The translations under genes and the position numbers were made by a program. Shown one piece after another: positions 1 through 64,000 of a DNA stretch of 64,000 nt. The notes under the pieces are model-generated. The model worked only from the letters and a program-made list of their open reading frames with translations, had not been told where the DNA came from and made no database searches. Source of the DNA: an uncultured Pseudomonadales bacterium (lineage in GTDB: Bacteria > Pseudomonadota > Gammaproteobacteria > Pseudomonadales > Azotimanducaceae); the NCBI GenBank assembly GCA_958296025.1, contig OY282430.1:1302001-1366000 (forward strand), written 5' to 3'. Numbering within the stretch: position 1 is the stretch's first letter; each line of letters starts with the position of its first letter.

Positions 1-1
1 G

Positions 2-343
2 GAGGTGGACATGGTCAGCGGCGTCGGCTACAACCCGGCCCGCTGGCCCGGCGGGGTGAAGCCGAGATACTTGGACCTGCGCCGCATCATCACCAACTTG
101 GCGGTCATGGACTTTCAGGGGCCGGACAACCGCATTCGCGTCATCAGCCTGCATCCCGGCGTCAGCTTTGCACAGGTGCAGGACAACACCGGCTTTGAAT
201 TGGTTGCGATGGATGGGTTGGGCACAACGCCACCGCCCACACAGGCGCAACTGTCCCTGATCCGCAAGCGTTTGGACCCGCACAACCAGCGGGCAAGGGC
301 GATCCCTGGCGACCCGCCCGGAATCCCCCAAGCGGGCGGCTAA
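2..343 (+). CDS. ipdB: CoA-transferase-family ring hydrolase subunit beta (IpdB-like), 3' part
   Basis: Only the last 113 codons lie in the window and the reading frame is open to the left edge. The visible part carries family I CoA-transferase beta-subunit features: a conserved GYNPARWPGG segment, then TNLAVMDF, ISLHPGV and a C-terminal RLDP. In the steroid pathway IpdAB does not transfer CoA but hydrolyses the last ring of COCHEA-CoA. The ipdA partner should lie just upstream, outside the window. The stop TAA is 9 bases before the next gene. The IpdB assignment rests mainly on the neighbours (IpdC, EchA20 and FadA6 types); from this fragment alone a glutaconate or 3-oxoacid CoA-transferase subunit would be equally possible. 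Confidence 0.75.
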   Translation, partial: EVDMVSGVGYNPARWPGGVKPRYLDLRRIITNLAVMDFQGPDNRIRVISLHPGVSFAQVQDNTGFELVAMDGLGTTPPPTQAQLSLIRKRLDPHNQRARAIPGDPPGIPQAGG

Positions 344-352
344 TTCACGGCT

Positions 353-1459
353 GTGATGGACGCCCTAGCCACCCCGGCGGCGCAGCTGTTGGGCAGCCGC
401 TACCCCATCATTCAGACGGCCATGGGCTGGGTGTCCACCTCTCGGCTGCTCATCGCCAGCAGCCGCGCCGGCGCCTTCGGCTTCCTTGCCTGCGCCGTCA
501 TGAGCCCTGAGGAGGCGGAGCGGGAAATTCGTGCGGTGCTCGATGCGGTGGACGCTCCCTTCGGCGTCAACTTTCATGCCTTTCAACCCGGTGCGGAGCG
601 CATCGTCGATTTGCTCATCGACCATGGTGTGCGGGCGGTGAGCTACGGGCGGGCGCCTTCCCCGAAGCTCATCGAAAAACTGAAGGGCAGGGGTGTGCTC
701 TGCGTGCCCACCATCGGTGCCGGCAAGCACGCCCGCAAGGCGGTGGATCTGGGTGCCGACCTCATCGTCTGCCAAGGCGGGGAGGGGGGCGGCCACACCG
801 GCGTCACCCCCACCTTGTTGCTGTTGGCGCAGACCTTGGATGCGGTTTCGGTGCCGGTCATCGCCGCCGGCGGCTTCCGGGATGGACGCGGCCTTGCCGC
901 GGCATTGGCCTTTGGGGCGGCCGGCATCGCCATGGGCACGCGGTTCATGCTGACCGCGGACAGCCCCACGCCAACCGCCACCAAGGAGCGCTACTTGGCG
1001 GCCGAGGTCAGCAAGATCCCGGTCAGCACCAAGCTGGACGGCCTGCCGCAACGCATGGTGATGAACGAAACCCTCGCCAAGCTGGAGCGCACCGGCCGTT
1101 TGGCGATGCTCGCCCGGGGGCTTTGGAACGGCTGGCGCTTTCGCGCCGCCACCGGCGCCTCCTTGCCGGCCTTCGCCAAATCGGCGTGGGCGATGGCCAA
1201 GGGCGGCGGTCTGAGCTTCCCCCAAGCGTTGATGGCCGCCAATGCACCGATGATTATCAAGCGGTCCATGGTGGACGGCAGGCCGGATCAAGGCGTGCTG
1301 CCCAGCGGCCAAGTGGCCGGGCTGATCGGCGACCTGCCGAGTTGTGAAGAGTTGGTGGCGCGGATCGTCGCGGACGCCGAGGCGCGCATCGGCGCTTTGC
1401 CAACACGGGGGGCTGAACCCACGCGCTTAGGTCATAAGGAATCAAGTCATGCCCATTGA
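353..1459 (+). CDS. ipdC: Nitronate monooxygenase-family flavoprotein (IpdC-like dehydrogenase)
   Basis: 368 residues in the FMN-binding nitronate monooxygenase (2-nitropropane dioxygenase) fold. Visible features are an N-terminal YPIIQTAMGW, the GADLIVCQGGEGGGHTG loop and a phosphate-binding VIAAGGFRDGRG followed by GAAGIAMGTRF. In steroid degraders the IpdC member of this family oxidises an intermediate of rings C/D between the EchA20 and IpdAB steps. The start may be GTG at 353 or ATG at 356. The 3' end overlaps the next gene by 11 bases, so the two are probably translated together. A generic nitronate monooxygenase cannot be ruled out from sequence alone, but position directly after IpdB and before EchA20 supports IpdC. 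Confidence 0.8.
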   Translation: MMDALATPAAQLLGSRYPIIQTAMGWVSTSRLLIASSRAGAFGFLACAVMSPEEAEREIRAVLDAVDAPFGVNFHAFQPGAERIVDLLIDHGVRAVSYGRAPSPKLIEKLKGRGVLCVPTIGAGKHARKAVDLGADLIVCQGGEGGGHTGVTPTLLLLAQTLDAVSVPVIAAGGFRDGRGLAAALAFGAAGIAMGTRFMLTADSPTPTATKERYLAAEVSKIPVSTKLDGLPQRMVMNETLAKLERTGRLAMLARGLWNGWRFRAATGASLPAFAKSAWAMAKGGGLSFPQALMAANAPMIIKRSMVDGRPDQGVLPSGQVAGLIGDLPSCEELVARIVADAEARIGALPTRGAEPTRLGHKESSHAH

Positions 1460-2216
1460 AGTCAAGGTCCAAGACCGCATCGGCGAGATTGTCTTCAACC
1501 ACCCGCCGGTCAATGCGTTCGATTCCCATCTATGGCTTGAGTTGCCGAACATCATCCACGAGCTGGCGCAACGCCGAGAGGTGCGCTGTCTGCTGGTCCG
1601 GGCCGAGGGCAGGGGCTTCTGCGCCGGGGTGGACATCAAGGAACTACAGGCGGACGCCAGCAGGATCGTGGCGGTGAACCGGGGCAACTTCCTGACCTTC
1701 CAAGCCATCCATCGTTGCGAGATGCCGGTGGTGGCCGCCCCGCACGGCTTCGTGCTCGGCAGCGGCATCGGCGTCTGCGGCGCCAGCGACGCCATCATCG
1801 CTGCCGACGACGCCTACTTCGCCCTGCCGGAGATCGACAGGGGCGCCATGGGCGGCGCCGCCCACATGCAGCGCATCCTGCCCTTGGCCAAGGTGCGGGC
1901 CGCCTTTTTCACCGGCGGACGGGTCACCGCCCAGGAGGCCTGGCGGTTGGGCGGCGTGGAGCGCGTGGTGCCAAGAAGCGAGCACCTGGCCGCCGCCCGG
2001 GCGTTCGCCGGGCGCATCGCCGCAAAGAGCCGGGACGCCCTGCGCATCGCCAAGCAGGCCCTGAACGGCATCGAACCTCTGGACGTGGACAGGGCCTACC
2101 GCTGGGAGCAGGGCTTCACCTTCGAGATGTACATGCACGAAGACTCGCAGAAAGCCCGGGACGCCTTCGTGCAATCCGGCGAGGCGGCGAAATTTGCGGA
2201 GAAAGAGGACGACTAG
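1449..2216 (+). CDS. echA20: EchA20-like enoyl-CoA hydratase/isomerase family ring hydrolase
   Basis: 255 residues in the crotonase fold. The oxyanion-hole segments are GRGFCAGVDIKE and a glycine-rich FVLGSGIGVCG. The carboxy end (YRWEQGFTFE then ARDAFV) resembles, from memory, the mycobacterial EchA20 branch rather than ordinary enoyl-CoA hydratases. EchA20 opens ring D of HIP-derived HICC-CoA, giving the substrate for IpdC and IpdAB. ATG at 1449 lies inside the end of the IpdC gene (11-base overlap). The following thiolase starts 12 bases after the stop, behind a strong AGGAGG. The substrate is inferred from neighbours and family resemblance. Confidence 0.78.
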   Translation: MPIEVKVQDRIGEIVFNHPPVNAFDSHLWLELPNIIHELAQRREVRCLLVRAEGRGFCAGVDIKELQADASRIVAVNRGNFLTFQAIHRCEMPVVAAPHGFVLGSGIGVCGASDAIIAADDAYFALPEIDRGAMGGAAHMQRILPLAKVRAAFFTGGRVTAQEAWRLGGVERVVPRSEHLAAARAFAGRIAAKSRDALRIAKQALNGIEPLDVDRAYRWEQGFTFEMYMHEDSQKARDAFVQSGEAAKFAEKEDD

Positions 2217-2228
2217 GAGGACTGCCAC

Positions 2229-3380
2229 ATGGCCGAAGCCTACATCATCGACGCCTTGCGCACCCCGACGGGCCGCCGCAGGGGCGGCCTGTCCGCCCTG
2301 CACCCGGCCGACTTGGGCGGCCATGCGCTGCAGGCCCTGGTGGAGCGCAACAAGGTTCCCGCCGAGGATTACGAGGACGTGATGTTCGGCTGCGTTGACA
2401 GCATCGGCCCTTTGGCCGGGGATATCGCCCGCACCTGCTGGCTGGCCGCCGGCTTGCCCCTGCATGTGCCTGGCGTGACCATCGACCGGCAGTGCGGCTC
2501 TTCCCAACAGGCCGTGCATTTCGCCGCCCAGGCGGTGCTGAGCGGCACCTGCGATGTGGTGGCCGCCGGCGGCGTGCAGGCGATGAGCCGGATTCCCATG
2601 GCCGCGGCCATGCTGGCCGGGCAGGCCTATGGCTTTGCGGATCCCTTCAGCGGCTCCCCGGGTTGGGTGCGGCGGTTCGGCGACGGTTTGGTCAGTCAGT
2701 TCAACTCGGCGGAAATGATCGCCGAAAAATGGGGTTTCTCCCGGCAGGATCTGGAGCAATTCGCCCTAACCTCCAACCAGCGGGCCTGCAACGCCATCGA
2801 CAGCGGGCGCTTTGATCGGGAAATCGTGCCGATCAACGGCGTGGCGATGGATGAAACCCCGCGCCGGGGCACCAGCTTGGCGGCGATGGCGGAATTGCAG
2901 CCCTTGCAGGAAGGGGGGCGCATCACCGCGGCGGTGTCCAGCCAAACCTGCGACGCCGCCGCCGCCCTGCTGATCTGCTCCGAGGCGGCGGTGGCCCGCT
3001 ACGGCTTGGCGCCGCGCGCCCGCATCCACCATATCAGCGTGTTGGCCGACGATCCCATTTGGATGCTGACCGCCCCCATCCCCGCCACCGCCCGGGCGAT
3101 GGAGAAAGCCGGCATGGCCTTGGCGCAGATTGATCTAGTGGAAATCAACGAAGCCTTCGCCCCGGTGGTGATGGCTTGGCTGGTGGAAACGGGCTACGAC
3201 CACGGCAAAACCAACGTCAACGGCGGTGCCATCGCCTTGGGCCATCCCTTGGGCGCCACCGGCGCCAAGCTGATGACCACCTTGCTGCACGAGCTGGAGC
3301 GCCGCGGCGGACGCTGGGGCTTGCAGACCATGTGCGAAGGCGGTGGCCAAGCCAATGTGACCATCATCGAACGGCTGTAG
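2229..3380 (+). CDS. fadA6: Acetyl-CoA acetyltransferase, FadA6-like thiolase
   Basis: 383-residue thiolase of normal length. The nucleophile cysteine is in DRQCGSSQQA, the NEAFAPVVMAW loop is complete, and the C-terminal catalytic motifs GGAIALGHPLGATGA and CEGGGQAN are intact. The sequence is close to the FadA6 branch, which cleaves the acyl chain left after the steroid rings have been opened. It has an AGGAGG ribosome site 12 bases before ATG 2229. It lies in the middle of the co-directional IpdB to MaoC run. The thiolase function is certain; the steroid-specific substrate is inferred. Confidence 0.85.
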   Translation: MAEAYIIDALRTPTGRRRGGLSALHPADLGGHALQALVERNKVPAEDYEDVMFGCVDSIGPLAGDIARTCWLAAGLPLHVPGVTIDRQCGSSQQAVHFAAQAVLSGTCDVVAAGGVQAMSRIPMAAAMLAGQAYGFADPFSGSPGWVRRFGDGLVSQFNSAEMIAEKWGFSRQDLEQFALTSNQRACNAIDSGRFDREIVPINGVAMDETPRRGTSLAAMAELQPLQEGGRITAAVSSQTCDAAAALLICSEAAVARYGLAPRARIHHISVLADDPIWMLTAPIPATARAMEKAGMALAQIDLVEINEAFAPVVMAWLVETGYDHGKTNVNGGAIALGHPLGATGAKLMTTLLHELERRGGRWGLQTMCEGGGQANVTIIERL

Positions 3381-3428
3381 GAGGGCGGAGCCATTTCAGG
3401 TCAACGGAGCGGGCAGTTGGAGAAGGAC

Positions 3429-4310
3429 ATGAACGGACTGTGCGCCGGCCGCACCGCCATCGTCACCGGCGGCGGCAACGGCCTTGGCAAGAGCTACGCC
3501 TTGGCCTTGGCGGCGGCCGGGGCCAATGTGGTGGTCAACGACATCAACTCGGACGCCGCCGCCGCCACCGTCGCGGAGATCGAGGCCGCCGGCGGACCGG
3601 CATTGGCGAACACCGACGACATCAGCTCCCACGAACGCGCCGGGCGCATTTTTCAAGCCGCGCTGGAAGCCTATGGGGACCTGCACGCCGTGGTCAACAA
3701 CGCCGGCATCTGCCGGGACCGCATGTTCGCCAGCCTAGCCGAGGAGGATTGGGATGCGGTGGTGGCCGTGCATCTCAAGGGGCACTTCTGCCTGTCCAGC
3801 CATGCGGCCCGATATTGGCGCGCCAAGGCCAAGAGCGGCGAGGCGGTGAGCGGGCGCATCATCAACACCAGTTCCGGCGCCGGATTGCTCGGCTCCTTGG
3901 GTCAGTCCAACTATTCGGCGGCCAAGGGTGGCATCCTCAGCCTAACCTTGGTGCAGGCGGCGGAACTGGGCCGCTACGGCGTCACCGCCAACGCCCTTGC
4001 GCCCCAGGCCCGCACCGGCATGACCGAAAGGGTGTTCGCGGACATGATGCGGGTTCCCGAAGACGGCGGCTTTGACCGCTACCATCCAGACAACGTAGCC
4101 CCCTTGGTGGTTTGGCTGGCCAGTGCTGCGTCCAGCGGCGTGACCGGCCGCTGCTTCGAGATCTTCGGCGGCAAGATATCCATCGCTGACGGCTGGCGCA
4201 GCGGCCGGGTTTACGACAAGGGCGCCCGCTTTGCGGCGGAGGAAATCGGCGAACGCATCGCCGCACTGCTCGAGGCCGCCCCGCCGCCCGAACCAGTTTA
4301 CGGCGCTTGA
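3429..4310 (+). CDS. Short-chain dehydrogenase/reductase, steroid-cluster type (Rv3548c/HSD-like)
   Basis: 293 residues in a classical SDR fold. The NAD-binding motif TGGGNGLGKSYA is near residue 14, NNAGIC follows, and the catalytic Ser and YSAAK are present (INTSSG, SNYSAAKGG). It is longer than a basic SDR because of a C-terminal segment after the FDRYHPDNVAPLV region, as in hydroxysteroid/hydroxyacyl-CoA dehydrogenases of the HSD17B4 type. ATG 3429 is preferred over TTG 3417 because GGAG sits 6 bases before it. Likely role: NAD-dependent oxidation of a ring-derived hydroxyacyl-CoA during steroid side-chain or ring breakdown. The exact step is not decidable. Confidence 0.75.
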   Translation: MNGLCAGRTAIVTGGGNGLGKSYALALAAAGANVVVNDINSDAAAATVAEIEAAGGPALANTDDISSHERAGRIFQAALEAYGDLHAVVNNAGICRDRMFASLAEEDWDAVVAVHLKGHFCLSSHAARYWRAKAKSGEAVSGRIINTSSGAGLLGSLGQSNYSAAKGGILSLTLVQAAELGRYGVTANALAPQARTGMTERVFADMMRVPEDGGFDRYHPDNVAPLVVWLASAASSGVTGRCFEIFGGKISIADGWRSGRVYDKGARFAAEEIGERIAALLEAAPPPEPVYGA

Positions 4311-4453
4311 CCGATGCCCAGGCCACCGCCATCTTGCCACCAGCGTTTGAACGCGAACCCAGCCACCAGCGGCCGGTGCCAATGGTGGTGGCGATGCTTG
4401 GCCCAAGCGAACGCCGACGCCAATCCGCGCTAACCGATTGCGGTTCTTGAACC

Positions 4454-5239
4454 ATGCCCGATTTGTCCAAGCCGCCCGCGTATCCCTCCAGCCACGATCT
4501 GTTGGCGGGACGCAAGGTGGTCATCACCGCCGCGGCCGGCACCGGCATCGGCTACGCCACCGCCAAGCGCTGCATGGAGGAAGGTGCGCAAGTGCTGATC
4601 TCCGACATCCATGCATCCCGTTTGCGGACGTCGGCGGAACGCCTGCGGGAAGAGGTGGGGAGGCAGCCGGCGGCCCAGCTTTGCAACGTCACCCGCCAAG
4701 AGGATGTGGAGACCCTGTTCGCCGCCGCCCAGCGGCACTTGGGCGCGGTCGATGTGGTCATCAACAACGCCGGCTTGGGCGGTACCGCCAACCTGATGGA
4801 CATGACCGATCAGCAATGGTCCTCGGTGCTCGACGTCACCCTGAACGGCACCTTCCGCATGACCCGCGCCGCCATGCAGGCGATGCGCCGCCAAGGCGGC
4901 GCGATCGTCAACAACGCCTCGGTCTTGGGCTGGCGGGCGCAGAAGGGGCAGGCGCACTACGCAGCGGCCAAGGCCGGAGTGATGGCGCTGACCCGTTGCG
5001 CCGCCTTGGAGGGCGCGGAGTTCGGCATCCGCGTCAACGCCGTGGCGCCGAGCTTAGCCATGCACCCCTTCCTAGCCAAGGTGACCAGCGACGACTTGCT
5101 GCGCGAGCTGGAGGCCAAGGAAGCCTACGGTCGCGCCGCCGAAGTTTGGGAGGTGGCCAACGTGATCGTCTTCCTCGCCAGCGACTATGCCTCCTACATG
5201 ACGGGCGAGACGGTCTCCGTCTCCAGCCAGCGGGCCTAA
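4454..5239 (+). CDS. SDR-family oxidoreductase, IpdF-like
   Basis: 261-residue SDR. The dinucleotide motif TAAAGTGIGYATAKRC and the ISDIHASRL segment are characteristic of the IpdF branch, which oxidises 5-hydroxy-HIP-CoA in steroid degraders. NNAGLGG, NNASVLGW and the YxxxK motif (HYAAAKAG) are present. It follows the previous SDR after 143 bases that hold no recognisable gene. The symbol is left blank because Rv3549c-type SDRs of the same clusters look similar. The last codons (SVSSQRA plus stop) are imperfectly repeated about 85 bases downstream. Confidence 0.75.
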   Translation: MPDLSKPPAYPSSHDLLAGRKVVITAAAGTGIGYATAKRCMEEGAQVLISDIHASRLRTSAERLREEVGRQPAAQLCNVTRQEDVETLFAAAQRHLGAVDVVINNAGLGGTANLMDMTDQQWSSVLDVTLNGTFRMTRAAMQAMRRQGGAIVNNASVLGWRAQKGQAHYAAAKAGVMALTRCAALEGAEFGIRVNAVAPSLAMHPFLAKVTSDDLLRELEAKEAYGRAAEVWEVANVIVFLASDYASYMTGETVSVSSQRA

Positions 5240-5338
5240 GGGATGCCGGGCCTAAGGGGTGCCCGGATGCGTGCCGCCAGCGCCGCCTACAACCACGATG
5301 TCCGCGTCTTCAGCCAACCGGCCTAGGGGAGGCGCCTC

Positions 5339-5791
5339 ATGACGTTAAGAGTGCATTTAGCGGACTTGGAGGGCGCCGCCGGCCAGCCGCTCGGCCCCAC
5401 CGACTGGCTGCGCATGGAACAGTCCCGCATCGACCAGTTCGCGGACGCCACCGACGACCACCAGTGGATTCACGTCGATGCGCAACGGGCCAAGGAAGGC
5501 CCTTTCGGCGCGACCATCGCCCACGGCTACCTGACCCTAGCCCTGGTCAACAAGTTTCTGCCTGACCTCATCGCAGTGCAGGGCGCCTCCATGGGCGTCA
5601 ACTACGGTTGCGGCAAGGTGCGCTTCCCGGCGCCTGTGCCGACGGGCGCGCGCATCCGCGCTCTGGGGGAAGTGGTCGAGGTGGCCGAGGTGAAGGGCGG
5701 CAAGCAGATGATCGTGCGCGTCACCGTGGAAATCGAAGAACAGCAGCGGCCCGCCTGCGTGGTTGACACCATCAGCCGCTTCTATGGTTGA
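5339..5791 (+). CDS. MaoC-family (R)-specific enoyl-CoA hydratase
   Basis: 150 residues in a single hot-dog fold. The hydratase signature is visible: Asp and His in DATDDHQWIHVD, followed by GPFGATIAHGYLTLAL. It resembles NodN/Rv0130-type MaoC hydratases. ATG 5339 follows GGGGAGGCGCCTC, a strong ribosome site. It is probably the hydration step paired with the two upstream SDRs. The 99 bases before it contain a weak copy of the end of the preceding gene. The fatty-acyl or steroid-acyl substrate cannot be fixed from sequence. Confidence 0.85.
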   Translation: MTLRVHLADLEGAAGQPLGPTDWLRMEQSRIDQFADATDDHQWIHVDAQRAKEGPFGATIAHGYLTLALVNKFLPDLIAVQGASMGVNYGCGKVRFPAPVPTGARIRALGEVVEVAEVKGGKQMIVRVTVEIEEQQRPACVVDTISRFYG

Positions 5792-5860
5792 TCTCGGCAG
5801 GGGGCTGGCAAACAGCGGCTATTGGGTGGGGCCAAAGCCCCGCTGCTTAGGGAGATTTGC

Positions 5861-5884
5861 ATGGCGGCCAAGCTGAATTCATGA
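5861..5884 (+). CDS. Possible 7-codon leader peptide overlapping the monooxygenase start
   Basis: ATG 5861 has a good ribosome site (AGGGAG, 8 bases upstream). It encodes MAAKLNS and stops at TGA 5882-5884, which overlaps the monooxygenase ATG as ATGA. The monooxygenase start has no obvious ribosome site of its own, so translation could be coupled through this short frame. It may equally be a chance frame. No homologue is known to me. Confidence 0.3.
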   Translation: MAAKLNS

Positions 5885-7485
5885 CTGGCGCGGACAGATC
5901 TTTGGACGCCGTCGTGGTGGGCGCCGGCTTCGCCGGCCTTTGCATGCTGCATCGGTTGCGCCAGCTTGGGTTCTCCACCCGTGTTTTCGAGCGGGGCGGC
6001 GACGTTGGCGGCACCTGGTATTGGAACCGCTATCCCGGCGCCCGTTGCGATGTCGAGAGCCTGGAGTACTCCTATCAGTTCTCCGAGGCGCTTCAGCAGG
6101 AATGGCGCTGGACGGAACGCTACTCCGCCCAGCCGGAAATCCTGAAGTACGCCAACCATGTGGCCGACCGCTTCGACCTGCGCCCGCACATCGAATTCAA
6201 CACCCGCGTCGTCTGCGCCAGCTACGACGAGGCAGCCAGCCGTTGGTCGGTGTACACGGACGGGGGGCAGCGATTCTCCACCCGCTTTCTTGTCATGGCC
6301 AGCGGCTGCCTGTCCGCCGCCAACACCCCGGACTTCAAGGGCATCGAGCGCTTTCAGGGGGAGACCTTCCACACCGGCGACTGGCCTCACGAAGAAGTGG
6401 ATTTCCACGGCAAGCGGGTGGGCGTCATCGGCACTGGGTCGTCCGCCATACAGTCCATCCCCATCATCGCCGAGCAGGCTGTGCACCTAAGGGTGTTCCA
6501 GCGCACGCCGAACTTTTCGGTGCCGGCCGGCAACGGCCCCATGGACCGAGCCTCGGAACGGGAGATTAAGGCGGACTACGCCAGCTTCCGCGCTCGCAAC
6601 AAGGCCATGCCCACCGGGCTCGGCAGCCGCCATCCAAGGCGCGAGGATTCGGCCCTGGCCGTCACCGAGGATGAGCGGCAGCGCCGCTACGAGAAATATT
6701 GGCGAATCGGCGGCCTCATGTTCATGGGCGCCTTTGCCGACCTTGGCGTCAACGCGGAGGCCAACGCCACCGCCGCCGAGTTCATTCGCCGCCAGATCCG
6801 CAGCATCGTCAAGGACCCGAAGACCGCCGAGTTGCTGTGTCCGGACACTGTGGTCGGCTGCAAGCGCCTGTGCGTGGACACCGGCTACTTCGCCACCTTC
6901 AACCGCCCCAACGTGCGGCTGGTCGATATAAGCCGGAGGCCAATAGAGGAGATCACCTCCTTTGGGCTGAAGGCGGCCGGCGAGGAGCACAGGCTCGACT
7001 GCATCGTTTTCGCCACCGGCTTTGACGCCATGACCGGCGCCCTTCTGCGGGTGGACATTCGCGGCAGGGGCGGCGAACGGCTTGAGGACAAGTGGCGGGC
7101 CGGGCCGCGGGCCTACTTGGGGCTGGCCGCAGCGGGCTTTCCCAACCTGTTCATGATCACCGGCCCCGGCAGCCCATCCGTGCTGAGCAACATGCTGCCC
7201 TCCATCGAGCAGCATGTGGACTTCATCGCCGACTGCCTAACGCACATGCGCGGGGGTGGGCATCAAACCATCGAAGCACAGCGGGCTGCCGAGGATGATT
7301 GGGTGCATACGGTCAATGCACTCGCCGAAGGCACCCTCTACCCCACCTGCAATTCCTGGTATCTAGGCGCCAACGTGCCCGGCAAGCCGAGGGTGTTCAT
7401 GCCCTATCTGGGCTTCCCTGCCTATGTGGCCAAATGCGAACAGGTCGTCGCCGACGGCTACGAGGGGTTCGCCTTCTCCCGCTAG
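5881..7485 (+). CDS. Type I Baeyer-Villiger monooxygenase (FAD/NADPH)
   Basis: 534 residues. The FAD-binding GAGFAG lies near the N terminus, followed by GGTWYWNRYPGARCDVES, typical of cyclohexanone and steroid monooxygenases. The Baeyer-Villiger fingerprint FxGxxxHxxxWP is complete (FQGETFHTGDWP), and a second Rossmann motif GTGSSA for NADPH follows. It inserts oxygen next to a ketone to give an ester or lactone. Being next to the steroid-ring genes, it may act on a cyclic ketone, but this is inference. ATG 5881 is chosen over TTG 5857, which has no ribosome site at a workable distance. A 7-codon open frame ends at the start codon (see separate entry). Confidence 0.88.
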   Translation: MTGADRSLDAVVVGAGFAGLCMLHRLRQLGFSTRVFERGGDVGGTWYWNRYPGARCDVESLEYSYQFSEALQQEWRWTERYSAQPEILKYANHVADRFDLRPHIEFNTRVVCASYDEAASRWSVYTDGGQRFSTRFLVMASGCLSAANTPDFKGIERFQGETFHTGDWPHEEVDFHGKRVGVIGTGSSAIQSIPIIAEQAVHLRVFQRTPNFSVPAGNGPMDRASEREIKADYASFRARNKAMPTGLGSRHPRREDSALAVTEDERQRRYEKYWRIGGLMFMGAFADLGVNAEANATAAEFIRRQIRSIVKDPKTAELLCPDTVVGCKRLCVDTGYFATFNRPNVRLVDISRRPIEEITSFGLKAAGEEHRLDCIVFATGFDAMTGALLRVDIRGRGGERLEDKWRAGPRAYLGLAAAGFPNLFMITGPGSPSVLSNMLPSIEQHVDFIADCLTHMRGGGHQTIEAQRAAEDDWVHTVNALAEGTLYPTCNSWYLGANVPGKPRVFMPYLGFPAYVAKCEQVVADGYEGFAFSR

Positions 7486-7656
7486 GGGACGTCCGCCGCG
7501 CCTCCCCATCGCCTAGCGGGATGAATTTTGAGTGCGTCCAAACTTCCCAAAGGCGGGTAAATCGGGCGAAAGGCTTACGGCAGATTCAGCCATTTCCTAC
7601 ATACTTTCTCGATGCGACTCCTTAGCTTGGCCCCTTCACATCCATTGGGAGGCGCC

Positions 7657-8577
7657 ATGCAAGCAAAACATCTCGAAACCCCAGAGGAACTGACCAAGGT
7701 TTTGGGTCGGGAGCTTTCCTCCCAAGCGGTGGATCCGAACGGCTGGACGGACCTGCATCACACGGCCCTGTTCAACCTTGTGGAACCCGCGAGGGCGCTG
7801 CTGACCGAAGGGGCGGACGTCAATGCCGCCCTGAAGACGGACGGCAAGCAACTCACGGCGGATGCCGTGCATTTGCTCTATCGCCTGGGCCTCATCTTCA
7901 AGACTTGGGAGCGGGAGGGCGACACGCCGTTGCACATGGCGGCCTGCTCCGATGCTGCGGCCGCCGCCAAACTGCTGCTCGACAACGGCGCGGATCTTTT
8001 CGCTGGGCTAGGCGGGGGCGGTACGCCCCTGAACGTGGCGGCGCGGTTTGAGGCGGTGGATACCGCCAGCGAATTGCTCGCCCGCGGCGCGGACAGTGGT
8101 GCCCGGGACGCCCAAGGTTGGACGCCCCTGCACAGCGCCGCCGGCGGCGGCGCATTGAAGACAGTGCGCCTGTTGCTGGACGCCGGCGCGGATGTCAATG
8201 CCGCTGCCAAGCAAGGCCTGACGCCCCTGCATCTGTCGGTTTCCCAACGCGCCCCCCAGGCCTTTGACGACCCGACCATAACCAGGCTGCTGCTCGATTG
8301 GGGCGCCGAGGTGAACGCCTTGTTGGACGGCCTGAACATAACGGCCTTGGATCTGGTCGCGGCCCTTGGCCGCCCTGTCATGGCGAACCTGCTGCGCCGC
8401 CGCGGCGGCGATCTGACCGCTGAGGAGAAAACCGAGGTCGTGGGCATGATCGACGTCAACTTGGGAAGCGGCGGCCTGTTGATGCCGATCATGAAGCGCT
8501 CCATTAGGTGCCGTCCCCCGCGCAACCGCGGCGGAACTAGGAACGGAGGCCGAACCCGCCGTTCAAGGCGCAGGTGA
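7657..8577 (+). CDS. Ankyrin-repeat protein
   Basis: 306 residues. At least four ankyrin units can be read, with the recurring TPLH and ALLxxGADVNA patterns (for example GDTPLHMAACSDAAAAAKLL, GWTPLHSAAGGG and GLTPLHLSVSQR). There is no signal peptide or membrane segment, so it is probably a cytoplasmic binding protein. ATG 7657 sits 4 bases after GGGAGG. The C terminus is short and basic (CRPPRNRGG and onward), unlike an ankyrin capping helix, and may be a read-on after a lost end. It is unrelated in function to either catabolic block around it. The partner is unknown. Confidence 0.8.
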   Translation: MQAKHLETPEELTKVLGRELSSQAVDPNGWTDLHHTALFNLVEPARALLTEGADVNAALKTDGKQLTADAVHLLYRLGLIFKTWEREGDTPLHMAACSDAAAAAKLLLDNGADLFAGLGGGGTPLNVAARFEAVDTASELLARGADSGARDAQGWTPLHSAAGGGALKTVRLLLDAGADVNAAAKQGLTPLHLSVSQRAPQAFDDPTITRLLLDWGAEVNALLDGLNITALDLVAALGRPVMANLLRRRGGDLTAEEKTEVVGMIDVNLGSGGLLMPIMKRSIRCRPPRNRGGTRNGGRTRRSRRR

Positions 8578-8643
8578 CGAAGGCCGCGGCGGTGCTAGAT
8601 GCGCCGTTGCCCCGCCGCCAGCCAAGAGCCGCCCTCCTCTGCA

Positions 8644-8802
8644 CGGCGAAATCTTCTCGAACGGCTGCCAATTCCGCACCAACAGGGGGCCGCGAGGGCC
8701 TGCGGTCAGGCTGTTCCGATGATCGCCGACCGGGATGCCGGTGGCGGTGCTGAGTGTGCCCCCGTCTTTCGTGTTCATCGCATGGTTCTTGTCTTCCGCG
8801 AA
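8644..8802 (-). pseudogene. 5' remnant of a haem catalase gene
   Basis: The minus strand encodes about 50 residues matching the beginning of monofunctional catalases: MNTKDGGTLSTATG, PVGDHRNSLTAGPRGPLL and WQPFEKISP. In an intact catalase this is followed by the FxRERIPERVVHAKG block. Here the match stops at about 8644 and the frame runs into unrelated sequence beside the ankyrin gene end. More than 400 codons are missing, so this is a relic of a deleted or displaced gene. Confidence 0.8.
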
Positions 8803-9037
8803 CCTTGCCTCGGCTGCGATCCTTGGGGGAGGGCGGGCAGTGCAAGCAAAAGTCGATTGAACGCCGGTGCATCGCTCGGTACAGTGCTGGCCAAACAGCA
8901 GGGCGTGGACATGCCGGAAAACAAGTTCATCGCCGTTGTCGGCACCGGGGCGGCAGCGACCCAGCCCGCGCAACCTCCGCAGGCGCCGTTTTTCAAGGCG
9001 GGATGCATTCAAGCGTCCGCTTGACCGGAAAACGGCC
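8803..9037. other. Rest of the gap between the ankyrin gene and manD
   Basis: The 460-base gap (8578-9037) contains the catalase remnant at its left. In the remaining 235 bases an open frame on the plus strand ends in [17 protein letters not shown] and onward, but I recognise no family and there is no ribosome site. I see no convincing promoter or terminator. Confidence 0.4.
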
Positions 9038-10246
9038 ATGAAAATCACCGCTGCCCGTGTCATCGTCACCTGCCCTGGCCGCAATTTCGTGACGCTGCGA
9101 ATCGAGACCGACCAAGGCTTGCATGGCATCGGCGACGCCACCTTGAACGGCCGCGAGAAGGCCGTGGTCGCCTACTTGGAGGATCATGTCATCCCCTGCC
9201 TCATCGGTCGGGACGCTTCGCGCATCGAGGACACTTGGCAATTCCTGTACCGTGGCGCCTATTGGCGGCGGGGGCCGGTGACCATGGCGGCCATCGCCGC
9301 GGTGGATGTGGCGCTTTGGGACATCAAGGGCAAGGCCGCCGGCATGCCGCTGTATCAGCTACTAGGCGGTGCTTCGCGCAACGGCGTTTTGGTCTATGGG
9401 CACGCCAGCGGGGCGGGCGTCGAGGAGGCGGTGAATGCCGTGGGCCGCTATCTCGAGCTCGGCTACAAGGCCGTTCGCGTGCAGTCGGGCATCCCCGGGG
9501 TGCGGGGTGCCTACGGCGTGGACCGGGGGGAACTGCACTACGAGCCGGCTGACGCCGCCCAGCCGACGGAGACCCTCTGGTCCACTCCGGCCTATCTGGA
9601 TTTCGCACCCAAGCTGTTCCAACGGGTGCGGGACGCGCATGGCTTCGATTGCGAGCTGCTGCACGATGTTCACCATCGCCTGACGCCCATCGAGGCCGGG
9701 CGCTTGGGCAAGTCCTTGGAGCCGTTCCGCCTGTTCTGGCTGGAGGACGCCACTCCTGGCGAAAATCAGGAGGCGTTTCGCCTGATTCGTCAGCACACGG
9801 TCACGCCGCTGGCGGTGGGGGAGGTGTTCAACAGCGTCCACGATTGTCGGGAGCTGATTCAGAACCAGCTCATCGACTACATCCGCTGTTCGGCCGTCCA
9901 TGCCGGGGGCATCACCCAGCTGCGCCAGATCGCCGGGCTGGCGGCTCTATATCAGGTGCGCATGGGCTGCCACGGGGCGACGGACTTATCGCCGGCCTGC
10001 CTAGGCGCCGCGTTGCACTTCGACCTTTGGGTACACAACTTCGGCATCCAGGAGTACATGCGCCACACGGAGGCCACAGACGAAGTTTTCCCCCATGCCT
10101 ACGCCTTTCAGGACGGCTATCTGCATCCCGGCGAAGCGCCCGGCATTGGAGTCGATTTCGACGAGGGGCTGGCTGCCAAGTTTCCCTATCAGCCCAAACA
10201 GCTGCCCATCGCCAGGTTGGCGGACGGAACCCTGTGGAATTGGTAG
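9038..10246 (+). CDS. manD: Enolase-superfamily sugar-acid dehydratase, ManD type (D-mannonate dehydratase)
   Basis: 402 residues, the standard ManD length. The start ([20 protein letters not shown]), [42 protein letters not shown] and the terminal DGTLWNW are all diagnostic of the ManD subgroup of the mandelate racemase clan. Metal ligands fall in the LLHDVH, LEDATP and VGEVF segments. The enzyme dehydrates D-mannonate or D-gluconate to 2-keto-3-deoxygluconate, and some members are slow and promiscuous. ATG 9038 is chosen because homologues start there; the longer open frame upstream has no family similarity. No kdgK or eda neighbours are in the window. Confidence 0.9.
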
Positions 10247-10451
10247 GCGGCGTTTACAGGGCGCGGCAGGGAATATCCATCGACTAGGGCGACGATCCGC
10301 TGAGCGCTTTGATGCTGGCTGAATGGCCGGCGGGCTGCATTCAGCTACGGGGCGAGCAACGGAATTCATCCCTCGGCAAAGTAAATGGCGGTTGCGAACG
10401 GGCCGAAAATGCTATTTTTATCCACAATGGATTGCATGCTTGGGTAGCACC

Positions 10452-11468
10452 ATGATCATCGACTGTCATGGCCACTACACCACCGCGCCGGCCGCGCTCG
10501 GGGAGTATCGGGAGGCGCAAAAGGCGGCCTTGGCCAAGGATCCAATCGATCCCGGCGCCAAGGGTTTGGTCGATATCTCAGATCAGCAACTGCGCGACAG
10601 CTTGGAGGGCAACCAACTCAGGATGCAGGCGGAGCGCGGCACGGACCTGACCATCTTCTCTCCCCGCGCCAGCTGGATGGGGCACCACATCGGCAACGCC
10701 CACACCTCCAAACACTGGACCGAGCACTGCAACGAGCTTATCCACCGCATCACCCGGCTCTACCCGGGCAACTTCGTCGGCGTAGCGCAGTTGCCCCAGT
10801 CCCCTGGCGCCTCGCTGGTCAACAGCGTCGCCGAACTGGAGCGCTGCGTCACCCAATTTGGTTTCATCGGCTGCAACCTGAACCCAGACCCCACCGGCGG
10901 CTACTGGACTGGCCCGCCCTTGGGGGACCGCTATTGGTATCCCTTCTATGAGAAGATGTGCGAACTGGACGTGCCGGCCATGATCCACGTCAGCGCCGCC
11001 TGCAACCCGGCTTTCCACACCACCGGTTCCCATTACCTGGGCGCGGACACCACCGCTTTCATGCAGATGCTCACCTCGGACCTCTTGGCGGATTTCCCCA
11101 GCATCAAGTTCATCATTCCCCACGGCGGCGGCGCTGTGCCCTACCATTGGGGCCGGTTCCGCGGGCTGGTGCAGGCCATGCCGGGCAAGCCGCCCCTAGA
11201 GGAGCTGGTGCGGCACAACGTTTACTTCGACACCTGCGTTTACCATCAGCCGGGCATCGACCTGCTGCTGGACATCATCCCCGCCGAGAACATCCTGTTC
11301 GCCTCGGAACTGCTGGGCGCCGTGCGCGGCATCGACCCCCGCAGCGGTCACCACTATGACGACACCAAGCGCTACATCGACGCTTCGCCCAATGCCACGC
11401 AGGCGGAGAAGGCCATGATCCTCTCAGGCAACGCCAAGCGGGTGTATCCCCGGTTGCGGATTTCGTAG
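10452..11468 (+). CDS. ligJ: 4-oxalomesaconate hydratase (amidohydrolase family, LigJ)
   Basis: 338 residues, near the 340 of characterised LigJ. It is an amidohydrolase-2 TIM barrel: the metal-binding DCHGHY starts at residue 3, MIHVSAACNP lies mid-chain, and IIPHGGGAVPYHWGRF and FASELLG supply later ligands. It hydrates 4-oxalomesaconate to 4-carboxy-4-hydroxy-2-oxoadipate in the protocatechuate 4,5-cleavage and gallate pathways. First of four consecutive lower-pathway genes. ATG 10452 has only a weak ribosome site. The 205 bases upstream hold no gene. Confidence 0.88.
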   Translation: MIIDCHGHYTTAPAALGEYREAQKAALAKDPIDPGAKGLVDISDQQLRDSLEGNQLRMQAERGTDLTIFSPRASWMGHHIGNAHTSKHWTEHCNELIHRITRLYPGNFVGVAQLPQSPGASLVNSVAELERCVTQFGFIGCNLNPDPTGGYWTGPPLGDRYWYPFYEKMCELDVPAMIHVSAACNPAFHTTGSHYLGADTTAFMQMLTSDLLADFPSIKFIIPHGGGAVPYHWGRFRGLVQAMPGKPPLEELVRHNVYFDTCVYHQPGIDLLLDIIPAENILFASELLGAVRGIDPRSGHHYDDTKRYIDASPNATQAEKAMILSGNAKRVYPRLRIS

Positions 11469-11645
11469 CAAGGGGGCTAGGGTGACGATGAGTTGGATGG
11501 TCGGTCTTACGCGGCCGGCCCACCCGAATTCGGCGCATTCTAGAATGTGGGGAAAGCTGACAAGCGAGGGGAAGCCGGCCCCGGCAAAGTGGCGGTTGGC
11601 TGCGCCGGGTTGATGCCCCTTCCCGTCGGTCAAGGAAACGCTTCA

Positions 11646-12704
11646 ATGGCGCCGGTTAGAGTCCCTTGCTCCCTCATTCGTGGCGGCACCTCCCGAGCCG
11701 CGTTCTTCCTGCGCCGGCATCTGCCGACCGATGAAGCCGCCCGCAACCAGCTGCTGGTGCGCATCCTAGGCGGCCCGGACACCCTGCAGGTGGACGGCAT
11801 CGGCGGCGGGCATCCGCTCACCAGCAAGGTGGCGGTGATCAACCCCGCCGTCGATGACGCCGCCGATGTCGATTACCTGTTCCTGCAGCTGGACCCGCGC
11901 AACCTGACCATCAGCAGTGTGCAGAACTGCGGCAACATCCTGGCCGGGGTGGGGGTTTACGCCATCCATCAGGGAATGGTGCGCATCGCCGGTGATGAGA
12001 CGGTGGTAAGGGTGCGCATGTTGAACTCCGGTGGGCTGTGCCATCTGCTGATGCAAACCCCGAACGGGGCGCTGCAAACGAAGGGGGACACGGCCATCGG
12101 CGGTGTGCCCGGCACCGCCGCGCCGGTGGTCTGCAACTACCAGAACATCGCCGGCTCCGCCTGCGGCGCCCTGCTGCCCACTGGCAACCCCTTGGATTGG
12201 GTGGAAGGCGTTGAAGCCACTTGCGTCGATAACGGAATGCCGGTGGTGGTGCTGCGGGCCGCGGATTTCGGTTTGACGGGGCTGGAGAACCCGGCGGAAT
12301 TGGAGGCGGACAAAACGCTGCGGAGCAAGCTGGAAACCCTGCGCTTGAGCCTGGGCCCGAAGATGAACTTAGGCGACGTCAGCGCCAAATCCGTTCCTAA
12401 GCTGTGCTTGGTCTCGCCGCCGCAGCGCGGTGGCTTGGTGATGACCCGCACCTTCATTCCCCATGTCTGCCATAACGCCATCGGCGTGCTCGCCGCGGTC
12501 AGCGTCGCCACGGCCTGTCTGCTGCCCTGCACCGTGGCGGCGGGCATCGGACCCGTACCAGCCGGAGACCCCAAGACCGTGGCGGTGGAGCATCCCAGCG
12601 GTGCCTTCGGCGTACGCCTGGAGATGGACGAAGACAACCAAGTGCGGGCGGCCGGCGTGGTGCGCACGGCCCGCCTGCTGTTTGAAGGAGAAGCGATCGC
12701 GTGA
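11646..12704 (+). CDS. ligU: 4-oxalomesaconate tautomerase (PrpF family, LigU/GalD)
   Basis: 352 residues of the PrpF/diaminopimelate-epimerase-like fold. [13 protein letters not shown] at the start, [12 protein letters not shown] and [12 protein letters not shown] are typical. It isomerises the double bond or keto-enol form of 4-oxalomesaconate to feed LigJ. ATG 11646 fits homologues; the frame is open from 11547, but the extra residues match nothing. The last codon overlaps the next start (GTGA), so it is coupled to ligK. PrpF-type aconitate isomerases are the main alternative, but the ligJ, ligK and ligC neighbours favour this role. Confidence 0.85.
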
Positions 12705-13378
12705 AGAGCGTAGCGGTGAGGAACATCGAGCGGGCGGATGCGGAGGTCATCGCCGGTTTGGCGGCGCAGGGGGTGGCCACCGTGCATGAGGCGCAGGGCC
12801 GCTTCGGCCTGCTGAAGCCTTACATGCGGCCCATCTATCCCGGCGCCCGCATAGCCGGCAGCGCCGTCACGGTGCTGGCCCATCCCGGTGACAACTCGAT
12901 GCTGCATGTCGCCATCGAACTCTGCCAAGCTGGGGACATCCTGCTGGTGGCGCTGTCTTCGGACAACAGCGACGGCATGTTCGGCGACCTGCTGGCCACC
13001 TCCGCCCAAGCCCGGGGCGTGCGGGGGCTGGTCATCGATGCCGGGGTGCGCGACGTGGCGGACCTCACCGCCATGCAATTCCCGGTCTGGTCCAAGGCCG
13101 TCTCCGCCAAGGGCACGGTGAAGGCCACCCCCGGCTGCGTCAATGTCACCGTCGTCTGCGCCGGATGCGCGGTTTCGCCGGGCGATGTGGTGGTGGCGGA
13201 TGACGACGGCGTCTGCATCGTCCCCCGACTAGGTGCCGCTGCCGCCTTGGAGAAGGGCGAACGGCGCCACGCCGCCGAGGAGGTCAAGCGCAAGCGCTTG
13301 GCCGCTGGTGAACTGGGGCTGGACATCTACGACATGCGCAGCAAACTGGCCGCCGCCGGATTGGAGTATGTGGAATGA
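12701..13378 (+). CDS. ligK: 4-carboxy-4-hydroxy-2-oxoadipate aldolase (RraA-like, LigK/ProA)
   Basis: 225 residues in the RraA-like fold of class II pyruvate aldolases. LPLARP-type sites are replaced by the familiar [21 protein letters not shown] segment, and the C-terminal [11 protein letters not shown] is intact. It cleaves CHA to pyruvate and oxaloacetate, the last step of the 4,5-cleavage route. It starts with GTG at 12701, overlapping the ligU stop, and ends overlapping ligC (ATGA). The GAAGGAGAA ribosome site is inside ligU. Confidence 0.9.
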
Positions 13379-14322
13379 AAATCTGCATCGCCGGGGAAGG
13401 TGCCTTCGCCAACAAGCATCTGGACGCCTTGGAGCGCATCGACGGCGTTGAAGTGGTCAGCATCTGCGGCGGTGTGCGCGAGGCCACCGAGCAGGTGGCG
13501 GCAGCCCGGGGCATCCCCTACGTCACCCTGGATTTGGCCGAAGCCTTGGCCCAACCCGGCGTGGAGGCGGCGATTCTGGCCACCCCCACGCCCATTCACG
13601 CCGCCCAGGCCAAGCAGGTGATGTGTGCCGGGAAGCATGTCCTGGTGGAAATACCCATGGCGGACAGCTTGGCGGACGCCGAGGAGTTGGTGCGCGTCCA
13701 AGAGGAGACGGGGGTGGTGGCCATGGTCGATCACGTGCGCCGCTTCAACCCCTCCCACCAATGGATACATCACAAGATTGCCGCCGGCGAACTGCGCATT
13801 CAGCAGATGGACGTGCAAACCTTCTTCTTCCGCCGCACCAACACCAACGCCAAGGGGGAGCCGCGCAGCTGGACCGACCACCTGCTGTGGCACCACGCCT
13901 GCCACACGGTGGACCTGTTCCAGTACCAAACCGGCGCTCCGGCGGCGGCGGTGACCGCCCTGCAAGGCCCCATCCACCCCAGGCTGGGCATCGCCATGGA
14001 CATGGCCTTGGGGATGAAGTCCCCGGACGGCGCCATCTGCACCCTTTCCCTGTCGTTCAACAACCAAGGCCCCTTGGGTACCTTCTTCCGCTACATCTGC
14101 GACAATGGCACCTTCCTGGCCAACTACGACGACCTGTGTACCGGCGACGGCGAGCGGATTGACCTGAGTGGCGTGGCGGTCAGCACGGATGGCGTTGAGC
14201 TGGCCGACCGCGAGTTCCTCGCCGCCGTCCGAGAGGGACGGGAACCGAACTCCAGCCTAGCCCAAGGCTTGTCGGCCATGCGCACCTTGGAGCGGATGGA
14301 GCGTCAGCTTGCGGATGGCTGA
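13375..14322 (+). CDS. ligC: 4-carboxy-2-hydroxymuconate-6-semialdehyde dehydrogenase (Gfo/Idh/MocA family, LigC)
   Basis: 315 residues, the length of Sphingobium LigC. An N-terminal Rossmann motif ([13 protein letters not shown]) is followed by EIPMADS and the distinctive [34 protein letters not shown] and RYICDNGTF blocks of LigC. It oxidises the ring-cleavage product of protocatechuate 4,5-dioxygenase (as hemiacetal) to 2-pyrone-4,6-dicarboxylate. The upstream dioxygenase (ligAB) and the pyrone hydrolase (ligI) are not in the window. ATGA overlap with ligK. Confidence 0.9.
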
Positions 14323-14581
14323 GGCGAACGGCGCAGCCGTCCTTGCCGCTGCTCCATGCCGAAAAACAGGGCGCACAGAAGCATCCGCGCCAGTTGGCCG
14401 CAGGCGCAAATGACCTGTTTGGCCAGGAACTTGCGGCAGGGCGGGCGGTTCCGGGTATGCCAGCCCCCCCACCACCGGGGAGAAATTGCGTTTGTGAGTT
14501 GAATCTAGGCCGGAAAACCCCCGCACGGTGTGCCTCTCAGCCTTGCTCAACGATTCCTTATCGGGGAAATCAGGGTGGGGG
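14323..14581. other. Gene-free stretch before the leuA control region
   Basis: No supported gene. The minus strand is open here as part of a very long frame that is otherwise the shadow of leuA. Its translation in this stretch resembles no family I know. A C7 run occurs around 14465-14471. Confidence 0.4.
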
Positions 14582-14610
14582 TTGACATAGGGCCGCGGTG
14601 CCCCCATAGT
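14582..14610 (+). promoter_or_regulatory. Sigma70-type promoter of leuA
   Basis: A perfect -35 TTGACA (14582-14587), a 17-base spacer and CATAGT (14605-14610, 4 of 6 consensus). Predicted start of transcription is about 14616-14619, which is practically the ATG of the leucine leader peptide. Confidence 0.65.
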
Positions 14611-14618
14611 GCGCGGCC

Positions 14619-14684
14619 ATGAGCCAAATGCCCGCCCAATTTCCTGTTTTGGCGCTTCTTCTGCGCGTCCTGCTGCCGGCTTAG
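14619..14684 (+). CDS. leuL: Leucine leader peptide of leuA (leuL-like)
   Basis: A 21-residue frame starting ATG at 14619 and stopping TAG at 14684. Its second half is almost only leucine codons: VLALLLRVLLPA contains six Leu in 12 residues, using three different leucine codons (TTG, CTT, CTG). It lies between the leuA promoter and leuA, as expected for an attenuation leader sensing charged leucyl-tRNA. It is not a homologue of E. coli LeuL in sequence. A stable hairpin (14673-14691) encloses its stop codon. The promoter position suggests a very short or absent 5' untranslated region, so translation might begin in leaderless fashion. Confidence 0.7.
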   Translation: MSQMPAQFPVLALLLRVLLPA

Positions 14685-14691
14685 CCGGCAG
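14673..14691 (+). promoter_or_regulatory. Hairpin over the leader-peptide stop codon
   Basis: CTGCCGGC, loop TTA, GCCGGCAG: a perfect 8-base stem that contains the leader stop. A ribosome finishing or stalling on the leader would decide whether it forms. No U-tract follows, so it is not a standard terminator. A second small hairpin, GGGC-GCAA-GCCC with a GNRA loop, follows at 14706-14717. Confidence 0.5.
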
Positions 14692-14766
14692 AATCACCCC
14701 CCACAGGGCGCAAGCCCACCCCGACTCAAAACCCCCCAAACCCAACCAAGCAGGAGAGCTTTGGCC

Positions 14767-16491
14767 ATGAGCGAGCAAGTTGCGGCCGTCGAACCGGAAG
14801 CGTTCCTCCAGCCGCGCCGGGTCCACGGCCGCGCCGCCGGCAGGATGCCGTTCCACAAATACCGTTCCTTCACCCCCATTCACTTGCCCGGGCGGCGCTG
14901 GCCCAGCCGTGTGCTGAGCCAAGCGCCACGCTGGTGCAGTGTCGATCTGCGGGACGGCAACCAGGCGCTGATCGACCCGATGAACGTGCAGGAGAAGCTG
15001 CGCATGTTCGACCTGCTGCTGGAGGTGGGCTTTGCCGAGATCGAGGTGGGCTTTCCGGCGGCCTCGCAGCCGGATTTCGAATTCATCCGCCGCATCATCG
15101 ACACCGGAAGCATCCCCGAAGGCGTGGCCGTGCAGGTGCTCTGCCAAGCGCGGGAGGAGCTGATCGAGCGCACGGTGCAGGCATTGGAAGGCGCCCCCAA
15201 GGTGATCTTCCATCTCTACAACTCCACCTCCGAACTGCAGCGCCGGGTGGTGTTCGGGATGGGCCGGGACGGCATCATCGACTTGGCCGTCCAGGGTACG
15301 CGCATGGTCAAGAGCGGCTTGGCGGCGCTGAATTCGGACATCACCTTTGAATACTCGCCGGAGAGCTTCACTGGCACGGAGCTGGACTTCGCGGTCGATA
15401 TCTGCACGGCGGTGGCGGAGGAGTGGGGGGCTTCCGCGGAGCGGCCCATGATCGTCAACCTGCCCTCCACCGTGGAGATGGCCACCCCCAACGTCTATGC
15501 CGATCAGATCGAGTGGTTCGCCACGCGCTTCCCACATCGGGACAAGGCGGTCATCAGCCTGCACACCCACAATGATCGGGGCACCGGCATCGCCGCCACA
15601 GAGTTGGCCCTGATGGCCGGCGCGGAGCGGGTGGAAGGCACCCTGTTCGGCAATGGCGAGCGCACCGGCAACTGCGACATCGTCACCATGGCCATGAACC
15701 TGTTCAGCCAAGGGGTGGACCCGGAGTTGGACTTCCGCGACATGCCGCGCATCCGCCGCACGGTGGAGGCCATCAACAAGCTGCCGGTGCATGAGCGCCA
15801 CCCCTACGCCGGGGACTTGGTGTTCACCGCCTTCTCCGGCTCCCATCAGGACGCCATCAAGAAGGGCATGGCCAAGGTGAACCGGGACCGCTGGGAGGTG
15901 CCCTATCTGCCGATAGATCCAGCCGATGTGGGCTCCTCCTACAAGGAGGCGGTGCGCGTCAACAGCCAATCCGGCAAGGGCGGAGTGGGTTTTCTGCTGG
16001 AGGAGTTCTACGGCATCATCCTGCCCCGGGAGATGCTCATGGAGTTCAGCGGCGTCGTCCAAAAAATGACCGAAACCCTGGACCGGGAAGTGAAGGCCCA
16101 TGAAATCCATCAGGCGCTGCTCGATGCGTACGCGGTGGAGAGCGGCCCCTACCGGCTGATCGACTTCGACGTGCTCACCGGCCACCAAGCCGATCAGCGC
16201 TGCGTGGCCCGCATTGAGGCATCCGAGCAGACCCTGACCATAGACGGCGAGGGCGGCGGACCCATCGAGGCCTTCACCAAGGGCCTGGAGGAGACGCTGA
16301 ACGAGCCGGTGAACATCGCCGACTACCACGAGCACGCCCTGACTACCGGCAGCGACGCCCAGGCCATCTGCCTGCTGGCCGTTGAAGACGCCAACGGCGA
16401 CAGGTGCTATGGCGTGGGCATTAGCCAGAACACCATCACCGCTTCGTTCAAGGCGGTAATTGCGGCGATGAACCGGCGCTGGGGGCTGTAA
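14767..16491 (+). CDS. leuA: 2-isopropylmalate synthase (long type)
   Basis: 574 residues, the long LeuA type. The HMGL-like barrel starts at CSVDLRDGNQALIDPM, with the catalytic and metal residues in LRDGNQ and LHTHNDRGTG, and NGERTGNCDIVTMAMN downstream. A C-terminal LeuA regulatory domain (from about residue 440) would bind leucine for feedback inhibition. It condenses acetyl-CoA and 2-oxoisovalerate, the first committed step of leucine synthesis. ATG 14767 is 10 bases after AGGAG; TTG 14761 is too close. It is preceded by its own promoter and a leucine-rich leader peptide. Confidence 0.95.
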   Translation: MSEQVAAVEPEAFLQPRRVHGRAAGRMPFHKYRSFTPIHLPGRRWPSRVLSQAPRWCSVDLRDGNQALIDPMNVQEKLRMFDLLLEVGFAEIEVGFPAASQPDFEFIRRIIDTGSIPEGVAVQVLCQAREELIERTVQALEGAPKVIFHLYNSTSELQRRVVFGMGRDGIIDLAVQGTRMVKSGLAALNSDITFEYSPESFTGTELDFAVDICTAVAEEWGASAERPMIVNLPSTVEMATPNVYADQIEWFATRFPHRDKAVISLHTHNDRGTGIAATELALMAGAERVEGTLFGNGERTGNCDIVTMAMNLFSQGVDPELDFRDMPRIRRTVEAINKLPVHERHPYAGDLVFTAFSGSHQDAIKKGMAKVNRDRWEVPYLPIDPADVGSSYKEAVRVNSQSGKGGVGFLLEEFYGIILPREMLMEFSGVVQKMTETLDREVKAHEIHQALLDAYAVESGPYRLIDFDVLTGHQADQRCVARIEASEQTLTIDGEGGGPIEAFTKGLEETLNEPVNIADYHEHALTTGSDAQAICLLAVEDANGDRCYGVGISQNTITASFKAVIAAMNRRWGL

Positions 16492-16628
16492 GTTCGCCTC
16501 GCCCTACGCGCACGGGACGCTTGCCTCGCTGGGCGGGCGAACCCACGCTCTGTCCACCGGTGCGAAGCGCGTAAGGCGGGCTTGGCGCAGCGCCGCCAGA
16601 AACCCCGCAGATGAATAGTGGGTGCCCG

Positions 16629-17912
16629 CTAGCCGGCCTGCACCTTCACCAGCGGCGGCTTGGCCCTTGTCACTTTGAGGTGGCGGATGACGTTGTCCTT
16701 GATCTGCAAGGTCTCGATCAGGTAGCCGCCGATGCGCAGGCAGAGGTTGGTCTCCGGGATGGTCTCCAACGCCTCCAGCACCAAACCGTTGAGGGTCTTG
16801 GGGCCGTCAGTGGGCAGGTCCCAATCCAATGCGCGGTTGATGTCCCGCAGCAGTGCGCCGCCGTCGATGTAGTAGGCGCCGCCCCCGGCCGGCTCGATCT
16901 CCGATAGGTTGCCGGCGTAGTCCGTGGTGAACTCCCCGACGATCTCCTCCAGGATGTCCTCCAGGGTCACCAAACCCTGCACATCGCCGTACTCGTCCAC
17001 CACTAAGGCGGTGCGCCGCCTTTCCCGCTGAAAATTGAGCAGTTGGATGTGCAGGGGCGTGGCCTCCGGCACATAGTGGGGTGCCCGGGCCAGCTGCATC
17101 AACCCTTCCTTGGTCAGATGGCCTTCCTCCACATGCCGGGCCAAGCGCCGCAGGTGCAGCATGCCGACCGCATTGTTGATGTGGCCGTCGTACACTGGCA
17201 GGCGGGTGTGCTGGCTGCTGGCTAGAACTTGCAGAATGTCCTCCATCTTGTCGCTTAGGTCGATGCCGATGATTTCGTTCCGCGGCACCATGATGTCGTT
17301 GACCGTGACGTTCTCCAGATCGAGGATGCTGATCAGCATGTCCTTGTGCCGCCTGGTAATCTGTGCGGATTCCCGAACCACGGTGCGCAGTTCACCCGCG
17401 CTTAGGCGGTCGTCCGCAGCGGTCGGCACGCCAATGAACGGCCGGACAACCGCGTTGCTAGCCGCATTGATCAGCCACACCAAGGGACGGGTTAGTCTCA
17501 GCAGCGGGGTCAGGACATGGGCCGAGGCGAAGGCCAGTGGCTCTGGTTTTCTGGCGGCGACTGTCTTGGGCGCCACCTCCGCGAAGACTAGGAAAAACAG
17601 CGTCAGCAAGATGGGCGCCAGCACCACCCCAGCGTCCCCGAACAGGTGCAAGCCGATCACCCCGCCGATGCTGGCGGCGAAGAAGTTGACGAAGTTGTTG
17701 CCGATCAGGATGACGCCGAGCAACTGGTCCGGCCGCTGCAACAGCTTCAGCGCCTTGTTCGCACCGGAATGCTTTTGGCCGGCCAAGTGCCGCAGCCGAT
17801 AGCGGTTCAACGCCATCATCGCCGTCTCCGAGGAGGCGAAGTAGGCTGACAGCAGCGTCAACCCCAAAATAACCAGCAACAATGCGGAGACGGAAAAATC
17901 CGCTAGGGACAT
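16629..17912 (-). CDS. corB: CorB/HlyC-type DUF21-CBS-CorC_HlyC membrane protein
   Basis: 427 residues. The N-terminal DUF21 region has about four membrane spans (starting ALLLVILGLTLLSAYFASSE), followed by two CBS repeats (VNDIMVPRNEIIGID and a second ending DEYGDVQGLVTLEDILEEIV), and a C-terminal CorC_HlyC domain with the usual GGGAYYIDGGALLRDINRAL. These proteins are linked to Mg/Co transport in the inner membrane. ATG 17912 overlaps the ypjD stop (TGATG), as in the E. coli ypjD-yfjD pair. Its 3' end faces leuA (convergent). Confidence 0.88.
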   Translation of the reverse strand: MSLADFSVSALLLVILGLTLLSAYFASSETAMMALNRYRLRHLAGQKHSGANKALKLLQRPDQLLGVILIGNNFVNFFAASIGGVIGLHLFGDAGVVLAPILLTLFFLVFAEVAPKTVAARKPEPLAFASAHVLTPLLRLTRPLVWLINAASNAVVRPFIGVPTAADDRLSAGELRTVVRESAQITRRHKDMLISILDLENVTVNDIMVPRNEIIGIDLSDKMEDILQVLASSQHTRLPVYDGHINNAVGMLHLRRLARHVEEGHLTKEGLMQLARAPHYVPEATPLHIQLLNFQRERRRTALVVDEYGDVQGLVTLEDILEEIVGEFTTDYAGNLSEIEPAGGGAYYIDGGALLRDINRALDWDLPTDGPKTLNGLVLEALETIPETNLCLRIGGYLIETLQIKDNVIRHLKVTRAKPPLVKVQAG

Positions 17913-18739
17913 CAACTCCTTTCCAGCAGTATCTCAAGCACGAACTTGCTGCCCAAGTAGCCGAGCAGGAGCAGAACGAAGGCCACTAGGATCCAGCGCA
18001 CCGCCGAAACGCCGCGCCAGCCAAACCAAAGACGCCCAGCAAGCAGGAGCGCATACGCCAGCCAAGAGGCCGATGACAACACCGTATGGTGAACCACATG
18101 CTGGGCGAACATGTCGTCCAGATACAGGAAGCCGCTGCCGATGGCCGCTGTCAGCGTGATGAAGCCGGTCCAGACCATGACGAACAGCAGCCGCTCCATG
18201 GTTTCCAGTGGCGGCAGGATGCGCAACAGAGCCAAGTGGGTAGGGACCCTTACTCTGCGTTCAACGATGCCGACGAAAATGGATTGCAGCGCCGCCATCA
18301 TCAAAATGCTGTAAGCCAGGATGGAGGTGAGTATGTGGGTGGCCAACCCAACGTCCGAGGCGTCGATTGGCGCCGCCCGCCCCGGCGCAAAGAGAGACGC
18401 CAACAGCGCCGCCGCGGAGATGGGAAACAGAACCACCAGCAGGCTGCGCACCGGCTGCAGGACGCTCATGAGCATGACCAGCACGACCATCACCAAAGCG
18501 GTTAGGCTGGTGACGGAAAGGAGCCCCAGGCCAAAGCCCCCCGGCACGTTGACCTGCGCGTAAACGGCAAAGCCGTGCAGCGCCATGGCCGGTGCCGCCA
18601 GCGCCGCAAGAAGGTGCGTGGACATCTTGCCGGCGTTGTGGGCCAACGCCCGCCCATGCAACAGGGCGCCGGCCAAATAGAGCGCCGCGGCGATCACCCC
18701 CGGAATGATCGGGCTGGCAGCAGCGGCAGGCAGCGGCAT
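17912..18739 (-). CDS. ypjD: CcsA/HemX-like inner-membrane protein YpjD
   Basis: 275 residues, largely hydrophobic, with about eight predicted membrane helices. It belongs to the cytochrome c assembly (CcmC/CcsA/HemX) family: conserved FVYDD-like sites are replaced by the usual HILTSILAYSILMMAALQ and FLYLDDMFAQHVVHHTVLS blocks, with His residues that could bind haem. In gammaproteobacteria it is next to ffh (divergent) and in operon with a CorB-like gene. Here corB is present, but about 7.6 kb of foreign-looking genes separate it from ffh. Confidence 0.85.
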   Translation of the reverse strand: MPLPAAAASPIIPGVIAAALYLAGALLHGRALAHNAGKMSTHLLAALAAPAMALHGFAVYAQVNVPGGFGLGLLSVTSLTALVMVVLVMLMSVLQPVRSLLVVLFPISAAALLASLFAPGRAAPIDASDVGLATHILTSILAYSILMMAALQSIFVGIVERRVRVPTHLALLRILPPLETMERLLFVMVWTGFITLTAAIGSGFLYLDDMFAQHVVHHTVLSSASWLAYALLLAGRLWFGWRGVSAVRWILVAFVLLLLGYLGSKFVLEILLERS

Positions 18740-18785
18740 GGCTTGTATGTCCTAGTTACAGCTCGCGGATGGGCGCCTAAGTGTG

Positions 18786-19454
18786 TCACAGGCCGTGCGG
18801 CGGCGCTATCTCCTCAACCCGCCAGGCAGCCTTTTCCCGTAGGTGTCGATAGCTGAGACGAACTCTGAAATCTTCGCCGAGCGTTGGCGCGTTCCGCCCC
18901 GCAAGCCAAATCGTGTCTTGGGCGGTCGGGTTATAGCGCTCCTGCAGGCGGCCATTGGGAATGCAAGCCACGACTACGCGGTCGAGCCGCTGAGAGCCAT
19001 CTATTTCTTCGTAAACGTACTTGGCGATGACCGTGACCACTTGGAAAGTGCGGGGGCCGCGGCGAATTTCCTGCTCCAGCCCGCCGGGTTCGGCCACCTC
19101 AACCCCGCTCCTGCGCATTTTGACGGTCATTGATGTTTGGGACATCTGAATGGTTGCCGTGCGGTTGCCGTTGGGCTTCTCCGCCTTCGCGTCAAGCATC
19201 AAGGCAACTGGCTGCGCTTCCGGCAAGAAAACGTAGATGGCCTTCTTGACGTCCACCTTCCCGTAGAGACGGTCACGCAGGCCCGGCAAGCCCATAGCCT
19301 CAATGGCCTCCCGCGTCACGTCTTCGGCGATGTCTTGGGGGAGGTCCGTTTCTTCACGGAATATGGTGGCTGCTTGGGGCAAGTAATCCTTGATGGCCTG
19401 CACCACCATCGCCATGGCTGTTCTCTCAAGGCGCTCAAGCGCATCAAGCTCCAT
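18786..19454 (-). CDS. SfiI-family type II restriction endonuclease
   Basis: 222 residues. Similarity to SfiI (269 residues) is recognisable over the length: ELDALERLERTAMAMVVQA at the start, GKVDVKK, LMLDAKAE, QMSQTSM, PNGRLQERYNPTAQDT and the end segment AAWRVEEI. The catalytic PD-(D/E)xK residues can be placed as Asp68, Asp88 and Lys90, with nearly the same spacing as SfiI Asp79, Asp100 and Lys102. SfiI cuts GGCCNNNNNGGCC as a tetramer. The gene starts 11 bases inside the end of the methyltransferase gene. The specificity is inferred from family similarity only. Confidence 0.82.
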   Translation of the reverse strand: MELDALERLERTAMAMVVQAIKDYLPQAATIFREETDLPQDIAEDVTREAIEAMGLPGLRDRLYGKVDVKKAIYVFLPEAQPVALMLDAKAEKPNGNRTATIQMSQTSMTVKMRRSGVEVAEPGGLEQEIRRGPRTFQVVTVIAKYVYEEIDGSQRLDRVVVACIPNGRLQERYNPTAQDTIWLAGRNAPTLGEDFRVRLSYRHLREKAAWRVEEIAPPHGL

Positions 19455-20499
19455 CGGTGCGCCTTCTTGCCATTCGGGTGTGGCGGGCGTCTTTATCTAT
19501 GCCCAGCCATTGGCGGCCGAGTTTCTTGGCGACGGCGGTGGTGGTGCCGGTGCCGACGAAGGGGTCGAGCACCACGCCGCCCGGTGGGGAGAATAGGCGG
19601 ATCACTCGGGCGGCCAGTTCTTCGGGGAATTCGGCTTCGTGGCGGTCGTTGCGGCGGACCGAGCGGATGCTCCAGACGCCGCGGGAACCCCAGCTTGCCC
19701 ATTCGTCGGCGGTTAGGCGATTCCGGTCATAGTCGGTGATGCCGGGACGCCAGAAGACGTAGATGTGCTCGAACTCATCGACGGCGCGGTAGGAGTTGGA
19801 GTGCCAACGGCTGTTGGCCCAACAGGGGTCCTTGTGCCAGATGCGCTGATCATAGAGGTGGAAGCCCGCTTCCTCCGCCCACTCCGCCACCATGCATCCG
19901 GTCAGCACAACTTTGGTGGAGGCGGCCTGCTTGCCGCCGCGCACGTTGTTGTCCTCCAAGCGGCGCTGAATGGTCTGCTCGCTGCAGCCCAGCATTTCGG
20001 CGAGTTCCTGCCTCTTGGCGTTGGGGTGCTCCTTCTTGACTGCAAGTATCTGCTCCCTAGTGACGGGCACCTTCTTGCGGCGCATGTTGTTGGCTTGGAA
20101 GCGTGGCATGGACGGGTCCGGGAAGCAGAGGATGTCCCCAATGTTGACGGCCAGGAACCCGCCCGGCTTGATGATGCGGGTGTGGCAGTGGATGACCTCC
20201 CGCAGCAAGCTGCACCAGCCGTCAAAGGACAGGTGGCGCTCATAGGACTTGCCCACATAGTAGGGCGGCGACCAAAAACTCAGGTCAATGCAGGCCTCTG
20301 GCAGCTTCACCAGGTGACGCCGGGCATCGCCGGTGAGGATACGGCCGAAAGCAGTTTCCTCGCCCTTCCCCCCCGACGGCGTTGTGGTGGGGGCCGCTTT
20401 GCCTCTCTCCCCGTTCAGGCCAGCCGCTTGGACAACATCCAGCCCAAGCTGCACGTCACCCGCCAAGCCCTCTTGAACGCCTTTGCGCATGGTCCGCAT
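19444..20499 (-). CDS. Beta-class DNA methyltransferase of the SfiI-like system, with internal HTH
   Basis: 351 residues. The catalytic motif IV SPPY is at 77-80 and motif I DPFVGTGTT at 312-320, the order of the beta class; SPPY usually indicates N4-cytosine methylation. Between them, at about 146-186, lies a helix-turn-helix-like segment (QELAEMLGCSEQTIQRRLED). It may be part of target recognition or allow self-regulation. The first 45 residues are poorly conserved, so a later start is possible. It overlaps the endonuclease gene by 11 bases. It protects the host against the adjacent nuclease. Confidence 0.88.
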   Translation of the reverse strand: MRTMRKGVQEGLAGDVQLGLDVVQAAGLNGERGKAAPTTTPSGGKGEETAFGRILTGDARRHLVKLPEACIDLSFWSPPYYVGKSYERHLSFDGWCSLLREVIHCHTRIIKPGGFLAVNIGDILCFPDPSMPRFQANNMRRKKVPVTREQILAVKKEHPNAKRQELAEMLGCSEQTIQRRLEDNNVRGGKQAASTKVVLTGCMVAEWAEEAGFHLYDQRIWHKDPCWANSRWHSNSYRAVDEFEHIYVFWRPGITDYDRNRLTADEWASWGSRGVWSIRSVRRNDRHEAEFPEELAARVIRLFSPPGGVVLDPFVGTGTTTAVAKKLGRQWLGIDKDARHTRMARRRTDGA

Positions 20500-20561
20500 T
20501 GCCTAACCCCTAGATGCGCTAGCCCATTAAACGCGGCTTATCCGCAGCGGCAGCAAAGATA

Positions 20562-20577
20562 CTGTAAGGAAATACAG
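20562..20577. promoter_or_regulatory. Inverted repeat upstream of the methyltransferase gene
   Basis: CTGTA-AGGAAA-TACAG, a perfect 5-base palindrome with a 6-base centre, 63-78 bases before the methyltransferase start. It sits in an AT-richer patch that could hold the promoter (minus strand). A candidate operator for control of the restriction-modification genes; no separate controller gene is seen. Confidence 0.35.
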
Positions 20578-20579
20578 AT

Positions 20580-20986
20580 TTCAATCCTTTTTCCTCGTCG
20601 TCACTAGTGGAGCCTAGAGTGGCGGCGTTGGGCTTCATGGCTTGCGCGGTCGGCATGATGGCTGTGGCTGCCGGATTGTAGCTCAGTATGGCGCAAGATG
20701 GCGCAAGCTGGGCGCGACAGGCCAGCCCTTCACCCTCGGACAAATCCTGGCGTTGACGGCCTCGGTGGTGCCCCGCCGCAGCTCCGCCCGGCCCGTAGCC
20801 CATTTTGGGCGAAAGTTGGCCTGCCCCCAACAGGCGGCCTGATTGCCAATTCACCGAGCAAGAAGGCGCACACGCAAGTCGATATGTCGCAGTACTTTGC
20901 CGAAATGGAGGTTCCCGCCGGCAATAGGCTGGCGATCAGCGGATTGGCGAAGTGCAATTTTCTCCGGAGGCACATCAGGGCATTGG
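20580..20986. other. Gap between the NACHT-like gene and the methyltransferase gene
   Basis: About 490 bases without a supported gene. It contains the short direct repeat ATGGCGCAAG twice in tandem (about 20688-20707). Open frames here lack ribosome sites and match nothing I know. A gene relic is possible. Confidence 0.4.
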
Positions 20987-23900
20987 TTAAACTGCGGGCT
21001 TGGATACGTCTATCACTACCACCGATATCTTTCGGCGCTCGGCATTCGACAGGGTGCCGTATAGGCTCTTCTCGAGCTCCTTGGCGGTGTTGGGGCGCCT
21101 TCCTTCAGAGGGTGTGGCCTTGGTCCACTCTAGGCCGAACCAGAACACCACGTAGATGCCGTGGCCGTTGGCACCGGGATCCCTTGCGTATCTGGCGATT
21201 AGTTGGCTGTGAATTGCAGTCCATAAGTTCCCGTGGGAGTTTTTCTTGACTTCCACCGGCACATTTAGCCGTTCGTACCAGACTTGGATGTCCGCCCTGC
21301 CGTCATTGGCGTACTGCCCTTCGGGTTGGGCATTAACGCCCAGTGGAAGCCTTTCCTGCAAATCGGACAATAGCGCATCTCTGCACAGTTCCTCGTGCTT
21401 GGGTTCTTGTGGGTTTTTTGCCGAATCGGTATTCCAGTATTGACGCCAATCGGAAGTCTCGCCGTGGCGGACCTGTTTAGCCAATTCAGCCAGATGGTCC
21501 GTCACCAGCGCCGCTAAGTCAGCGGAGTTCGCTGGGCGATTGTTGTCGAGCGTTCGCAGAACCCGCGTAGGGCTTGCGTGGGTAAAACAGGCTTCCCGAC
21601 GAACTTTGCACTGCTGTTGCCTGGCGTGACGGATGCGGGGATGCCAAGGATGAAGCGCCGGGCGCTCCGCTAGCCGCTCTAGTGTTTCTGTCGCGGGTGC
21701 AGTTGGTTCAGCAGCTATCTGCCCAATCAGGTTATGTACGAGCGGTCTTCCGGCATCTTCTGCTTCTGATATAAATCTCGGTTTTCCGTTGGCCGAGTCC
21801 GAACCATAGGGTCTATATAAGCCGCCGATAGTCTGAACTAGAAGTTCTTTAGCCGGCAGATCCAGATTTGCAATCCATGGGTTGAGTTCATTGGTGAGAA
21901 ACGCCGCCAAGTGCGCGACTTGCTGCTGCCCGCCCCTTCCAGTCAGTGCCTTGGCTAGTGGCTCAAGGGTAGATTGAGGCTGCCTGAGAATCCTAGCCGC
22001 TAGCCAGTACACCCTTTGCGCGGTGTTGAGGCTTTTGAGTGCGATCTTTTGTTCCACTACTGCAAGAAACGCTTTTTTTTCATAATGCTTTAGAGCAGCG
22101 ACAAGGATCTGTTTCAGCATCTTCAACTGCCGCACTGTGCAACGATTGGGAAATGCCTTCATTAGCTGCGGAGTGGCAATGCAAGCCACTTCCGAATAGC
22201 CTGGGTCGTGCGCTAACTGATATAGGTCCATACAGTGTTGGCCGCCTTTGCGTATGGTGGCTCGAAAGACCTGAACCATAGATTCAGCAACCACATCCGG
22301 TTGGTAGGCCAGAATTAGCCCGTGCTCTAGCCACTTGTCGTTAGGGGGTAATATCTCACTGAAGTGCAGTGCAAGAGCCCGGCGCATGCCATCTTCATCC
22401 AAGGGAGGTTGGCCAGCACTGAGCTCGCCGGCAAGCTCCTGCAAGCCCGCGGCAAAGGGCAGGGCAAGGTCATGTTGTTGATTCTGGGCTGAGAGGTGAA
22501 GAATCTCCGGCGCTTGAGGGAGGTCGCCGCGTTTTGTCGATTCTCGGAAAGCATTGAGGACTAAATCGACCAACCGTTCATCGCCGCCGAGCAAGCTGAG
22601 TAGCCGCTCTCGTCCGGTGTTTCCGTCGATGTCCAGGAAAAACCCAAAGTACGCCCCCGCCAATTGGTGCAATAACTTTGGCGGGGCCGAATTTCTCCGA
22701 AAGTCGGGTTCAAGAGACTTGATTGCATTCCGCCAGTTTTCACGATTTCTTTGTCGTTCGTCCGCATCTTTTTGTTCTTTTTCCGAATGCGCTTTTTGCC
22801 GATGTTCTTGTCTATCAATAAATCGTCGTTGGTGGTTCCCTATTGCTTTGTAATGATTTAGGAGGACAGGTCGCCGCGCTATGTGCTTTTCAAGACCTTC
22901 TTGAGAAAGGCCCTCGCAATGGTTTTGACAATCCAAGCAGTAAACTGCTTCTTCCAGAAATTTGCAGGCGAGGTCTTGGTCTTCGGCATTAAGAGCTTGG
23001 TCAAGGCACCAAGAGCCGAAGTCTGGCGGTGCAGGAGCATGAAATAGATAGTCTTCCGGTGTCCACGGGAACATAGGACTTTCAGTGCCCATTTTGAAAA
23101 TGGCTTTATACTGATTGGGATGGCTGCCAAACCAACTCCTGACTTCCTGCACCTCCTTGGCACTACTCTGATTTTCACCAATATTGAGCGATACGCCAAG
23201 CCAACCAAATAGGTTTTGCTCATCTAGTACATCGGTGCCGTCCAAATTTGTCAGATATGTTGCAAGCAATAATGTTGGCAAATTTCTCATCTTGCTTGGC
23301 AGTGAGGTGACTCTACTCGTCCAAGATTGGTCACTGCAGAAGCTGACGAAGGAGTCAAGCGCCTCGGCGATGAGTTTCTGGCCCACCGTCCTTTTCGTGA
23401 AGGTGTCGATCCAGAAAAATCTATACCAGCTCAGAAAATTCCCCCTTTTTGGTACTCGAAAGTATCGGCCTATATTAGACGGGGGCAGGTTATTCGGGTA
23501 CAGGTGTAGGAGCAAATTCCCAAGCAGTTGATCGTTAGGATCGGATACGGCCCCGGAATGCACCGCTTCGAGTAGGTCTTGCAGTTCGTGCTTGGCTTGA
23601 TTGTGTCCCCCAACTTGCTTGGTGTAGGCCTCGAGCGCGAGCTCTCTAACCCACAACGATCTCGCTTGGTCTCTAACCACACTCATCAAAATCGGCCTGA
23701 GGCTAGGAATGGCATTGCCGTGTTGCAGGGCGGTCAGCACCGCAATCGCAACAGATTGCCATGCGTCGTTCGTGGGTTCTTTGGTCAAAAGCTCCGCAAA
23801 CGACTCCCTCATGTCAGGAGTGGCCAAGTCTCCCCAGCGTGTTTCCAGTTTTTGGTTGTTGGCGATGCTCCAAGGGTCGCGTTCGGCTTCCCGCTCAAGG

Positions 23901-25102
23901 CAATTCAAGATTAGGCGTTTCTCATATGCTGAGAATTGCTTGATGTCGCCGTACAGGACAATGCCTTCTGGGTCACGCTCGATAAGTTCGCGGCGTCCCT
24001 TCTTGCTGTGGGCGGCGAGCCAAGCGGACAAACCGCGCAGTTCGGACACTACGCCGTCGTCCTCACCCGTGATCAGGGCCAAAATCCTGGACACCGGCAA
24101 GCCGTTGTCGATCAAGCCTGCCAGATACTTACCGGCTAGAAACTCGGCGATGTGGCGGTGTATTGGCGCAGCAAGGCCTTTTTCCACGTTGAACAGCTTG
24201 GTGTGGATGGTTCGGTTTAGAATTTTTTGGCTTGGGTTGGGAATTTCTGACAACGAAAGGGAATTCGCATCGGCTTGGTCAGCTATCGCACTGCATCCGG
24301 TGAGGCCGCTAAGCAGGATCAGGGCGCAAATGCAGCCCGCCGCACCGAGTAGATCAGCATCGCTGTGCTGTAATGGTGTAGCCCGCTGATGTTCACAATT
24401 GTGTTCCGACAGCAGCCTTCGGCATGCCAACTTGAAGGTCTGTTGGCGCGTTTCCGGCCAGCTTCCGCCGGCAACTTCTGTCGCAAGCATCTCGAGCGTT
24501 TGCGGATTCTCAAGTAGCTGGCTGATGCCTCTGTGTTGGGCTGTGACAATGAAGTTTTCAACGTCTTTTATGCCTTGGAGACTTTTGAGAATCTCCCGGA
24601 CGCCTTCTTCGGGCAAGGGATCAAGGCGCAGGACAAGGACTTCGCCATTGCTTGACACCAATTTTAGATGCGCCTGGTCGGTTGCGCCGAACCAATCCGC
24701 TTCGCGGCAGGAGAGGCGGAAACGAGGCCGCCCCAGCCTATCCAGTTTTGCGCGAATCCGATCGAAGGGTGTTCGTTGGTCTGAGGCACCCGCCCGCATT
24801 TCATCTAACCCGTCGATGAACAGCGTGGTTCCCCGCCATCCAGGCCGGTCGTCAAAGGTAACGAAATCCCGCGCCGTGACGTAGCAGCCTGCTTGCGCCT
24901 CCGCTTGGCGCTCAAACGCTTCGGTTTGGGCCTCCGCCTCGCGCCTGAACATTTCGGTTTTGCCGGCGCCGGGCGCACCAAGCAGGACAATCGCCGGACT
25001 ATCCCCAAACTCCTTCAGGGGTTTTGGCTGCGGGCGCTCGGCAGGATTGTCCCGGCGGTCTTGGGCAACCTCGGTGCAAGTGCGGTGAACGTAAACGTTC
25101 AT
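20987..25102 (-). CDS. Large NACHT-like STAND NTPase with C-terminal PD-(D/E)xK nuclease-like domain
   Basis: 1371 residues. Walker A GAPGAGKT is at 42-49 and Walker B TLFIDGLDE at 93-101 (the hydrophobic-D-GLDE form typical of NACHT). Sensor segment SCREADW is at 131-137. Residues from about 350 to 1200 are a long helical, repeat-like region with no motif I can name. The C terminus has the nuclease-like pattern RADIQVWYER...VPVEVKK (Asp1271, Glu1284, Lys1286), then SQLIARY and GIYVVFWF. The ATG overlaps the stop of the ATPase gene upstream (ATGA). Base composition is much richer in A+T than the neighbours. The architecture suggests an anti-phage NLR-like protein whose effector is at the C terminus, the reverse of Avs proteins. 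Function is inferred; nothing catalytic is proven. Confidence 0.75.
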   Translation of the reverse strand: MNVYVHRTCTEVAQDRRDNPAERPQPKPLKEFGDSPAIVLLGAPGAGKTEMFRREAEAQTEAFERQAEAQAGCYVTARDFVTFDDRPGWRGTTLFIDGLDEMRAGASDQRTPFDRIRAKLDRLGRPRFRLSCREADWFGATDQAHLKLVSSNGEVLVLRLDPLPEEGVREILKSLQGIKDVENFIVTAQHRGISQLLENPQTLEMLATEVAGGSWPETRQQTFKLACRRLLSEHNCEHQRATPLQHSDADLLGAAGCICALILLSGLTGCSAIADQADANSLSLSEIPNPSQKILNRTIHTKLFNVEKGLAAPIHRHIAEFLAGKYLAGLIDNGLPVSRILALITGEDDGVVSELRGLSAWLAAHSKKGRRELIERDPEGIVLYGDIKQFSAYEKRLILNCLEREAERDPWSIANNQKLETRWGDLATPDMRESFAELLTKEPTNDAWQSVAIAVLTALQHGNAIPSLRPILMSVVRDQARSLWVRELALEAYTKQVGGHNQAKHELQDLLEAVHSGAVSDPNDQLLGNLLLHLYPNNLPPSNIGRYFRVPKRGNFLSWYRFFWIDTFTKRTVGQKLIAEALDSFVSFCSDQSWTSRVTSLPSKMRNLPTLLLATYLTNLDGTDVLDEQNLFGWLGVSLNIGENQSSAKEVQEVRSWFGSHPNQYKAIFKMGTESPMFPWTPEDYLFHAPAPPDFGSWCLDQALNAEDQDLACKFLEEAVYCLDCQNHCEGLSQEGLEKHIARRPVLLNHYKAIGNHQRRFIDRQEHRQKAHSEKEQKDADERQRNRENWRNAIKSLEPDFRRNSAPPKLLHQLAGAYFGFFLDIDGNTGRERLLSLLGGDERLVDLVLNAFRESTKRGDLPQAPEILHLSAQNQQHDLALPFAAGLQELAGELSAGQPPLDEDGMRRALALHFSEILPPNDKWLEHGLILAYQPDVVAESMVQVFRATIRKGGQHCMDLYQLAHDPGYSEVACIATPQLMKAFPNRCTVRQLKMLKQILVAALKHYEKKAFLAVVEQKIALKSLNTAQRVYWLAARILRQPQSTLEPLAKALTGRGGQQQVAHLAAFLTNELNPWIANLDLPAKELLVQTIGGLYRPYGSDSANGKPRFISEAEDAGRPLVHNLIGQIAAEPTAPATETLERLAERPALHPWHPRIRHARQQQCKVRREACFTHASPTRVLRTLDNNRPANSADLAALVTDHLAELAKQVRHGETSDWRQYWNTDSAKNPQEPKHEELCRDALLSDLQERLPLGVNAQPEGQYANDGRADIQVWYERLNVPVEVKKNSHGNLWTAIHSQLIARYARDPGANGHGIYVVFWFGLEWTKATPSEGRRPNTAKELEKSLYGTLSNAERRKISVVVIDVSKPAV

Positions 25103-26379
25103 GGCGTTTCAAACCAGTGCGAAGCAGGGTGGGAGAGCAATTCACCGAGGGCCAGCCCGTCTGGACCGACAAGAATGGATTGCATAGGTTTGAATTGGTT
25201 GGTGAATCTTTCCAGCCCTCTGGGTTGCGACCGTAACCGGCCGCTTTTCACCTCAAAAGCCGCCAGCCGCCGGCCGCTTTCCAAAACGAAATCCACTTCA
25301 TTGCCATTGTGCCGCCAGTAGTGGAGACTCATTTCCGGCGTCTTGGTGTTGAATAAATGTGCGCCCACGGCGCTCTCCACCAAGCGCCCCCAGAAAGTTC
25401 GGTCCGCCAGCGCCTCCGCGAAGCCGTACCCGGAGTAGGCCGACATTAGGGCGGTGTTGAGCACATTGAGTTTGGGGCTGGACGCCCGGCGGCGACGGCT
25501 CAGCCCTTCGTAGTTCAGCAGGCCGGCCACCAGCCCGGCTTGCTCAAGCAGGGTCAAATAGCGGGCCAAGGTGGTGGTGTTGCCGGCGTCGGCAAGCTGG
25601 CCGAGCATCTTGTTGTACGACAGGATTTCGCCGGAGAACTCCGCGCACAAGTCGAACAGCCTTTTCAGCAGCGCCGGCTTGTCCACCCGCTCCAGCGCCA
25701 GTATGTCCCGCTCGATGTTTGGCTCCACCAGCGCCGCCGTGATGTAGTCCCGCCAGCGGGTCTGCTCCGGTGCCAAGGGCGCGGCGCCCGGATAGCCGCC
25801 GAAGTAGAGGTATTGGGGGAGGTCGAAGCCGAATGCCTCCGCCATTTCGGCGTAGGACCAGTGGGTGAGGCGGATGCTCTCGAAGCGGCCGGCCAAACTC
25901 TCTTTCATGCCGCGCTGCATCAGCAGGGGGGCGGAACCCAAAAGGACCACATGCAGGGAGCGATTTTCCCATCGGTCCGCGTCCCATAGCCCCTTGACGA
26001 CCTCAGACCAGTTGGGAATTCTCTGAATCTCATCGAACACCAGAGCAAAACCCCGTTCCGACTGCGCGGCCTCCAAGCGGGCTAGCTGCCAAGCGCTCAC
26101 CAACCAGCGGCCATCTCTCTCCTCGGTATCCAAGGCGGACCACTTTTCCTTCCGGTCTGAACCAGTCCATGGTTCCGGCGCAGACGGAATTGCCTCAGGT
26201 CCAGGCTTGTCCACGGCAAGGTAGCGGTAAGGCTTTGTCCGGCCAATCTGGTTCAGCGTCTGCCCGATAAGCGTGGTTTTGCCGCATTGGCGGGGGCCGT
26301 TGATGAAGATCAACCACCGAGGGGATTCGTTCAGCCGCTTGAGAACGGCGGCTATCTGTTTGCGCTGGAAGACGGCCAT
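25099..26379 (-). CDS. AAA_14/DUF4143 ATPase with PD-(D/E)xK-like C terminus
   Basis: 426 residues. Walker A GPRQCGKTT is at 28-36 and Walker B FALVFDEIQ at 111-119. A winged-helix/DUF4143 region follows, and the C terminus has NEVDFVLES...AFEVKSG (Asp363, Glu376, Lys378), a restriction-nuclease-like fold shared by the family. Such ATPases are widespread and of unclear function. Here the stop codon overlaps the start of the NACHT-like gene, so the two are probably one translational unit. First gene of the island on the ffh side. It is GC-rich, unlike its partner. Confidence 0.85.
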   Translation of the reverse strand: MAVFQRKQIAAVLKRLNESPRWLIFINGPRQCGKTTLIGQTLNQIGRTKPYRYLAVDKPGPEAIPSAPEPWTGSDRKEKWSALDTEERDGRWLVSAWQLARLEAAQSERGFALVFDEIQRIPNWSEVVKGLWDADRWENRSLHVVLLGSAPLLMQRGMKESLAGRFESIRLTHWSYAEMAEAFGFDLPQYLYFGGYPGAAPLAPEQTRWRDYITAALVEPNIERDILALERVDKPALLKRLFDLCAEFSGEILSYNKMLGQLADAGNTTTLARYLTLLEQAGLVAGLLNYEGLSRRRRASSPKLNVLNTALMSAYSGYGFAEALADRTFWGRLVESAVGAHLFNTKTPEMSLHYWRHNGNEVDFVLESGRRLAAFEVKSGRLRSQPRGLERFTNQFKPMQSILVGPDGLALGELLSHPASHWFETP

Positions 26380-26557
26380 AGGGCGAGATTACATCATTGA
26401 GAAGTTTTACTCAATAGTGTAATTCCTGCTTTCCAAGGCTGTCTCAGGCTGTGTTCGGCCGGCGAATCCGGACCCTGCTTCCCCGCGGCAGCGGGCGCTG
26501 CTGAAACGCTGCTGGTGCGCCTGTCAGCCTCCTGTCTGCTGAACAGGGCGCTTGCCC

Positions 26558-26563
26558 TATAAT
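26558..26563 (+). promoter_or_regulatory. -10 element upstream of ffh
   Basis: A perfect TATAAT 30 bases before the ffh ATG. I see no good -35 box at 16-18 bases, so only the -10 is supported. Confidence 0.45.
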
Positions 26564-26592
26564 GCCGCCAAATCCGCCGCCCAGCGACCATC

Positions 26593-27957
26593 ATGTTTGA
26601 GAAGCTGTCTGACCGCCTGAGCGACGCCTTTAGGGGCTTGGCTGGCAAGGCCCGCCTTACGGAGGGCAATGTTGGCGACGCCATGCGGGAGGTGCGCGGT
26701 GCCTTGCTCGATGCGGACGTGGCCTTGCCGGTGGTGCGCTCCTTTACGGAGAGCGTGCGGCGGCGGGCCGTCGGGCAGGCGGTTTCGGCGGCCCTTGATC
26801 CTAGGCAAGCCTTCATCAAGATCGTGCATGACGAGCTCGTGGAGGTCATGGGCCAGGCCAATCACGCCCTGAACTTGGCCACCGCGCCCCCGGCCATCGT
26901 TCTGATGGCTGGGCTGCAAGGCTCCGGCAAGACCACCACGGCGGCTAAGTTGGCGCTGTTTGTCAAGCAGCGCTTGAAAAAACGGGCCGCGTTGGTCAGC
27001 GCGGACGTTTATAGGCCGGCAGCCATTGAGCAATTGGAGGTTTTGGCCGGAGAGGTCGGCGCTCAATTCATCGGCGCCGGTGTGGATGAGTTGCCGGCCG
27101 CCATTGCCGAGCGGGCGGTGGCGGAAGCCAAGCGCAAGCTGGCCGATGTGCTGATCGTCGATACCGCTGGGCGTTTGGCCATCGACGAGGCCATGATGCA
27201 GGAAATCCGCACCCTTCAGCAGCGCTTGCGGCCTATCGAGACCCTGTTCGTGGTTGACGCCATGACCGGCCAGGACGCGGCGGCCACCGCCAAGGCGTTC
27301 AACGAGGTCTTGGACCTCACTGGCGTCGTGCTCACCAAGGCGGACGGGGACGCTCGGGGCGGCGCGGCCCTTTCCGTTCGCTCCCTGACCGGCAAGCCCA
27401 TCAAGTTCATCGGCATGGGCGAGAGGATCGACGCTTTGGAGCCCTTCCATCCGGACCGCCTCGCCTCCCGCATCCTGGGCATGGGGGACGTGCTTTCCCT
27501 CATTGAGGAAGCGGAGCGCAAGGTCGATAAGGGCAAGGCGGAGCGACTGGTCCGTAAGGTCAGCCGCCGGCAGAAGTTCGACCTTGCCGACTATCGGGAT
27601 CAATTGCGGAACATGGCCAGCATGGGCGGTGTGGCGGCCATGCTGGACAAGATGCCGGGGATGGGCCAGCTGCCGCCCGCCGCCCGCTCCCGCTTGGACG
27701 ACGGCCAGTTCCGCCAAGCGGCGGTGATCATCGACTCCATGACGCCGGATGAACGGCGCTTCCCCGACCTCATCAACCCGTCTCGCAAACGCAGAATCGC
27801 GCTTGGCAGCGGCACCGCCGTCACCGCCGTCAACCAGGTGCTCAAGCAGCATAAGCAAATGCAGAAGATGGTGCGCAAATTCGGCGGCAAGAACATGATG
27901 CGCGGCCTGCAGGGTCTTGTCGGTGGGGCGGGGCGGCGGCCGGGCTTGCGGCGCTGA
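26593..27957 (+). CDS. ffh: Signal recognition particle protein Ffh
   Basis: 454 residues, usual length. The N domain is followed by the SRP GTPase: G1 GLQGSGKTTTAAKL, DVYRPAAIEQL, G3 DTAGR, and G4 TKADGDARGG. The methionine-rich M domain at the C terminus has the RNA-binding GMG-type and SRKRR segments (INPSRKRRIALGSGT). It binds signal sequences of nascent inner-membrane proteins and docks with FtsY. It starts the conserved ffh-rpsP-rimM-trmD-rplS run. Confidence 0.97.
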   Translation: MFEKLSDRLSDAFRGLAGKARLTEGNVGDAMREVRGALLDADVALPVVRSFTESVRRRAVGQAVSAALDPRQAFIKIVHDELVEVMGQANHALNLATAPPAIVLMAGLQGSGKTTTAAKLALFVKQRLKKRAALVSADVYRPAAIEQLEVLAGEVGAQFIGAGVDELPAAIAERAVAEAKRKLADVLIVDTAGRLAIDEAMMQEIRTLQQRLRPIETLFVVDAMTGQDAAATAKAFNEVLDLTGVVLTKADGDARGGAALSVRSLTGKPIKFIGMGERIDALEPFHPDRLASRILGMGDVLSLIEEAERKVDKGKAERLVRKVSRRQKFDLADYRDQLRNMASMGGVAAMLDKMPGMGQLPPAARSRLDDGQFRQAAVIIDSMTPDERRFPDLINPSRKRRIALGSGTAVTAVNQVLKQHKQMQKMVRKFGGKNMMRGLQGLVGGAGRRPGLRR

Positions 27958-28010
27958 CGGAGGCGGCGCGTTGGGCGACGGCGCCACCTTGGCGAAATGC
28001 GGCGCGGCCC

Positions 28011-28040
28011 TTGCCCACAGACCAGCGCTGCCGCTAGAAT
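28011..28040 (+). promoter_or_regulatory. Promoter of the rpsP-rimM-trmD-rplS operon
   Basis: TTGCCC (28011-28016), 18-base spacer, TAGAAT (28035-28040, 5 of 6 consensus), about 31 bases before the rpsP ATG. Confidence 0.55.
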
Positions 28041-28070
28041 GCGCGGCCTTCCATTAGGGGTGTGCGACCT

Positions 28071-28508
28071 ATGGTGACCATTCGCTTGGCGCGGCACGGC
28101 GCTAGGAAAAACCCTTTCTACCACATCACGGTGGCCGATCGGGCCGCGAAGCGCGATGGGCGCTTCATTGAGCGGGTTGGCTTCTTCAACCCGCTGGCCC
28201 GGGGGCGGGAAGAGCCTCTGCGCGTCGATTTGCCGCGGGTCGATTACTGGCTGTCCGTGGGCGCCCAGCCGTCTGACCGGGTGCAAAGCCTCATTAAGCA
28301 AGCGCGCCAGCAAGCGCAAAGTGCGCTGTCGGCGGCCGCGGTGGTAACCGATGCCGTCGCAGGAGAGGCAGTCGAAGCAGGTGCGGGTGACGTGGCGGCA
28401 GGGGCAGTCGAAGCGGATGCGGATGCCGCTGCTGAAGAGGCGGCTGCGGTGCCGGCCGAGGATGATGAGGCCAGTCAGGAAGCGGCCGCCGCAGAGGCGG
28501 ACGCCTGA
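28071..28508 (+). CDS. rpsP: Small ribosomal subunit protein bS16 with long acidic tail
   Basis: 145 residues, against about 80-90 usual. Residues 1-80 are a standard bS16 ([22 protein letters not shown], then [15 protein letters not shown]). From about residue 85 a low-complexity Ala/Glu/Asp-rich tail follows, made of AxAxEA-like stretches. ATG 28071 is chosen by homology; GTG 28062 in frame would add three residues. The tail is probably disordered. First gene of the operon with rimM, trmD and rplS. Confidence 0.95.
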
Positions 28509-28554
28509 CCATTGCGGTGCGGCGCTGGCTGCTGCGCCGGCATCCGCCGAGGTT

Positions 28555-29058
28555 GTGGCCATCGGTCAAGTCGGCGCTCCCTATGGCGTTCGCGGCTGGC
28601 TGCACATCGTTTCCTTTACGGCGCCGCCTTCCAATCTGCTGAATTATCAGCCGTGGCAACTGCGCTTGGCGCGGGGGGCGGACGCTTGGGATCGTTGGCG
28701 TCCATGCGCTTTGGAAGCGGTCAAAGCACATGGCGAGGCATATGTTGCGTCCTTTGCCGACATCCAGGACCGCGGTGCCGCCGTGCGCCTTGTTGGTGCG
28801 CAAATCGGCGTGCCGGCCAGTAGCTTGCCGCCTTTGCAGGAGGACGAGTTCTACTGGCGGGACCTGATCGGCTTGCGGGTGCTGAATCAGAACGGCGAGG
28901 ATCTAGGCGTGGTGGAGCGTCTGCTGCCCGCCGGCGGCCACGATGTACTGGTGGTCCGGGGTGCCGCCGAGCTGCTGATTCCCTTCGTGGACGTCTATGT
29001 GACCGATGTTCGCCTCGACGAAGGCTGCATCCGGATTGAGTGGGAAGGAATGGACTAG
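28555..29058 (+). CDS. rimM: Ribosome maturation factor RimM
   Basis: 167 residues. The N-terminal RimM domain opens with AIGQVGAPYGVRGWLHIVS, and the PRC-barrel half carries EFYWRDLIGLRVLN and LIPFVDVYVTDV. It helps mature the 30S head with bS16's neighbours. The start is uncertain. GTG 28555 gives the normal N terminus but has a GAGG only 2 bases away; the frame is open further upstream through the rpsP tail, so initiation inside rpsP is possible. Confidence 0.9.
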   Translation: MAIGQVGAPYGVRGWLHIVSFTAPPSNLLNYQPWQLRLARGADAWDRWRPCALEAVKAHGEAYVASFADIQDRGAAVRLVGAQIGVPASSLPPLQEDEFYWRDLIGLRVLNQNGEDLGVVERLLPAGGHDVLVVRGAAELLIPFVDVYVTDVRLDEGCIRIEWEGMD

Positions 29059-29066
29059 GGGTCGCT

Positions 29067-29825
29067 ATGTGGATTGGCGTCGTTTCCATCTTTCCTGAAT
29101 TGCTCAGCGCCATCGCCTCGGCCGGCGTCCTCGGCCGGGCCATCGAGCGGGGCGACTTGGCCTTGGCGCCCTTCAACCCCCGGGACCATGCCGGGGACCG
29201 TCGCGGCACCGTCGATGACCGTCCCTATGGGGGTGGTCCGGGCATGGTGATGATGGCGCCACCCCTGCTTAAGACAATTGCCGCGGCCGCGGCGGCGGCC
29301 CCTTCGCCGCCTTGGGTGGTCTATCTGTCCCCCCAAGGGCGGCGCCTCGACCAAGCCAAGGTTGAAGGCTTGGCCGAGCGGCCCAGCCTGCTGCTGGTGG
29401 CCGGCCGCTATGAGGGGATCGATGAGCGGATCGTCGAATTGGCGGTGGATGAGGAGCTGTCCCTTGGCGACTACATCCTAAGCGGCGGCGAACTGCCGGC
29501 GATGGTGCTGGTGGAGGCGATTTGCCGCCTGCTGCCCGGCGTGCTCAACAATCAGGACTCCATATTGACCGAATCCCATCTTGAAGGATTGCTCGAATAC
29601 CCGCAATATACGCGCCCGGAAAACGTCGGCCCGCTGACGGCGCCGGAGGTGCTGCTCAGCGGGGACCACGGCGCGGTCGCCGCGTGGCAGCGCAGCCAAG
29701 CGCTGTTGCGCACTTGGCAGCGCCGTCCGGAGCTGTTGGCCGGGCGGGCCCTGGAGGACGAGGACTTGGCGTTGTTGCGGGCCGCCTTGGCGTCGGTCGA
29801 GGCCGAAGGCGGCGGTGCGGCATAA
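29067..29825 (+). CDS. trmD: tRNA (guanine37-N1)-methyltransferase
   Basis: 252 residues, usual length. SPOUT knot motifs are complete: [30 protein letters not shown], and [26 protein letters not shown]. It methylates G37 next to the anticodon in tRNAs reading CNN and some other codons, which prevents +1 slippage. ATG 29067 is 8 bases after rimM. It is followed closely by rplS. Confidence 0.97.
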
Positions 29826-29836
29826 AGGAGAAAGCG

Positions 29837-30268
29837 ATGCGCAGGAACACCGTGCTTGAAGCGTTGGAGAGGGAGCAGTTGAAAACCGACTTGCCGGAGT
29901 TTTCCCCTGGTGACACGGTGGTCGTGCAAGTCAAGGTGCGCGAAGGCAACCGGGAGCGCCTGCAAGCCTTCGAGGGCGTGGTCATCGGCAAGCGCAACCG
30001 GGGCCTGAACTCCGCCTTCACCGTGCGCAAGGTGTCCCATGGCGTCGGCGTGGAACGCACCTTTCAAACCCACAGTCCCCTGATCGCCGCCATTGCGGTA
30101 AAGCGCCGGGGGGACGTGCGCAAGGCCAAGCTCTACTATCTGCGGCAGCGCTCCGGGCGCGCCGCCCGCATCAAGGAGAAGGTGGGAACCTCGGTGCGCA
30201 ATCCCGGCCCGACGGCGCCTCAGCCCGGCCAAGGGGATGCGCCGGCACCGGTTGAGGGCGAAGCCTGA
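29837..30268 (+). CDS. rplS: Large ribosomal subunit protein bL19 with C-terminal extension
   Basis: 143 residues, against about 115 usual. Core: [54 protein letters not shown]. After KEKVG about 27 residues rich in Pro, Gly and Ala are added. AAGGAG precedes ATG 29837; a longer open frame upstream is a shadow of trmD. Last gene of the operon. Confidence 0.96.
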
Positions 30269-30289
30269 TTCACTGGCCAGTCCACTGCG

Positions 30290-30308
30290 CACCCCTGAGT
30301 CTGGGGTG
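30290..30308 (+). terminator. Hairpin after rplS
   Basis: CACCCC, 7-base loop, GGGGTG, 22 bases after the rplS stop. No U-tract, so at most a weak or Rho-assisted terminator. Confidence 0.3.
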
Positions 30309-30412
30309 TCCGCGCACTTCAACGAATGGCTCGCCGCGTCCTATTGCGGCGCCTTGTTTCCCTAGCTGCCGGTCGTTCTTGACCAGCTGTCGGTTGCGTC
30401 CCTCGGTGCGGC

Positions 30413-31336
30413 ATGAAGGCTAAGCCGATGACGACCAAGGTGGCGGGGAACGGGGCGCATCCCGCCGACCCGGTCATCGACCAGTACCTTGAAGAGACTT
30501 GGCTGGAGAAGGGGTTGAGTGAAAACACCCTCGCCGCCTACCGGCGAGATCTAGGCAACCTCGCGGCAAGCCTCGGCAAAAGCCTGTTGGACGCCTCCTC
30601 GGTGGATCTGATGGAGGTGCTCGCAAGACGCTACGACCAAGGCTATCGGGTCACCAGTTCCGCCCGCTGGCTTTCCTGCGTGAAGGGCTTCTACCGCCAC
30701 AGTTTGGAGAAGGGCCGCGTCTCGGTGGACCCCGCTGCCCATCTGGAACACCCCAAGCTCGGCCGGCCGCTGCCGGATGCGCTTTCCGAGGCGCAAGTTA
30801 GGGATTTGCTGGGCGCCCCGGACATCAGCACCCCGGTGGGTTTGCGGGACCGGGCCATGTTGGAGGTGTTGTACGCCACAGGCCTGCGGGTTTCCGAACT
30901 GGTGGGCCTCAACATCGCTTCGCTCAACCTTCGCCAAGGAGTCGTTCGGGTGGTCGGGAAGGGCGGCAAGGAGCGGTTGGTGCCGGTCGGCCAGGAGGCG
31001 CTGGCCTGGGTGGTGCGGTTCGTGGGCGAAGGCCGGGCGGCGCTGCATGGGGAGCGAACTCGGGTGCTGTTTCCCAGCCAGCGCGGCCGGCAGATGGCCC
31101 GCCAGACCTTTTGGCATGCGATCAAACGCCACGCCCTAGTGGCCGGCATCGACCAAAGACTTTCTCCGCACGGCCTGCGCCACGCCTTCGCCACCCATCT
31201 TTTGAACCACGGCGCAGACTTGCGGGCGGTGCAGATGATGCTCGGCCACAGCGACCTCTCCACCACCCAGATCTACACGCATGTGGCTCAGGCCCGCCTC
31301 AAGGCGTTGCACAAGGCGCACCATCCCCGCAGTTAG
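30413..31336 (+). CDS. xerD: Tyrosine recombinase XerD
   Basis: 307 residues. The N-terminal SAM-like DNA-binding domain ([15 protein letters not shown]) is followed by the catalytic domain: Arg in [10 protein letters not shown], Lys in [22 protein letters not shown], and the nucleophile Tyr in TTQIYTHV. It resolves chromosome dimers at dif with XerC. XerD rather than XerC because dsbC, recJ and prfB follow, the usual neighbourhood. ATG 30413 or 30428 is possible; neither has a clear ribosome site. Confidence 0.93.
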
Positions 31337-31467
31337 GCCAGCAGGCCGTGGAAGATTTCCCACTGGCGCAAATGGCCAAAAGCTGACAAAATTTTCAGCC
31401 GTAGCTGGATTGAGGTTTTGCGCAGCTCCCCTAGAGTGGGGTCAACTTTCACTGTTGGGGAGTGCTA

Positions 31468-31743
31468 ATGAGCACCATGGTCAAGGAAATCTACGCAGCG
31501 TTGAAAAGCGCCGGTGCGGAAGAGAAGTTGGCGATTGCCGCGGCCGAGGTGGTTCCGTCCGCCCAGGACTTGGCGACGAAGGCGGACATTTTGGCGACGA
31601 AAGCCGACATTGCGGCGACTAAGGCCGACATCGCGGAGTTGAAGGTTGCCCTTGGGGCGCTGAAAGCCGACATTTATCGCCAGCTGTGGCTGATGGGCAT
31701 TAGCCTATTGGGGGCGATGGTTGCCCTGAAGCTCTTCGCCTAA
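31468..31743 (+). CDS. Small coiled-coil protein with C-terminal membrane helix
   Basis: 91 residues. A central coiled coil is built on the heptad xATKADI repeated three times (DNA repeats of 21 bases at 31570-31632). A C-terminal hydrophobic helix (WLMGISLLGAMVALKLF) would anchor it in a membrane. This layout is common in DUF1640-like small proteins of unknown role. ATG 31468 is 5 bases after GGGGAG. It sits between xerD and dsbC, where nothing is expected, so it is probably an accessory insertion. Confidence 0.75.
   Translation: MSTMVKEIYAALKSAGAEEKLAIAAAEVVPSAQDLATKADILATKADIAATKADIAELKVALGALKADIYRQLWLMGISLLGAMVALKLFA
31570..31632 (+). repeat. Three 21-base repeats in the coiled-coil gene
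   Basis: Units at 31570-31590, 31591-31611 and 31612-31632, encoding LATKADI, LATKADI and AATKADI. One heptad per unit. Confidence 0.85.
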
Positions 31744-31919
31744 GCGCCCGCTTCCTTGGTCAGTTTTGAACTCTTGAGTGGGGGCGGGCGCCTCCCCCTC
31801 GCTGGGCGCAGCGCAATGCAGCGGGCAGCCGCAGTTCATCGTGCTCGGTCCGCGGTGTGCGCAGTGGCTTGTTGTGGTAGCCTTTGACGCCAACGTCGCC
31901 GCCCCTTGCAGGAGTTGTC

Positions 31920-32639
31920 ATGAACCGGATTTTGCGCATCGCGCTGGCTGCCTTTGGCCTTGGCGCGTCTCTTCCAGTCTGGGCGCAGGGCTATGACGCC
32001 CTGCTCGCCAACCTGAAATCCGTGATTTCAGAGGGGGAGGTGGCGGTATCCAAGACAGACGTTGCCGGCTTGGTGGTGCTGGAATACGGCAATGGCCAAA
32101 TTCTCTACGGCACCGCCGATGGCCGCCACCTGTTGGCCGGGGACCTGTACGAGTTTGGCGAGGACGGCCTCGTCAATCGCACGGAGGAGCGCCGGGCGGT
32201 GCGCCGCCGAGACATTCTGGCCAGCGTGGACCCGGATGAGATGGTCATCTTTTCCCCGAAGGGCCAAGTGCAGGCGTCCGTGGCGGTGTTCACCGACGTG
32301 GACTGCAGCTACTGTCGCAAACTGCATCAGGAGATGGACGAAATCAACGCCCGCGGCATCGAGGTGCGCTACTTGGCCTTCCCCCGGGCTGGTGTCGGTT
32401 CCCGCTCCTTTGAAAAGACCGTCTCCGCTTGGTGCTCCGATGACCCGCATAAGGCCATCACCGAACTGAAGCTCGGCAACAGCATCCCCGACCAAACCTG
32501 CCCCAATCCTGTGGCGGCCCAGTATGAACTTGGCGGCGCAGTGGGCGTGACCGGCACTCCGGCTTTGGTCACCGAGGACGGCAAGCTGCTTCCCGGCTAC
32601 ATGCCGGCGGCGCAGCTTGCCGACGCCCTAGGCTTGTAG
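31920..32639 (+). CDS. dsbC: Thiol:disulfide interchange protein DsbC
   Basis: 239 residues with a Sec signal peptide (RILRIALAAFGLGASLPVWAQG). An N-terminal dimerisation domain is followed by a thioredoxin domain with the active-site CSYC in TDVDCSYCRKLH and the cis-Pro loop GVTGTPALV. A second cysteine pair lies in WCSDD and QTCPNP. It is a periplasmic isomerase that repairs wrong disulfides. ATG 31920 is 5 bases after AGGAG. Conserved position between xerD and hom. Confidence 0.95.
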   Translation: MNRILRIALAAFGLGASLPVWAQGYDALLANLKSVISEGEVAVSKTDVAGLVVLEYGNGQILYGTADGRHLLAGDLYEFGEDGLVNRTEERRAVRRRDILASVDPDEMVIFSPKGQVQASVAVFTDVDCSYCRKLHQEMDEINARGIEVRYLAFPRAGVGSRSFEKTVSAWCSDDPHKAITELKLGNSIPDQTCPNPVAAQYELGGAVGVTGTPALVTEDGKLLPGYMPAAQLADALGL

Positions 32640-32803
32640 TGCGCCATCAGACGAACGGGGGGCTGGTGGTTTGTAACCCCGGCGCACTATTTGTGGACTT
32701 AGGGCAACGGACTGGCGTGGTGCGTTTAGAAACGGCACCGGACGCTGCGGAGCAGGTTCCCCGCATTTAGGATGATCGGCTTGCCAACATACGGAATCCC
32801 GAT

Positions 32804-34093
32804 TTGGAGCCCTTGAAAATTGGCGTCGCCGGCCTTGGCACCGTGGCCGGGGGCGTGGTCGCTTTGTTACAGCGCAACGCCGAAACCCTCGCCCGGAAGG
32901 CGGGGCGCCCCCTCGCCTTGGTGCGGGTGGCCAGTCGTTCGCCGAAGCGGGGGATTGACCTTGGCGGCGCCGCCTTCACCACCGACCTCGACGCCCTGCA
33001 TGGGCCGGACATCGATGTCGTCGTGGAACTCATAGGCGGTGAGCAGCGGGCGGCGCAATTGGTGCGGCGGGCGTTGCAGGGCGGGCAGGCGGTGGTGACG
33101 GCCAACAAGGCCATCCTAGCCCGTTACGGGGACGAACTGCTGAGCCTAGCTCGGGCCCAAGGGGTCGGTTTGGGGTTTGAAGCCGCTGTCGCCGGCGGCG
33201 TCCCCATCATCGGCGCCCTGCGCCAAGGGCTTGCCGCCAACCGGGTGCTTACCGTTGCCGGCATCGTCAACGGCACCTCCAATTACATCCTCACCGCCAT
33301 GGCCGAACAGGGCGCCGCCTTTGCCGAAGCGCTCGCCCAGGCCCAGGCGCAAGGCTTCGCCGAAGCGGATCCCGCCTACGATGTGGAGGGCATAGACGCC
33401 GCCCATAAGCTAACCATCCTGGCGGCGCTGGCCTTCGACATGAGCTTTCAATTCGACAAGGTCTATACCGAGGGCATCTCCCGCATCACCGAGGAGGATC
33501 TGGATTACGCCAAGGAGCTCGGTTACCGCATCAAGCACCTGGCCATCGCCCGGCGGACCGAGCAGGGCGTCGAGGCCCGCGTCCATCCTACGCTGGTGCC
33601 GCAGCGCAGCCTGCTGGCAGGGGTTGGCGGCGTGATGAACGCCGTTTGGGTCGAGGGCGATGCCGTGGGCGCAACCCTCCACTACGGCGCCGGCGCCGGC
33701 GCCATGCCCACGGCCTCGGCGGTGGTGTCGGATCTGATCGCCATTGCCCGGGGCGGCGCCTTGGACTACCCGGTAGGCCGGCGTCCGCACAAGGTGCTGT
33801 CGATTGAACAGGCCACCTGCGCCTACTACGTTCGCATTCCCAGTTTGGATGCGCCAGGCGTGTTTGCTGAGGTCGCAGCTACTTTGGGCCGTCACGGCAT
33901 CAGCATCGAAGGGGCCATTCAACGCCACCGTGCAGTCCGTTCGGGTGCCGGCAGCGGCTCTTGGGTGCCCATCGTCATCCTCACCGCGTCGGTGCGGGAG
34001 CAGACCATGACGTCGGCGTTAGCCCAGGTGCAACGGATGCCGCAGGTCGTCGGCGGCATCGCCAGCATCCGGGTGGAGCACCTCATGGGTTGA
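32804..34093 (+). CDS. hom: Homoserine dehydrogenase (monofunctional)
   Basis: 429 residues. NAD(P)-binding GVAGLGTVAGGVV at the start, TANKAILARYGDEL, GIVNGTSNYILTAM, and a C-terminal ACT domain (YYVRIPSLDAPGVFAEVAAT) for threonine control. It makes homoserine for Thr and Met. There is no ATG at the start: TTG 32804 or TTG 32813 must serve. In Pseudomonas-like genomes thrC follows; here recJ follows directly. Confidence 0.94.
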   Translation: MEPLKIGVAGLGTVAGGVVALLQRNAETLARKAGRPLALVRVASRSPKRGIDLGGAAFTTDLDALHGPDIDVVVELIGGEQRAAQLVRRALQGGQAVVTANKAILARYGDELLSLARAQGVGLGFEAAVAGGVPIIGALRQGLAANRVLTVAGIVNGTSNYILTAMAEQGAAFAEALAQAQAQGFAEADPAYDVEGIDAAHKLTILAALAFDMSFQFDKVYTEGISRITEEDLDYAKELGYRIKHLAIARRTEQGVEARVHPTLVPQRSLLAGVGGVMNAVWVEGDAVGATLHYGAGAGAMPTASAVVSDLIAIARGGALDYPVGRRPHKVLSIEQATCAYYVRIPSLDAPGVFAEVAATLGRHGISIEGAIQRHRAVRSGAGSGSWVPIVILTASVREQTMTSALAQVQRMPQVVGGIASIRVEHLMG

Positions 34094-34185
34094 AAGCCGA
34101 ACCTTCTTGAATCCGGGCAAGTCGAACACATGGTTTTTTTCGCCAGGCACCCCCCTCCGTGGGGTCGAAGCGACGCCGCAGCAAA

Positions 34186-35907
34186 ATGAGTCTCGCCGAG
34201 CAAGTCATTGAGCGCACGGGGCCGGTGCCGGATCTGCCGGGCCTGCCGGCCTTTCTGCGCCGGGTTTACGGCGCTAGGGGCGTGCGTGACGCCGCCGACC
34301 TGGACCTAGCCCTTGCGGGGCTGGAACGGCCTTCCAAGCTGCGCCAAATCGACCGGGCTGCGGAGCGCATCGCCTTGGCGGTGCGGGAGGGTCAGCGCAT
34401 CCTATTTGTGGGGGATTACGATGCGGACGGCGCCACCTCCGTGGCCTTGGGGGTTTCGCTGCTGCGGGCCTTTGGCGCCGAGAATGTGGACTTCGTCGTG
34501 CCGAACCGCTTCGAGTTCGGCTACGGCCTGTCCCCGGCAATCGTCGAACTGGCGCTGGCCCGTCATCCGGACCTCATCATCACCGTTGACAACGGCGTTT
34601 CCAGCGTGGCCGGCGTGGAGCGGGCCAAGGCCGGCGGCGTCGATGTCATCGTCACCGACCACCATCTGCCCGGCGCCGAGCTGCCCCAGGCCTATGCCCT
34701 GGTCAATCCGAACGCGCCGGGATGCCACTTTCCCAGCAAGGCGTTGGCCGGGGTGGGCGTTATCTACTATGTGCTCAGCCAAACTCGGGCCTGCCTGCGC
34801 CGCGAACGTTGGTTCGGCGGCTTAGGCCCCGAGGAGCCGCTGTTGGCCCAGTGGCTCGATTTGGTGGCGTTCGGCACCGTCGCCGACGTGGTGCCCTTGG
34901 ACCAGAACAACCGCCGCTTGGTGCATCAAGGGCTGCTGCGTATGCGCAAAGGCCTGTGCCGACCGGGCATCGTCGCCTTGGCGGAGGCCGGAAGGCGGAC
35001 CTTGGCGCGGCTGACGGCGGCGGATCTGAGCTTCGCCTTGGCGCCAAGGCTGAACGCCGCCGGCCGTTTGGACGACATGGCCATCGGCATCAAATGCCTG
35101 CTTTCGGAAAACCTGGATGACGCTAGGGATTATGCGCAGCAGCTCGATGCGCTGAACCGGCAGCGGCGCGAAATCCAGCAGGCCATGTTGGCCGACGCCG
35201 AACTCCTGCTGGCCAATCACGAACTGGATGTGCGGGACCGATACGGCGTCGTCGTCTTCGACCCTTCTTGGCACCAAGGCGTCGTCGGCCTGATCGCCGG
35301 CCGCCTGCGGGAGCGCTACCACCGTCCGGTGGTGGCCTTTGCCGACAGTGGCGACGGCCGGGAGTTGAAGGGCTCCGCCCGCTCCCTGCCGGAACTGCAC
35401 ATCCGCGACGCCTTGGACGCCATCGCCGTCCGGGATCCGGCGCTGTTGACCAAGTTCGGCGGCCATGCCATGGCGGCGGGAATGAGCATCAGCCGCCATG
35501 CCTTGGAGCGTTTCACCAAGGCGTTCGATGAGGAAGTGCGCCGCCGGCTGCCCGTCCGTGCATTGCGCCTCAAGGTGGAGACCGACGGCCAATTGCAAGC
35601 GGAGGAATTGACCTTGGACAACGCCTTGGCGTTGGCTGCCGCCGGCCCTTGGGGCCAAGGGTTTCCGGAACCCCTTTTTCACGGTGATTTCGGCTTGGTC
35701 AGCCAGCGGGTAGTCGGCGGGGAACACCTTCGGCTGGTGCTGCGTTGCGCGGGTCGCCTAGTGGGCGCCATCGCCTTCGGCCGCAAGCCCTTGCCGGATT
35801 GCGAGCGGGTGCGGGTGGTTTACGCCTTGGACGTCAATGATTATCAGGGTCAGACACTGCAATTGCGGGTGGTGCAAATGGAGCCTAGTGCGCCGTCCCG
35901 CGAGTAA
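34186..35907 (+). CDS. recJ: Single-strand-specific 5'-3' exonuclease RecJ
   Basis: 573 residues, usual length. DHH motifs: DYDADGATS, TVDNGV, VTDHHLPG with the DHH signature, AFGTVADVVPL; the DHHA1 region holds GSARS, and GGHAMAAGMS is near the C terminus. A manganese-dependent nuclease of recombination and mismatch repair. ATG 34186 is chosen by homology. Followed at 231 bases by prfB. Confidence 0.96.
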   Translation: MSLAEQVIERTGPVPDLPGLPAFLRRVYGARGVRDAADLDLALAGLERPSKLRQIDRAAERIALAVREGQRILFVGDYDADGATSVALGVSLLRAFGAENVDFVVPNRFEFGYGLSPAIVELALARHPDLIITVDNGVSSVAGVERAKAGGVDVIVTDHHLPGAELPQAYALVNPNAPGCHFPSKALAGVGVIYYVLSQTRACLRRERWFGGLGPEEPLLAQWLDLVAFGTVADVVPLDQNNRRLVHQGLLRMRKGLCRPGIVALAEAGRRTLARLTAADLSFALAPRLNAAGRLDDMAIGIKCLLSENLDDARDYAQQLDALNRQRREIQQAMLADAELLLANHELDVRDRYGVVVFDPSWHQGVVGLIAGRLRERYHRPVVAFADSGDGRELKGSARSLPELHIRDALDAIAVRDPALLTKFGGHAMAAGMSISRHALERFTKAFDEEVRRRLPVRALRLKVETDGQLQAEELTLDNALALAAAGPWGQGFPEPLFHGDFGLVSQRVVGGEHLRLVLRCAGRLVGAIAFGRKPLPDCERVRVVYALDVNDYQGQTLQLRVVQMEPSAPSRE

Positions 35908-36094
35908 GTGGGTTTTGGTTGCGCGGCGGTTCGGATCCATCTAAGGGCGCAGCTCGTTGCAAGCCTTCGGTTCTGCGCCGCCGTCGATTGGCCTAGTGGT
36001 TTGGGTCTTTCCGCCTCCCAGAAAAACCGATGCCGTTTGGCCAACTGCCGGCGGCTTAAGTCAGGGGGTTGGACGAGTGGATGAGCGGGCGGGT

Positions 36095-36100
36095 TATACT
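36095..36100 (+). promoter_or_regulatory. -10 element upstream of prfB
   Basis: TATACT, 5 of 6 consensus, 39 bases before the prfB ATG. The -35 region is weak (a TTGGAC 20 bases upstream). Confidence 0.35.
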
Positions 36101-36138
36101 GCCTTCTTTCCCCGAAGTCCGGTCCTGGCGGAAAACCC

Positions 36139-37237
36139 ATGGCTGAAATCACCTCAATCAGGGAACGGGTCAGGAATTTAGGTGCCCGCGCCGAGGCGCT
36201 TCGGGGGTATCTTTGACTTCGATAAGCGTCAGCAGCGGCTCGCGGAGGTCGAGCGGGAACTCGCCCAACCAGCGGTTTGGGAGGATCAGGAAAAGGCTCG
36301 AGCCCTAGGCCGGGAACGGGCTAACCTGACGCAGACCGTCACCCTGCTGAGCGAACTGTGGGTGGGCTTTGAGGAGTGCGCCGAGCTGGCCGAACTGTCC
36401 GCCGCGGACGACGACCGGGCGGCTTTGGCGGAGGTGGAGCAGGAACTTGACGGATTGGAGAAGCACCTCGGCCAGCTGGAGTTTCGGCGCATGTTTCACG
36501 GGGAGATGGACGCCCATGACGCCTTTGTGGACATCCAATCGGGCTCCGGCGGCACCGATGCTCAGGATTGGGCGGAAATGTTGCTGCGCATGTACCTGCG
36601 TTGGGGGGAGCGGCGGGGCTTTGACACCGAGATCATCGAACTGTCACCGGCCGAAGTGGCCGGTGTCAAGAGCGCCACGGTGATGTTCAAGGGCGACTAC
36701 GCCTTCGGCTGGTTGCGCACGGAGACCGGCGTGCATCGCTTGGTGCGCAAGTCCCGTTTCGATTCCGGCAACCGCCGCCACACCTCCTTCGCCTCCGTGT
36801 TCGTCTCCCCGGAAATCGAGGACGACATCGTCGTGGACGTCAACCCGGCGGACGTGCGGGTGGACACCTACCGGGCCAGCGGCGCCGGCGGCCAGCACGT
36901 CAACCGCACGGATTCCGCCGTGCGCCTCACCCATCTGCCCACCAACACCGTGGTGCAGTGCCAGAGCGAACGCTCCCAGCACCAAAACAGGGACAAGGCC
37001 CACAAGCAGTTGCGGGCCAAGCTGTTTGAACTGCGGATGCGGGAGCGGCGCGCGGAGCAGCAGGCCATTGAGGATGGCAAGGCGGACATCGGTTGGGGCA
37101 GCCAGATTCGCTCCTATGTGCTCGATCAGTCCCGGGTCAAGGATTTGCGCACAATGATCGAGCGCAGCGACCCCAACGCCGTGCTGGACGGCGACCTGAA
37201 CGCCTTCATGGAAGCCAGCCTAAAGGCCGGGTTGTAG
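36139..37237 (+). CDS. prfB: Peptide chain release factor 2, programmed +1 frameshift
   Basis: Translated in two frames: 36139-36213 (25 codons, ending GYL), then a +1 shift over the in-frame TGA at 36214-36216, continuing from 36215 to 37237; 365 residues in total. The GGQ loop ([14 protein letters not shown]) is intact. The codon-recognition tripeptide, normally Ser-Pro-Phe, reads Ser-Arg-Phe here ([14 protein letters not shown], with codons TCC CGT TTC). This is unexpected in an otherwise standard RF2 that must read UGA, which this genome uses often. It releases the chain at UAA and UGA. Followed 12 bases later by lysS. Confidence 0.96.
36203..36217 (+). promoter_or_regulatory. prfB autoregulatory frameshift site
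   Basis: GGGGG (Shine-Dalgarno-like), TAT CTT TGA C. This is the conserved slippery context: tRNA-Leu slips on CUUU when RF2 is scarce and UGA-C is read slowly. Confidence 0.93.
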
Positions 37238-37249
37238 GACCGTGCGCCG

Positions 37250-38755
37250 ATGAGCGATGAGCGGGATGCGCTGAAGGCGCGGCGGCTGCGCAGCGACCTG
37301 TGGCGAGGGGCCGGCGGCGCCTTCGCCAACGACTTTCGCCCGGACGCCAACTCCCGTGACCTGCACGCCCGCTACCGGAATTGGGACAAAGAGGCGCTTG
37401 CCGCGCAGCCAACGACTGTGGCGGTGGCCGGTCGGGTGATGCTGCGCCGGGTGCTGGGCAAGGCCAGCTTCATCAGCCTGCAGGACGGCGCCGGGCGCAT
37501 TCAGTGCTACCTCACCCGGGCGGATCTGGGTGCCGACGCCTACCAAGGGTTCAAGGATCAGTGGGACATTGGCGACATCGCCGGTGTGCGCGGCCGGCTG
37601 ATGCGCACCAACCAAGGTGAACTGACCGTCCGCGCCGCCGAGGCGGTGCTGCTGAGCAAGTGCCTGCGTCCCTTGCCGGAGAAGTTCCACGGCTTGGCGG
37701 ACAAGGAAACCCGCTACCGGCAGCGCTACTTGGACTGCATCATGAACGAGAAGGCCCGCGCCACCTTCGCCTTGCGCTCGCGCATCGTGCAGGAACTGCG
37801 GGGCTTCTTTCTGGAGCGGGACTTTCTGGAGGTGGAGACGCCGATGATGCACCTCATTCCCGGCGGCGCCAACGCCGCGCCCTTTGTCACCCACCACAAC
37901 GCCTTGGACCTGTCGCTGTATCTGCGGGTGGCGCCGGAGTTGTTTCTCAAGCGGCTCACCATCGGCGGCTTCGAGCGGGTGTTCGAGATCAACCGGAATT
38001 TCCGCAACGAAGGGCTTTCCGCCAAGCACAACCCGGAATTCACCATGCTGGAGTTCTATTGGGCCTACCGCGACTATCGGGACCTCATGGACCTGACGGA
38101 GGAACTGTTGGAAAAACTGGAGAAGGATCTGTTCGGCGACGATGGCTTTTCCTATCAGGGGCAAAGGCTCAGCTTTTGCCGGGGCGGCTGCGAGCGCATG
38201 ACCTTGGCGGAATCCCTGGTGCGCTGCACCGCCCTGAGCGAAGGTCAAGCGGAGGACGAAGGCCATCTGCGGGCGCTGCTGCAAGGGCGGGACGTTCCGG
38301 TGGAGGATGCTTGGGGCCTAGGCAAGCTGCAAATGGAGCTTTTTGAGACGGAGGTGGAGCGCAAGCTGTCCGCGCCCACCTTCATCACCGAGCATCCGGC
38401 GGAGGTTTCGCCCTTGTCCCGGCGCAACGACGCCAACCCCTTCGTCGCCGACCGCTTCGAGCTTTTTGTGTGCGGGCGGGAAATCGCCAACGGCTTCAGC
38501 GAACTGAACGACCCGGAGGATCAGGCCGAGCGCTTCCGCCGCCAAGCGGAGCGCAAGCAGGCCGGGGACGCCGAGGCCATGCACTTCGATCAGGACTACA
38601 TCACCGCCTTGGAGCACGGCCTGCCGCCCACCGCCGGCGAGGGCATCGGCGTGGATCGCTTGGTGATGTTGTTGACCGATTCGCCGTCCATCCGCGACGT
38701 GCTGCTGTTTCCGCTGATGCGCCCGTTGCCCACCCAGCCGGAGGCGTCCGAATGA
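37250..38755 (+). CDS. lysS: Lysyl-tRNA synthetase, class II
   Basis: 501 residues. An N-terminal OB-fold anticodon-binding domain ([21 protein letters not shown]) is followed by the class II core: motif 2 [20 protein letters not shown] and motif 3 [13 protein letters not shown]. It charges tRNA-Lys. The stop overlaps the start of ung (ATGA). Conserved partner of prfB. Confidence 0.96.
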
Positions 38756-39462
38756 GCGCGGAAAGCGCCGCTGAGCGAGTGCGCCTGGAGGCGTCTTGGA
38801 AGGCCGCCCTGCTCAGCGAGTTTGAAAAGGGCTACATGCGGCGCCTGCGCGAGTTCCTGCAAAAGGAGAAGCGGGCGAAGAAGGTGATCTATCCCAAGGG
38901 GGAGCGCATCTTCGCCGCCTTGGACCTCACGCCGCTGCCGGACGTCAAGGTGGTCATCATCGGCCAGGACCCCTACCACGGCCCCGGCCAAGCCCACGGC
39001 CTGTGCTTCTCCGTGCGCCCCGGCGTGGCCTTGCCGCCTTCCTTGGTCAACATCTTCCGGGAGATCAAAGACGACCTTGGCGCCGACGAACGCCGGCTCG
39101 ACCAGGGCCGGGGCTGCCTGGAATCCTGGGCGCGACAGGGCGTGCTGCTGCTGAACGCGGTGCTCACCGTGGAGCGGGGGCGGGCCGGCTCCCACCAAGG
39201 CCAGGGTTGGGAAGCCTTCACCGACGAGATCGTGCAGGTGCTCAACCGGGAGCGCGAGGGGCTGGTCTTCATGCTCTGGGGCAGTTACGCGCAGAAGAAG
39301 GGCGCCATCGTGGATCGTGACCGGCACCGCGTCCTAACCGCCCCGCATCCGTCGCCGCTGTCCGCCCATCGAGGCTTCTTCGGCTGCAAGCATTTCTCCG
39401 CCGCCAACGCCTATCTGCAGGAGCGTGGCGCGGCGCCCATCGACTGGTTTAAGGTGGGCTGA
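38752..39462 (+). CDS. ung: Uracil-DNA glycosylase (family 1)
   Basis: 236 residues. Water-activating motif [14 protein letters not shown] and the DNA-intercalating [17 protein letters not shown] are intact, with LLLNAVLTV between. It removes uracil from DNA. It is coupled to lysS by a 4-base overlap. The frame is open further upstream, but only as a lysS shadow. Confidence 0.96.
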
Positions 39463-39606
39463 TCCGCTCCTCGCGCATGATCGCCACTCGCAGTGCGGTG
39501 GGCGTCGATGTCCAAGGCGCTGCGACCTGAGTTCGTCCGTCCTTGCCGTTGGGCGCTTCGGCAGCAAGTTGTTAAACTTTAGGCCCTAAGTCTTAATATC
39601 CAAGAC

Positions 39607-40797
39607 GTGAATTCAAGAACCTTTAACATGGACCGAGTCGTGCGTAGAAAGAGAACGGGCTGCTATCGCGTCACGACGGTGGTCGGCGAGCCCGTGCGGG
39701 CCTTTGTGCCCGATCCGCTGCCGCCCGTTCCGGCGGTATCACTGAACAGCGCCTTAGGGAGGCTTCTCGAAGCGGCCACGCTGGCCCTTGGGCGGCTAGA
39801 CAGCGTCTCGGCCCTGCTGCCGGACATCTCGCTGCTCCTGTATGTCTATGTGCGCCGGGAGGCAGTCCTCTCTTCCCAAATCGAAGGCACCCAGTCCTCC
39901 CTTTCCGATCTGCTGCTCTTTGAGCTCGAAGAGGCTCCAAGCGTTCCGGTGGACGATGCCGCCGAGGTCTCGAACTATGTGGCGGCGCTGCAACGGGGCC
40001 TTGAGCTACTCGCAGATGGTCTGCCGCTTTCGAACCGGTTGCTATGGGAAACCCATCGTGTGCTGCTGTCTGGTGGCCGCGGCGCAGCCCGCCTTCCAGG
40101 CGAGTTCAGGCGTTCGCAGAACTGGATCGGCGGCACTCGCCCGGGAAACGCTCGCTATGTGCCACCCCCGCCTGCCGATGTTCCCGACTGCATGGCCGCC
40201 TTGGAGCGCTTCATCCACGCCGAGGACGATCTGCCGGTGCTCGTTCGCGCCGGCTTGGTGCATGTGCAGTTCGAGACCATTCATCCCTTCCTCGACGGCA
40301 ACGGACGCCTCGGCAGATTGCTCATCACGCTGATGCTCGTCGATGCCGGCGTACTGCATCAGCCGCTCCTTTACTTGAGCCTCCACTTCAAGCGCCATCG
40401 CTCCACCTACTACGACCTGCTTGATGGCGTGCGGCGTGACGGCGACTGGGAAGCATGGCTGGCGTTCTTCTTGACCGGCGTACGCGAGACCGCCGAGACC
40501 GCCATCGACGTCGCGCAGCGCAGCCGCGAGATATTCGAGCGAGACCGCAAGCGCATTGAGAAAACAGGCCGCCGGGGGGCCGGTTCGGCGCTGCGGGTGT
40601 TCGATGCGCTGAGGGCACGGCCCATCCTGACCAATGCTGGGGCGTCCCGGGCGACCGCTCTGTCGTTCCCCGCCGCTTCGGCGGCGATGCAGCTCTTGGT
40701 TGAACTGGGCATCGCCGAGGAGCAGCGGCCCACGCGCCGCGCCAAGCTGTTTCTCTACAGGGAATACTTGCGTGTGCTGACAGAGGAAAAGGGCTGA
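39607..40797 (+). CDS. Fic-domain AMP-transferase with N-terminal inhibitory helix
   Basis: 396 residues (or 389 from ATG 39628). The Fic motif HPFLDGNGRLGR is at 226-237, complete. The inhibitory helix motif [S/T]xxxE[G/N] is at 89-94 (SSQIEG), so this is a class II Fic. DUF4172-like start (VPDPLPP) and a C-terminal winged-helix region follow. It probably adenylylates a protein target and is held off by its own Glu93. There is no antitoxin gene beside it. GTG 39607 and ATG 39628 are both weakly supported. Confidence 0.87.
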   Translation: MNSRTFNMDRVVRRKRTGCYRVTTVVGEPVRAFVPDPLPPVPAVSLNSALGRLLEAATLALGRLDSVSALLPDISLLLYVYVRREAVLSSQIEGTQSSLSDLLLFELEEAPSVPVDDAAEVSNYVAALQRGLELLADGLPLSNRLLWETHRVLLSGGRGAARLPGEFRRSQNWIGGTRPGNARYVPPPPADVPDCMAALERFIHAEDDLPVLVRAGLVHVQFETIHPFLDGNGRLGRLLITLMLVDAGVLHQPLLYLSLHFKRHRSTYYDLLDGVRRDGDWEAWLAFFLTGVRETAETAIDVAQRSREIFERDRKRIEKTGRRGAGSALRVFDALRARPILTNAGASRATALSFPAASAAMQLLVELGIAEEQRPTRRAKLFLYREYLRVLTEEKG

Positions 40798-41079
40798 GAA
40801 GGTACTGTTCGCATTGCTGCTGGGGGCACCCAAGGAGGAGGGGGCAGGGGGGTACCGAATTGGCTGGCTGAAGAGGTTGCGAGGACCAGACCTTACGGCA
40901 ATCAAGGGCCTCAGTTCGTCACGCTGGTTTCAAGCCGTATTTTCTTGCGACATTCCCAGATAGGAAGTCATCACACCCCTGCAGAGAATCCTGAACGGCG
41001 GGCGCATTGAGCGGGCGTGGGGGCCTGGGGCACCGTGCGCCGGAAGATTCTTGGTTCCACATTGGACTAAAATAGCGCC

Positions 41080-42252
41080 ATGGACTTTGAACTGACCGAC
41101 GAGCAGACCGCTTACCAAGACTTGGCCCGCCAGTTCTCCGATGGGGAGTTGGCCCCCTTCGCCGCTCAGTGGGACGAAAAGGAGGAGTTCCCGAAGGCAG
41201 TGCTGGCCAAGGCCGGGGAACTGGGCTTTTGCGGCCTCTACACACCGGAGGCGGCCGGCGGCTTGGGCCTGCCTCGGCTGGACGCCAGCATCATCTTCGA
41301 GGAACTGGCCCGGGGCTGCACTTCGACCGCCGCCTTTCTGACCATCCACAACATGGCGCTGTGGATGGTGGCCAGCTTCGGCGAAGCGGCGGCCCGTGAC
41401 CAGTTTTGCCCCGGCTTGATCAGCGGCCAGAAGCTGGCTTCCTACTGCCTAACGGAACCCGGTGCGGGCAGCGACGCGGCGGCGCTACAGACCACCGCTA
41501 GGCGGGTCGATGGCGGCTATGTGCTGGACGGCGTCAAGGCGTTCATCTCCGGTGCCGGGGACACGGACGTGCTGGTGGTCATGGCTCGCTTGGTCAGCGG
41601 CGAGGGTGCGCGGCCGGGGGCGAACGGCATTTGTGCCTTCGCCGTGGCGGCGGATTCCGCCGGCATCGGCTTCGGGCGCAAGGAGGCCAAGATGGGTTGG
41701 AACAGTCAGGCCACTCGGCAAGTCCTCTTCAAGGAGGTGTTCGTGCCGGAAAGCCACCGCCTTGGTGCCGAGGGTGAAGGCTTCAAGATCGCCATGAAGG
41801 GCTTGGATGGCGGTCGCATCAACATCGCCACCTGTTCGGTAGGCACGGCCCAAGCGGCGGTGGATCAATCCCGCATCTATTTGGGCACTCGCAAGGCGTT
41901 TGGCCAATCCATCGGCAGCTTTCAGGGCCTGCAGTTCAAGTTGGCGGACATGGCCACCCACTTAGTGGCCTCCCGGCAGATGGTGCGCTTGGCCGCCGCC
42001 AAGCTCGACAGCGGCAACCCGGAGGCCACCACCTACTGCGCCATGGCCAAGCGCTTTGCCACGGACATGTGCTTTGAGGTCTGCAACGACGCCCTGCAGC
42101 TGCACGGCGGCTACGGCTACATCAAGGAGTTTCCGTTGGAGCGCCATGTGCGGGACACCCGGGTGCATCAGATTCTGGAAGGCACCAGCGAGATCATGCG
42201 CGTCATCATCGGTCGTCGCCTGCTGTTGGATGACGCCGCTGCGGTGCTATGA
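41080..42252 (+). CDS. Acyl-CoA dehydrogenase, isobutyryl-CoA dehydrogenase type
   Basis: 390 residues. YCLTEPGAGSDAAAL and FAVAADSAGIGFG precede a C-terminal helical domain with catalytic Glu in HQILEGTSEIMRVIIGR. The neighbours (enoyl-CoA hydratase, HIBCH, MmsB) place it at the isobutyryl-CoA step of valine breakdown (ACAD8-like). A TAAAAT lies 7-12 bases before the ATG, so transcription could start at or very near the ATG. FAD-dependent; passes electrons to ETF. Confidence 0.87.
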   Translation: MDFELTDEQTAYQDLARQFSDGELAPFAAQWDEKEEFPKAVLAKAGELGFCGLYTPEAAGGLGLPRLDASIIFEELARGCTSTAAFLTIHNMALWMVASFGEAAARDQFCPGLISGQKLASYCLTEPGAGSDAAALQTTARRVDGGYVLDGVKAFISGAGDTDVLVVMARLVSGEGARPGANGICAFAVAADSAGIGFGRKEAKMGWNSQATRQVLFKEVFVPESHRLGAEGEGFKIAMKGLDGGRINIATCSVGTAQAAVDQSRIYLGTRKAFGQSIGSFQGLQFKLADMATHLVASRQMVRLAAAKLDSGNPEATTYCAMAKRFATDMCFEVCNDALQLHGGYGYIKEFPLERHVRDTRVHQILEGTSEIMRVIIGRRLLLDDAAAVL

Positions 42253-42284
42253 ATTCGCTTTTTCTGTTTTAGGGAGAAAACCAC

Positions 42285-43073
42285 ATGACCCAATCCCCTT
42301 CCGGCCTGCTGCTTGCGGAGCGGCGCGGCCACAGCCTGTTGCTGACCATCAACAACCCTCCGGCGAACACGTGGAACACGGAGAATTTGGGGGCGCTCAA
42401 GACCTTGGTGGAGCAGAGCAACCAAGACCGGGAAGTTTACGCCATCGTCATCACCGGCCAAGGGGAGAAGTTCTTCTCCGCCGGGGCGGACCTCAACCTT
42501 TTCGCCGACGGCGACAAGGGCGTGGCGCGGGAGATGGCGGAAGGATTTGGCGCCGCCTTTGAGGCGCTGGCCAACTTTCGCGGCGTCTCCATCGCCGCGG
42601 TGAACGGCTACGCCATGGGCGGCGGCCTGGAATGCGCCTTGGCCTGCGACATCCGCATCTGCGAAGCCCATGCGCAGATGGCCCTGCCGGAGGCCAGCGT
42701 GGGCCTGCTGCCTTGCGGCGGCGGCACTCAAAACTTGGCGTGGACGGTGGGCGAGGGCTGGGCCAAGCGCATCGTGCTGTGCGGGGAGCGGGTGGACGCC
42801 AACCGCGCCAAGGCGATCGGCTTGGTGGAGGAAGTGGTGGAGCAGGGCGAGGCTTTGTCCCGGGCGCTCTCATTGGCCGAACGGGTGGGCCGCCAGAGCC
42901 CGCCGGCGGTGTCCGCCAGCAAGGGCCTGATTCAGCAGGCCCGATCCGGCCCCATCGACTGCGCCTACAGCGCCGAGCGGGACGCCTTTGTTGGCCTGTT
43001 CGACACCGTGGATCAAAGGGAGGGCGTCAATGCCTTCCTGGAGAAGCGGCCGCCCCAATGGATCAATGGATAG
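42285..43073 (+). CDS. Enoyl-CoA hydratase (probable methacrylyl-CoA hydratase)
   Basis: 262 residues of the crotonase family. EKFFSAGADLNLF and NGYAMGGGLECALACD form the oxyanion hole, with the catalytic Glu region in ALPEASVGLLPCGGG. AGGGAG precedes ATG 42285. Between an isobutyryl-CoA-type dehydrogenase and HIBCH it should hydrate methacrylyl-CoA to 3-hydroxyisobutyryl-CoA. A general short-chain hydratase is possible. Confidence 0.83.
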   Translation: MTQSPSGLLLAERRGHSLLLTINNPPANTWNTENLGALKTLVEQSNQDREVYAIVITGQGEKFFSAGADLNLFADGDKGVAREMAEGFGAAFEALANFRGVSIAAVNGYAMGGGLECALACDIRICEAHAQMALPEASVGLLPCGGGTQNLAWTVGEGWAKRIVLCGERVDANRAKAIGLVEEVVEQGEALSRALSLAERVGRQSPPAVSASKGLIQQARSGPIDCAYSAERDAFVGLFDTVDQREGVNAFLEKRPPQWING

Positions 43074-43077
43074 GCGC

Positions 43078-43146
43078 ATGGGCCGGTTGAATGACGTCGG
43101 CGCGGGGCTTTTCGGCCGGTGCGGGTTGCGGGTGGCCGGCGGATGA
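43078..43146 (+). pseudogene. Duplicated start of the HIBCH gene (22-codon frame)
   Basis: ATGGGCCGGTTGAATGACGT and onward at 43078-43102 matches the HIBCH start at 43151-43175 in 21 of 25 bases (MGRLNDVGA against MRRLNDEGA). The copy is in another frame relative to HIBCH and runs into TGA at 43144-43146, so it is a short decayed duplicate or a decoy start. Confidence 0.45.
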
Positions 43147-43150
43147 GGCC

Positions 43151-44278
43151 ATGCGCCGGCTGAATGACGAAGGCGCCAGCGTGGCGCTGCTGGAGCATGA
43201 AGTCAGCGGTGGGCGCGTTGTCGCGGAGGCCCAACTCGACGCCCAGGCCACTTTGAATGCGCTCAGCGTCGAAATGACGCAAATCCTCATCCCGGCGCTT
43301 AGGGCTTGGGGCCGTGACCAGCGGGTGGCGGTGGTGCTGTTCACCGGCGCCGGGGAGCGCGCCTTCTGCGCCGGTGGCGACATTCAGGCCCTGTACCACG
43401 CCATCGTCAAGAACCAAGCCGCCGGGGAAACGGTGGACAGCTACCCCTTCGACTTCTTCGCCAGCGAATACCGCATGGACTACCTCATCCACACCCTAGC
43501 CAAACCCACCGTCTGCATCGGCCAGGGCGTGGTGATGGGCGGCGGCTTGGGCATCTTCTCCGCCTGCCGCTTTCGGGTGGTGACGGAACGCTCGCGCGTG
43601 GCCTATCCCGAGGTGACCATCGGCCTGTTCCCGGATGCCGGCGGCACCTGGATGCTGCGCAACATGGCCCTGCACCACGCCATCTTTCTTGGCTGCACCG
43701 GCGTCCACTGCAACGGCGGCGATGCGCTGGCCTTGGGGATTGGCACGCACAGCGTCGCCAATGGGGAGCGGGATGCCGTGCGCAACGCCCTGCTGGGCAT
43801 CGACTACGCCGGGGACGCCGCGGATGGGGAGCGCATTGACGAGGCCCTCAAAGCCCTGCCCGCCGTGGAAATGCCGCTCGCCCAAGTCGGCGCCATTCCG
43901 GACAGCCTTTCCTTGGAGGGCGGCTATTCCGGGGTGGTGGAGCAACTGCGGCGGCTGCGCGGGGACGATTGGCTCGGCAAGGGCGTGGCCAGCATGGAGC
44001 GGGGCTGTCCCACCACCGTCGGCGTGGTGGTGGAGCAACTGCGCCGGGCGCCGGGCCTGAACTTGGCGGGCTGCTTCCGCATGGAGATCTGCATCGCCAC
44101 CCATTGCGCCCTGAACCCGGACTTCCCCGAGGGGGTGCGGGCTCTGCTGGTCGAGAAGGACAACCAGCCGCAGTGGTTGTTTGGCAACTTGGACGGGCTG
44201 GACCACGGCCATGTGCTGAACCACTTTGATCCCCCTTGGCCCGAATCCCCCCTGCATGATTTGGAAGAGGGCGCGTAG
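43151..44278 (+). CDS. 3-hydroxyisobutyryl-CoA hydrolase (HIBCH)
   Basis: 375 residues. FTGAGERAFCAGGDIQALYHA and GQGVVMGGGLGIFSACRFRVV are the crotonase oxyanion segments; YPEVTIGLFPDAGGTWML carries the catalytic Glu and Asp of the hydrolase branch. A C-terminal domain (about residues 250-375) is present, as in HIBCH. It frees 3-hydroxyisobutyrate for MmsB. ATG 43151 is chosen because the family homology starts there; ATG 43091 in frame would add 20 unlikely residues. The start region exists in two imperfect copies. Confidence 0.88.
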   Translation: MRRLNDEGASVALLEHEVSGGRVVAEAQLDAQATLNALSVEMTQILIPALRAWGRDQRVAVVLFTGAGERAFCAGGDIQALYHAIVKNQAAGETVDSYPFDFFASEYRMDYLIHTLAKPTVCIGQGVVMGGGLGIFSACRFRVVTERSRVAYPEVTIGLFPDAGGTWMLRNMALHHAIFLGCTGVHCNGGDALALGIGTHSVANGERDAVRNALLGIDYAGDAADGERIDEALKALPAVEMPLAQVGAIPDSLSLEGGYSGVVEQLRRLRGDDWLGKGVASMERGCPTTVGVVVEQLRRAPGLNLAGCFRMEICIATHCALNPDFPEGVRALLVEKDNQPQWLFGNLDGLDHGHVLNHFDPPWPESPLHDLEEGA

Positions 44279-44462
44279 GCGGCGCGTTGGGAGCGAAAAG
44301 ATGGGGGAGGGCCGGCCCGCGCCGTTTGCAACGGGGCTTGCAAAGCACCAGGCAGCGAGCAGCTTGATGGCATTTGCGCAATGGCGAAGGACCAACGATA
44401 GGCTGGGAACGCGGTTGGGGTGAGGGTTGCCGCGAGTGCTTGGGTGACTTGGAGAACAACGG

Positions 44463-45362
44463 ATGAACAGCACAATCGGCTTCGTCGGCTTGGGCAACAT
44501 GGGTGGCCCAATGGCCAGCAACTTGGTTGCCGCCGGGTGTCGGGTCAAAGTTTTCGACTTGGTTGCGGACCTGATAGGCAAGGTGCAGGGGGGCATCGCC
44601 CAGGCTTCCGCCTTGGACGCCGCCACCGATGTGGACGTCTTCATCAGCATGCTGCCGGCCGGCAAGCATGTGGTGGGGCTTTACCTCGACCGAGGTGTGC
44701 TCGACCGCTTGCCTGAAGGGTCCTTAGCCATAGATTGCAGCACCATTGACCCCGGCACCGCCCAGCAGGTGGCCGCCGCCGCCGCCGACAGGGGCGTCGC
44801 CATGCTGGATGCGCCGGTCTCCGGCGGCACTGCCGGCGCCCAAAGCGGCAACCTGACCTTCATCGTCGGCGGTGCGGCGGACGCCTTGCAGCGGGCGCGC
44901 CCCCTGTTCGACATCATGGGCGCCAACGTCTTTCACGCCGGTGTCGCCGGCGCCGGCCAGACCGCCAAGATCTGCAACAACATGCTGCTGGCCATCCAAA
45001 TGGCCGGCACCGCCGAAGCCCTGTCCCTTGGGGTGGACAACGGCCTGGACCCCAAGGTGCTCTCCGACATCATGAAGCAGTCCTCCGGCGGCAACTGGGC
45101 GCTCAATGTCTATAATCCCTATCCCGGCGTCATGGACGGGGCACCCGCCAGCCACGCCTACCAAGGCGGCTTCTTGGTCGATCTAATGGCCAAGGATCTA
45201 GGGCTGGCGATGGCCACCGCCGAAGCGTCAAAGAGCTCGGTGCCCCTCGGCAGCCTAGCGAAGAACCTGTACCGAGTGCATGAACAAACGCACGGCGCGG
45301 GACGGCTGGATTTCTCGAGCATTCAGTGGCTGTACAAACCGCAGTTGGCTGGGGAGCAGTGA
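44463..45362 (+). CDS. mmsB: 3-hydroxyisobutyrate dehydrogenase
   Basis: 299 residues, usual length. NAD-binding GFVGLGNMGGPMASNLV, substrate site DAPVSGGTAGAQSGNLTFIVGG, catalytic Lys in GAGQTAKICNNMLLA. It oxidises 3-hydroxyisobutyrate to methylmalonate semialdehyde. The next enzyme, MmsA, is not in the window. Last gene of the valine run. Confidence 0.94.
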   Translation: MNSTIGFVGLGNMGGPMASNLVAAGCRVKVFDLVADLIGKVQGGIAQASALDAATDVDVFISMLPAGKHVVGLYLDRGVLDRLPEGSLAIDCSTIDPGTAQQVAAAAADRGVAMLDAPVSGGTAGAQSGNLTFIVGGAADALQRARPLFDIMGANVFHAGVAGAGQTAKICNNMLLAIQMAGTAEALSLGVDNGLDPKVLSDIMKQSSGGNWALNVYNPYPGVMDGAPASHAYQGGFLVDLMAKDLGLAMATAEASKSSVPLGSLAKNLYRVHEQTHGAGRLDFSSIQWLYKPQLAGEQ

Positions 45363-45529
45363 ATCGCCCAAGGCCAGTCACCGGCGCATGACGACGACCC
45401 TGTGCCGCCGCCGCATCGCGAGCACTTGGCCGGGCGGGCCGGTCAAACGGATGCACCTGTTCCGGTTCCGTCCATTGGCGGGCCGTGACCGACCGGCCAT
45501 GCGCTCGTCGTCTCCGTCAATGCAGGAAG

Positions 45530-46819
45530 ATGCGTAGAATCCGAGAACTCTTCGCCGACCGCCGCGTTTTCGCTTGGGCGCTCTACGATTGGGCGAACTC
45601 CGTGTTCGCCACCACCATCATCGCCGGCTTCTTTCCCGTCTTCTTCAAGCAGTACTGGAGCGCCGGGGCGGATGCGGTGGTCAGCACGGCGCGGCTGGGG
45701 TTCGCCAACTCCCTGGGCAGCGCCTTTCTGCTAATCGCGGCGCCGGTGCTGGGCGCGATGGCCGACGGCAGCGGCGCCCGCAAGCGGTTTCTTGGCGTCT
45801 TCACCCTGCTGGGCGTGGTCATGTCGGCGGGCCTGTGGTTCGTCTCGGAAGGGGATTGGGCCACCGCCTCCTTGGTGTACGTCCTGGCCTCGGCGGGTTT
45901 CTCCGGCGCCATCGTCTTCTATGACGCGCTCATCGTGTCGGTCAGCAAGCCCGATCGATACGACGAGGTGTCCGCATTCGGCTTTTCCCTTGGCTATATC
46001 GGCGGTGGGGTGCTGTTTGCGGTGAATGTGGCGATGACGCTGTGGCCGGAGGCGTTTGGCCTGTCCGGGGCGGCGGAGGCGGTGCGTCTTTCCTTCGTTA
46101 CCGTGGCGGTCTGGTGGCTGATCTTCTCCGTCCCGCTGTTTCGGATGGTGCCGGAGCCGCCGCAGCTTGGCGGCGCGGGCGTTGCTTCCGGCGCCGCCGC
46201 GGTCACATCGGGCGCCATCGCCGGGCTGCGCTCCTTGGCGAACACCTTCCGGGAATACCGCGCCCATCGCATGGCGGGCCTGTTCCTGCTGGCCTACTTC
46301 TTCTACATTGACGGCGTTCACACCATCATCCGCATGGCGGTGGACTACGGGCTTTCCCTCGGCTTCCCTTCGCAAAGCCTCGTTACCGCCTTGCTCATCA
46401 CGCAGTTCATAGGCTTCCCCGCCGCCTTGGCGTTTGGCTTGGCGGCCAATCGGCTCGGCCCCAAGCCTACGCTCTACTTCGGTGTGGCGGTCTATGTCGG
46501 CGTCACGGTTTACGCCTACTTTCTGTCCTCCGTGGCGGAGTTCTACATACTGGCCGCCGTGGTGGGGCTGGTGCAGGGCGGTGTGCAGGCCATCTCCCGG
46601 TCCCTCTACGCTCGCTTCGTGCCCCCCGCGCAAAGCGGCGAGTTCTTCGGCTTCTTCAACATGCTCGGCCGCTTCGCCGCCATCATCGGCCCCGCCTTGG
46701 TGGCCATCACCGGCCTGCTCACGGGCAGTTCCCGGTTGGGGATTCTGTCGGTGGCGACGGTGCTGATCATCGGGATGGTGCTGTTGGGCTTTGTGCGGGA
46801 GAGTGAAAGCAAGCATTAA
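45530..46819 (+). CDS. MFS transporter, UMF1 (Atg22-like) family
   Basis: 429 residues, about 12 membrane helices. The start FAWALYDWANSVFATTIIAG is the UMF1 signature, and an internal TM segment FLLAYFFYIDGVHTIIRM is also typical. Related eukaryotic Atg22 proteins export amino acids from vacuoles; bacterial substrates are mostly unknown. ATG 45530 directly follows AGGAAG, leaving no spacing, so GTG 45485 remains possible. Confidence 0.85.
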   Translation: MRRIRELFADRRVFAWALYDWANSVFATTIIAGFFPVFFKQYWSAGADAVVSTARLGFANSLGSAFLLIAAPVLGAMADGSGARKRFLGVFTLLGVVMSAGLWFVSEGDWATASLVYVLASAGFSGAIVFYDALIVSVSKPDRYDEVSAFGFSLGYIGGGVLFAVNVAMTLWPEAFGLSGAAEAVRLSFVTVAVWWLIFSVPLFRMVPEPPQLGGAGVASGAAAVTSGAIAGLRSLANTFREYRAHRMAGLFLLAYFFYIDGVHTIIRMAVDYGLSLGFPSQSLVTALLITQFIGFPAALAFGLAANRLGPKPTLYFGVAVYVGVTVYAYFLSSVAEFYILAAVVGLVQGGVQAISRSLYARFVPPAQSGEFFGFFNMLGRFAAIIGPALVAITGLLTGSSRLGILSVATVLIIGMVLLGFVRESESKH

Positions 46820-47030
46820 GCCAGCTTTGACAAATGCTGGTAGCGAAACTTCTTCGCCACCCTGAAGGCGGGTGCGAAATCCGGCACTTTGCAGCGGCTG
46901 TTCCTCACGTGCGTTTCGCCCAAGTGTTCCACGGCTGGGAGCTGATGCGCCGTTCGCAGATGCGCAGCGCCGCGTTGGGCTCGGATGGCGTCTCGGATGC
47001 GCTTCGGGATTGCTGGAAAACGCCCTGCGT

Positions 47031-47900
47031 TCAACGGAATCTTGTCTGGCCATGCTCCGCTGATAAGGACGGTGCGTTGCCTCGGACGATAACCGCTAAG
47101 GCCGTTCCGACCCGATCTGCACTTGCCGTTTCCGTGCTGCTGGCCTCTGCCTCGGCAGCTGCCGCCGCCACGACGATGCCGAGGCCGCGACCGCTGCCGT
47201 CACGGATTTCTTCACCAACGGATGGCGGTGCGCCAGACCATCCAAGGCGCGTTAAACGACGTTTGACTTTGCCGCGATGCTGCGCCCGGGCGACCACCTC
47301 CTGGCCTAGGTAGCAACCCTTGGTGAAGCTGACTGCGCCGAGTTCGTCCAAGGCGAGCATTTGCGGCAGGAAGGCGCCGGAGGTGGCGGCTTCCAGCCAG
47401 ACTTCGCGGCGCTGCATGGCGGCGTGGCGCCATTGGGCCGCGGTGATGGCCGGAGTGTTTTCGAGGGGGCTTGGCGGATCGCTAGGGTTGCCGCCGGCCT
47501 GCGGGGCGTCGGACCGTTCCAAGGCGAGCACTTGCCGCTCGGCGTCGAGGCTTAGGGCGGATGCGCCTAGAGACAAGCCGATGGCGCCGATGAGCGTGTG
47601 GTCCCCGGTCAAGTCCGCCGCTTTGGTTTTGGAGAAGGCCAGGTAGGGGCGCAGAAACGCCAGCGTAACGGGACAGAGGGTTCGGTGCAGCAGCAGCAGG
47701 ACGCGCTGCCTGTCGCGCCAGGCGTAGCCCGTGAGCAGGGTGCGTCCCTTGAGGTTGCACATGGCGGTGAAGGCGGGTTTTTCGCCTAAGGCGTTTGCGT
47801 CGGTCGTCAAGTAGCCCTGCAGGAATGGGGCGGCGTCCGGGCCATCGAAGCACAGCAGCCCCAAATCGTCCAAATGCAGTGCGCCCTTGACCTTGGCCAT
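47031..47900 (-). CDS. ygfZ: tRNA-modifying/folate-binding protein YgfZ
   Basis: 289 residues. The family signature KGCYLGQEVVAR is present, with LKGRTLLTGYAW upstream. It resembles the T-protein fold, binds folate and supports Fe-S enzymes such as MiaB. ATG 47900 lies just after GAGGAGGG; the frame extends upstream without homology. Divergent from sdhE, as in other gammaproteobacteria. The C terminus has an Ala/Glu-rich stretch. Confidence 0.92.
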   Translation of the reverse strand: MAKVKGALHLDDLGLLCFDGPDAAPFLQGYLTTDANALGEKPAFTAMCNLKGRTLLTGYAWRDRQRVLLLLHRTLCPVTLAFLRPYLAFSKTKAADLTGDHTLIGAIGLSLGASALSLDAERQVLALERSDAPQAGGNPSDPPSPLENTPAITAAQWRHAAMQRREVWLEAATSGAFLPQMLALDELGAVSFTKGCYLGQEVVARAQHRGKVKRRLTRLGWSGAPPSVGEEIRDGSGRGLGIVVAAAAAEAEASSTETASADRVGTALAVIVRGNAPSLSAEHGQTRFR

Positions 47901-48137
47901 CCCGCCCTCCTCATCCTCCGGCATGGTTGCGTCCACGCCGGGCGGATGTCTGCAGCAAATTTGCGAACCTGTCCATTGCCAGCCCCTTGTCGATTGGCGC
48001 AGGATTGTTGCCGGCTTTTGCGTTTCTGTCGAGTCAGGAGGCCCGCAACGATGGACGGCTGCACACCAAGCGCCCATTTGCCCCTCGGCAACGCCGCTTT
48101 GTTTTCCTTGGCGTTTTCCTTGGTCTAGGGGGTGGGC

Positions 48138-48437
48138 ATGAACCCCAGTTCGATTAGTGGCGCCGCCAAGCCGGATGGTTCATTCCCCGCCGCCTCGGGC
48201 CGGATGGGCCGGCTGCGTTGGCGCAGCCGCCGGGGCATGGCGGAGGTGGAACTGAAGCTGCTGCCGTTCTTCGACCTTTGCTTTGCGCAGCTTTCCTCCG
48301 CCGACCAAGAAGCCTACGGCCGTTTGCTGGAGGCGGACGATTGGCAAATTCAGGATTGGCTGCAGGGCCGCGGCGAACCCGTCGAGGCGCCGTTGGCCCG
48401 CATCATCGGCCTGATCCGCAGCTTCGGGTCGGCTTAG
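48138..48437 (+). CDS. sdhE: FAD assembly factor SdhE
   Basis: 99 residues. The core SRRGMAEVELKLLPFFD holds the conserved RGMxE flavinylation motif; DWQIQDWLQGRGEP follows. It helps attach FAD to succinate dehydrogenase. The first 20 residues are extra compared with E. coli; ATG 48204 is an alternative start. Followed by ygfX, the usual pair. Confidence 0.92.
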   Translation: MNPSSISGAAKPDGSFPAASGRMGRLRWRSRRGMAEVELKLLPFFDLCFAQLSSADQEAYGRLLEADDWQIQDWLQGRGEPVEAPLARIIGLIRSFGSA

Positions 48438-48494
48438 GGCATCAAAGCCGTCCGTCTGTCGCGCTGCCGTTGTTGATCGTGGGAAATCGCGCCG

Positions 48495-48962
48495 ATGCGC
48501 CAAGATGTTTACCCCGCTCCGACCCTTGGTGGGTTCGAGGCAACGCGCCGGGACAGCACAGGGGTGACCGCCCGGTTTTTCCGTCCGCAGCGCCCGCCGG
48601 ACAGGGCGAGCCCGCTAGCGGAAAATTGGCTGGGGCAAACCTGCCGGATCGTTCCTCGCCGATTGCGTTGGCTGGCTTGGGCGTTGCAGTTGGCGGTGGC
48701 CTTGGCCGGCGGCTGGATCTGGTTTGGCAACGCCGGCGCCGCTTTGCTGGGGCTATGGGTCTGCCTCTGGCGGCCGCCCAAGGAATTGCTGGTGGAGATT
48801 CCCTTGCAGGTGCGTTGGGTGCGGCTGTCCGCTTATGCCGTCACCTGCAGGGGTGGCCCGGTTTGGCGCCGGCGGCGCACCCTGCGCATTTATCGGGATG
48901 AAATGCCGCCGGAAGCCTTCGCCCAACTGCGCCGTCAACTGAAGGACGCTTGCGTCCGATAG
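48495..48962 (+). CDS. ygfX: YgfX/CptA-family inner-membrane protein
   Basis: 155 residues with two adjacent hydrophobic helices (RWLAWALQLAVALAGGWIWF and ALLGLWVCLW). It matches the two-helix YgfX fold. In E. coli YgfX is next to sdhE and has been described as a toxin acting on cell division proteins. The position supports the identity more than the sequence does. Confidence 0.75.
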   Translation: MRQDVYPAPTLGGFEATRRDSTGVTARFFRPQRPPDRASPLAENWLGQTCRIVPRRLRWLAWALQLAVALAGGWIWFGNAGAALLGLWVCLWRPPKELLVEIPLQVRWVRLSAYAVTCRGGPVWRRRRTLRIYRDEMPPEAFAQLRRQLKDACVR

Positions 48963-48990
48963 GCGGCCGACAACGCAACTGAACCCCGAT

Positions 48991-50613
48991 CTATGCATGC
49001 AGTTGCCCGGCGTTCAGGAACAGGTGCTCCACCGCCCCAGGAAACAAAATGGTGTCCTTGGCCGGCGCCACGGGCTCCGGGTGGTCTAGGTTGAAGTGCA
49101 GGCCGCGGCTCTCGCGGCGCAGCATGGCGGAACGGATGATCAGGTCCGCCACGTCGATCAGATTGCGCAATTCGATCAGGTCGTTGCTCACCCGGTAGTG
49201 GCTGTAGTATTCATGCACCTCCTGCTTCAACAGGCGCACCCGGTGCAAGGCGCGCTCAAGGCGCTTGTTGGTGCGCACAATGCCGACGTAATCCCACATG
49301 AAGCGGCGCAACTCCTCCCAATTGTGGGCGATCACCACGTCCTCGTCGGAGTCGGTCACTTGGCTCTCGTCCCAATGGGGCGCCTCCACCGGCCGGTGCG
49401 GTGCGTTCAGTTGGGCGCGGATGGCGTCCGCCGCCGCCTCGGCGAAGACCAAGCATTCGAGCAGGGAGTTGCTGGCCAGGCGGTTCGCCCCATGCAGCCC
49501 CGTGCAGCTGACCTCGCCGATGGCGTACAGGCTGGGGATGTCGGTGCCGCCGTTCTGGTCCACCACCACACCGCCACAGGTGTAGTGGGCGGCGGGCACC
49601 ACCGGCACCGGCCCGCCGGCCAAGTCGAAGCCCAGCTCGCGGCAGCGGCGGACGATGGTGGGGAAGCGCTCCTCCACGAAGCGTCTGGGGCGGTGGCTGA
49701 TGTCGATGTAAACATGGTCCAGCCCCAAGCGCTTCATTTCATGGTCGATGGCCCGGGCGACGATGTCCCGGGGCGCCAGTTCGGCACGCGGATCGAACTT
49801 CGGCAGGAAGCGGCTGCCGTCGGGCAGGGTGAGCAGCCCGCCTTCGCCGCGCACCGCTTCGGAAATCAGGAAGGACTTGGCCTGCGGGTGATACAGGCAG
49901 GTGGGGTGGAATTGGATGAACTCCATGTTGGCGATGCGACAGCCCGCCCGCCAAGCCATGGCGATGCCGTCGCCGGTGGAGCTGTCCGGATTGCTGGTGT
50001 ACAGATAGACCTTGCTGGCGCCGCCAGTGGCCAGGATGACGAAACGCGCTTGGAATACCTCCACCCGTCCCGTGCTGCGGTTCAGCACATAGGCGCCGGC
50101 GCAACGGTTGCCCTGCCGGCCCAACTGGCTCAGGTTGATGAGGTCGATGGCCACTCGGTCGTTGAACAGCTCGATTTGCGGATGATCCAGCGCACCTTGG
50201 GTGAGCTTGGCGAGCACCGCTTGGCCGGTGGCGTCCGCCACATGCAGGATGCGGCGGAAGGAGTGGCCGCCTTCCCGGGTGAGGTCGAATGCGTCGCCGC
50301 TGCCATCGAAGGTGACGCCACGGCTGCGCAAGCGGTTGATGGCGTGGTGCGCCCGGGAAACGGTCAAGCGCACGATGTCCTCATCGCATAGACTGGCCCC
50401 GGCGGCGATGGTGTCCTTGGCGTGCGCCTCGACGCTGTCGTCCGGGGCCGTCACCGCCGCCACCCCGCCTTGCGCCCACTGGGATGAACTGGCCTCCAAG
50501 CCGTCCTTGCAGAGCACCGTCACCCGCACATGGGGGGCTAAGTTCAAGGCGGCCGACAGCCCGGCTGCGCCGCCGCCGATGATGAGCACGTCTGTTGCGA
50601 AGCGTTGGGTCAT
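48991..50613 (-). CDS. nadB: L-aspartate oxidase
   Basis: 540 residues. FAD site IGGGAAGLSAALNLAP, SSQWAQGGVAAV, AHYTCGGVVVDQNGGTDI, and GANRLASNSLLECLVFAE. It oxidises aspartate to iminoaspartate for NAD synthesis with NadA. ATG 50613. The 3' end converges on ygfX. Confidence 0.96.
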   Translation of the reverse strand: MTQRFATDVLIIGGGAAGLSAALNLAPHVRVTVLCKDGLEASSSQWAQGGVAAVTAPDDSVEAHAKDTIAAGASLCDEDIVRLTVSRAHHAINRLRSRGVTFDGSGDAFDLTREGGHSFRRILHVADATGQAVLAKLTQGALDHPQIELFNDRVAIDLINLSQLGRQGNRCAGAYVLNRSTGRVEVFQARFVILATGGASKVYLYTSNPDSSTGDGIAMAWRAGCRIANMEFIQFHPTCLYHPQAKSFLISEAVRGEGGLLTLPDGSRFLPKFDPRAELAPRDIVARAIDHEMKRLGLDHVYIDISHRPRRFVEERFPTIVRRCRELGFDLAGGPVPVVPAAHYTCGGVVVDQNGGTDIPSLYAIGEVSCTGLHGANRLASNSLLECLVFAEAAADAIRAQLNAPHRPVEAPHWDESQVTDSDEDVVIAHNWEELRRFMWDYVGIVRTNKRLERALHRVRLLKQEVHEYYSHYRVSNDLIELRNLIDVADLIIRSAMLRRESRGLHFNLDHPEPVAPAKDTILFPGAVEHLFLNAGQLHA

Positions 50614-50779
50614 GCCTAAGTCAAACCGCGGTCATTGTCTGCTGCAAGAAGAAGAAACTAGCAAAACGCCCCAATCCGTCAAGTGCGATGTTGGCGACTA
50701 ACGCCGGACGGCCTTGCGAAATCAAGCCGATTGGGCGGCCATCTTGATGGCGTACCCGGAAATTGGCGCAAGACTGGCG

Positions 50780-50808
50780 TTGCAAATCCGGTGCCGCTTC
50801 GCTACCAT
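50780..50808 (+). promoter_or_regulatory. Promoter of rplM-rpsI
   Basis: TTGCAA (50780-50785), 17-base spacer, TACCAT (50803-50808), 35 bases before the rplM ATG. Confidence 0.5.
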
Positions 50809-50842
50809 TCGCGCCTTGTCAATTCGGGTTAAGTCAGTACGC

Positions 50843-51271
50843 ATGAAGACCGTCAGTTTGCGCGCTCAGGACGCAACTCGTGGTTGGTACGTCGTGGACG
50901 CCAGCAACCGCACCTTGGGCCGCCTCGCTTCGGCGGTGGCCCACCGCCTGCGCGGTAAGCACAAGCCGGAGTACACGCCCCATGTGGACGCGGGGGACTA
51001 CATCATCGTCATCAATGCGGCGCAAGTGCGGGTCACCGGTAACAAGGAGCAGAACAAGCTCTACCACCGGCACAGCGGCTATCCCGGCGGCATCAAGACC
51101 ACCAGCCTCGGCAAGTTGCGGGCCACCCACCCGGAGCGCATCATCGAGAAGGCCGTCAAGGGCATGCTGCCGCGCAATCCCTTGGGCCGGATGGTGTTCC
51201 GCAAGCTCAAGGTCTATGCCGGCCCCAGCCATCCCCACGCCGCGCAGCAGCCGGAACCTCTGGAAATTTGA
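50843..51271 (+). CDS. rplM: Large ribosomal subunit protein uL13
   Basis: 142 residues, standard length. [46 protein letters not shown] and [10 protein letters not shown] are all diagnostic. ATG 50843 is chosen by homology; the upstream open frame is not conserved. Forms an operon with rpsI, followed by petABC. Confidence 0.97.
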
Positions 51272-51324
51272 CCGGCGCTTCGGGGTTGGAAAAACGCCAA
51301 GCAAACGCAGCATACGGAGACATC

Positions 51325-51717
51325 GTGGCAACAGAAGCACACTACGGCACCGGCCGGCGCAAAACCTCCTCGGCGCGGGTCTTCATCCGCAGCGGGGAGG
51401 GCAGGATCACCGTCAACAGGCAGCCTCTTGACAACTATTTCGGGCGCGAGACCGCGCGCATGATCGTGCGCCAGCCGTTGGAAGTGGCGGAGTTAACGGA
51501 TTTGGTGGATGTGGAGATCAGCGTTCGTGGCGGCGGCAATTCCGGGCAGGCCGGCGCCATCCGTCACGGCATCGCCAGGGCCCTACTGCAGCGGGACGAG
51601 GCGTTGCGCAAGCCGTTGCGCAAGGAGGGCTTCCTGACGAGGGACGCCCGTGCGGTGGAGCGCAAGAAAGTGGGCCTGCACAAGGCGCGCAAGCGTCCGC
51701 AATACTCCAAGCGCTAG
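51325..51717 (+). CDS. rpsI: Small ribosomal subunit protein uS9
   Basis: 130 residues. [14 protein letters not shown] at the start, [19 protein letters not shown] in the middle and the C-terminal [12 protein letters not shown]-type tail that reaches the P site are conserved. GTG 51325 is 5 bases after GGAGA; earlier in-frame codons do not match the family. Confidence 0.96.
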
Positions 51718-51746
51718 TTTTGCCCGAGCGCCGGGAAACTGCACCA

Positions 51747-51815
51747 ATGAACCGAGTTCGCCTGTCCCTTAAACGCGGATTGGCCTTCATGGGGAAGGGA
51801 GCCGCCAAGCCTTGA
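51747..51815 (+). CDS. Possible 22-codon leader frame overlapping petA start
   Basis: ATG 51747 opens a frame of 22 residues (MNRVRLSLKRGLAFMGKGAA, then KP) that stops at TGA 51813-51815, overlapping the petA start as TTGA. It could couple translation into the weak TTG start of petA. No homologue known to me; chance is possible. Confidence 0.3.
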   Translation: MNRVRLSLKRGLAFMGKGAAKP

Positions 51816-52444
51816 GTGCGGAAACCTTCAGCACGGACGATGCCGGCGGCCAGCCGGACAATCGGCAGCGGCGCTACTTCCTGATCGGCGCGAATGTCGC
51901 CATCGGCGCAGTGGCTGCCGTGGGCGCCGCCGTTCCCTTTGTGTATTCCTGGCTGCCCAGCGCCAAGGCAAGAGCCGCCGGCGCCCCGGTCAGCATCGAC
52001 ATCTCCAAACTGCGCCCCGGCGAGATGCTCGGCCCCATCCCCGCTTGGCGCGGCAAGCCGGTGTTCGTGGTCATGCGGGACGAGGCGACGGTGAAGCGTC
52101 TTGAGCAATCCGACCCCAACCTGGCGGATCCGGATTCGCAAAACCAAGACATGCAGCCAGAGTACGCCCGCAACGCTTGGCGTTCCCGCCGGCCGGAGAT
52201 CGGCATCTACCTCGGCCTTTGCACCCACTTGGGGTGTTCGCCGAAGTACTACGGCGCCGTGCAGCCGGAGGACTTTGACGAAAATTGGCGCGGCGGCTTC
52301 TTTTGCCCTTGCCACGGCTCCCGCTTTGACTTGGCCGGGCGCGTGGTCAAGGCTGTGCCGGCGCCGGACAACTTGGAGGTGCCGCCGCACCGTTTCGCAT
52401 CCCCCGGCGTGGTTGTCATTGGCGAGGACGAGGAAATCGCTTGA
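51812..52444 (+). CDS. petA: Ubiquinol-cytochrome c reductase, Rieske iron-sulfur subunit
   Basis: 210 residues. Starts with TTG (51812), about 11 bases after GGAAGGGAG. A membrane anchor (FLIGANVAIGAVAAVGAAVP) is followed by the Rieske domain with cluster ligands in CTHLGCSPKYY and CPCHGSRFD. Cytochrome bc1 complex, periplasmic side of the inner membrane. Its stop overlaps the petB start (TGATG). Confidence 0.96.
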   Translation: MSAETFSTDDAGGQPDNRQRRYFLIGANVAIGAVAAVGAAVPFVYSWLPSAKARAAGAPVSIDISKLRPGEMLGPIPAWRGKPVFVVMRDEATVKRLEQSDPNLADPDSQNQDMQPEYARNAWRSRRPEIGIYLGLCTHLGCSPKYYGAVQPEDFDENWRGGFFCPCHGSRFDLAGRVVKAVPAPDNLEVPPHRFASPGVVVIGEDEEIA

Positions 52445-53709
52445 TGGAACCGCTAGGGGGCAGAATCCCGCGTCTTTGGGGCGCGTTCGTCGGTTGGCTG
52501 GACGAGCGCTTCCCGGCGACGGAGACTTGGGAGTACCACCTTTCCAAATACTACGCACCCAAGAACCACAACTTTTGGTACTTGATGGGCTGGTTGGCCA
52601 CCGTGATGCTGGTCAACCAGCTGCTCACCGGCATCTGGCTGACCATGAGCTACATCCCCAGCGGGGAGGGCGCCTTCGCCTCGGTGGAGTACATCATGCG
52701 CGACGTGGAGTTTGGTTGGCTGCTGCGCTACCTGCACTCCACTGGGGCCTCGGCGTTGTTCATCGTCGTCTATCTGCACATCTTCCGCGGGCTGATGTAC
52801 GGCTCCTACCGCAAGCCCCGGGAGCTGCTGTGGCTGATCGGCATGGCCATCTACTTGGTTTTGATGGCGGAGGGCTTCTTCGGCTACCTGCTGCCTTGGG
52901 GCAACATGTCCTATTGGGGGGCGCAAGTCATCGTTTCGCTGTTCGGGGCCGTTCCATTCGTCGGCCCGGGCCTGATGGAGTGGATCCGCGGGGACTTCCT
53001 CATGTCGGAGATCACCCTCAACCGCTTCTTCGCCCTGCATGTGGTGGCCCTGCCGCTGTTGTTGGTGATGTTGGTGTTCGTCCACTTCGTGGCCCTGCAC
53101 CATGTGGGCTCCACGGCACCAGACGGGGCGGACATCAAAAAGCACAAGGACGCCGCCGGCAAGCCCTTGGACGGGGTGGCCTTCTGGCCCTACACCGTCA
53201 CCCATGACGTACACGCCACCGTGGTCTTCCTGTTCATCTTCTGCGCGGTGGTCTTCTTTGCGCCGGAGATGGGCGGCTACTTTCTAGAGAAGCCCAACTT
53301 CGAGATGGCCAATCCGCTCAAGACGCCGGAGCACATCGCGCCGGTTTGGTACTACACACCCTTCTACGCCATGCTGCGCGCCGTCACCTATCCGCTTTTC
53401 GGCGTGCCGGCCAAGTTTTGGGGGCTGGTGGTCATGGCCGCCGCCATCATCATCCCGGCCATGCTGCCTTGGCTGGACCGCAGCCGGGTGGCGTCCATGC
53501 GCTGCAAAGGCTTGGCGTCGAAGACGATGCTGGGCATTTTCGTGGTCAGCTTCTTCATCCTCGGCTACTTAGGCTTGACGCCGCCGTCGCCTTGGGCCAC
53601 CGCCTTGGCCCAGGTCTGCACGATGCTGTACTTCGCCTACTTCGTGCTCATGCCTTGGTACACTCAGGTGGAGAAGACCAAGCCGCCCCCGGAACGGGTG
53701 ACCATGTGA
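52444..53709 (+). CDS. petB: Cytochrome b of the bc1 complex
   Basis: 421 residues. Eight membrane helices with haem-binding His pairs (LRYLHSTGASALFIVVYLHI and FALHVVALPLLLVMLVFVHF) and the PEWY-like quinol-site loop after WYYTPFY. It transfers electrons from quinol across the membrane. ATG 52444 overlaps the petA stop; the stop overlaps petC (TGATG). Confidence 0.97.
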   Translation: MEPLGGRIPRLWGAFVGWLDERFPATETWEYHLSKYYAPKNHNFWYLMGWLATVMLVNQLLTGIWLTMSYIPSGEGAFASVEYIMRDVEFGWLLRYLHSTGASALFIVVYLHIFRGLMYGSYRKPRELLWLIGMAIYLVLMAEGFFGYLLPWGNMSYWGAQVIVSLFGAVPFVGPGLMEWIRGDFLMSEITLNRFFALHVVALPLLLVMLVFVHFVALHHVGSTAPDGADIKKHKDAAGKPLDGVAFWPYTVTHDVHATVVFLFIFCAVVFFAPEMGGYFLEKPNFEMANPLKTPEHIAPVWYYTPFYAMLRAVTYPLFGVPAKFWGLVVMAAAIIIPAMLPWLDRSRVASMRCKGLASKTMLGIFVVSFFILGYLGLTPPSPWATALAQVCTMLYFAYFVLMPWYTQVEKTKPPPERVTM

Positions 53710-54428
53710 TGAAGGCTTGGGGTTTGCTGGTGGCGGCGCTCTGGGCGCCGGCGGCCCTTTCGGCGGAAACCGGCTGGCCCATGCTGCCGGTGTCGCCGGA
53801 TCTGGAGGACAAGACCTCCCTGCAGCGCGGCTTCGCCCTGTACGCCAACTATTGCCTAGGCTGCCACTCGCTGCGCTTTCAACGCTACGAGCGCACCGCC
53901 GATGATCTGGGCGTTTCCCATGAGGCGGTGTTGGACCGAGTGGTTTTCACGCGCCAGAAGATCGGCGAGCAGATCACCACGGCCATGAGCCCGGAAAGCG
54001 CCAAGGTTTGGTTCGGGGCGGCGCCCCCGGATCTGACCCTGGTGTCCCGGGTGCGCAGCCCGGAATGGATCTACAACTACCTGAAAACCTTCTATGTTGA
54101 CGAATCCAGGCCCTTTGGCGTGAACAACAAGGTCTTCGAGAACGTCGGCATGCCGCATGCGCTCATTGGCCTGCAAGGGGTGCAGCGGGAGGCTTGCGCA
54201 TCGGGGGCGGAACCCTGCCAGGAGTTGGCGGTGGACCCGAATTCGGGTCTGCTGACCGCACAGCAGTACGACCAAGCGGTTTACGACTTGGTCAATTTCC
54301 TGCACTACGTCGGTGAGCCCATGCGCTTGGAGCGGCAACGCCTTGGCATCTACGTTCTAGCCTTTCTGGTCTTCTTCGGCGTGTTTACCTATCTGTTGAA
54401 TCGGGAAATCTGGAAGGATGTGCATTAG
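53709..54428 (+). CDS. petC: Cytochrome c1 of the bc1 complex
   Basis: 239 residues with a signal peptide (GLLVAALWAPAALSAE). Haem attachment CLGCH, axial Met in VGMPHAL, and a C-terminal membrane anchor (LGIYVLAFLVFFGVFTYLL). It passes electrons to soluble cytochrome c. Its stop TAG overlaps the sspA GTG. Confidence 0.96.
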   Translation: MKAWGLLVAALWAPAALSAETGWPMLPVSPDLEDKTSLQRGFALYANYCLGCHSLRFQRYERTADDLGVSHEAVLDRVVFTRQKIGEQITTAMSPESAKVWFGAAPPDLTLVSRVRSPEWIYNYLKTFYVDESRPFGVNNKVFENVGMPHALIGLQGVQREACASGAEPCQELAVDPNSGLLTAQQYDQAVYDLVNFLHYVGEPMRLERQRLGIYVLAFLVFFGVFTYLLNREIWKDVH

Positions 54429-55096
54429 TGGCTAGGACCGCCGCGTCCTCGCAGGTTGATCCGTTGAGCCTGCTTTCCGGGCGCTCCACCATGACGTTGT
54501 TTTCCGATGGGCGGGACCACTATTCCCATCGGGTGCGCTTGGTGTTGGCGGAAAAAGGCGTCACCGTCGAGGTGGTGGATGCCGACGAGTACAACAAGCC
54601 GGAGGACCTGCACGAAGTCAATCCGTACAACAGCCTGCCGACCTTGGTGGACCGGGACCTGTCGCTCTATGACTCCCGGGTCATCATTGAGTATTTGGAC
54701 GAGCGCTTCCCGCATCCCCCCTTGTTGCCGGTATATCCCGTGCAGCGCGCCCTCGCCCGGCTGTGGATGTTCAGGGTGGAGAAGGAGTGGAGCAGCAAGA
54801 TAGACCTGCTGACGACGCACCCGGCGGATGAGGCCACCGTGCTCCGCACCAAGAGCGAACTGCGCGAGGGCATCATCGCCACGTCGCCCATTTTCAGCCA
54901 GAAGCCCTTCTTCATGAATGACGAGCTGACCTTGGTGGATTGCTGCGTCGCGCCGATCTTTTGGCGTTTGAAGATGTGCGGCATCACCCTGCGGGACCGC
55001 TCCGCTAGGCCGTTGCGCAACTACATGCAGCGGATGTTTGAGCGGGACTCCTTCCGCCGCAGCCTCACCGAGGCCGAACTGGAAATGCAGGAATAG
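54428..55096 (+). CDS. sspA: Stringent starvation protein A
   Basis: 222 residues in a glutathione transferase-like fold. SHRVRLVLAEKGVTVEV, NPYNSLPTLVDRDLSLYDSRVIIEYLDERFPHPPL-type core and PIFWRL are conserved. It binds RNA polymerase under stress. GTG 54428 overlaps petC. The first 21 residues are extra; ATG 54491 is an alternative start. sspB, the usual next gene, is missing. Confidence 0.92.
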   Translation: MARTAASSQVDPLSLLSGRSTMTLFSDGRDHYSHRVRLVLAEKGVTVEVVDADEYNKPEDLHEVNPYNSLPTLVDRDLSLYDSRVIIEYLDERFPHPPLLPVYPVQRALARLWMFRVEKEWSSKIDLLTTHPADEATVLRTKSELREGIIATSPIFSQKPFFMNDELTLVDCCVAPIFWRLKMCGITLRDRSARPLRNYMQRMFERDSFRRSLTEAELEMQE

Positions 55097-55105
55097 GCTT
55101 CGGCC

Positions 55106-55747
55106 CTAGTCCAAATACTCGAAAACCCGAACGATTTTCTGCACGCCGTAGGCGGTCTTGGCGGATTCCACCGCTTGGTCGGCCTCCTCCCGGGTGACCA
55201 TGCCCATCAGATAGACCACGCCATTCTCGGTCTGCACCTTGATCTTGCGGCCGGGTACGCCCTTGGCGCCGACCAGCTTGCTTTTCACCTTGGAGGTCAG
55301 CACGCCGTCGTTGGTGCGGGCCATGTAGGAGATGGGGCCGCCAACCCCTAGTTCATTGTGGACGCGGCGCACCCTGGGGATATTTTGGGTGATTTCGCCG
55401 GCTTGCGCCCGCAACTGCTCGGAGGAGACTTGACCCACCAGCAGCACCACGCCGTTGTAGCAGACCACGGACAGATGAGCGCTGTCGAAGCCGCTTCCGG
55501 CCTTGCGAATTTCCTGCTCCACCACCTTCTCGATCGCTTCGTCATCGAACATCACCCCCGGGGTGCGCACCCGCGGGTCGCCGGAGAAGGTGGCGCAGGC
55601 GGAAAGCAATAGGCACGGCATCCATGCCCAAGACCGGTGCCAGCGGCGCGGCGGCCGGCCGCTGCGTCCTTGGAACAGGCGCAACGCCCCGATGCAGGTT
55701 GTACCCCGGGGATGGCGGAAACGGGTTTCAAAGACCGGCGCAGTCAT
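55106..55747 (-). CDS. dolP: BON-domain outer-membrane lipoprotein DolP (YraP)
   Basis: 213 residues as annotated. A lipobox LLLSAC (cysteine followed by ATFSG) is followed by two BON domains (VVCYNGVVLLVGQV, and VQTENGVVYLMGMVTREEAD). The real start is probably shortly before WAWMPCLLLSAC, but no good start codon is near, so ATG 55747 is kept; it overlaps the yraN end. DolP maintains outer-membrane integrity. Confidence 0.85.
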   Translation of the reverse strand: MTAPVFETRFRHPRGTTCIGALRLFQGRSGRPPRRWHRSWAWMPCLLLSACATFSGDPRVRTPGVMFDDEAIEKVVEQEIRKAGSGFDSAHLSVVCYNGVVLLVGQVSSEQLRAQAGEITQNIPRVRRVHNELGVGGPISYMARTNDGVLTSKVKSKLVGAKGVPGRKIKVQTENGVVYLMGMVTREEADQAVESAKTAYGVQKIVRVFEYLD

Positions 55748-56105
55748 CTACGGCGAAGGCGTTTGGGATCCACTCAAGGGTTGTGCGGTAGTTTGCACCG
55801 GTGATGGCCACCACGTCAAATCTGGCCGGCAGCCTGGCGTACTGCGGCTGGCCTTTCAGGAAGAGCGCCGCAGTCAAAGCCAAGCGCCGCTGCTTACGCG
55901 GGTCGATGCTGGCCGCCGGGGTCATGAAGGCGGTGGAGGTGCGCCGCCGCACTTCGACGAACACCACCACCTCGCCGTGCAGCATGATGAGGTCGATCTC
56001 TCCGAACTTGCAGCCGAAGTTGCGGGCGATCAACTTGAGGCCGCGCCGCCGCAGGTAAGCGGCCACCCGGTTTTCGGCGTTGCGCCCTATGGCCTGTCGC
56101 GTCAT
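55728..56105 (-). CDS. yraN: UPF0102 endonuclease-like protein YraN
   Basis: 125 residues. IGRNAENRVAAYLRRRGLKL and GEIDLIM, then VVFVEVRRR carry the nuclease-like E...D...ExR pattern of the family. Role unknown. ATG 56105 overlaps the lpoA stop (ATGA). diaA, normally next, is absent. Confidence 0.92.
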   Translation of the reverse strand: MTRQAIGRNAENRVAAYLRRRGLKLIARNFGCKFGEIDLIMLHGEVVVFVEVRRRTSTAFMTPAASIDPRKQRRLALTAALFLKGQPQYARLPARFDVVAITGANYRTTLEWIPNAFAVDDCAGL

Positions 56106-57886
56106 GGCGCCAGCCCGCCCGGGGCAGCAGGGCCGCCGGAAAGAGGACCTCTTGCCTCGACGATGGCATTTTGCAAGCCCCCGGGGGCGGCCATAGCGGC
56201 TTCCGGTTGAGCGTGGCATTCTGCGCTTTCCGGCAGGGTGTGCAGGCGGCCGTCGGCCACCGTCGCCCAAGCCAGGCACCGCCCGATGCGGCCGTCCTCG
56301 CCTGGAGTCAGGATGCCGGTGGCGCCGCGCAGGGCTTGCGCGGCGGCCAGCAGCGGCCAGTGGTCGAACAGGCGATAGGCATCGATGCCCAGCGCAAACA
56401 GCGACACCAAGTTGCCCGAATCCAAGCGGAAGCCTTTGGCCAAGGCTTCGTTCAGGGGGCCGGAGGACAGGCGAAACGGCATCTCCGCCACGTTGAAGCC
56501 TTCCAACTCGGCAAATGTCGAGGCGTTGCGCACGCTTTGCGAACTGGCGTAAATCGGCAGTTCCTCGGTGAAATGGAACTTGACCGCCGCAGCCAGCGCC
56601 AACGCCTGCAAGTGATTGACGAAGGCCACCACGCCATCGATGTCCGCCCGCGCTCGAGGCAGGAATTGCAATTCGTCGCCCAGCAGCTCCTCAAGCGCCT
56701 CATGGCGGGCCTCGCTGGCGGTGACTTGCAAGGCTTCGCCCAGCGCATCGGTGATGGCGCCGATGGTCGCAAAACCCTGCTGTTCCAGATGGTGGGGCCA
56801 GGATTCCGCCAAGGCGTCGGCGCCGCGCAACGCCCATTCCTCGGAATTGCGGACCACCAGAACCCGCTCCAAGCCATCGGTCAGCAAGCGCCGGCCGATG
56901 GTGGCGGCTTCGTCCTCGATGGCCAGCCCGAGCGTTCTGAATGGTCGTTGCGGCAGCGTTGCGCCCTCAGCTACGCCTTGCCGTTCGTTGCTCTGGCCCT
57001 GCTGCTGCGACGCCTCGGCGGAATCCGTGTCGATCCCCGGATTCGGGCGCATGGCGGCTTCGGGTGGATTCGTGCCCCCGCCGGTGGCAGGGCCGAACCC
57101 CTGCTGTGATGGGTCGGATAGATAGTTGAGGCCCAGCACGGGCGTTTCCGGGGCCAGATCAATCAGGCCTTGCAGCGTTGACCGGTCCAAGGGACCGACG
57201 ATGAAGGTCACATCGTCATTGCGGCTACGTTGGTAGAGTTCTTGGATGTCCTCGGCGGCGGTGTCGTATAGGCGCACTTCCGGCTTGGCGGAGGCCGAAT
57301 CCTGCAGGTAGGCGCTAAAGAACCCGTCCCGCAGGGCCTCTCCCGCTGCGGCCAGCGGCCCACTTAGGGGTGCGAACAGGCCCACCCGCGTTGATGGTGG
57401 TGGGCGCCGCCGCAACAACGCCAAGGAACGGGGCAGTGGGGCGGCCAATGGATGCCAGGGCTGTCGGCCTAGCCAAGCATCTAGGCGATTCGCTTTTTCG
57501 GAGGTCGAAAACGCCGCGTTCATGGCGGTGCGCAGGGACCAGACGGCAGCCAACTCACCGACTTCCCGTTGGGCTAGGGCGGCCGCTTGATTTGCGGGCG
57601 CCGCCGCCGTCAGCCTCCACAACCGGTCATTCAACGCCTGCCTGTCGGCGGCGTCGCGCCAAGCTCGGGCCAAGGCGGCGACGGCGCTCCGCCACTGGCC
57701 GGCCGCGGCGAATTGTTCCGCTTCGACCCAATCCGCCGCCTGCCGGCGGTCCTCGCCAAGGTCGGGCGGAGCGGCTTGTGTTGGTTCGCCATCCGCAGAG
57801 GGGCGGTCCTCTTGTGGTGCCGTGCTCTGACAGGCCGTGAGGGTCGCGCAAACGAGGCTCAATAGCAGGGCCGGGGCTATGCGCAT
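56102..57886 (-). CDS. lpoA: Penicillin-binding protein activator LpoA (YraM)
   Basis: 594 residues. Signal peptide and lipobox (APALLLSLVCATLTAC) anchor it in the outer membrane. An N-terminal TPR-like helical region is followed by a periplasmic-binding-like domain (RVGLFAPLSGPLAAAGEALRDGFFSAY). It activates PBP1a from outside. ATG 57886 is chosen by the signal peptide; the longer frame upstream is a shadow of rsmI. Confidence 0.93.
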   Translation of the reverse strand: MRIAPALLLSLVCATLTACQSTAPQEDRPSADGEPTQAAPPDLGEDRRQAADWVEAEQFAAAGQWRSAVAALARAWRDAADRQALNDRLWRLTAAAPANQAAALAQREVGELAAVWSLRTAMNAAFSTSEKANRLDAWLGRQPWHPLAAPLPRSLALLRRRPPPSTRVGLFAPLSGPLAAAGEALRDGFFSAYLQDSASAKPEVRLYDTAAEDIQELYQRSRNDDVTFIVGPLDRSTLQGLIDLAPETPVLGLNYLSDPSQQGFGPATGGGTNPPEAAMRPNPGIDTDSAEASQQQGQSNERQGVAEGATLPQRPFRTLGLAIEDEAATIGRRLLTDGLERVLVVRNSEEWALRGADALAESWPHHLEQQGFATIGAITDALGEALQVTASEARHEALEELLGDELQFLPRARADIDGVVAFVNHLQALALAAAVKFHFTEELPIYASSQSVRNASTFAELEGFNVAEMPFRLSSGPLNEALAKGFRLDSGNLVSLFALGIDAYRLFDHWPLLAAAQALRGATGILTPGEDGRIGRCLAWATVADGRLHTLPESAECHAQPEAAMAAPGGLQNAIVEARGPLSGGPAAPGGLAP

Positions 57887-58088
57887 GGTGCTGCGTTGCG
57901 GCATTGGACGTCGTTCGGCCACCTGCCTTGAAGACAGTGTGCAGCCCCCGGCGGAAACGGCTGAGCGACGGGGTTGGGGCCTTACCGAGACATCCGCCAG
58001 CCATGGCGGCCAACCCACGGCGGACATGGCCTTCCGCTGCGTAAGCCGGTATGTTGGTTGCAGAATCAGCTTTTGCAAGGAGGGCGCC

Positions 58089-58928
58089 ATGACCGGATGC
58101 CTCCATGTGGTTGCAACACCCATAGGAAACCTGGATGACATCACCTGTCGAGCGGCGAGAGTCCTTGCTGAGGTTGCGACGATCGCGGCGGAGGATACCA
58201 GACGCACCACCATCCTGCTGCGCCATCTCGGTGTGCCGACCGAGAAGTTGCTGGCGCTGCATGAGCACAACGAAGCGCAGGCCACAGAGCGTTTGTTGAC
58301 GCGCCTGCGCTCCGGGGTGGATGTGGCCCTGGTTTCCGACGCCGGTCTGCCGCTCATCGCCGACCCTGGGTTTGCCTTGGTGCGCCGCTGTTGGGAGCAG
58401 GGCATTGCGGTGCTTCCGTCGCCTGGGGTTAGCGCGCTAACCACGTTGCTGTCGGTCTGCCCCCTCGCCGCCGACCGGGTGCGGTTCGTCGGCTTCCTGC
58501 CGGCCAAGGCCGCGACCCGGCAGCGGGCGCTTGAGGCGCTGTGCCGCTCCGCCTCCGCCGCGCTTTTCTTTGAGGCACCCCACCGCATTGAGGTCAGCCT
58601 TGTCGAAATCTCCGAGTTTGCTCCACAGCGGCGGCTCTTCATCGGCCGGGAGATGACCAAGCAGCACGAAGCCTACTACTGCGGCGACGCCTCGACCCTG
58701 CTGGCCGAACTGCGCTCAACGGACGCCATCCGCGGCGAGTTCAGCTGCTTATTGGAAAGCCGCCGCGAAGCGCCCCGCGACCGGGATTTGGACGGTGACC
58801 ATTTGCTGGCGGCGCTGGTCAAGGAACTGCCGCCATCGCGTGCGGCCCGGGTAATGGCGGAGGTGTTCGGCGGTGGCAAGGGTGACTACTACCATCAAGC
58901 CATCAGCGCTAGCGGCAAGGACCGGTGA
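58089..58928 (+). CDS. rsmI: 16S rRNA 2'-O-methyltransferase RsmI
   Basis: 279 residues. VVATPIGNLDDIT, EDTRRT, LVSDAGLPLIADPGF and FFEAPHRI are the family motifs. It methylates C1402 of 16S rRNA. GGAGGG precedes ATG 58089. Divergent from lpoA, the usual order. Confidence 0.96.
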   Translation: MTGCLHVVATPIGNLDDITCRAARVLAEVATIAAEDTRRTTILLRHLGVPTEKLLALHEHNEAQATERLLTRLRSGVDVALVSDAGLPLIADPGFALVRRCWEQGIAVLPSPGVSALTTLLSVCPLAADRVRFVGFLPAKAATRQRALEALCRSASAALFFEAPHRIEVSLVEISEFAPQRRLFIGREMTKQHEAYYCGDASTLLAELRSTDAIRGEFSCLLESRREAPRDRDLDGDHLLAALVKELPPSRAARVMAEVFGGGKGDYYHQAISASGKDR

Positions 58929-59039
58929 GCGGCGGCCACGATGCCGGCGGCAGCTTCGCCGCGGCTTCGGTTGAGCCACTGGGGCTGTCCGCCGGGCCGC
59001 GGCTTCCTCGCTCCGAGAAGCTGTCTTGGGCGGCTTGTG

Positions 59040-59153
59040 GCGCGAACCGAAGGCGGCCACATAGTCGGCGTAGGTGGCGTCGCCGTTGCCGTTCAGGTCG
59101 TGGTGGATGGCATTCAACTGCGCCAGGGTAGTTACGTCGATGAGGCCGTCGTC
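59040..59153 (-). pseudogene. Fragment of a DGDGLIEV-type surface-protein repeat
   Basis: The minus strand encodes DDGLIDVTTLAQLNAIHHDL followed by NGNGDATYADYVAAFG. This is the recurring D-x-DGLIEVxxLAQLNAIRxDLDGDG motif of large bacterial surface proteins. A TAG stands two codons upstream of the match and no partner copies are nearby, so only a broken piece is left. Confidence 0.65.
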
Positions 59154-59160
59154 CGGCTAC

Positions 59161-61149
59161 TCATCGAACGAATTTCCACTCGAAGCGAATTTCCCCTCCC
59201 CAGAGGGTTGCGTAGGAACCGTCCTCGTTGTCGAGGAACTGGCCGGTGCGGATGAGGGCGATGGCGTAGTCGGGCAACTCTTGCCAAGCGACGCATTGCT
59301 CGGCTGACCGAAACCCATGGTCGTCGAAGCGGAAGCCGAACCGCTTGCGATTTTCGATTGCCATTGACAATTCGGGCAGGTCGCTCGCGTCCGCCGGGTC
59401 GACATGCAGGAAGAAGGTTTCCTGCACGTCCTCTGCGCCGCACGGCTCCTTGAAATAGATCAGCATGTTCTCGTGGAGATAGATGTCGAAGGTGGTGCGG
59501 ATTAACGGCTCGCCAGGTAGGATTGGCTTTATATCTTGAAACATATCAGTGGCGGTGGCGATTTGAATCAAGGATTTCGCATCTTCAATCAGATAGAGAT
59601 TGGGTTTTCCACCAGAAACGACGTGCTCAACCGGAACGTGCGCGGCCATCGTCTGCAGCATTCCCAGAAAGAACAGAGGGTCGGAGGAAACAAACCAGAG
59701 TCTGCTTCTGCCAATCCACGGGGTGATCTCGTCGATCATTTCTTGTAAACATAGTTCTTCTCCATGCCAACAACCCACCTTTCCATCAAACACCAACCTT
59801 CCCCAATTTGGTTTTCCATGGAATTTTATAAGTTCTCGCATATCTCCGTTATAATATAAAACATCATCTTCTTGTGCGCGCTCCTGTAGTACGGAAAGAA
59901 TCTCCTCGCCTTTGTCATGGGGCCGGTACCAATCCATCCGCCGTAAGGCATCCACTCCGGAAAACACTATTGCGCTTGCGGATAACACGATCAACAGGGG
60001 CCCCAGCCATGCTTGCCGTGCGGTCGATGCCAGCGCGTCAGCTCCTGAATGAAACGCCAAACCGACCGCCAGGAAAACAATCGGACCCAGATAGATGCTT
60101 TGCCTAATGTCCCCAAGCGGATATATGCCCAGCACGGCGGCGCCGACGGAAACCGCAATGCAAAACGAGAATAAAACTGCGATGGTGCCGTATTGAAATT
60201 TTCTGAGGAACGCCGCGACCAGGAGGATGGCGAATGCGGGAAGCGCCGCAATCGCAACAACCTCCGGCAAATGATACTTCAACAAGCTCCAAATGCCGTC
60301 AATCGAAAACTCGAAGATCGAGTACGCATCGAATTTTCCCTGATAGTAATATCCTGATAAATAACTATCCGAGGCGAATCCTCCTTCCTCCCATTGATAG
60401 CGTAAAGTCATCAAGTAGCTCAAGGCGCCCCCGGCCAGGAAGAACCCACAGGGCACGGCCAAGTCCAGGCGCCGTTTCAGCCAGTCCCCAATCCGGCCAG
60501 GGCGGGCGCTCCGCCTTTCCTGTGCGGAGACGCGTGGGGCGACGAGGGCGGTGCCAATGACGGCGGCGCCGAACAGGACCAAGCCGTACTGGAGAAGCGG
60601 CGCGAGGAACAGAAAGACGCAGAGCAGGGCCGTCCTGCCGTCTCGCAGATACCGTAGCAGCCCCGCCACCATGAGCAGGGCCACCAGCGCGTCAATGGAG
60701 TATTCCCGCACATCCTGGCCGTGCCGGATTGCTTCAACGGAAAACGTGGCGAGCAGGGCCGCCAGAAACGCGGCGCCCCGAGCGACGCTGAGGCGCGGCA
60801 GCAAAAAGAGCATCAAGGCGATGGTCAGAACGCTGGCCGTCGCCGGCACGATTCGAACGCTGAAGGGCGTGCTCTCGACTTTCTGCACCGCGTACAGGAC
60901 AAGGGGGTACAGGATCGGCGAGGAGTTGCAGCAACGAGTGCCTGAGACGACTTCCGAGAGTGTGCCTCTCGAATTGTTGGCCGTTGCCGCTTCGTCATAC
61001 CGTAGAGAGTGCTCTGAAAGGTCATGGAAGCGCAGCCCGGCGGCGGCGACAAGCAGGCAGATGCAGGCGGCGTAGTACAGACACGCCTTGCGGTCGCGGC
61101 TGAAACGGACGATGCGCCGGAGCGCAACGCACATCCCTATCGCTTGCAT
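59161..61149 (-). CDS. GT39/ArnT-like membrane glycosyltransferase
   Basis: 662 residues with about 10-12 membrane helices and a C-terminal soluble part. The first periplasmic loop has the acidic motif LRYDEA (after HDLSEHS), the catalytic-site pattern of GT39/PMT_2 enzymes that use polyprenyl-phosphate sugars. It probably glycosylates a lipid or surface polymer. ATG 61149 follows GGGAGG; the frame is open further upstream without similarity. Some parts are AT-richer than the neighbours. Neither donor nor acceptor can be named. Confidence 0.75.
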   Translation of the reverse strand: MQAIGMCVALRRIVRFSRDRKACLYYAACICLLVAAAGLRFHDLSEHSLRYDEAATANNSRGTLSEVVSGTRCCNSSPILYPLVLYAVQKVESTPFSVRIVPATASVLTIALMLFLLPRLSVARGAAFLAALLATFSVEAIRHGQDVREYSIDALVALLMVAGLLRYLRDGRTALLCVFLFLAPLLQYGLVLFGAAVIGTALVAPRVSAQERRSARPGRIGDWLKRRLDLAVPCGFFLAGGALSYLMTLRYQWEEGGFASDSYLSGYYYQGKFDAYSIFEFSIDGIWSLLKYHLPEVVAIAALPAFAILLVAAFLRKFQYGTIAVLFSFCIAVSVGAAVLGIYPLGDIRQSIYLGPIVFLAVGLAFHSGADALASTARQAWLGPLLIVLSASAIVFSGVDALRRMDWYRPHDKGEEILSVLQERAQEDDVLYYNGDMRELIKFHGKPNWGRLVFDGKVGCWHGEELCLQEMIDEITPWIGRSRLWFVSSDPLFFLGMLQTMAAHVPVEHVVSGGKPNLYLIEDAKSLIQIATATDMFQDIKPILPGEPLIRTTFDIYLHENMLIYFKEPCGAEDVQETFFLHVDPADASDLPELSMAIENRKRFGFRFDDHGFRSAEQCVAWQELPDYAIALIRTGQFLDNEDGSYATLWGGEIRFEWKFVR

Positions 61150-61383
61150 CGGGCCTCCCCCGCGGCGCCCGCCTGGATCGTTGTCGCCACGGAAGCTCGG
61201 GACGCGGCGGGTGACATGATGGTTGCTTTCGTGTCCATTTCCCCTTGGCATCAAGGGTTCGCAATGGTACTTGCTTAGGCAAGGGCTTGCCCGCCGAATA
61301 TTGGGAAAGATGCAGGAAACCACTATTGCATTTCACTGCCCAGCGCAACGCCTTGAAGCGGGATTGGTCGGTCAGAGGGCGAT

Positions 61384-61465
61384 CTCCCAAGATGGGAGGA
61401 CGCCGCCACGGCCATGTCGTCAAGCTCGCCTTGCCCATGTCAATGCGCTCCGGTTGTCAAACCGG
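61384..61465. other. Two hairpins in the gap before rnpB
   Basis: CTCCCA-AGA-TGGGAG at 61384-61398 and CCGGTT-GTCA-AACCGG at 61450-61465, both perfect, in the 405 bases between the GT39-like gene and rnpB. No U-tract. Otherwise the gap holds only the rnpB promoter. Confidence 0.35.
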
Positions 61466-61518
61466 GCGACAGTAAAACCGGACAGTTCTTGTGTTCTTAA
61501 CAGCGGCGGGCGGAGGAT

Positions 61519-61547
61519 TTGACATCCCCGGTCCGCCGTAGCAGGCT
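61519..61547 (+). promoter_or_regulatory. Promoter of rnpB
   Basis: TTGACA (61519-61524), 17 bases, weak -10 CAGGCT (61542-61547), fitting a transcript start near 61555. Confidence 0.5.
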
Positions 61548-61554
61548 TGGCCTT

Positions 61555-61941
<387 letters not shown>

Positions 61942-61952
61942 CCTTACGCTTA

Positions 61953-61970
61953 GCGCCACTGCGGTGGCGC
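61953..61970 (+). terminator. Candidate terminator of rnpB
   Basis: GCGCCAC-TGCG-GTGGCGC, a perfect 7-base stem 12 bases after the RNA end. No strong U-tract follows. Confidence 0.45.
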
Positions 61971-62082
61971 GGCGCAGCCTTGGGTTTCACTCGATTGTTC
62001 GCCATCCTGGGGTTGGAACGGTGGCGTCGCCTCCTTCCGTCCGCGCCGCTTCGGTCTTTCCTGATTATCTCCATTTTTTCCC

Positions 62083-62088
62083 TTGACA
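62083..62088 (+). promoter_or_regulatory. -35 element of the mra/dcw promoter
   Basis: Perfect TTGACA. At 17 bases stands TAGTGT (3 of 6); TATAAG is closer but only 11 bases away. Confidence 0.4.
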
Positions 62089-62127
62089 GTCGAAAAGCGT
62101 ATAAGTAGTGTGCAGAACGGCCATAAA

Positions 62128-62151
62128 GTGGGTTATTGTGGGTTAAAGGGG
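62128..62151 (+). promoter_or_regulatory. MraZ operator repeats
   Basis: GTGGG-TTATT-GTGGG-TTAAA-GGGG: repeated GTGGG with 5-base spacing, directly before mraZ, the known MraZ recognition pattern. The third copy is degenerate and doubles as ribosome site. Confidence 0.7.
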
Positions 62152-62156
62152 TTTTC

Positions 62157-62708
62157 GTGCCCAAATATCTCAAACTTCGCGGGGTCGCCAGCGTCACCTT
62201 GGACGCCAAGGGGCGCATGGCGTTGCCATCCCGCCACCGAGAGATTGTCGCTGCCGAAGCCGAGGGACGAGTGGTGGTGACCGCCAGCCCGTATGACTCC
62301 TGCCTGTACCTCTATCCGCGCCCGGTTTGGGAACCGGTTCAGGAGCAGTTAGACGCACAGCCCAACACGGATTTAGGTGCGCGGCGGCTACAGCAGATCA
62401 TGATCGGCCAAGCCACGGATTTGGAACTCGACAAGGCCGGGCGGCTGCTGCTGCCGGCCAAGCTGCGGGAGTGGGCCAAGTTGGACAAAAAGCTGTGCGT
62501 CGTGGGTATGGGGGATAAGATCGAAATTTGGGATGACGGCCGCTGGAACGCCACCATGCAGGCTGCCCAAAAGGGCTCCATTTCAGCGGAACCGGGGGTG
62601 GACGAGCCCGGCGCGGTTGCTGAAAAGGGCTCCACCTCAGCGGAACCGGGGGTGGATGAGCCCGGCGCGGTTGCTGATTTCCTGAATCGCAGCGGCCTGT
62701 CGTTATGA
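62157..62708 (+). CDS. mraZ: Transcriptional regulator MraZ with duplicated tail
   Basis: 183 residues, longer than the usual ~150. Two SpoVT/AbrB-like halves: VTLDAKGRMALPSRHRE and ELDKAGRLLLPAKLRE. Then the C-terminal tail holds an 18-residue unit (KGSxSAEPGVDEPGAVAE) twice. GTG 62157 is 6 bases after AAGGGG. MraZ represses the dcw operon by binding the GTGGG repeats just upstream. The stop overlaps rsmH (ATGA). Confidence 0.94.
   Translation: MPKYLKLRGVASVTLDAKGRMALPSRHREIVAAEAEGRVVVTASPYDSCLYLYPRPVWEPVQEQLDAQPNTDLGARRLQQIMIGQATDLELDKAGRLLLPAKLREWAKLDKKLCVVGMGDKIEIWDDGRWNATMQAAQKGSISAEPGVDEPGAVAEKGSTSAEPGVDEPGAVADFLNRSGLSL
62569..62676 (+). repeat. 54-base tandem duplication in mraZ
   Basis: Two units, 62569-62622 and 62623-62676, differing at only three positions. 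The length is a multiple of 3, so it adds 18 residues without changing the frame. Confidence 0.95.
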
Positions 62709-63625
62709 GCGCCGACCACACCCCAGTATTGTGCCGGGAAGCCATCGGCTACCTCGCTGCAACGGGGGCCGGGGGCAATTTCGTGGATGCCACCTTCGGT
62801 CGAGGCGGGCACTGCCGGGCGCTTTTGGAACGCTTGGGCCTAGGTGCCCGCTTGCTGGCGTTGGACCGGGATCAAGAGGCGTTCAAGGTCGCTCAAGCCC
62901 TTGCCGAGCAGGATGCGCGGCTGCTGCCCCGGCACGGCCGCTTCGGCGACATCTCCGCCATTCTGCCCGATGTTGGGATGACGCAAGTGCAGGGTGCCCT
63001 GATGGATCTGGGCCTGTCCTCCGCCCAACTGGACGATCCCCAACGGGGCTTCAGCTTTCGCGCTGAAGGCCCCTTGGACATGCGCATGGACACCTGCCGG
63101 GGCGCCACCGCCGGCGCTTGGCTCAACCAAGCGTCGGCGGCGGAAATCGCCAAGGTCATTCGCGACTACGGAGAGGAGCGCTACGCCGGGCGAATTAGCC
63201 GCGCCATCTGCACCGCCCGGCCCCTGTCCAATACCAGGCAATTGGCCGACCTGGTCACCGCCAGCCAACCTAGGCCGAGCCGAGGCAAGCACGGGGCGAC
63301 CCGGGTGTTTCAGGCCGTCCGCATCTTCGTCAACGACGAACTCAAGGAGCTGCAGGCCGGGCTGCAAGGGCTTTTCGATGCCCTAGCTGTGGGCGGACGC
63401 TTGGCGGTGATTGCCTTCCACTCTTTGGAGGACCGCATCGTCAAGCGCTTCTTCCGGGCTTGCAGTGCGTCGCCGCTGGTGCCTAGGCATGTGCCGTTGC
63501 GGGCTGACGAGGGCCGAGCCCCCGCACGAGTGGTGGCCGGGCCGGTGCGGCCGACAGCCGCCGAGGTCGAGGCCAACGTTCGCGCCCGTAGCGCCGTGCT
63601 GCGGGTCTTGGAGCGCATCGCATGA
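62705..63625 (+). CDS. rsmH: 16S rRNA m4C1402 methyltransferase RsmH (MraW)
   Basis: 306 residues. HTPVLCREAIGYL, DATFGRGGHCRALL (SAM site), MDLGLSSAQLDDPQRGFSFR and VIAFHSLEDRIVKRFF are complete. Acts on the same nucleotide as RsmI, also in the window. Overlaps mraZ and ftsL by 4 bases each. Confidence 0.96.
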   Translation: MSADHTPVLCREAIGYLAATGAGGNFVDATFGRGGHCRALLERLGLGARLLALDRDQEAFKVAQALAEQDARLLPRHGRFGDISAILPDVGMTQVQGALMDLGLSSAQLDDPQRGFSFRAEGPLDMRMDTCRGATAGAWLNQASAAEIAKVIRDYGEERYAGRISRAICTARPLSNTRQLADLVTASQPRPSRGKHGATRVFQAVRIFVNDELKELQAGLQGLFDALAVGGRLAVIAFHSLEDRIVKRFFRACSASPLVPRHVPLRADEGRAPARVVAGPVRPTAAEVEANVRARSAVLRVLERIA

Positions 63626-64000
63626 GCCGCTGGGGCAAGAAGGCTTCCGGCAAGGCCGGCAAGGGAAGGAAGGCCGGCCGTCGGCGGCTGGGCCTGTTCG
63701 GTTGGCTGGGCGTCGGCAAAGGGCGACCAAGACGCGGGGCGGCGAAGAAGGCCGCCAAAAAGGCCGCCAAGAAACCCGTTCGGCCCACCAGCGCAGCGAA
63801 GGAGTGGCCCGCCGAGGCCGGATTCATCGTCCTGGCCCTGCTGGCCGCAGTGGTCGCCTCCGGCCTGTTGGCGGTGCGACAAGCCGATGAGGTGCGGCAG
63901 CTGCACAGGGATTTGGAGGCCGCCCGCCACCGCCAGGACGAATTGGCCGCCACACATAGCCGTTTGTTGCTGGAGCGCAGCGCCCTTTCCGCCTACTACA
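63622..64000 (+). CDS. ftsL: Cell division protein FtsL, 5' part
   Basis: 126 residues visible, cut by the window edge. A long basic N terminus (about 65 residues with AAKKAAKKAAKKPVRP; usual cytoplasmic part is much shorter) precedes one membrane helix (AGFIVLALLAAVVASGLLAV) and a periplasmic coiled coil (LHRDLEAARHRQDEL). Identity rests on topology and on the place after rsmH. Confidence 0.88.
   Translation, partial: MSRWGKKASGKAGKGRKAGRRRLGLFGWLGVGKGRPRRGAAKKAAKKAAKKPVRPTSAAKEWPAEAGFIVLALLAAVVASGLLAVRQADEVRQLHRDLEAARHRQDELAATHSRLLLERSALSAYY

Follow-up and report, generated by a model that had tools for sequence, protein, structure and literature searches.

Introduction

Proteins of the Avs (AVAST) and bNACHT groups combine a STAND/NACHT switch with a nuclease effector, and in Avs the nuclease lies at the N terminus. 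The usual bNACHT/STAND order is given, in an excerpt of PMC12169576, as an N-terminal effector and a C-terminal sensor; the same excerpt places the PD-(D/E)xK domain of bNACHT25 and bNACHT32 at the N terminus and describes their C terminus as the sensor. NCBIfam holds the family EruA (NF058535, 'NACHT domain-containing antiphage protein EruA') and a related NACHT antiphage family, HyoA (NF058534). The PADLOC candidate PDC-S01 (PDLC04791), an ATPase uniting AAA_14 and DUF4143, is listed there by itself, and we take the 'S' of its name to stand for single gene. A literature search of partial coverage gave, among the matches listed, no paper naming a NACHT-DUF4143 pair and none naming the antiphage EruA, the EruA found there being an E. 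coli regulator. For DUF4143 together with NACHT and defence the same search gave no paper at all; a related DUF4143 defence match concerns the Thermus Argonaute, and the excerpts of PMC13092281 and PMC12724215 have no bearing on the pair.

Here, we describe a locus at which these two kinds of protein are encoded side by side. It lies in a stretch of 64,000 nucleotides (the window) from an uncultured bacterium of the Azotimanducaceae (Table 1). The reading that we favour, and hold to be reasonably probable, is that the pair is a horizontally acquired two-gene anti-phage cassette in which an EruA-like NACHT-nuclease is gated or assisted by the ATPase.

Table 1. Positions, in window coordinates, of the gene pair, its parts and the neighbouring restriction-modification genes.
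Feature	Position	Strand	Remarks
AAA_14 + DUF4143 ATPase gene	25099-26379	-	426 aa; upstream gene of the pair
EruA-like NACHT NTPase gene with C-terminal nuclease-like domain	20987-25102	-	1371 aa
Pair-specific insertion region of the ATPase	26107-26208	-	34 residues between D57 and W92
NACHT part of the 1371-aa protein	23683-25102	-	residues 1-473 modelled
Putative C-terminal PD-(D/E)xK-type domain	20990-21826	-	residues 1093-1371; E1237, D1271, E1284, K1286, Q1300
N6/N4 DNA methylase gene	19444-20499	-	restriction-modification neighbour of the pair
SfiI-like type II REase gene	18786-19454	-	PF11487, 5e-47; overlaps the methylase gene

Affiliation of the two genes

Judged by its sequence, the 1371-residue protein is EruA-like, a divergent member of the same family. 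It matches NF058535 over nearly its full length (893.3 bits, residues 28-1367 on profile positions 17-1318 of 1318), and the match is colinear, with the NACHT part first and the nuclease-like domain last in both, although the score stays below the curated cut-off of 1000 bits. Four of the five other paired proteins scanned score 834-997 bits and the fifth, from L127, 1032; L081, an unpaired mate from the same clade, reaches 1146 bits. What further distinguishes the window protein from EruA is the DUF4143 partner gene, which is absent from 27 of 33 homologous loci. The HyoA profile gives 158 bits against a cut-off of 1200. One of the 27 loci, L073, is itself HyoA (7957-12312, minus strand, 1605 bits), and at its C terminus there is a weak match (E 1.7e-9) to the nuclease-like domain of the EruA-like proteins, which hints that the nuclease-last design is common to HyoA; no ATPase relative was found around this locus. 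Among the nine large ORFs scanned, L055 gave the only other such weak match (E 6.2e-6).

The ATPase matches DUF4143 (1.6e-29) and AAA_14 (4.4e-22) in Pfam and PDC-S01 in PADLOC (515.8 bits). With both domains and intact Walker A, DEIQ and EVDFV...EVKS motifs it has the composition of a PDC-S01 / DUF4143 ATPase. The PDC-S01 profile also matches all four partnered and all four unpartnered relatives scanned, and what the partnered clade adds to PDC-S01 is an insertion and a NACHT neighbour.

The first-pass annotation had suggested an undescribed system, and in this respect it needs revision: the NACHT protein falls in the EruA antiphage family, though below its cut-off, EruA-like relatives share the reversed domain order, and the ATPase type is already a PADLOC candidate. 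What looks new is the partnership with the ATPase, NACHT family and ATPase type both being known. Its description of the arrangement holds. The NACHT gene begins inside the stop codon of the upstream ATPase gene, the two sharing ATGA; a restriction-modification pair, of a methylase and an SfiI-like REase, lies nearby; and the two-gene unit recurs at other loci.

Recurrence and co-inheritance of the pair

Counting the window, 11 loci were found at which the ATPase gene immediately precedes an EruA-like gene, so that the co-occurrence elsewhere which the annotation had named as its test is borne out. The main survey took in 34 loci, of which all but L074 match the NACHT protein; in six of these 33 (L033, L069, L072, L083, L084 and L010) the ATPase gene lies immediately upstream. 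L105, L050, L127 and L016 were added later. At L072 and L016 (the same as L146) the NACHT gene is decayed; L050 (the same as L129) is counted once, and L010 has a frame break near the C-terminal end. All 11 belong to genomes of the window's phylum, apart from one viral-collection contig. Since L105 was found via the ATPase and the others via the NACHT protein or its family, the paired loci are no random sample. An ATPase scan of viral contigs gave no match and the phage collection one partial match; none of the E. coli genomes matches the DNA of the solitary homologue L075. Apparent EruA matches in the DUF4143 genes of L106, L108 and L110 proved to be an artefact of an over-extended, out-of-frame start of the L069 ORF and were not counted.

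The junction reads ATGA at six of the 11 loci and TTGA at L084, L050 and L016, start codons other than ATG being assumed; at L127 the genes abut, and at L033 the next start is 6 bases on.

'Without partner', as said of the 27 main-survey loci, means that tblastn gave no match to the ATPase (E <= 1e-3) in the flanks covered, L051-L053 being fragments whose upstream side lies outside that coverage. Because these 27 loci and L081 lack the ATPase partner, it is accessory and not obligatory. At L072 the NACHT gene has lost at least its N-terminal half and at L016 its middle, and at both loci the ATPase gene is open throughout; given this survival beside decayed NACHT genes, the ATPase may have a separate role. 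The intact ATPase genes beside decayed partners, together with the upstream position and translational overlap of the ATPase, also speak for a different logic, in which the ATPase holds the NACHT-nuclease inactive, as a restraint or immunity factor would, and disturbance of the ATPase by a phage releases the nuclease, as in guard or toxin-antitoxin-like systems. We regard this as unlikely: L081, of the same clade, has a full NACHT gene and no ATPase, and the 27 loci without partner argue in the same direction.

Phylogenies of both proteins group the paired loci. In the first EruA-like tree seven paired rows fall in a clade of eight (support 100/100) and in the second nine fall in a clade of 11 (100/100), and in each case none of 500 shuffles was as clustered. 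The unpaired rows in the clade of 11 are L122, whose place is unsure, and L081, which is nested among paired rows and has probably lost its partner. In the ATPase tree, which also has 13 unpartnered sequences, all eight partnered ones group in a single clade (100/99). L016 is outside the trees, as is the NACHT remnant of L072 in the case of the NACHT trees. The group of the window, L069 and L033 and the pair of L083 and L084 are recovered both in the first NACHT tree and in the ATPase tree; the position of L105 differs or is unresolved between the NACHT and ATPase trees. Furthermore, pairwise distances of the NACHT proteins and the ATPases correlate (r 0.78, permutation p 0.0006, n=9). The trees and the correlated distances, taken together, suggest a single recruitment of the ATPase followed by long co-inheritance.

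The partnered ATPases also share an insertion. Between the aspartate after the strand that follows Walker A and the tryptophan before Walker B, the loop measures 28-34 residues in 10 of 10 partnered ATPases and 6-8 in 19 of 19 unpartnered relatives, six of which came from a later search and are an independent check of the difference. This corresponds to 20-28 inserted residues in all ten measured sequences, L016 being outside these ten, and to their absence from the 19, from which L114, L115 and L117, ending inside the ATPase gene, are excluded. N-terminal residues are missing from the ATPase of L010, at a contig end, and from that of L108, at the ORF start; for L184 and L186 the downstream coverage is only about 250-340 bases. 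Ten of 398 genomes of the phylum have a close ATPase relative; four of these are paired and have the loop, and six are without either in the sequence covered. The loop site, which we take to correspond to the strand 2 - helix 2 region of AAA+ proteins, is plausible as a contact site.

One may still ask whether the two defence genes are functionally independent and have only the operon in common. Close relatives of each gene do occur alone, and DUF4143 genes are plentiful: with 19 DUF4143 matches above the Pfam cut-off in the window genome (G000), one DUF4143 neighbour alone would be weak evidence. Such independence is nevertheless quite improbable in view of the single origin, the divergence in step, the pair-specific insertion and the adjacency, which is retained between NACHT proteins only 28% identical. 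Chance neighbourhood was set aside in view of the phylogenies, the correlation of distances and the insertion. Comparison of sequences thus supports the coupling of the two genes well; its mechanism is what we infer below.

Domain organisation of the EruA-like protein

The motifs reported in the first-pass annotation, namely Walker A, GLDE, SCREADW and a C-terminal D...ExK, are all present with their residues K48, D100/E101, R133, D1271, E1284 and K1286. Across 34 aligned EruA-like sequences, that of the window protein among them, K48, D100, E101 and R133 do not vary (34/34), E1237 and D1271 are kept in 33 and E1284, K1286 and Q1300 in 32; the C-terminal misses are L067, cut by a contig end, and L071, with a shorter ORF of 1088 aa. 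To judge from this alignment, conservation of the motifs across EruA-like sequences is not due to chance.

Neither the Pfam NACHT model nor any PADLOC 2.0.0 profile, Avs types included, matches the protein at E <= 1, and Pfam as a whole gave two weak, meaningless matches only. The modelled NACHT part (AlphaFold pLDDT 80.3, pTM 0.83) is nearest NLRC4 (4kxf, E 1.6e-10) in Foldseek, with further matches to NLRP3 (8swk, E 1.8e-8) and Avs4 (8dgf, E 4.5e-4). By its Walker A, its DGLDE Walker B and the NLR-like fold of the N-terminal 473 residues the protein is a NACHT/NLR-like STAND NTPase, in agreement with the annotation. The Walker lysine is preceded by 47 residues in the window protein and by at most 39-99 across the 34 sequences, an upper bound as starts are mostly longest-ORF starts, and most EruA-like proteins therefore have no room for an N-terminal effector domain. 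The N-terminal effector and the PADLOC match that mark an Avs protein were not found in the window protein, which differs from Avs and bNACHT proteins both in its reversed domain order and in having a second gene.

The model of the C-terminal part (pLDDT 80.1, pTM 0.63) shows an E/D/ExK/Q pattern on an alpha-beta-beta-beta-alpha-beta core. Its Foldseek matches are led by Hjc, Can2, Can1 and Cdn1, none at E <= 0.001, the best being Hjc 2wiz with a probability of 0.98 and E 0.056. We take 12 of the 13 best matches to be PD-(D/E)xK nucleases; AAA proteins are also among the first 50. A profile search of PDB sequences found no nuclease for this domain, and PDB sequence searches found no useful relative. 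A PD-(D/E)xK-type nuclease fold has moderate support from the model. The annotation had placed a nuclease-like domain at the C terminus, in reversal of the usual order, and proposed a check of its fold; the placement is upheld by the conserved residues, and the check came out nuclease-like, at a strength that the best E value keeps moderate.

That this domain is instead an inactive or nucleic-acid-sensing nuclease fold, with the PD-(D/E)xK-like domain of the ATPase as the effector, is very unlikely, since, for all that the fold evidence is indirect and the C terminus is described as the sensor in other bNACHT/STAND proteins (excerpt of PMC12169576), D1271, E1284, K1286 and Q1300 are invariant in 11 aligned rows down to 24% identity and the C-terminal residues are present in 32-33 of the 34 sequences, the majority of which have no DUF4143 gene next to them.

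A viral-collection contig (L137:5407-6555) carries a 382-codon open frame with a relative of the C-terminal nuclease-like domain, without the NACHT part.

Genomic setting

The NACHT-ATPase pair and the SfiI-like restriction-modification pair sit between two genes that we take, following the E. coli gene order, to be ypjD and ffh. Among 41 genomes of the family 37 have ypjD, and 30 of these loci were covered, 29 besides the window's own. In 26 of the 29 relatives, among them one of the same genus, the two genes are adjacent, with the start of ffh at a distance of 74-375 bases from ypjD; at the other three no ffh was found in the piece covered. G+C is 51-60% over positions 20001-26000 compared with about 63-67% in most of the rest of the window. 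The two pairs between ypjD and ffh are an acquired island. Weak helix-turn-helix matches, below Pfam cut-offs, were seen inside the methylase (window 18786-20499 region).

Surroundings differ at the five paired loci examined, the window included: 2-oxoacid dehydrogenase genes at L033, rplY and pth at L083, a transposase-like gene and a response regulator at L084, and HsdM at L127. Since these loci have no neighbour in common, the pair seems to move between genomes as one unit. A scan of a single near neighbour at 11 solitary loci showed no recurring family as another upstream partner of EruA; the neighbours were HsdS, a Schlafen AlbA protein, a TrlF/Ppl-like protein, a PD-T7-4-like protein, ilvD, SelR, antitermination Q, a TonB receptor, DUF6680 and two without family.

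Elsewhere in the window genome (G000:C1:2632738-2632953; L002, L149) lies a lone C-terminal remnant, of about 71 residues, of another EruA-like protein. It is 53% identical to the window protein and 57% to that of L033, and is perhaps the scar of a lost EruA-like copy.

Proposed function

As far as sequences can tell, the two-gene arrangement is real, conserved and portable, and is a variant of an antiphage NACHT family that already has a name. Its likeliest function would be to degrade DNA when triggered by a phage, the ATPase serving as regulator or as a second nuclease. In the cassette that we favour, the N-terminal NACHT part would be the switch, the long middle the likely sensor and the C-terminal PD-(D/E)xK-type nuclease the effector. 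A phage product would be sensed by the NACHT protein, which on binding ATP would oligomerise, and the clustered nuclease tails would then cut DNA, so that the phage is stopped or the infected cell killed. The DUF4143 ATPase, presumably recruited once from solitary ATPases of the PDC-S01 type and co-translated with the NACHT protein, would bind its partner, perhaps through the pair-specific loop, and gate or assist it; it may also add a second nuclease.

One may speculate further, with low expectation, that the pair is a paired-receptor system comparable to the sensor-helper NLR pairs of plants. An NLR-like protein with its nuclease at the far end would be licensed by a dedicated ATPase-nuclease through the loop seen only in partnered ATPases, and two ATP switches would have to agree before DNA is cut.

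The nuclease-last order is indicated as a trait of the EruA-like family and not an oddity of one gene. The pair unites in one testable system two entries known apart, the antiphage NACHT family EruA and the ATPase candidate PDC-S01, and the pair-specific loop offers a concrete handle on how a second ATPase may control an NLR-like nuclease.
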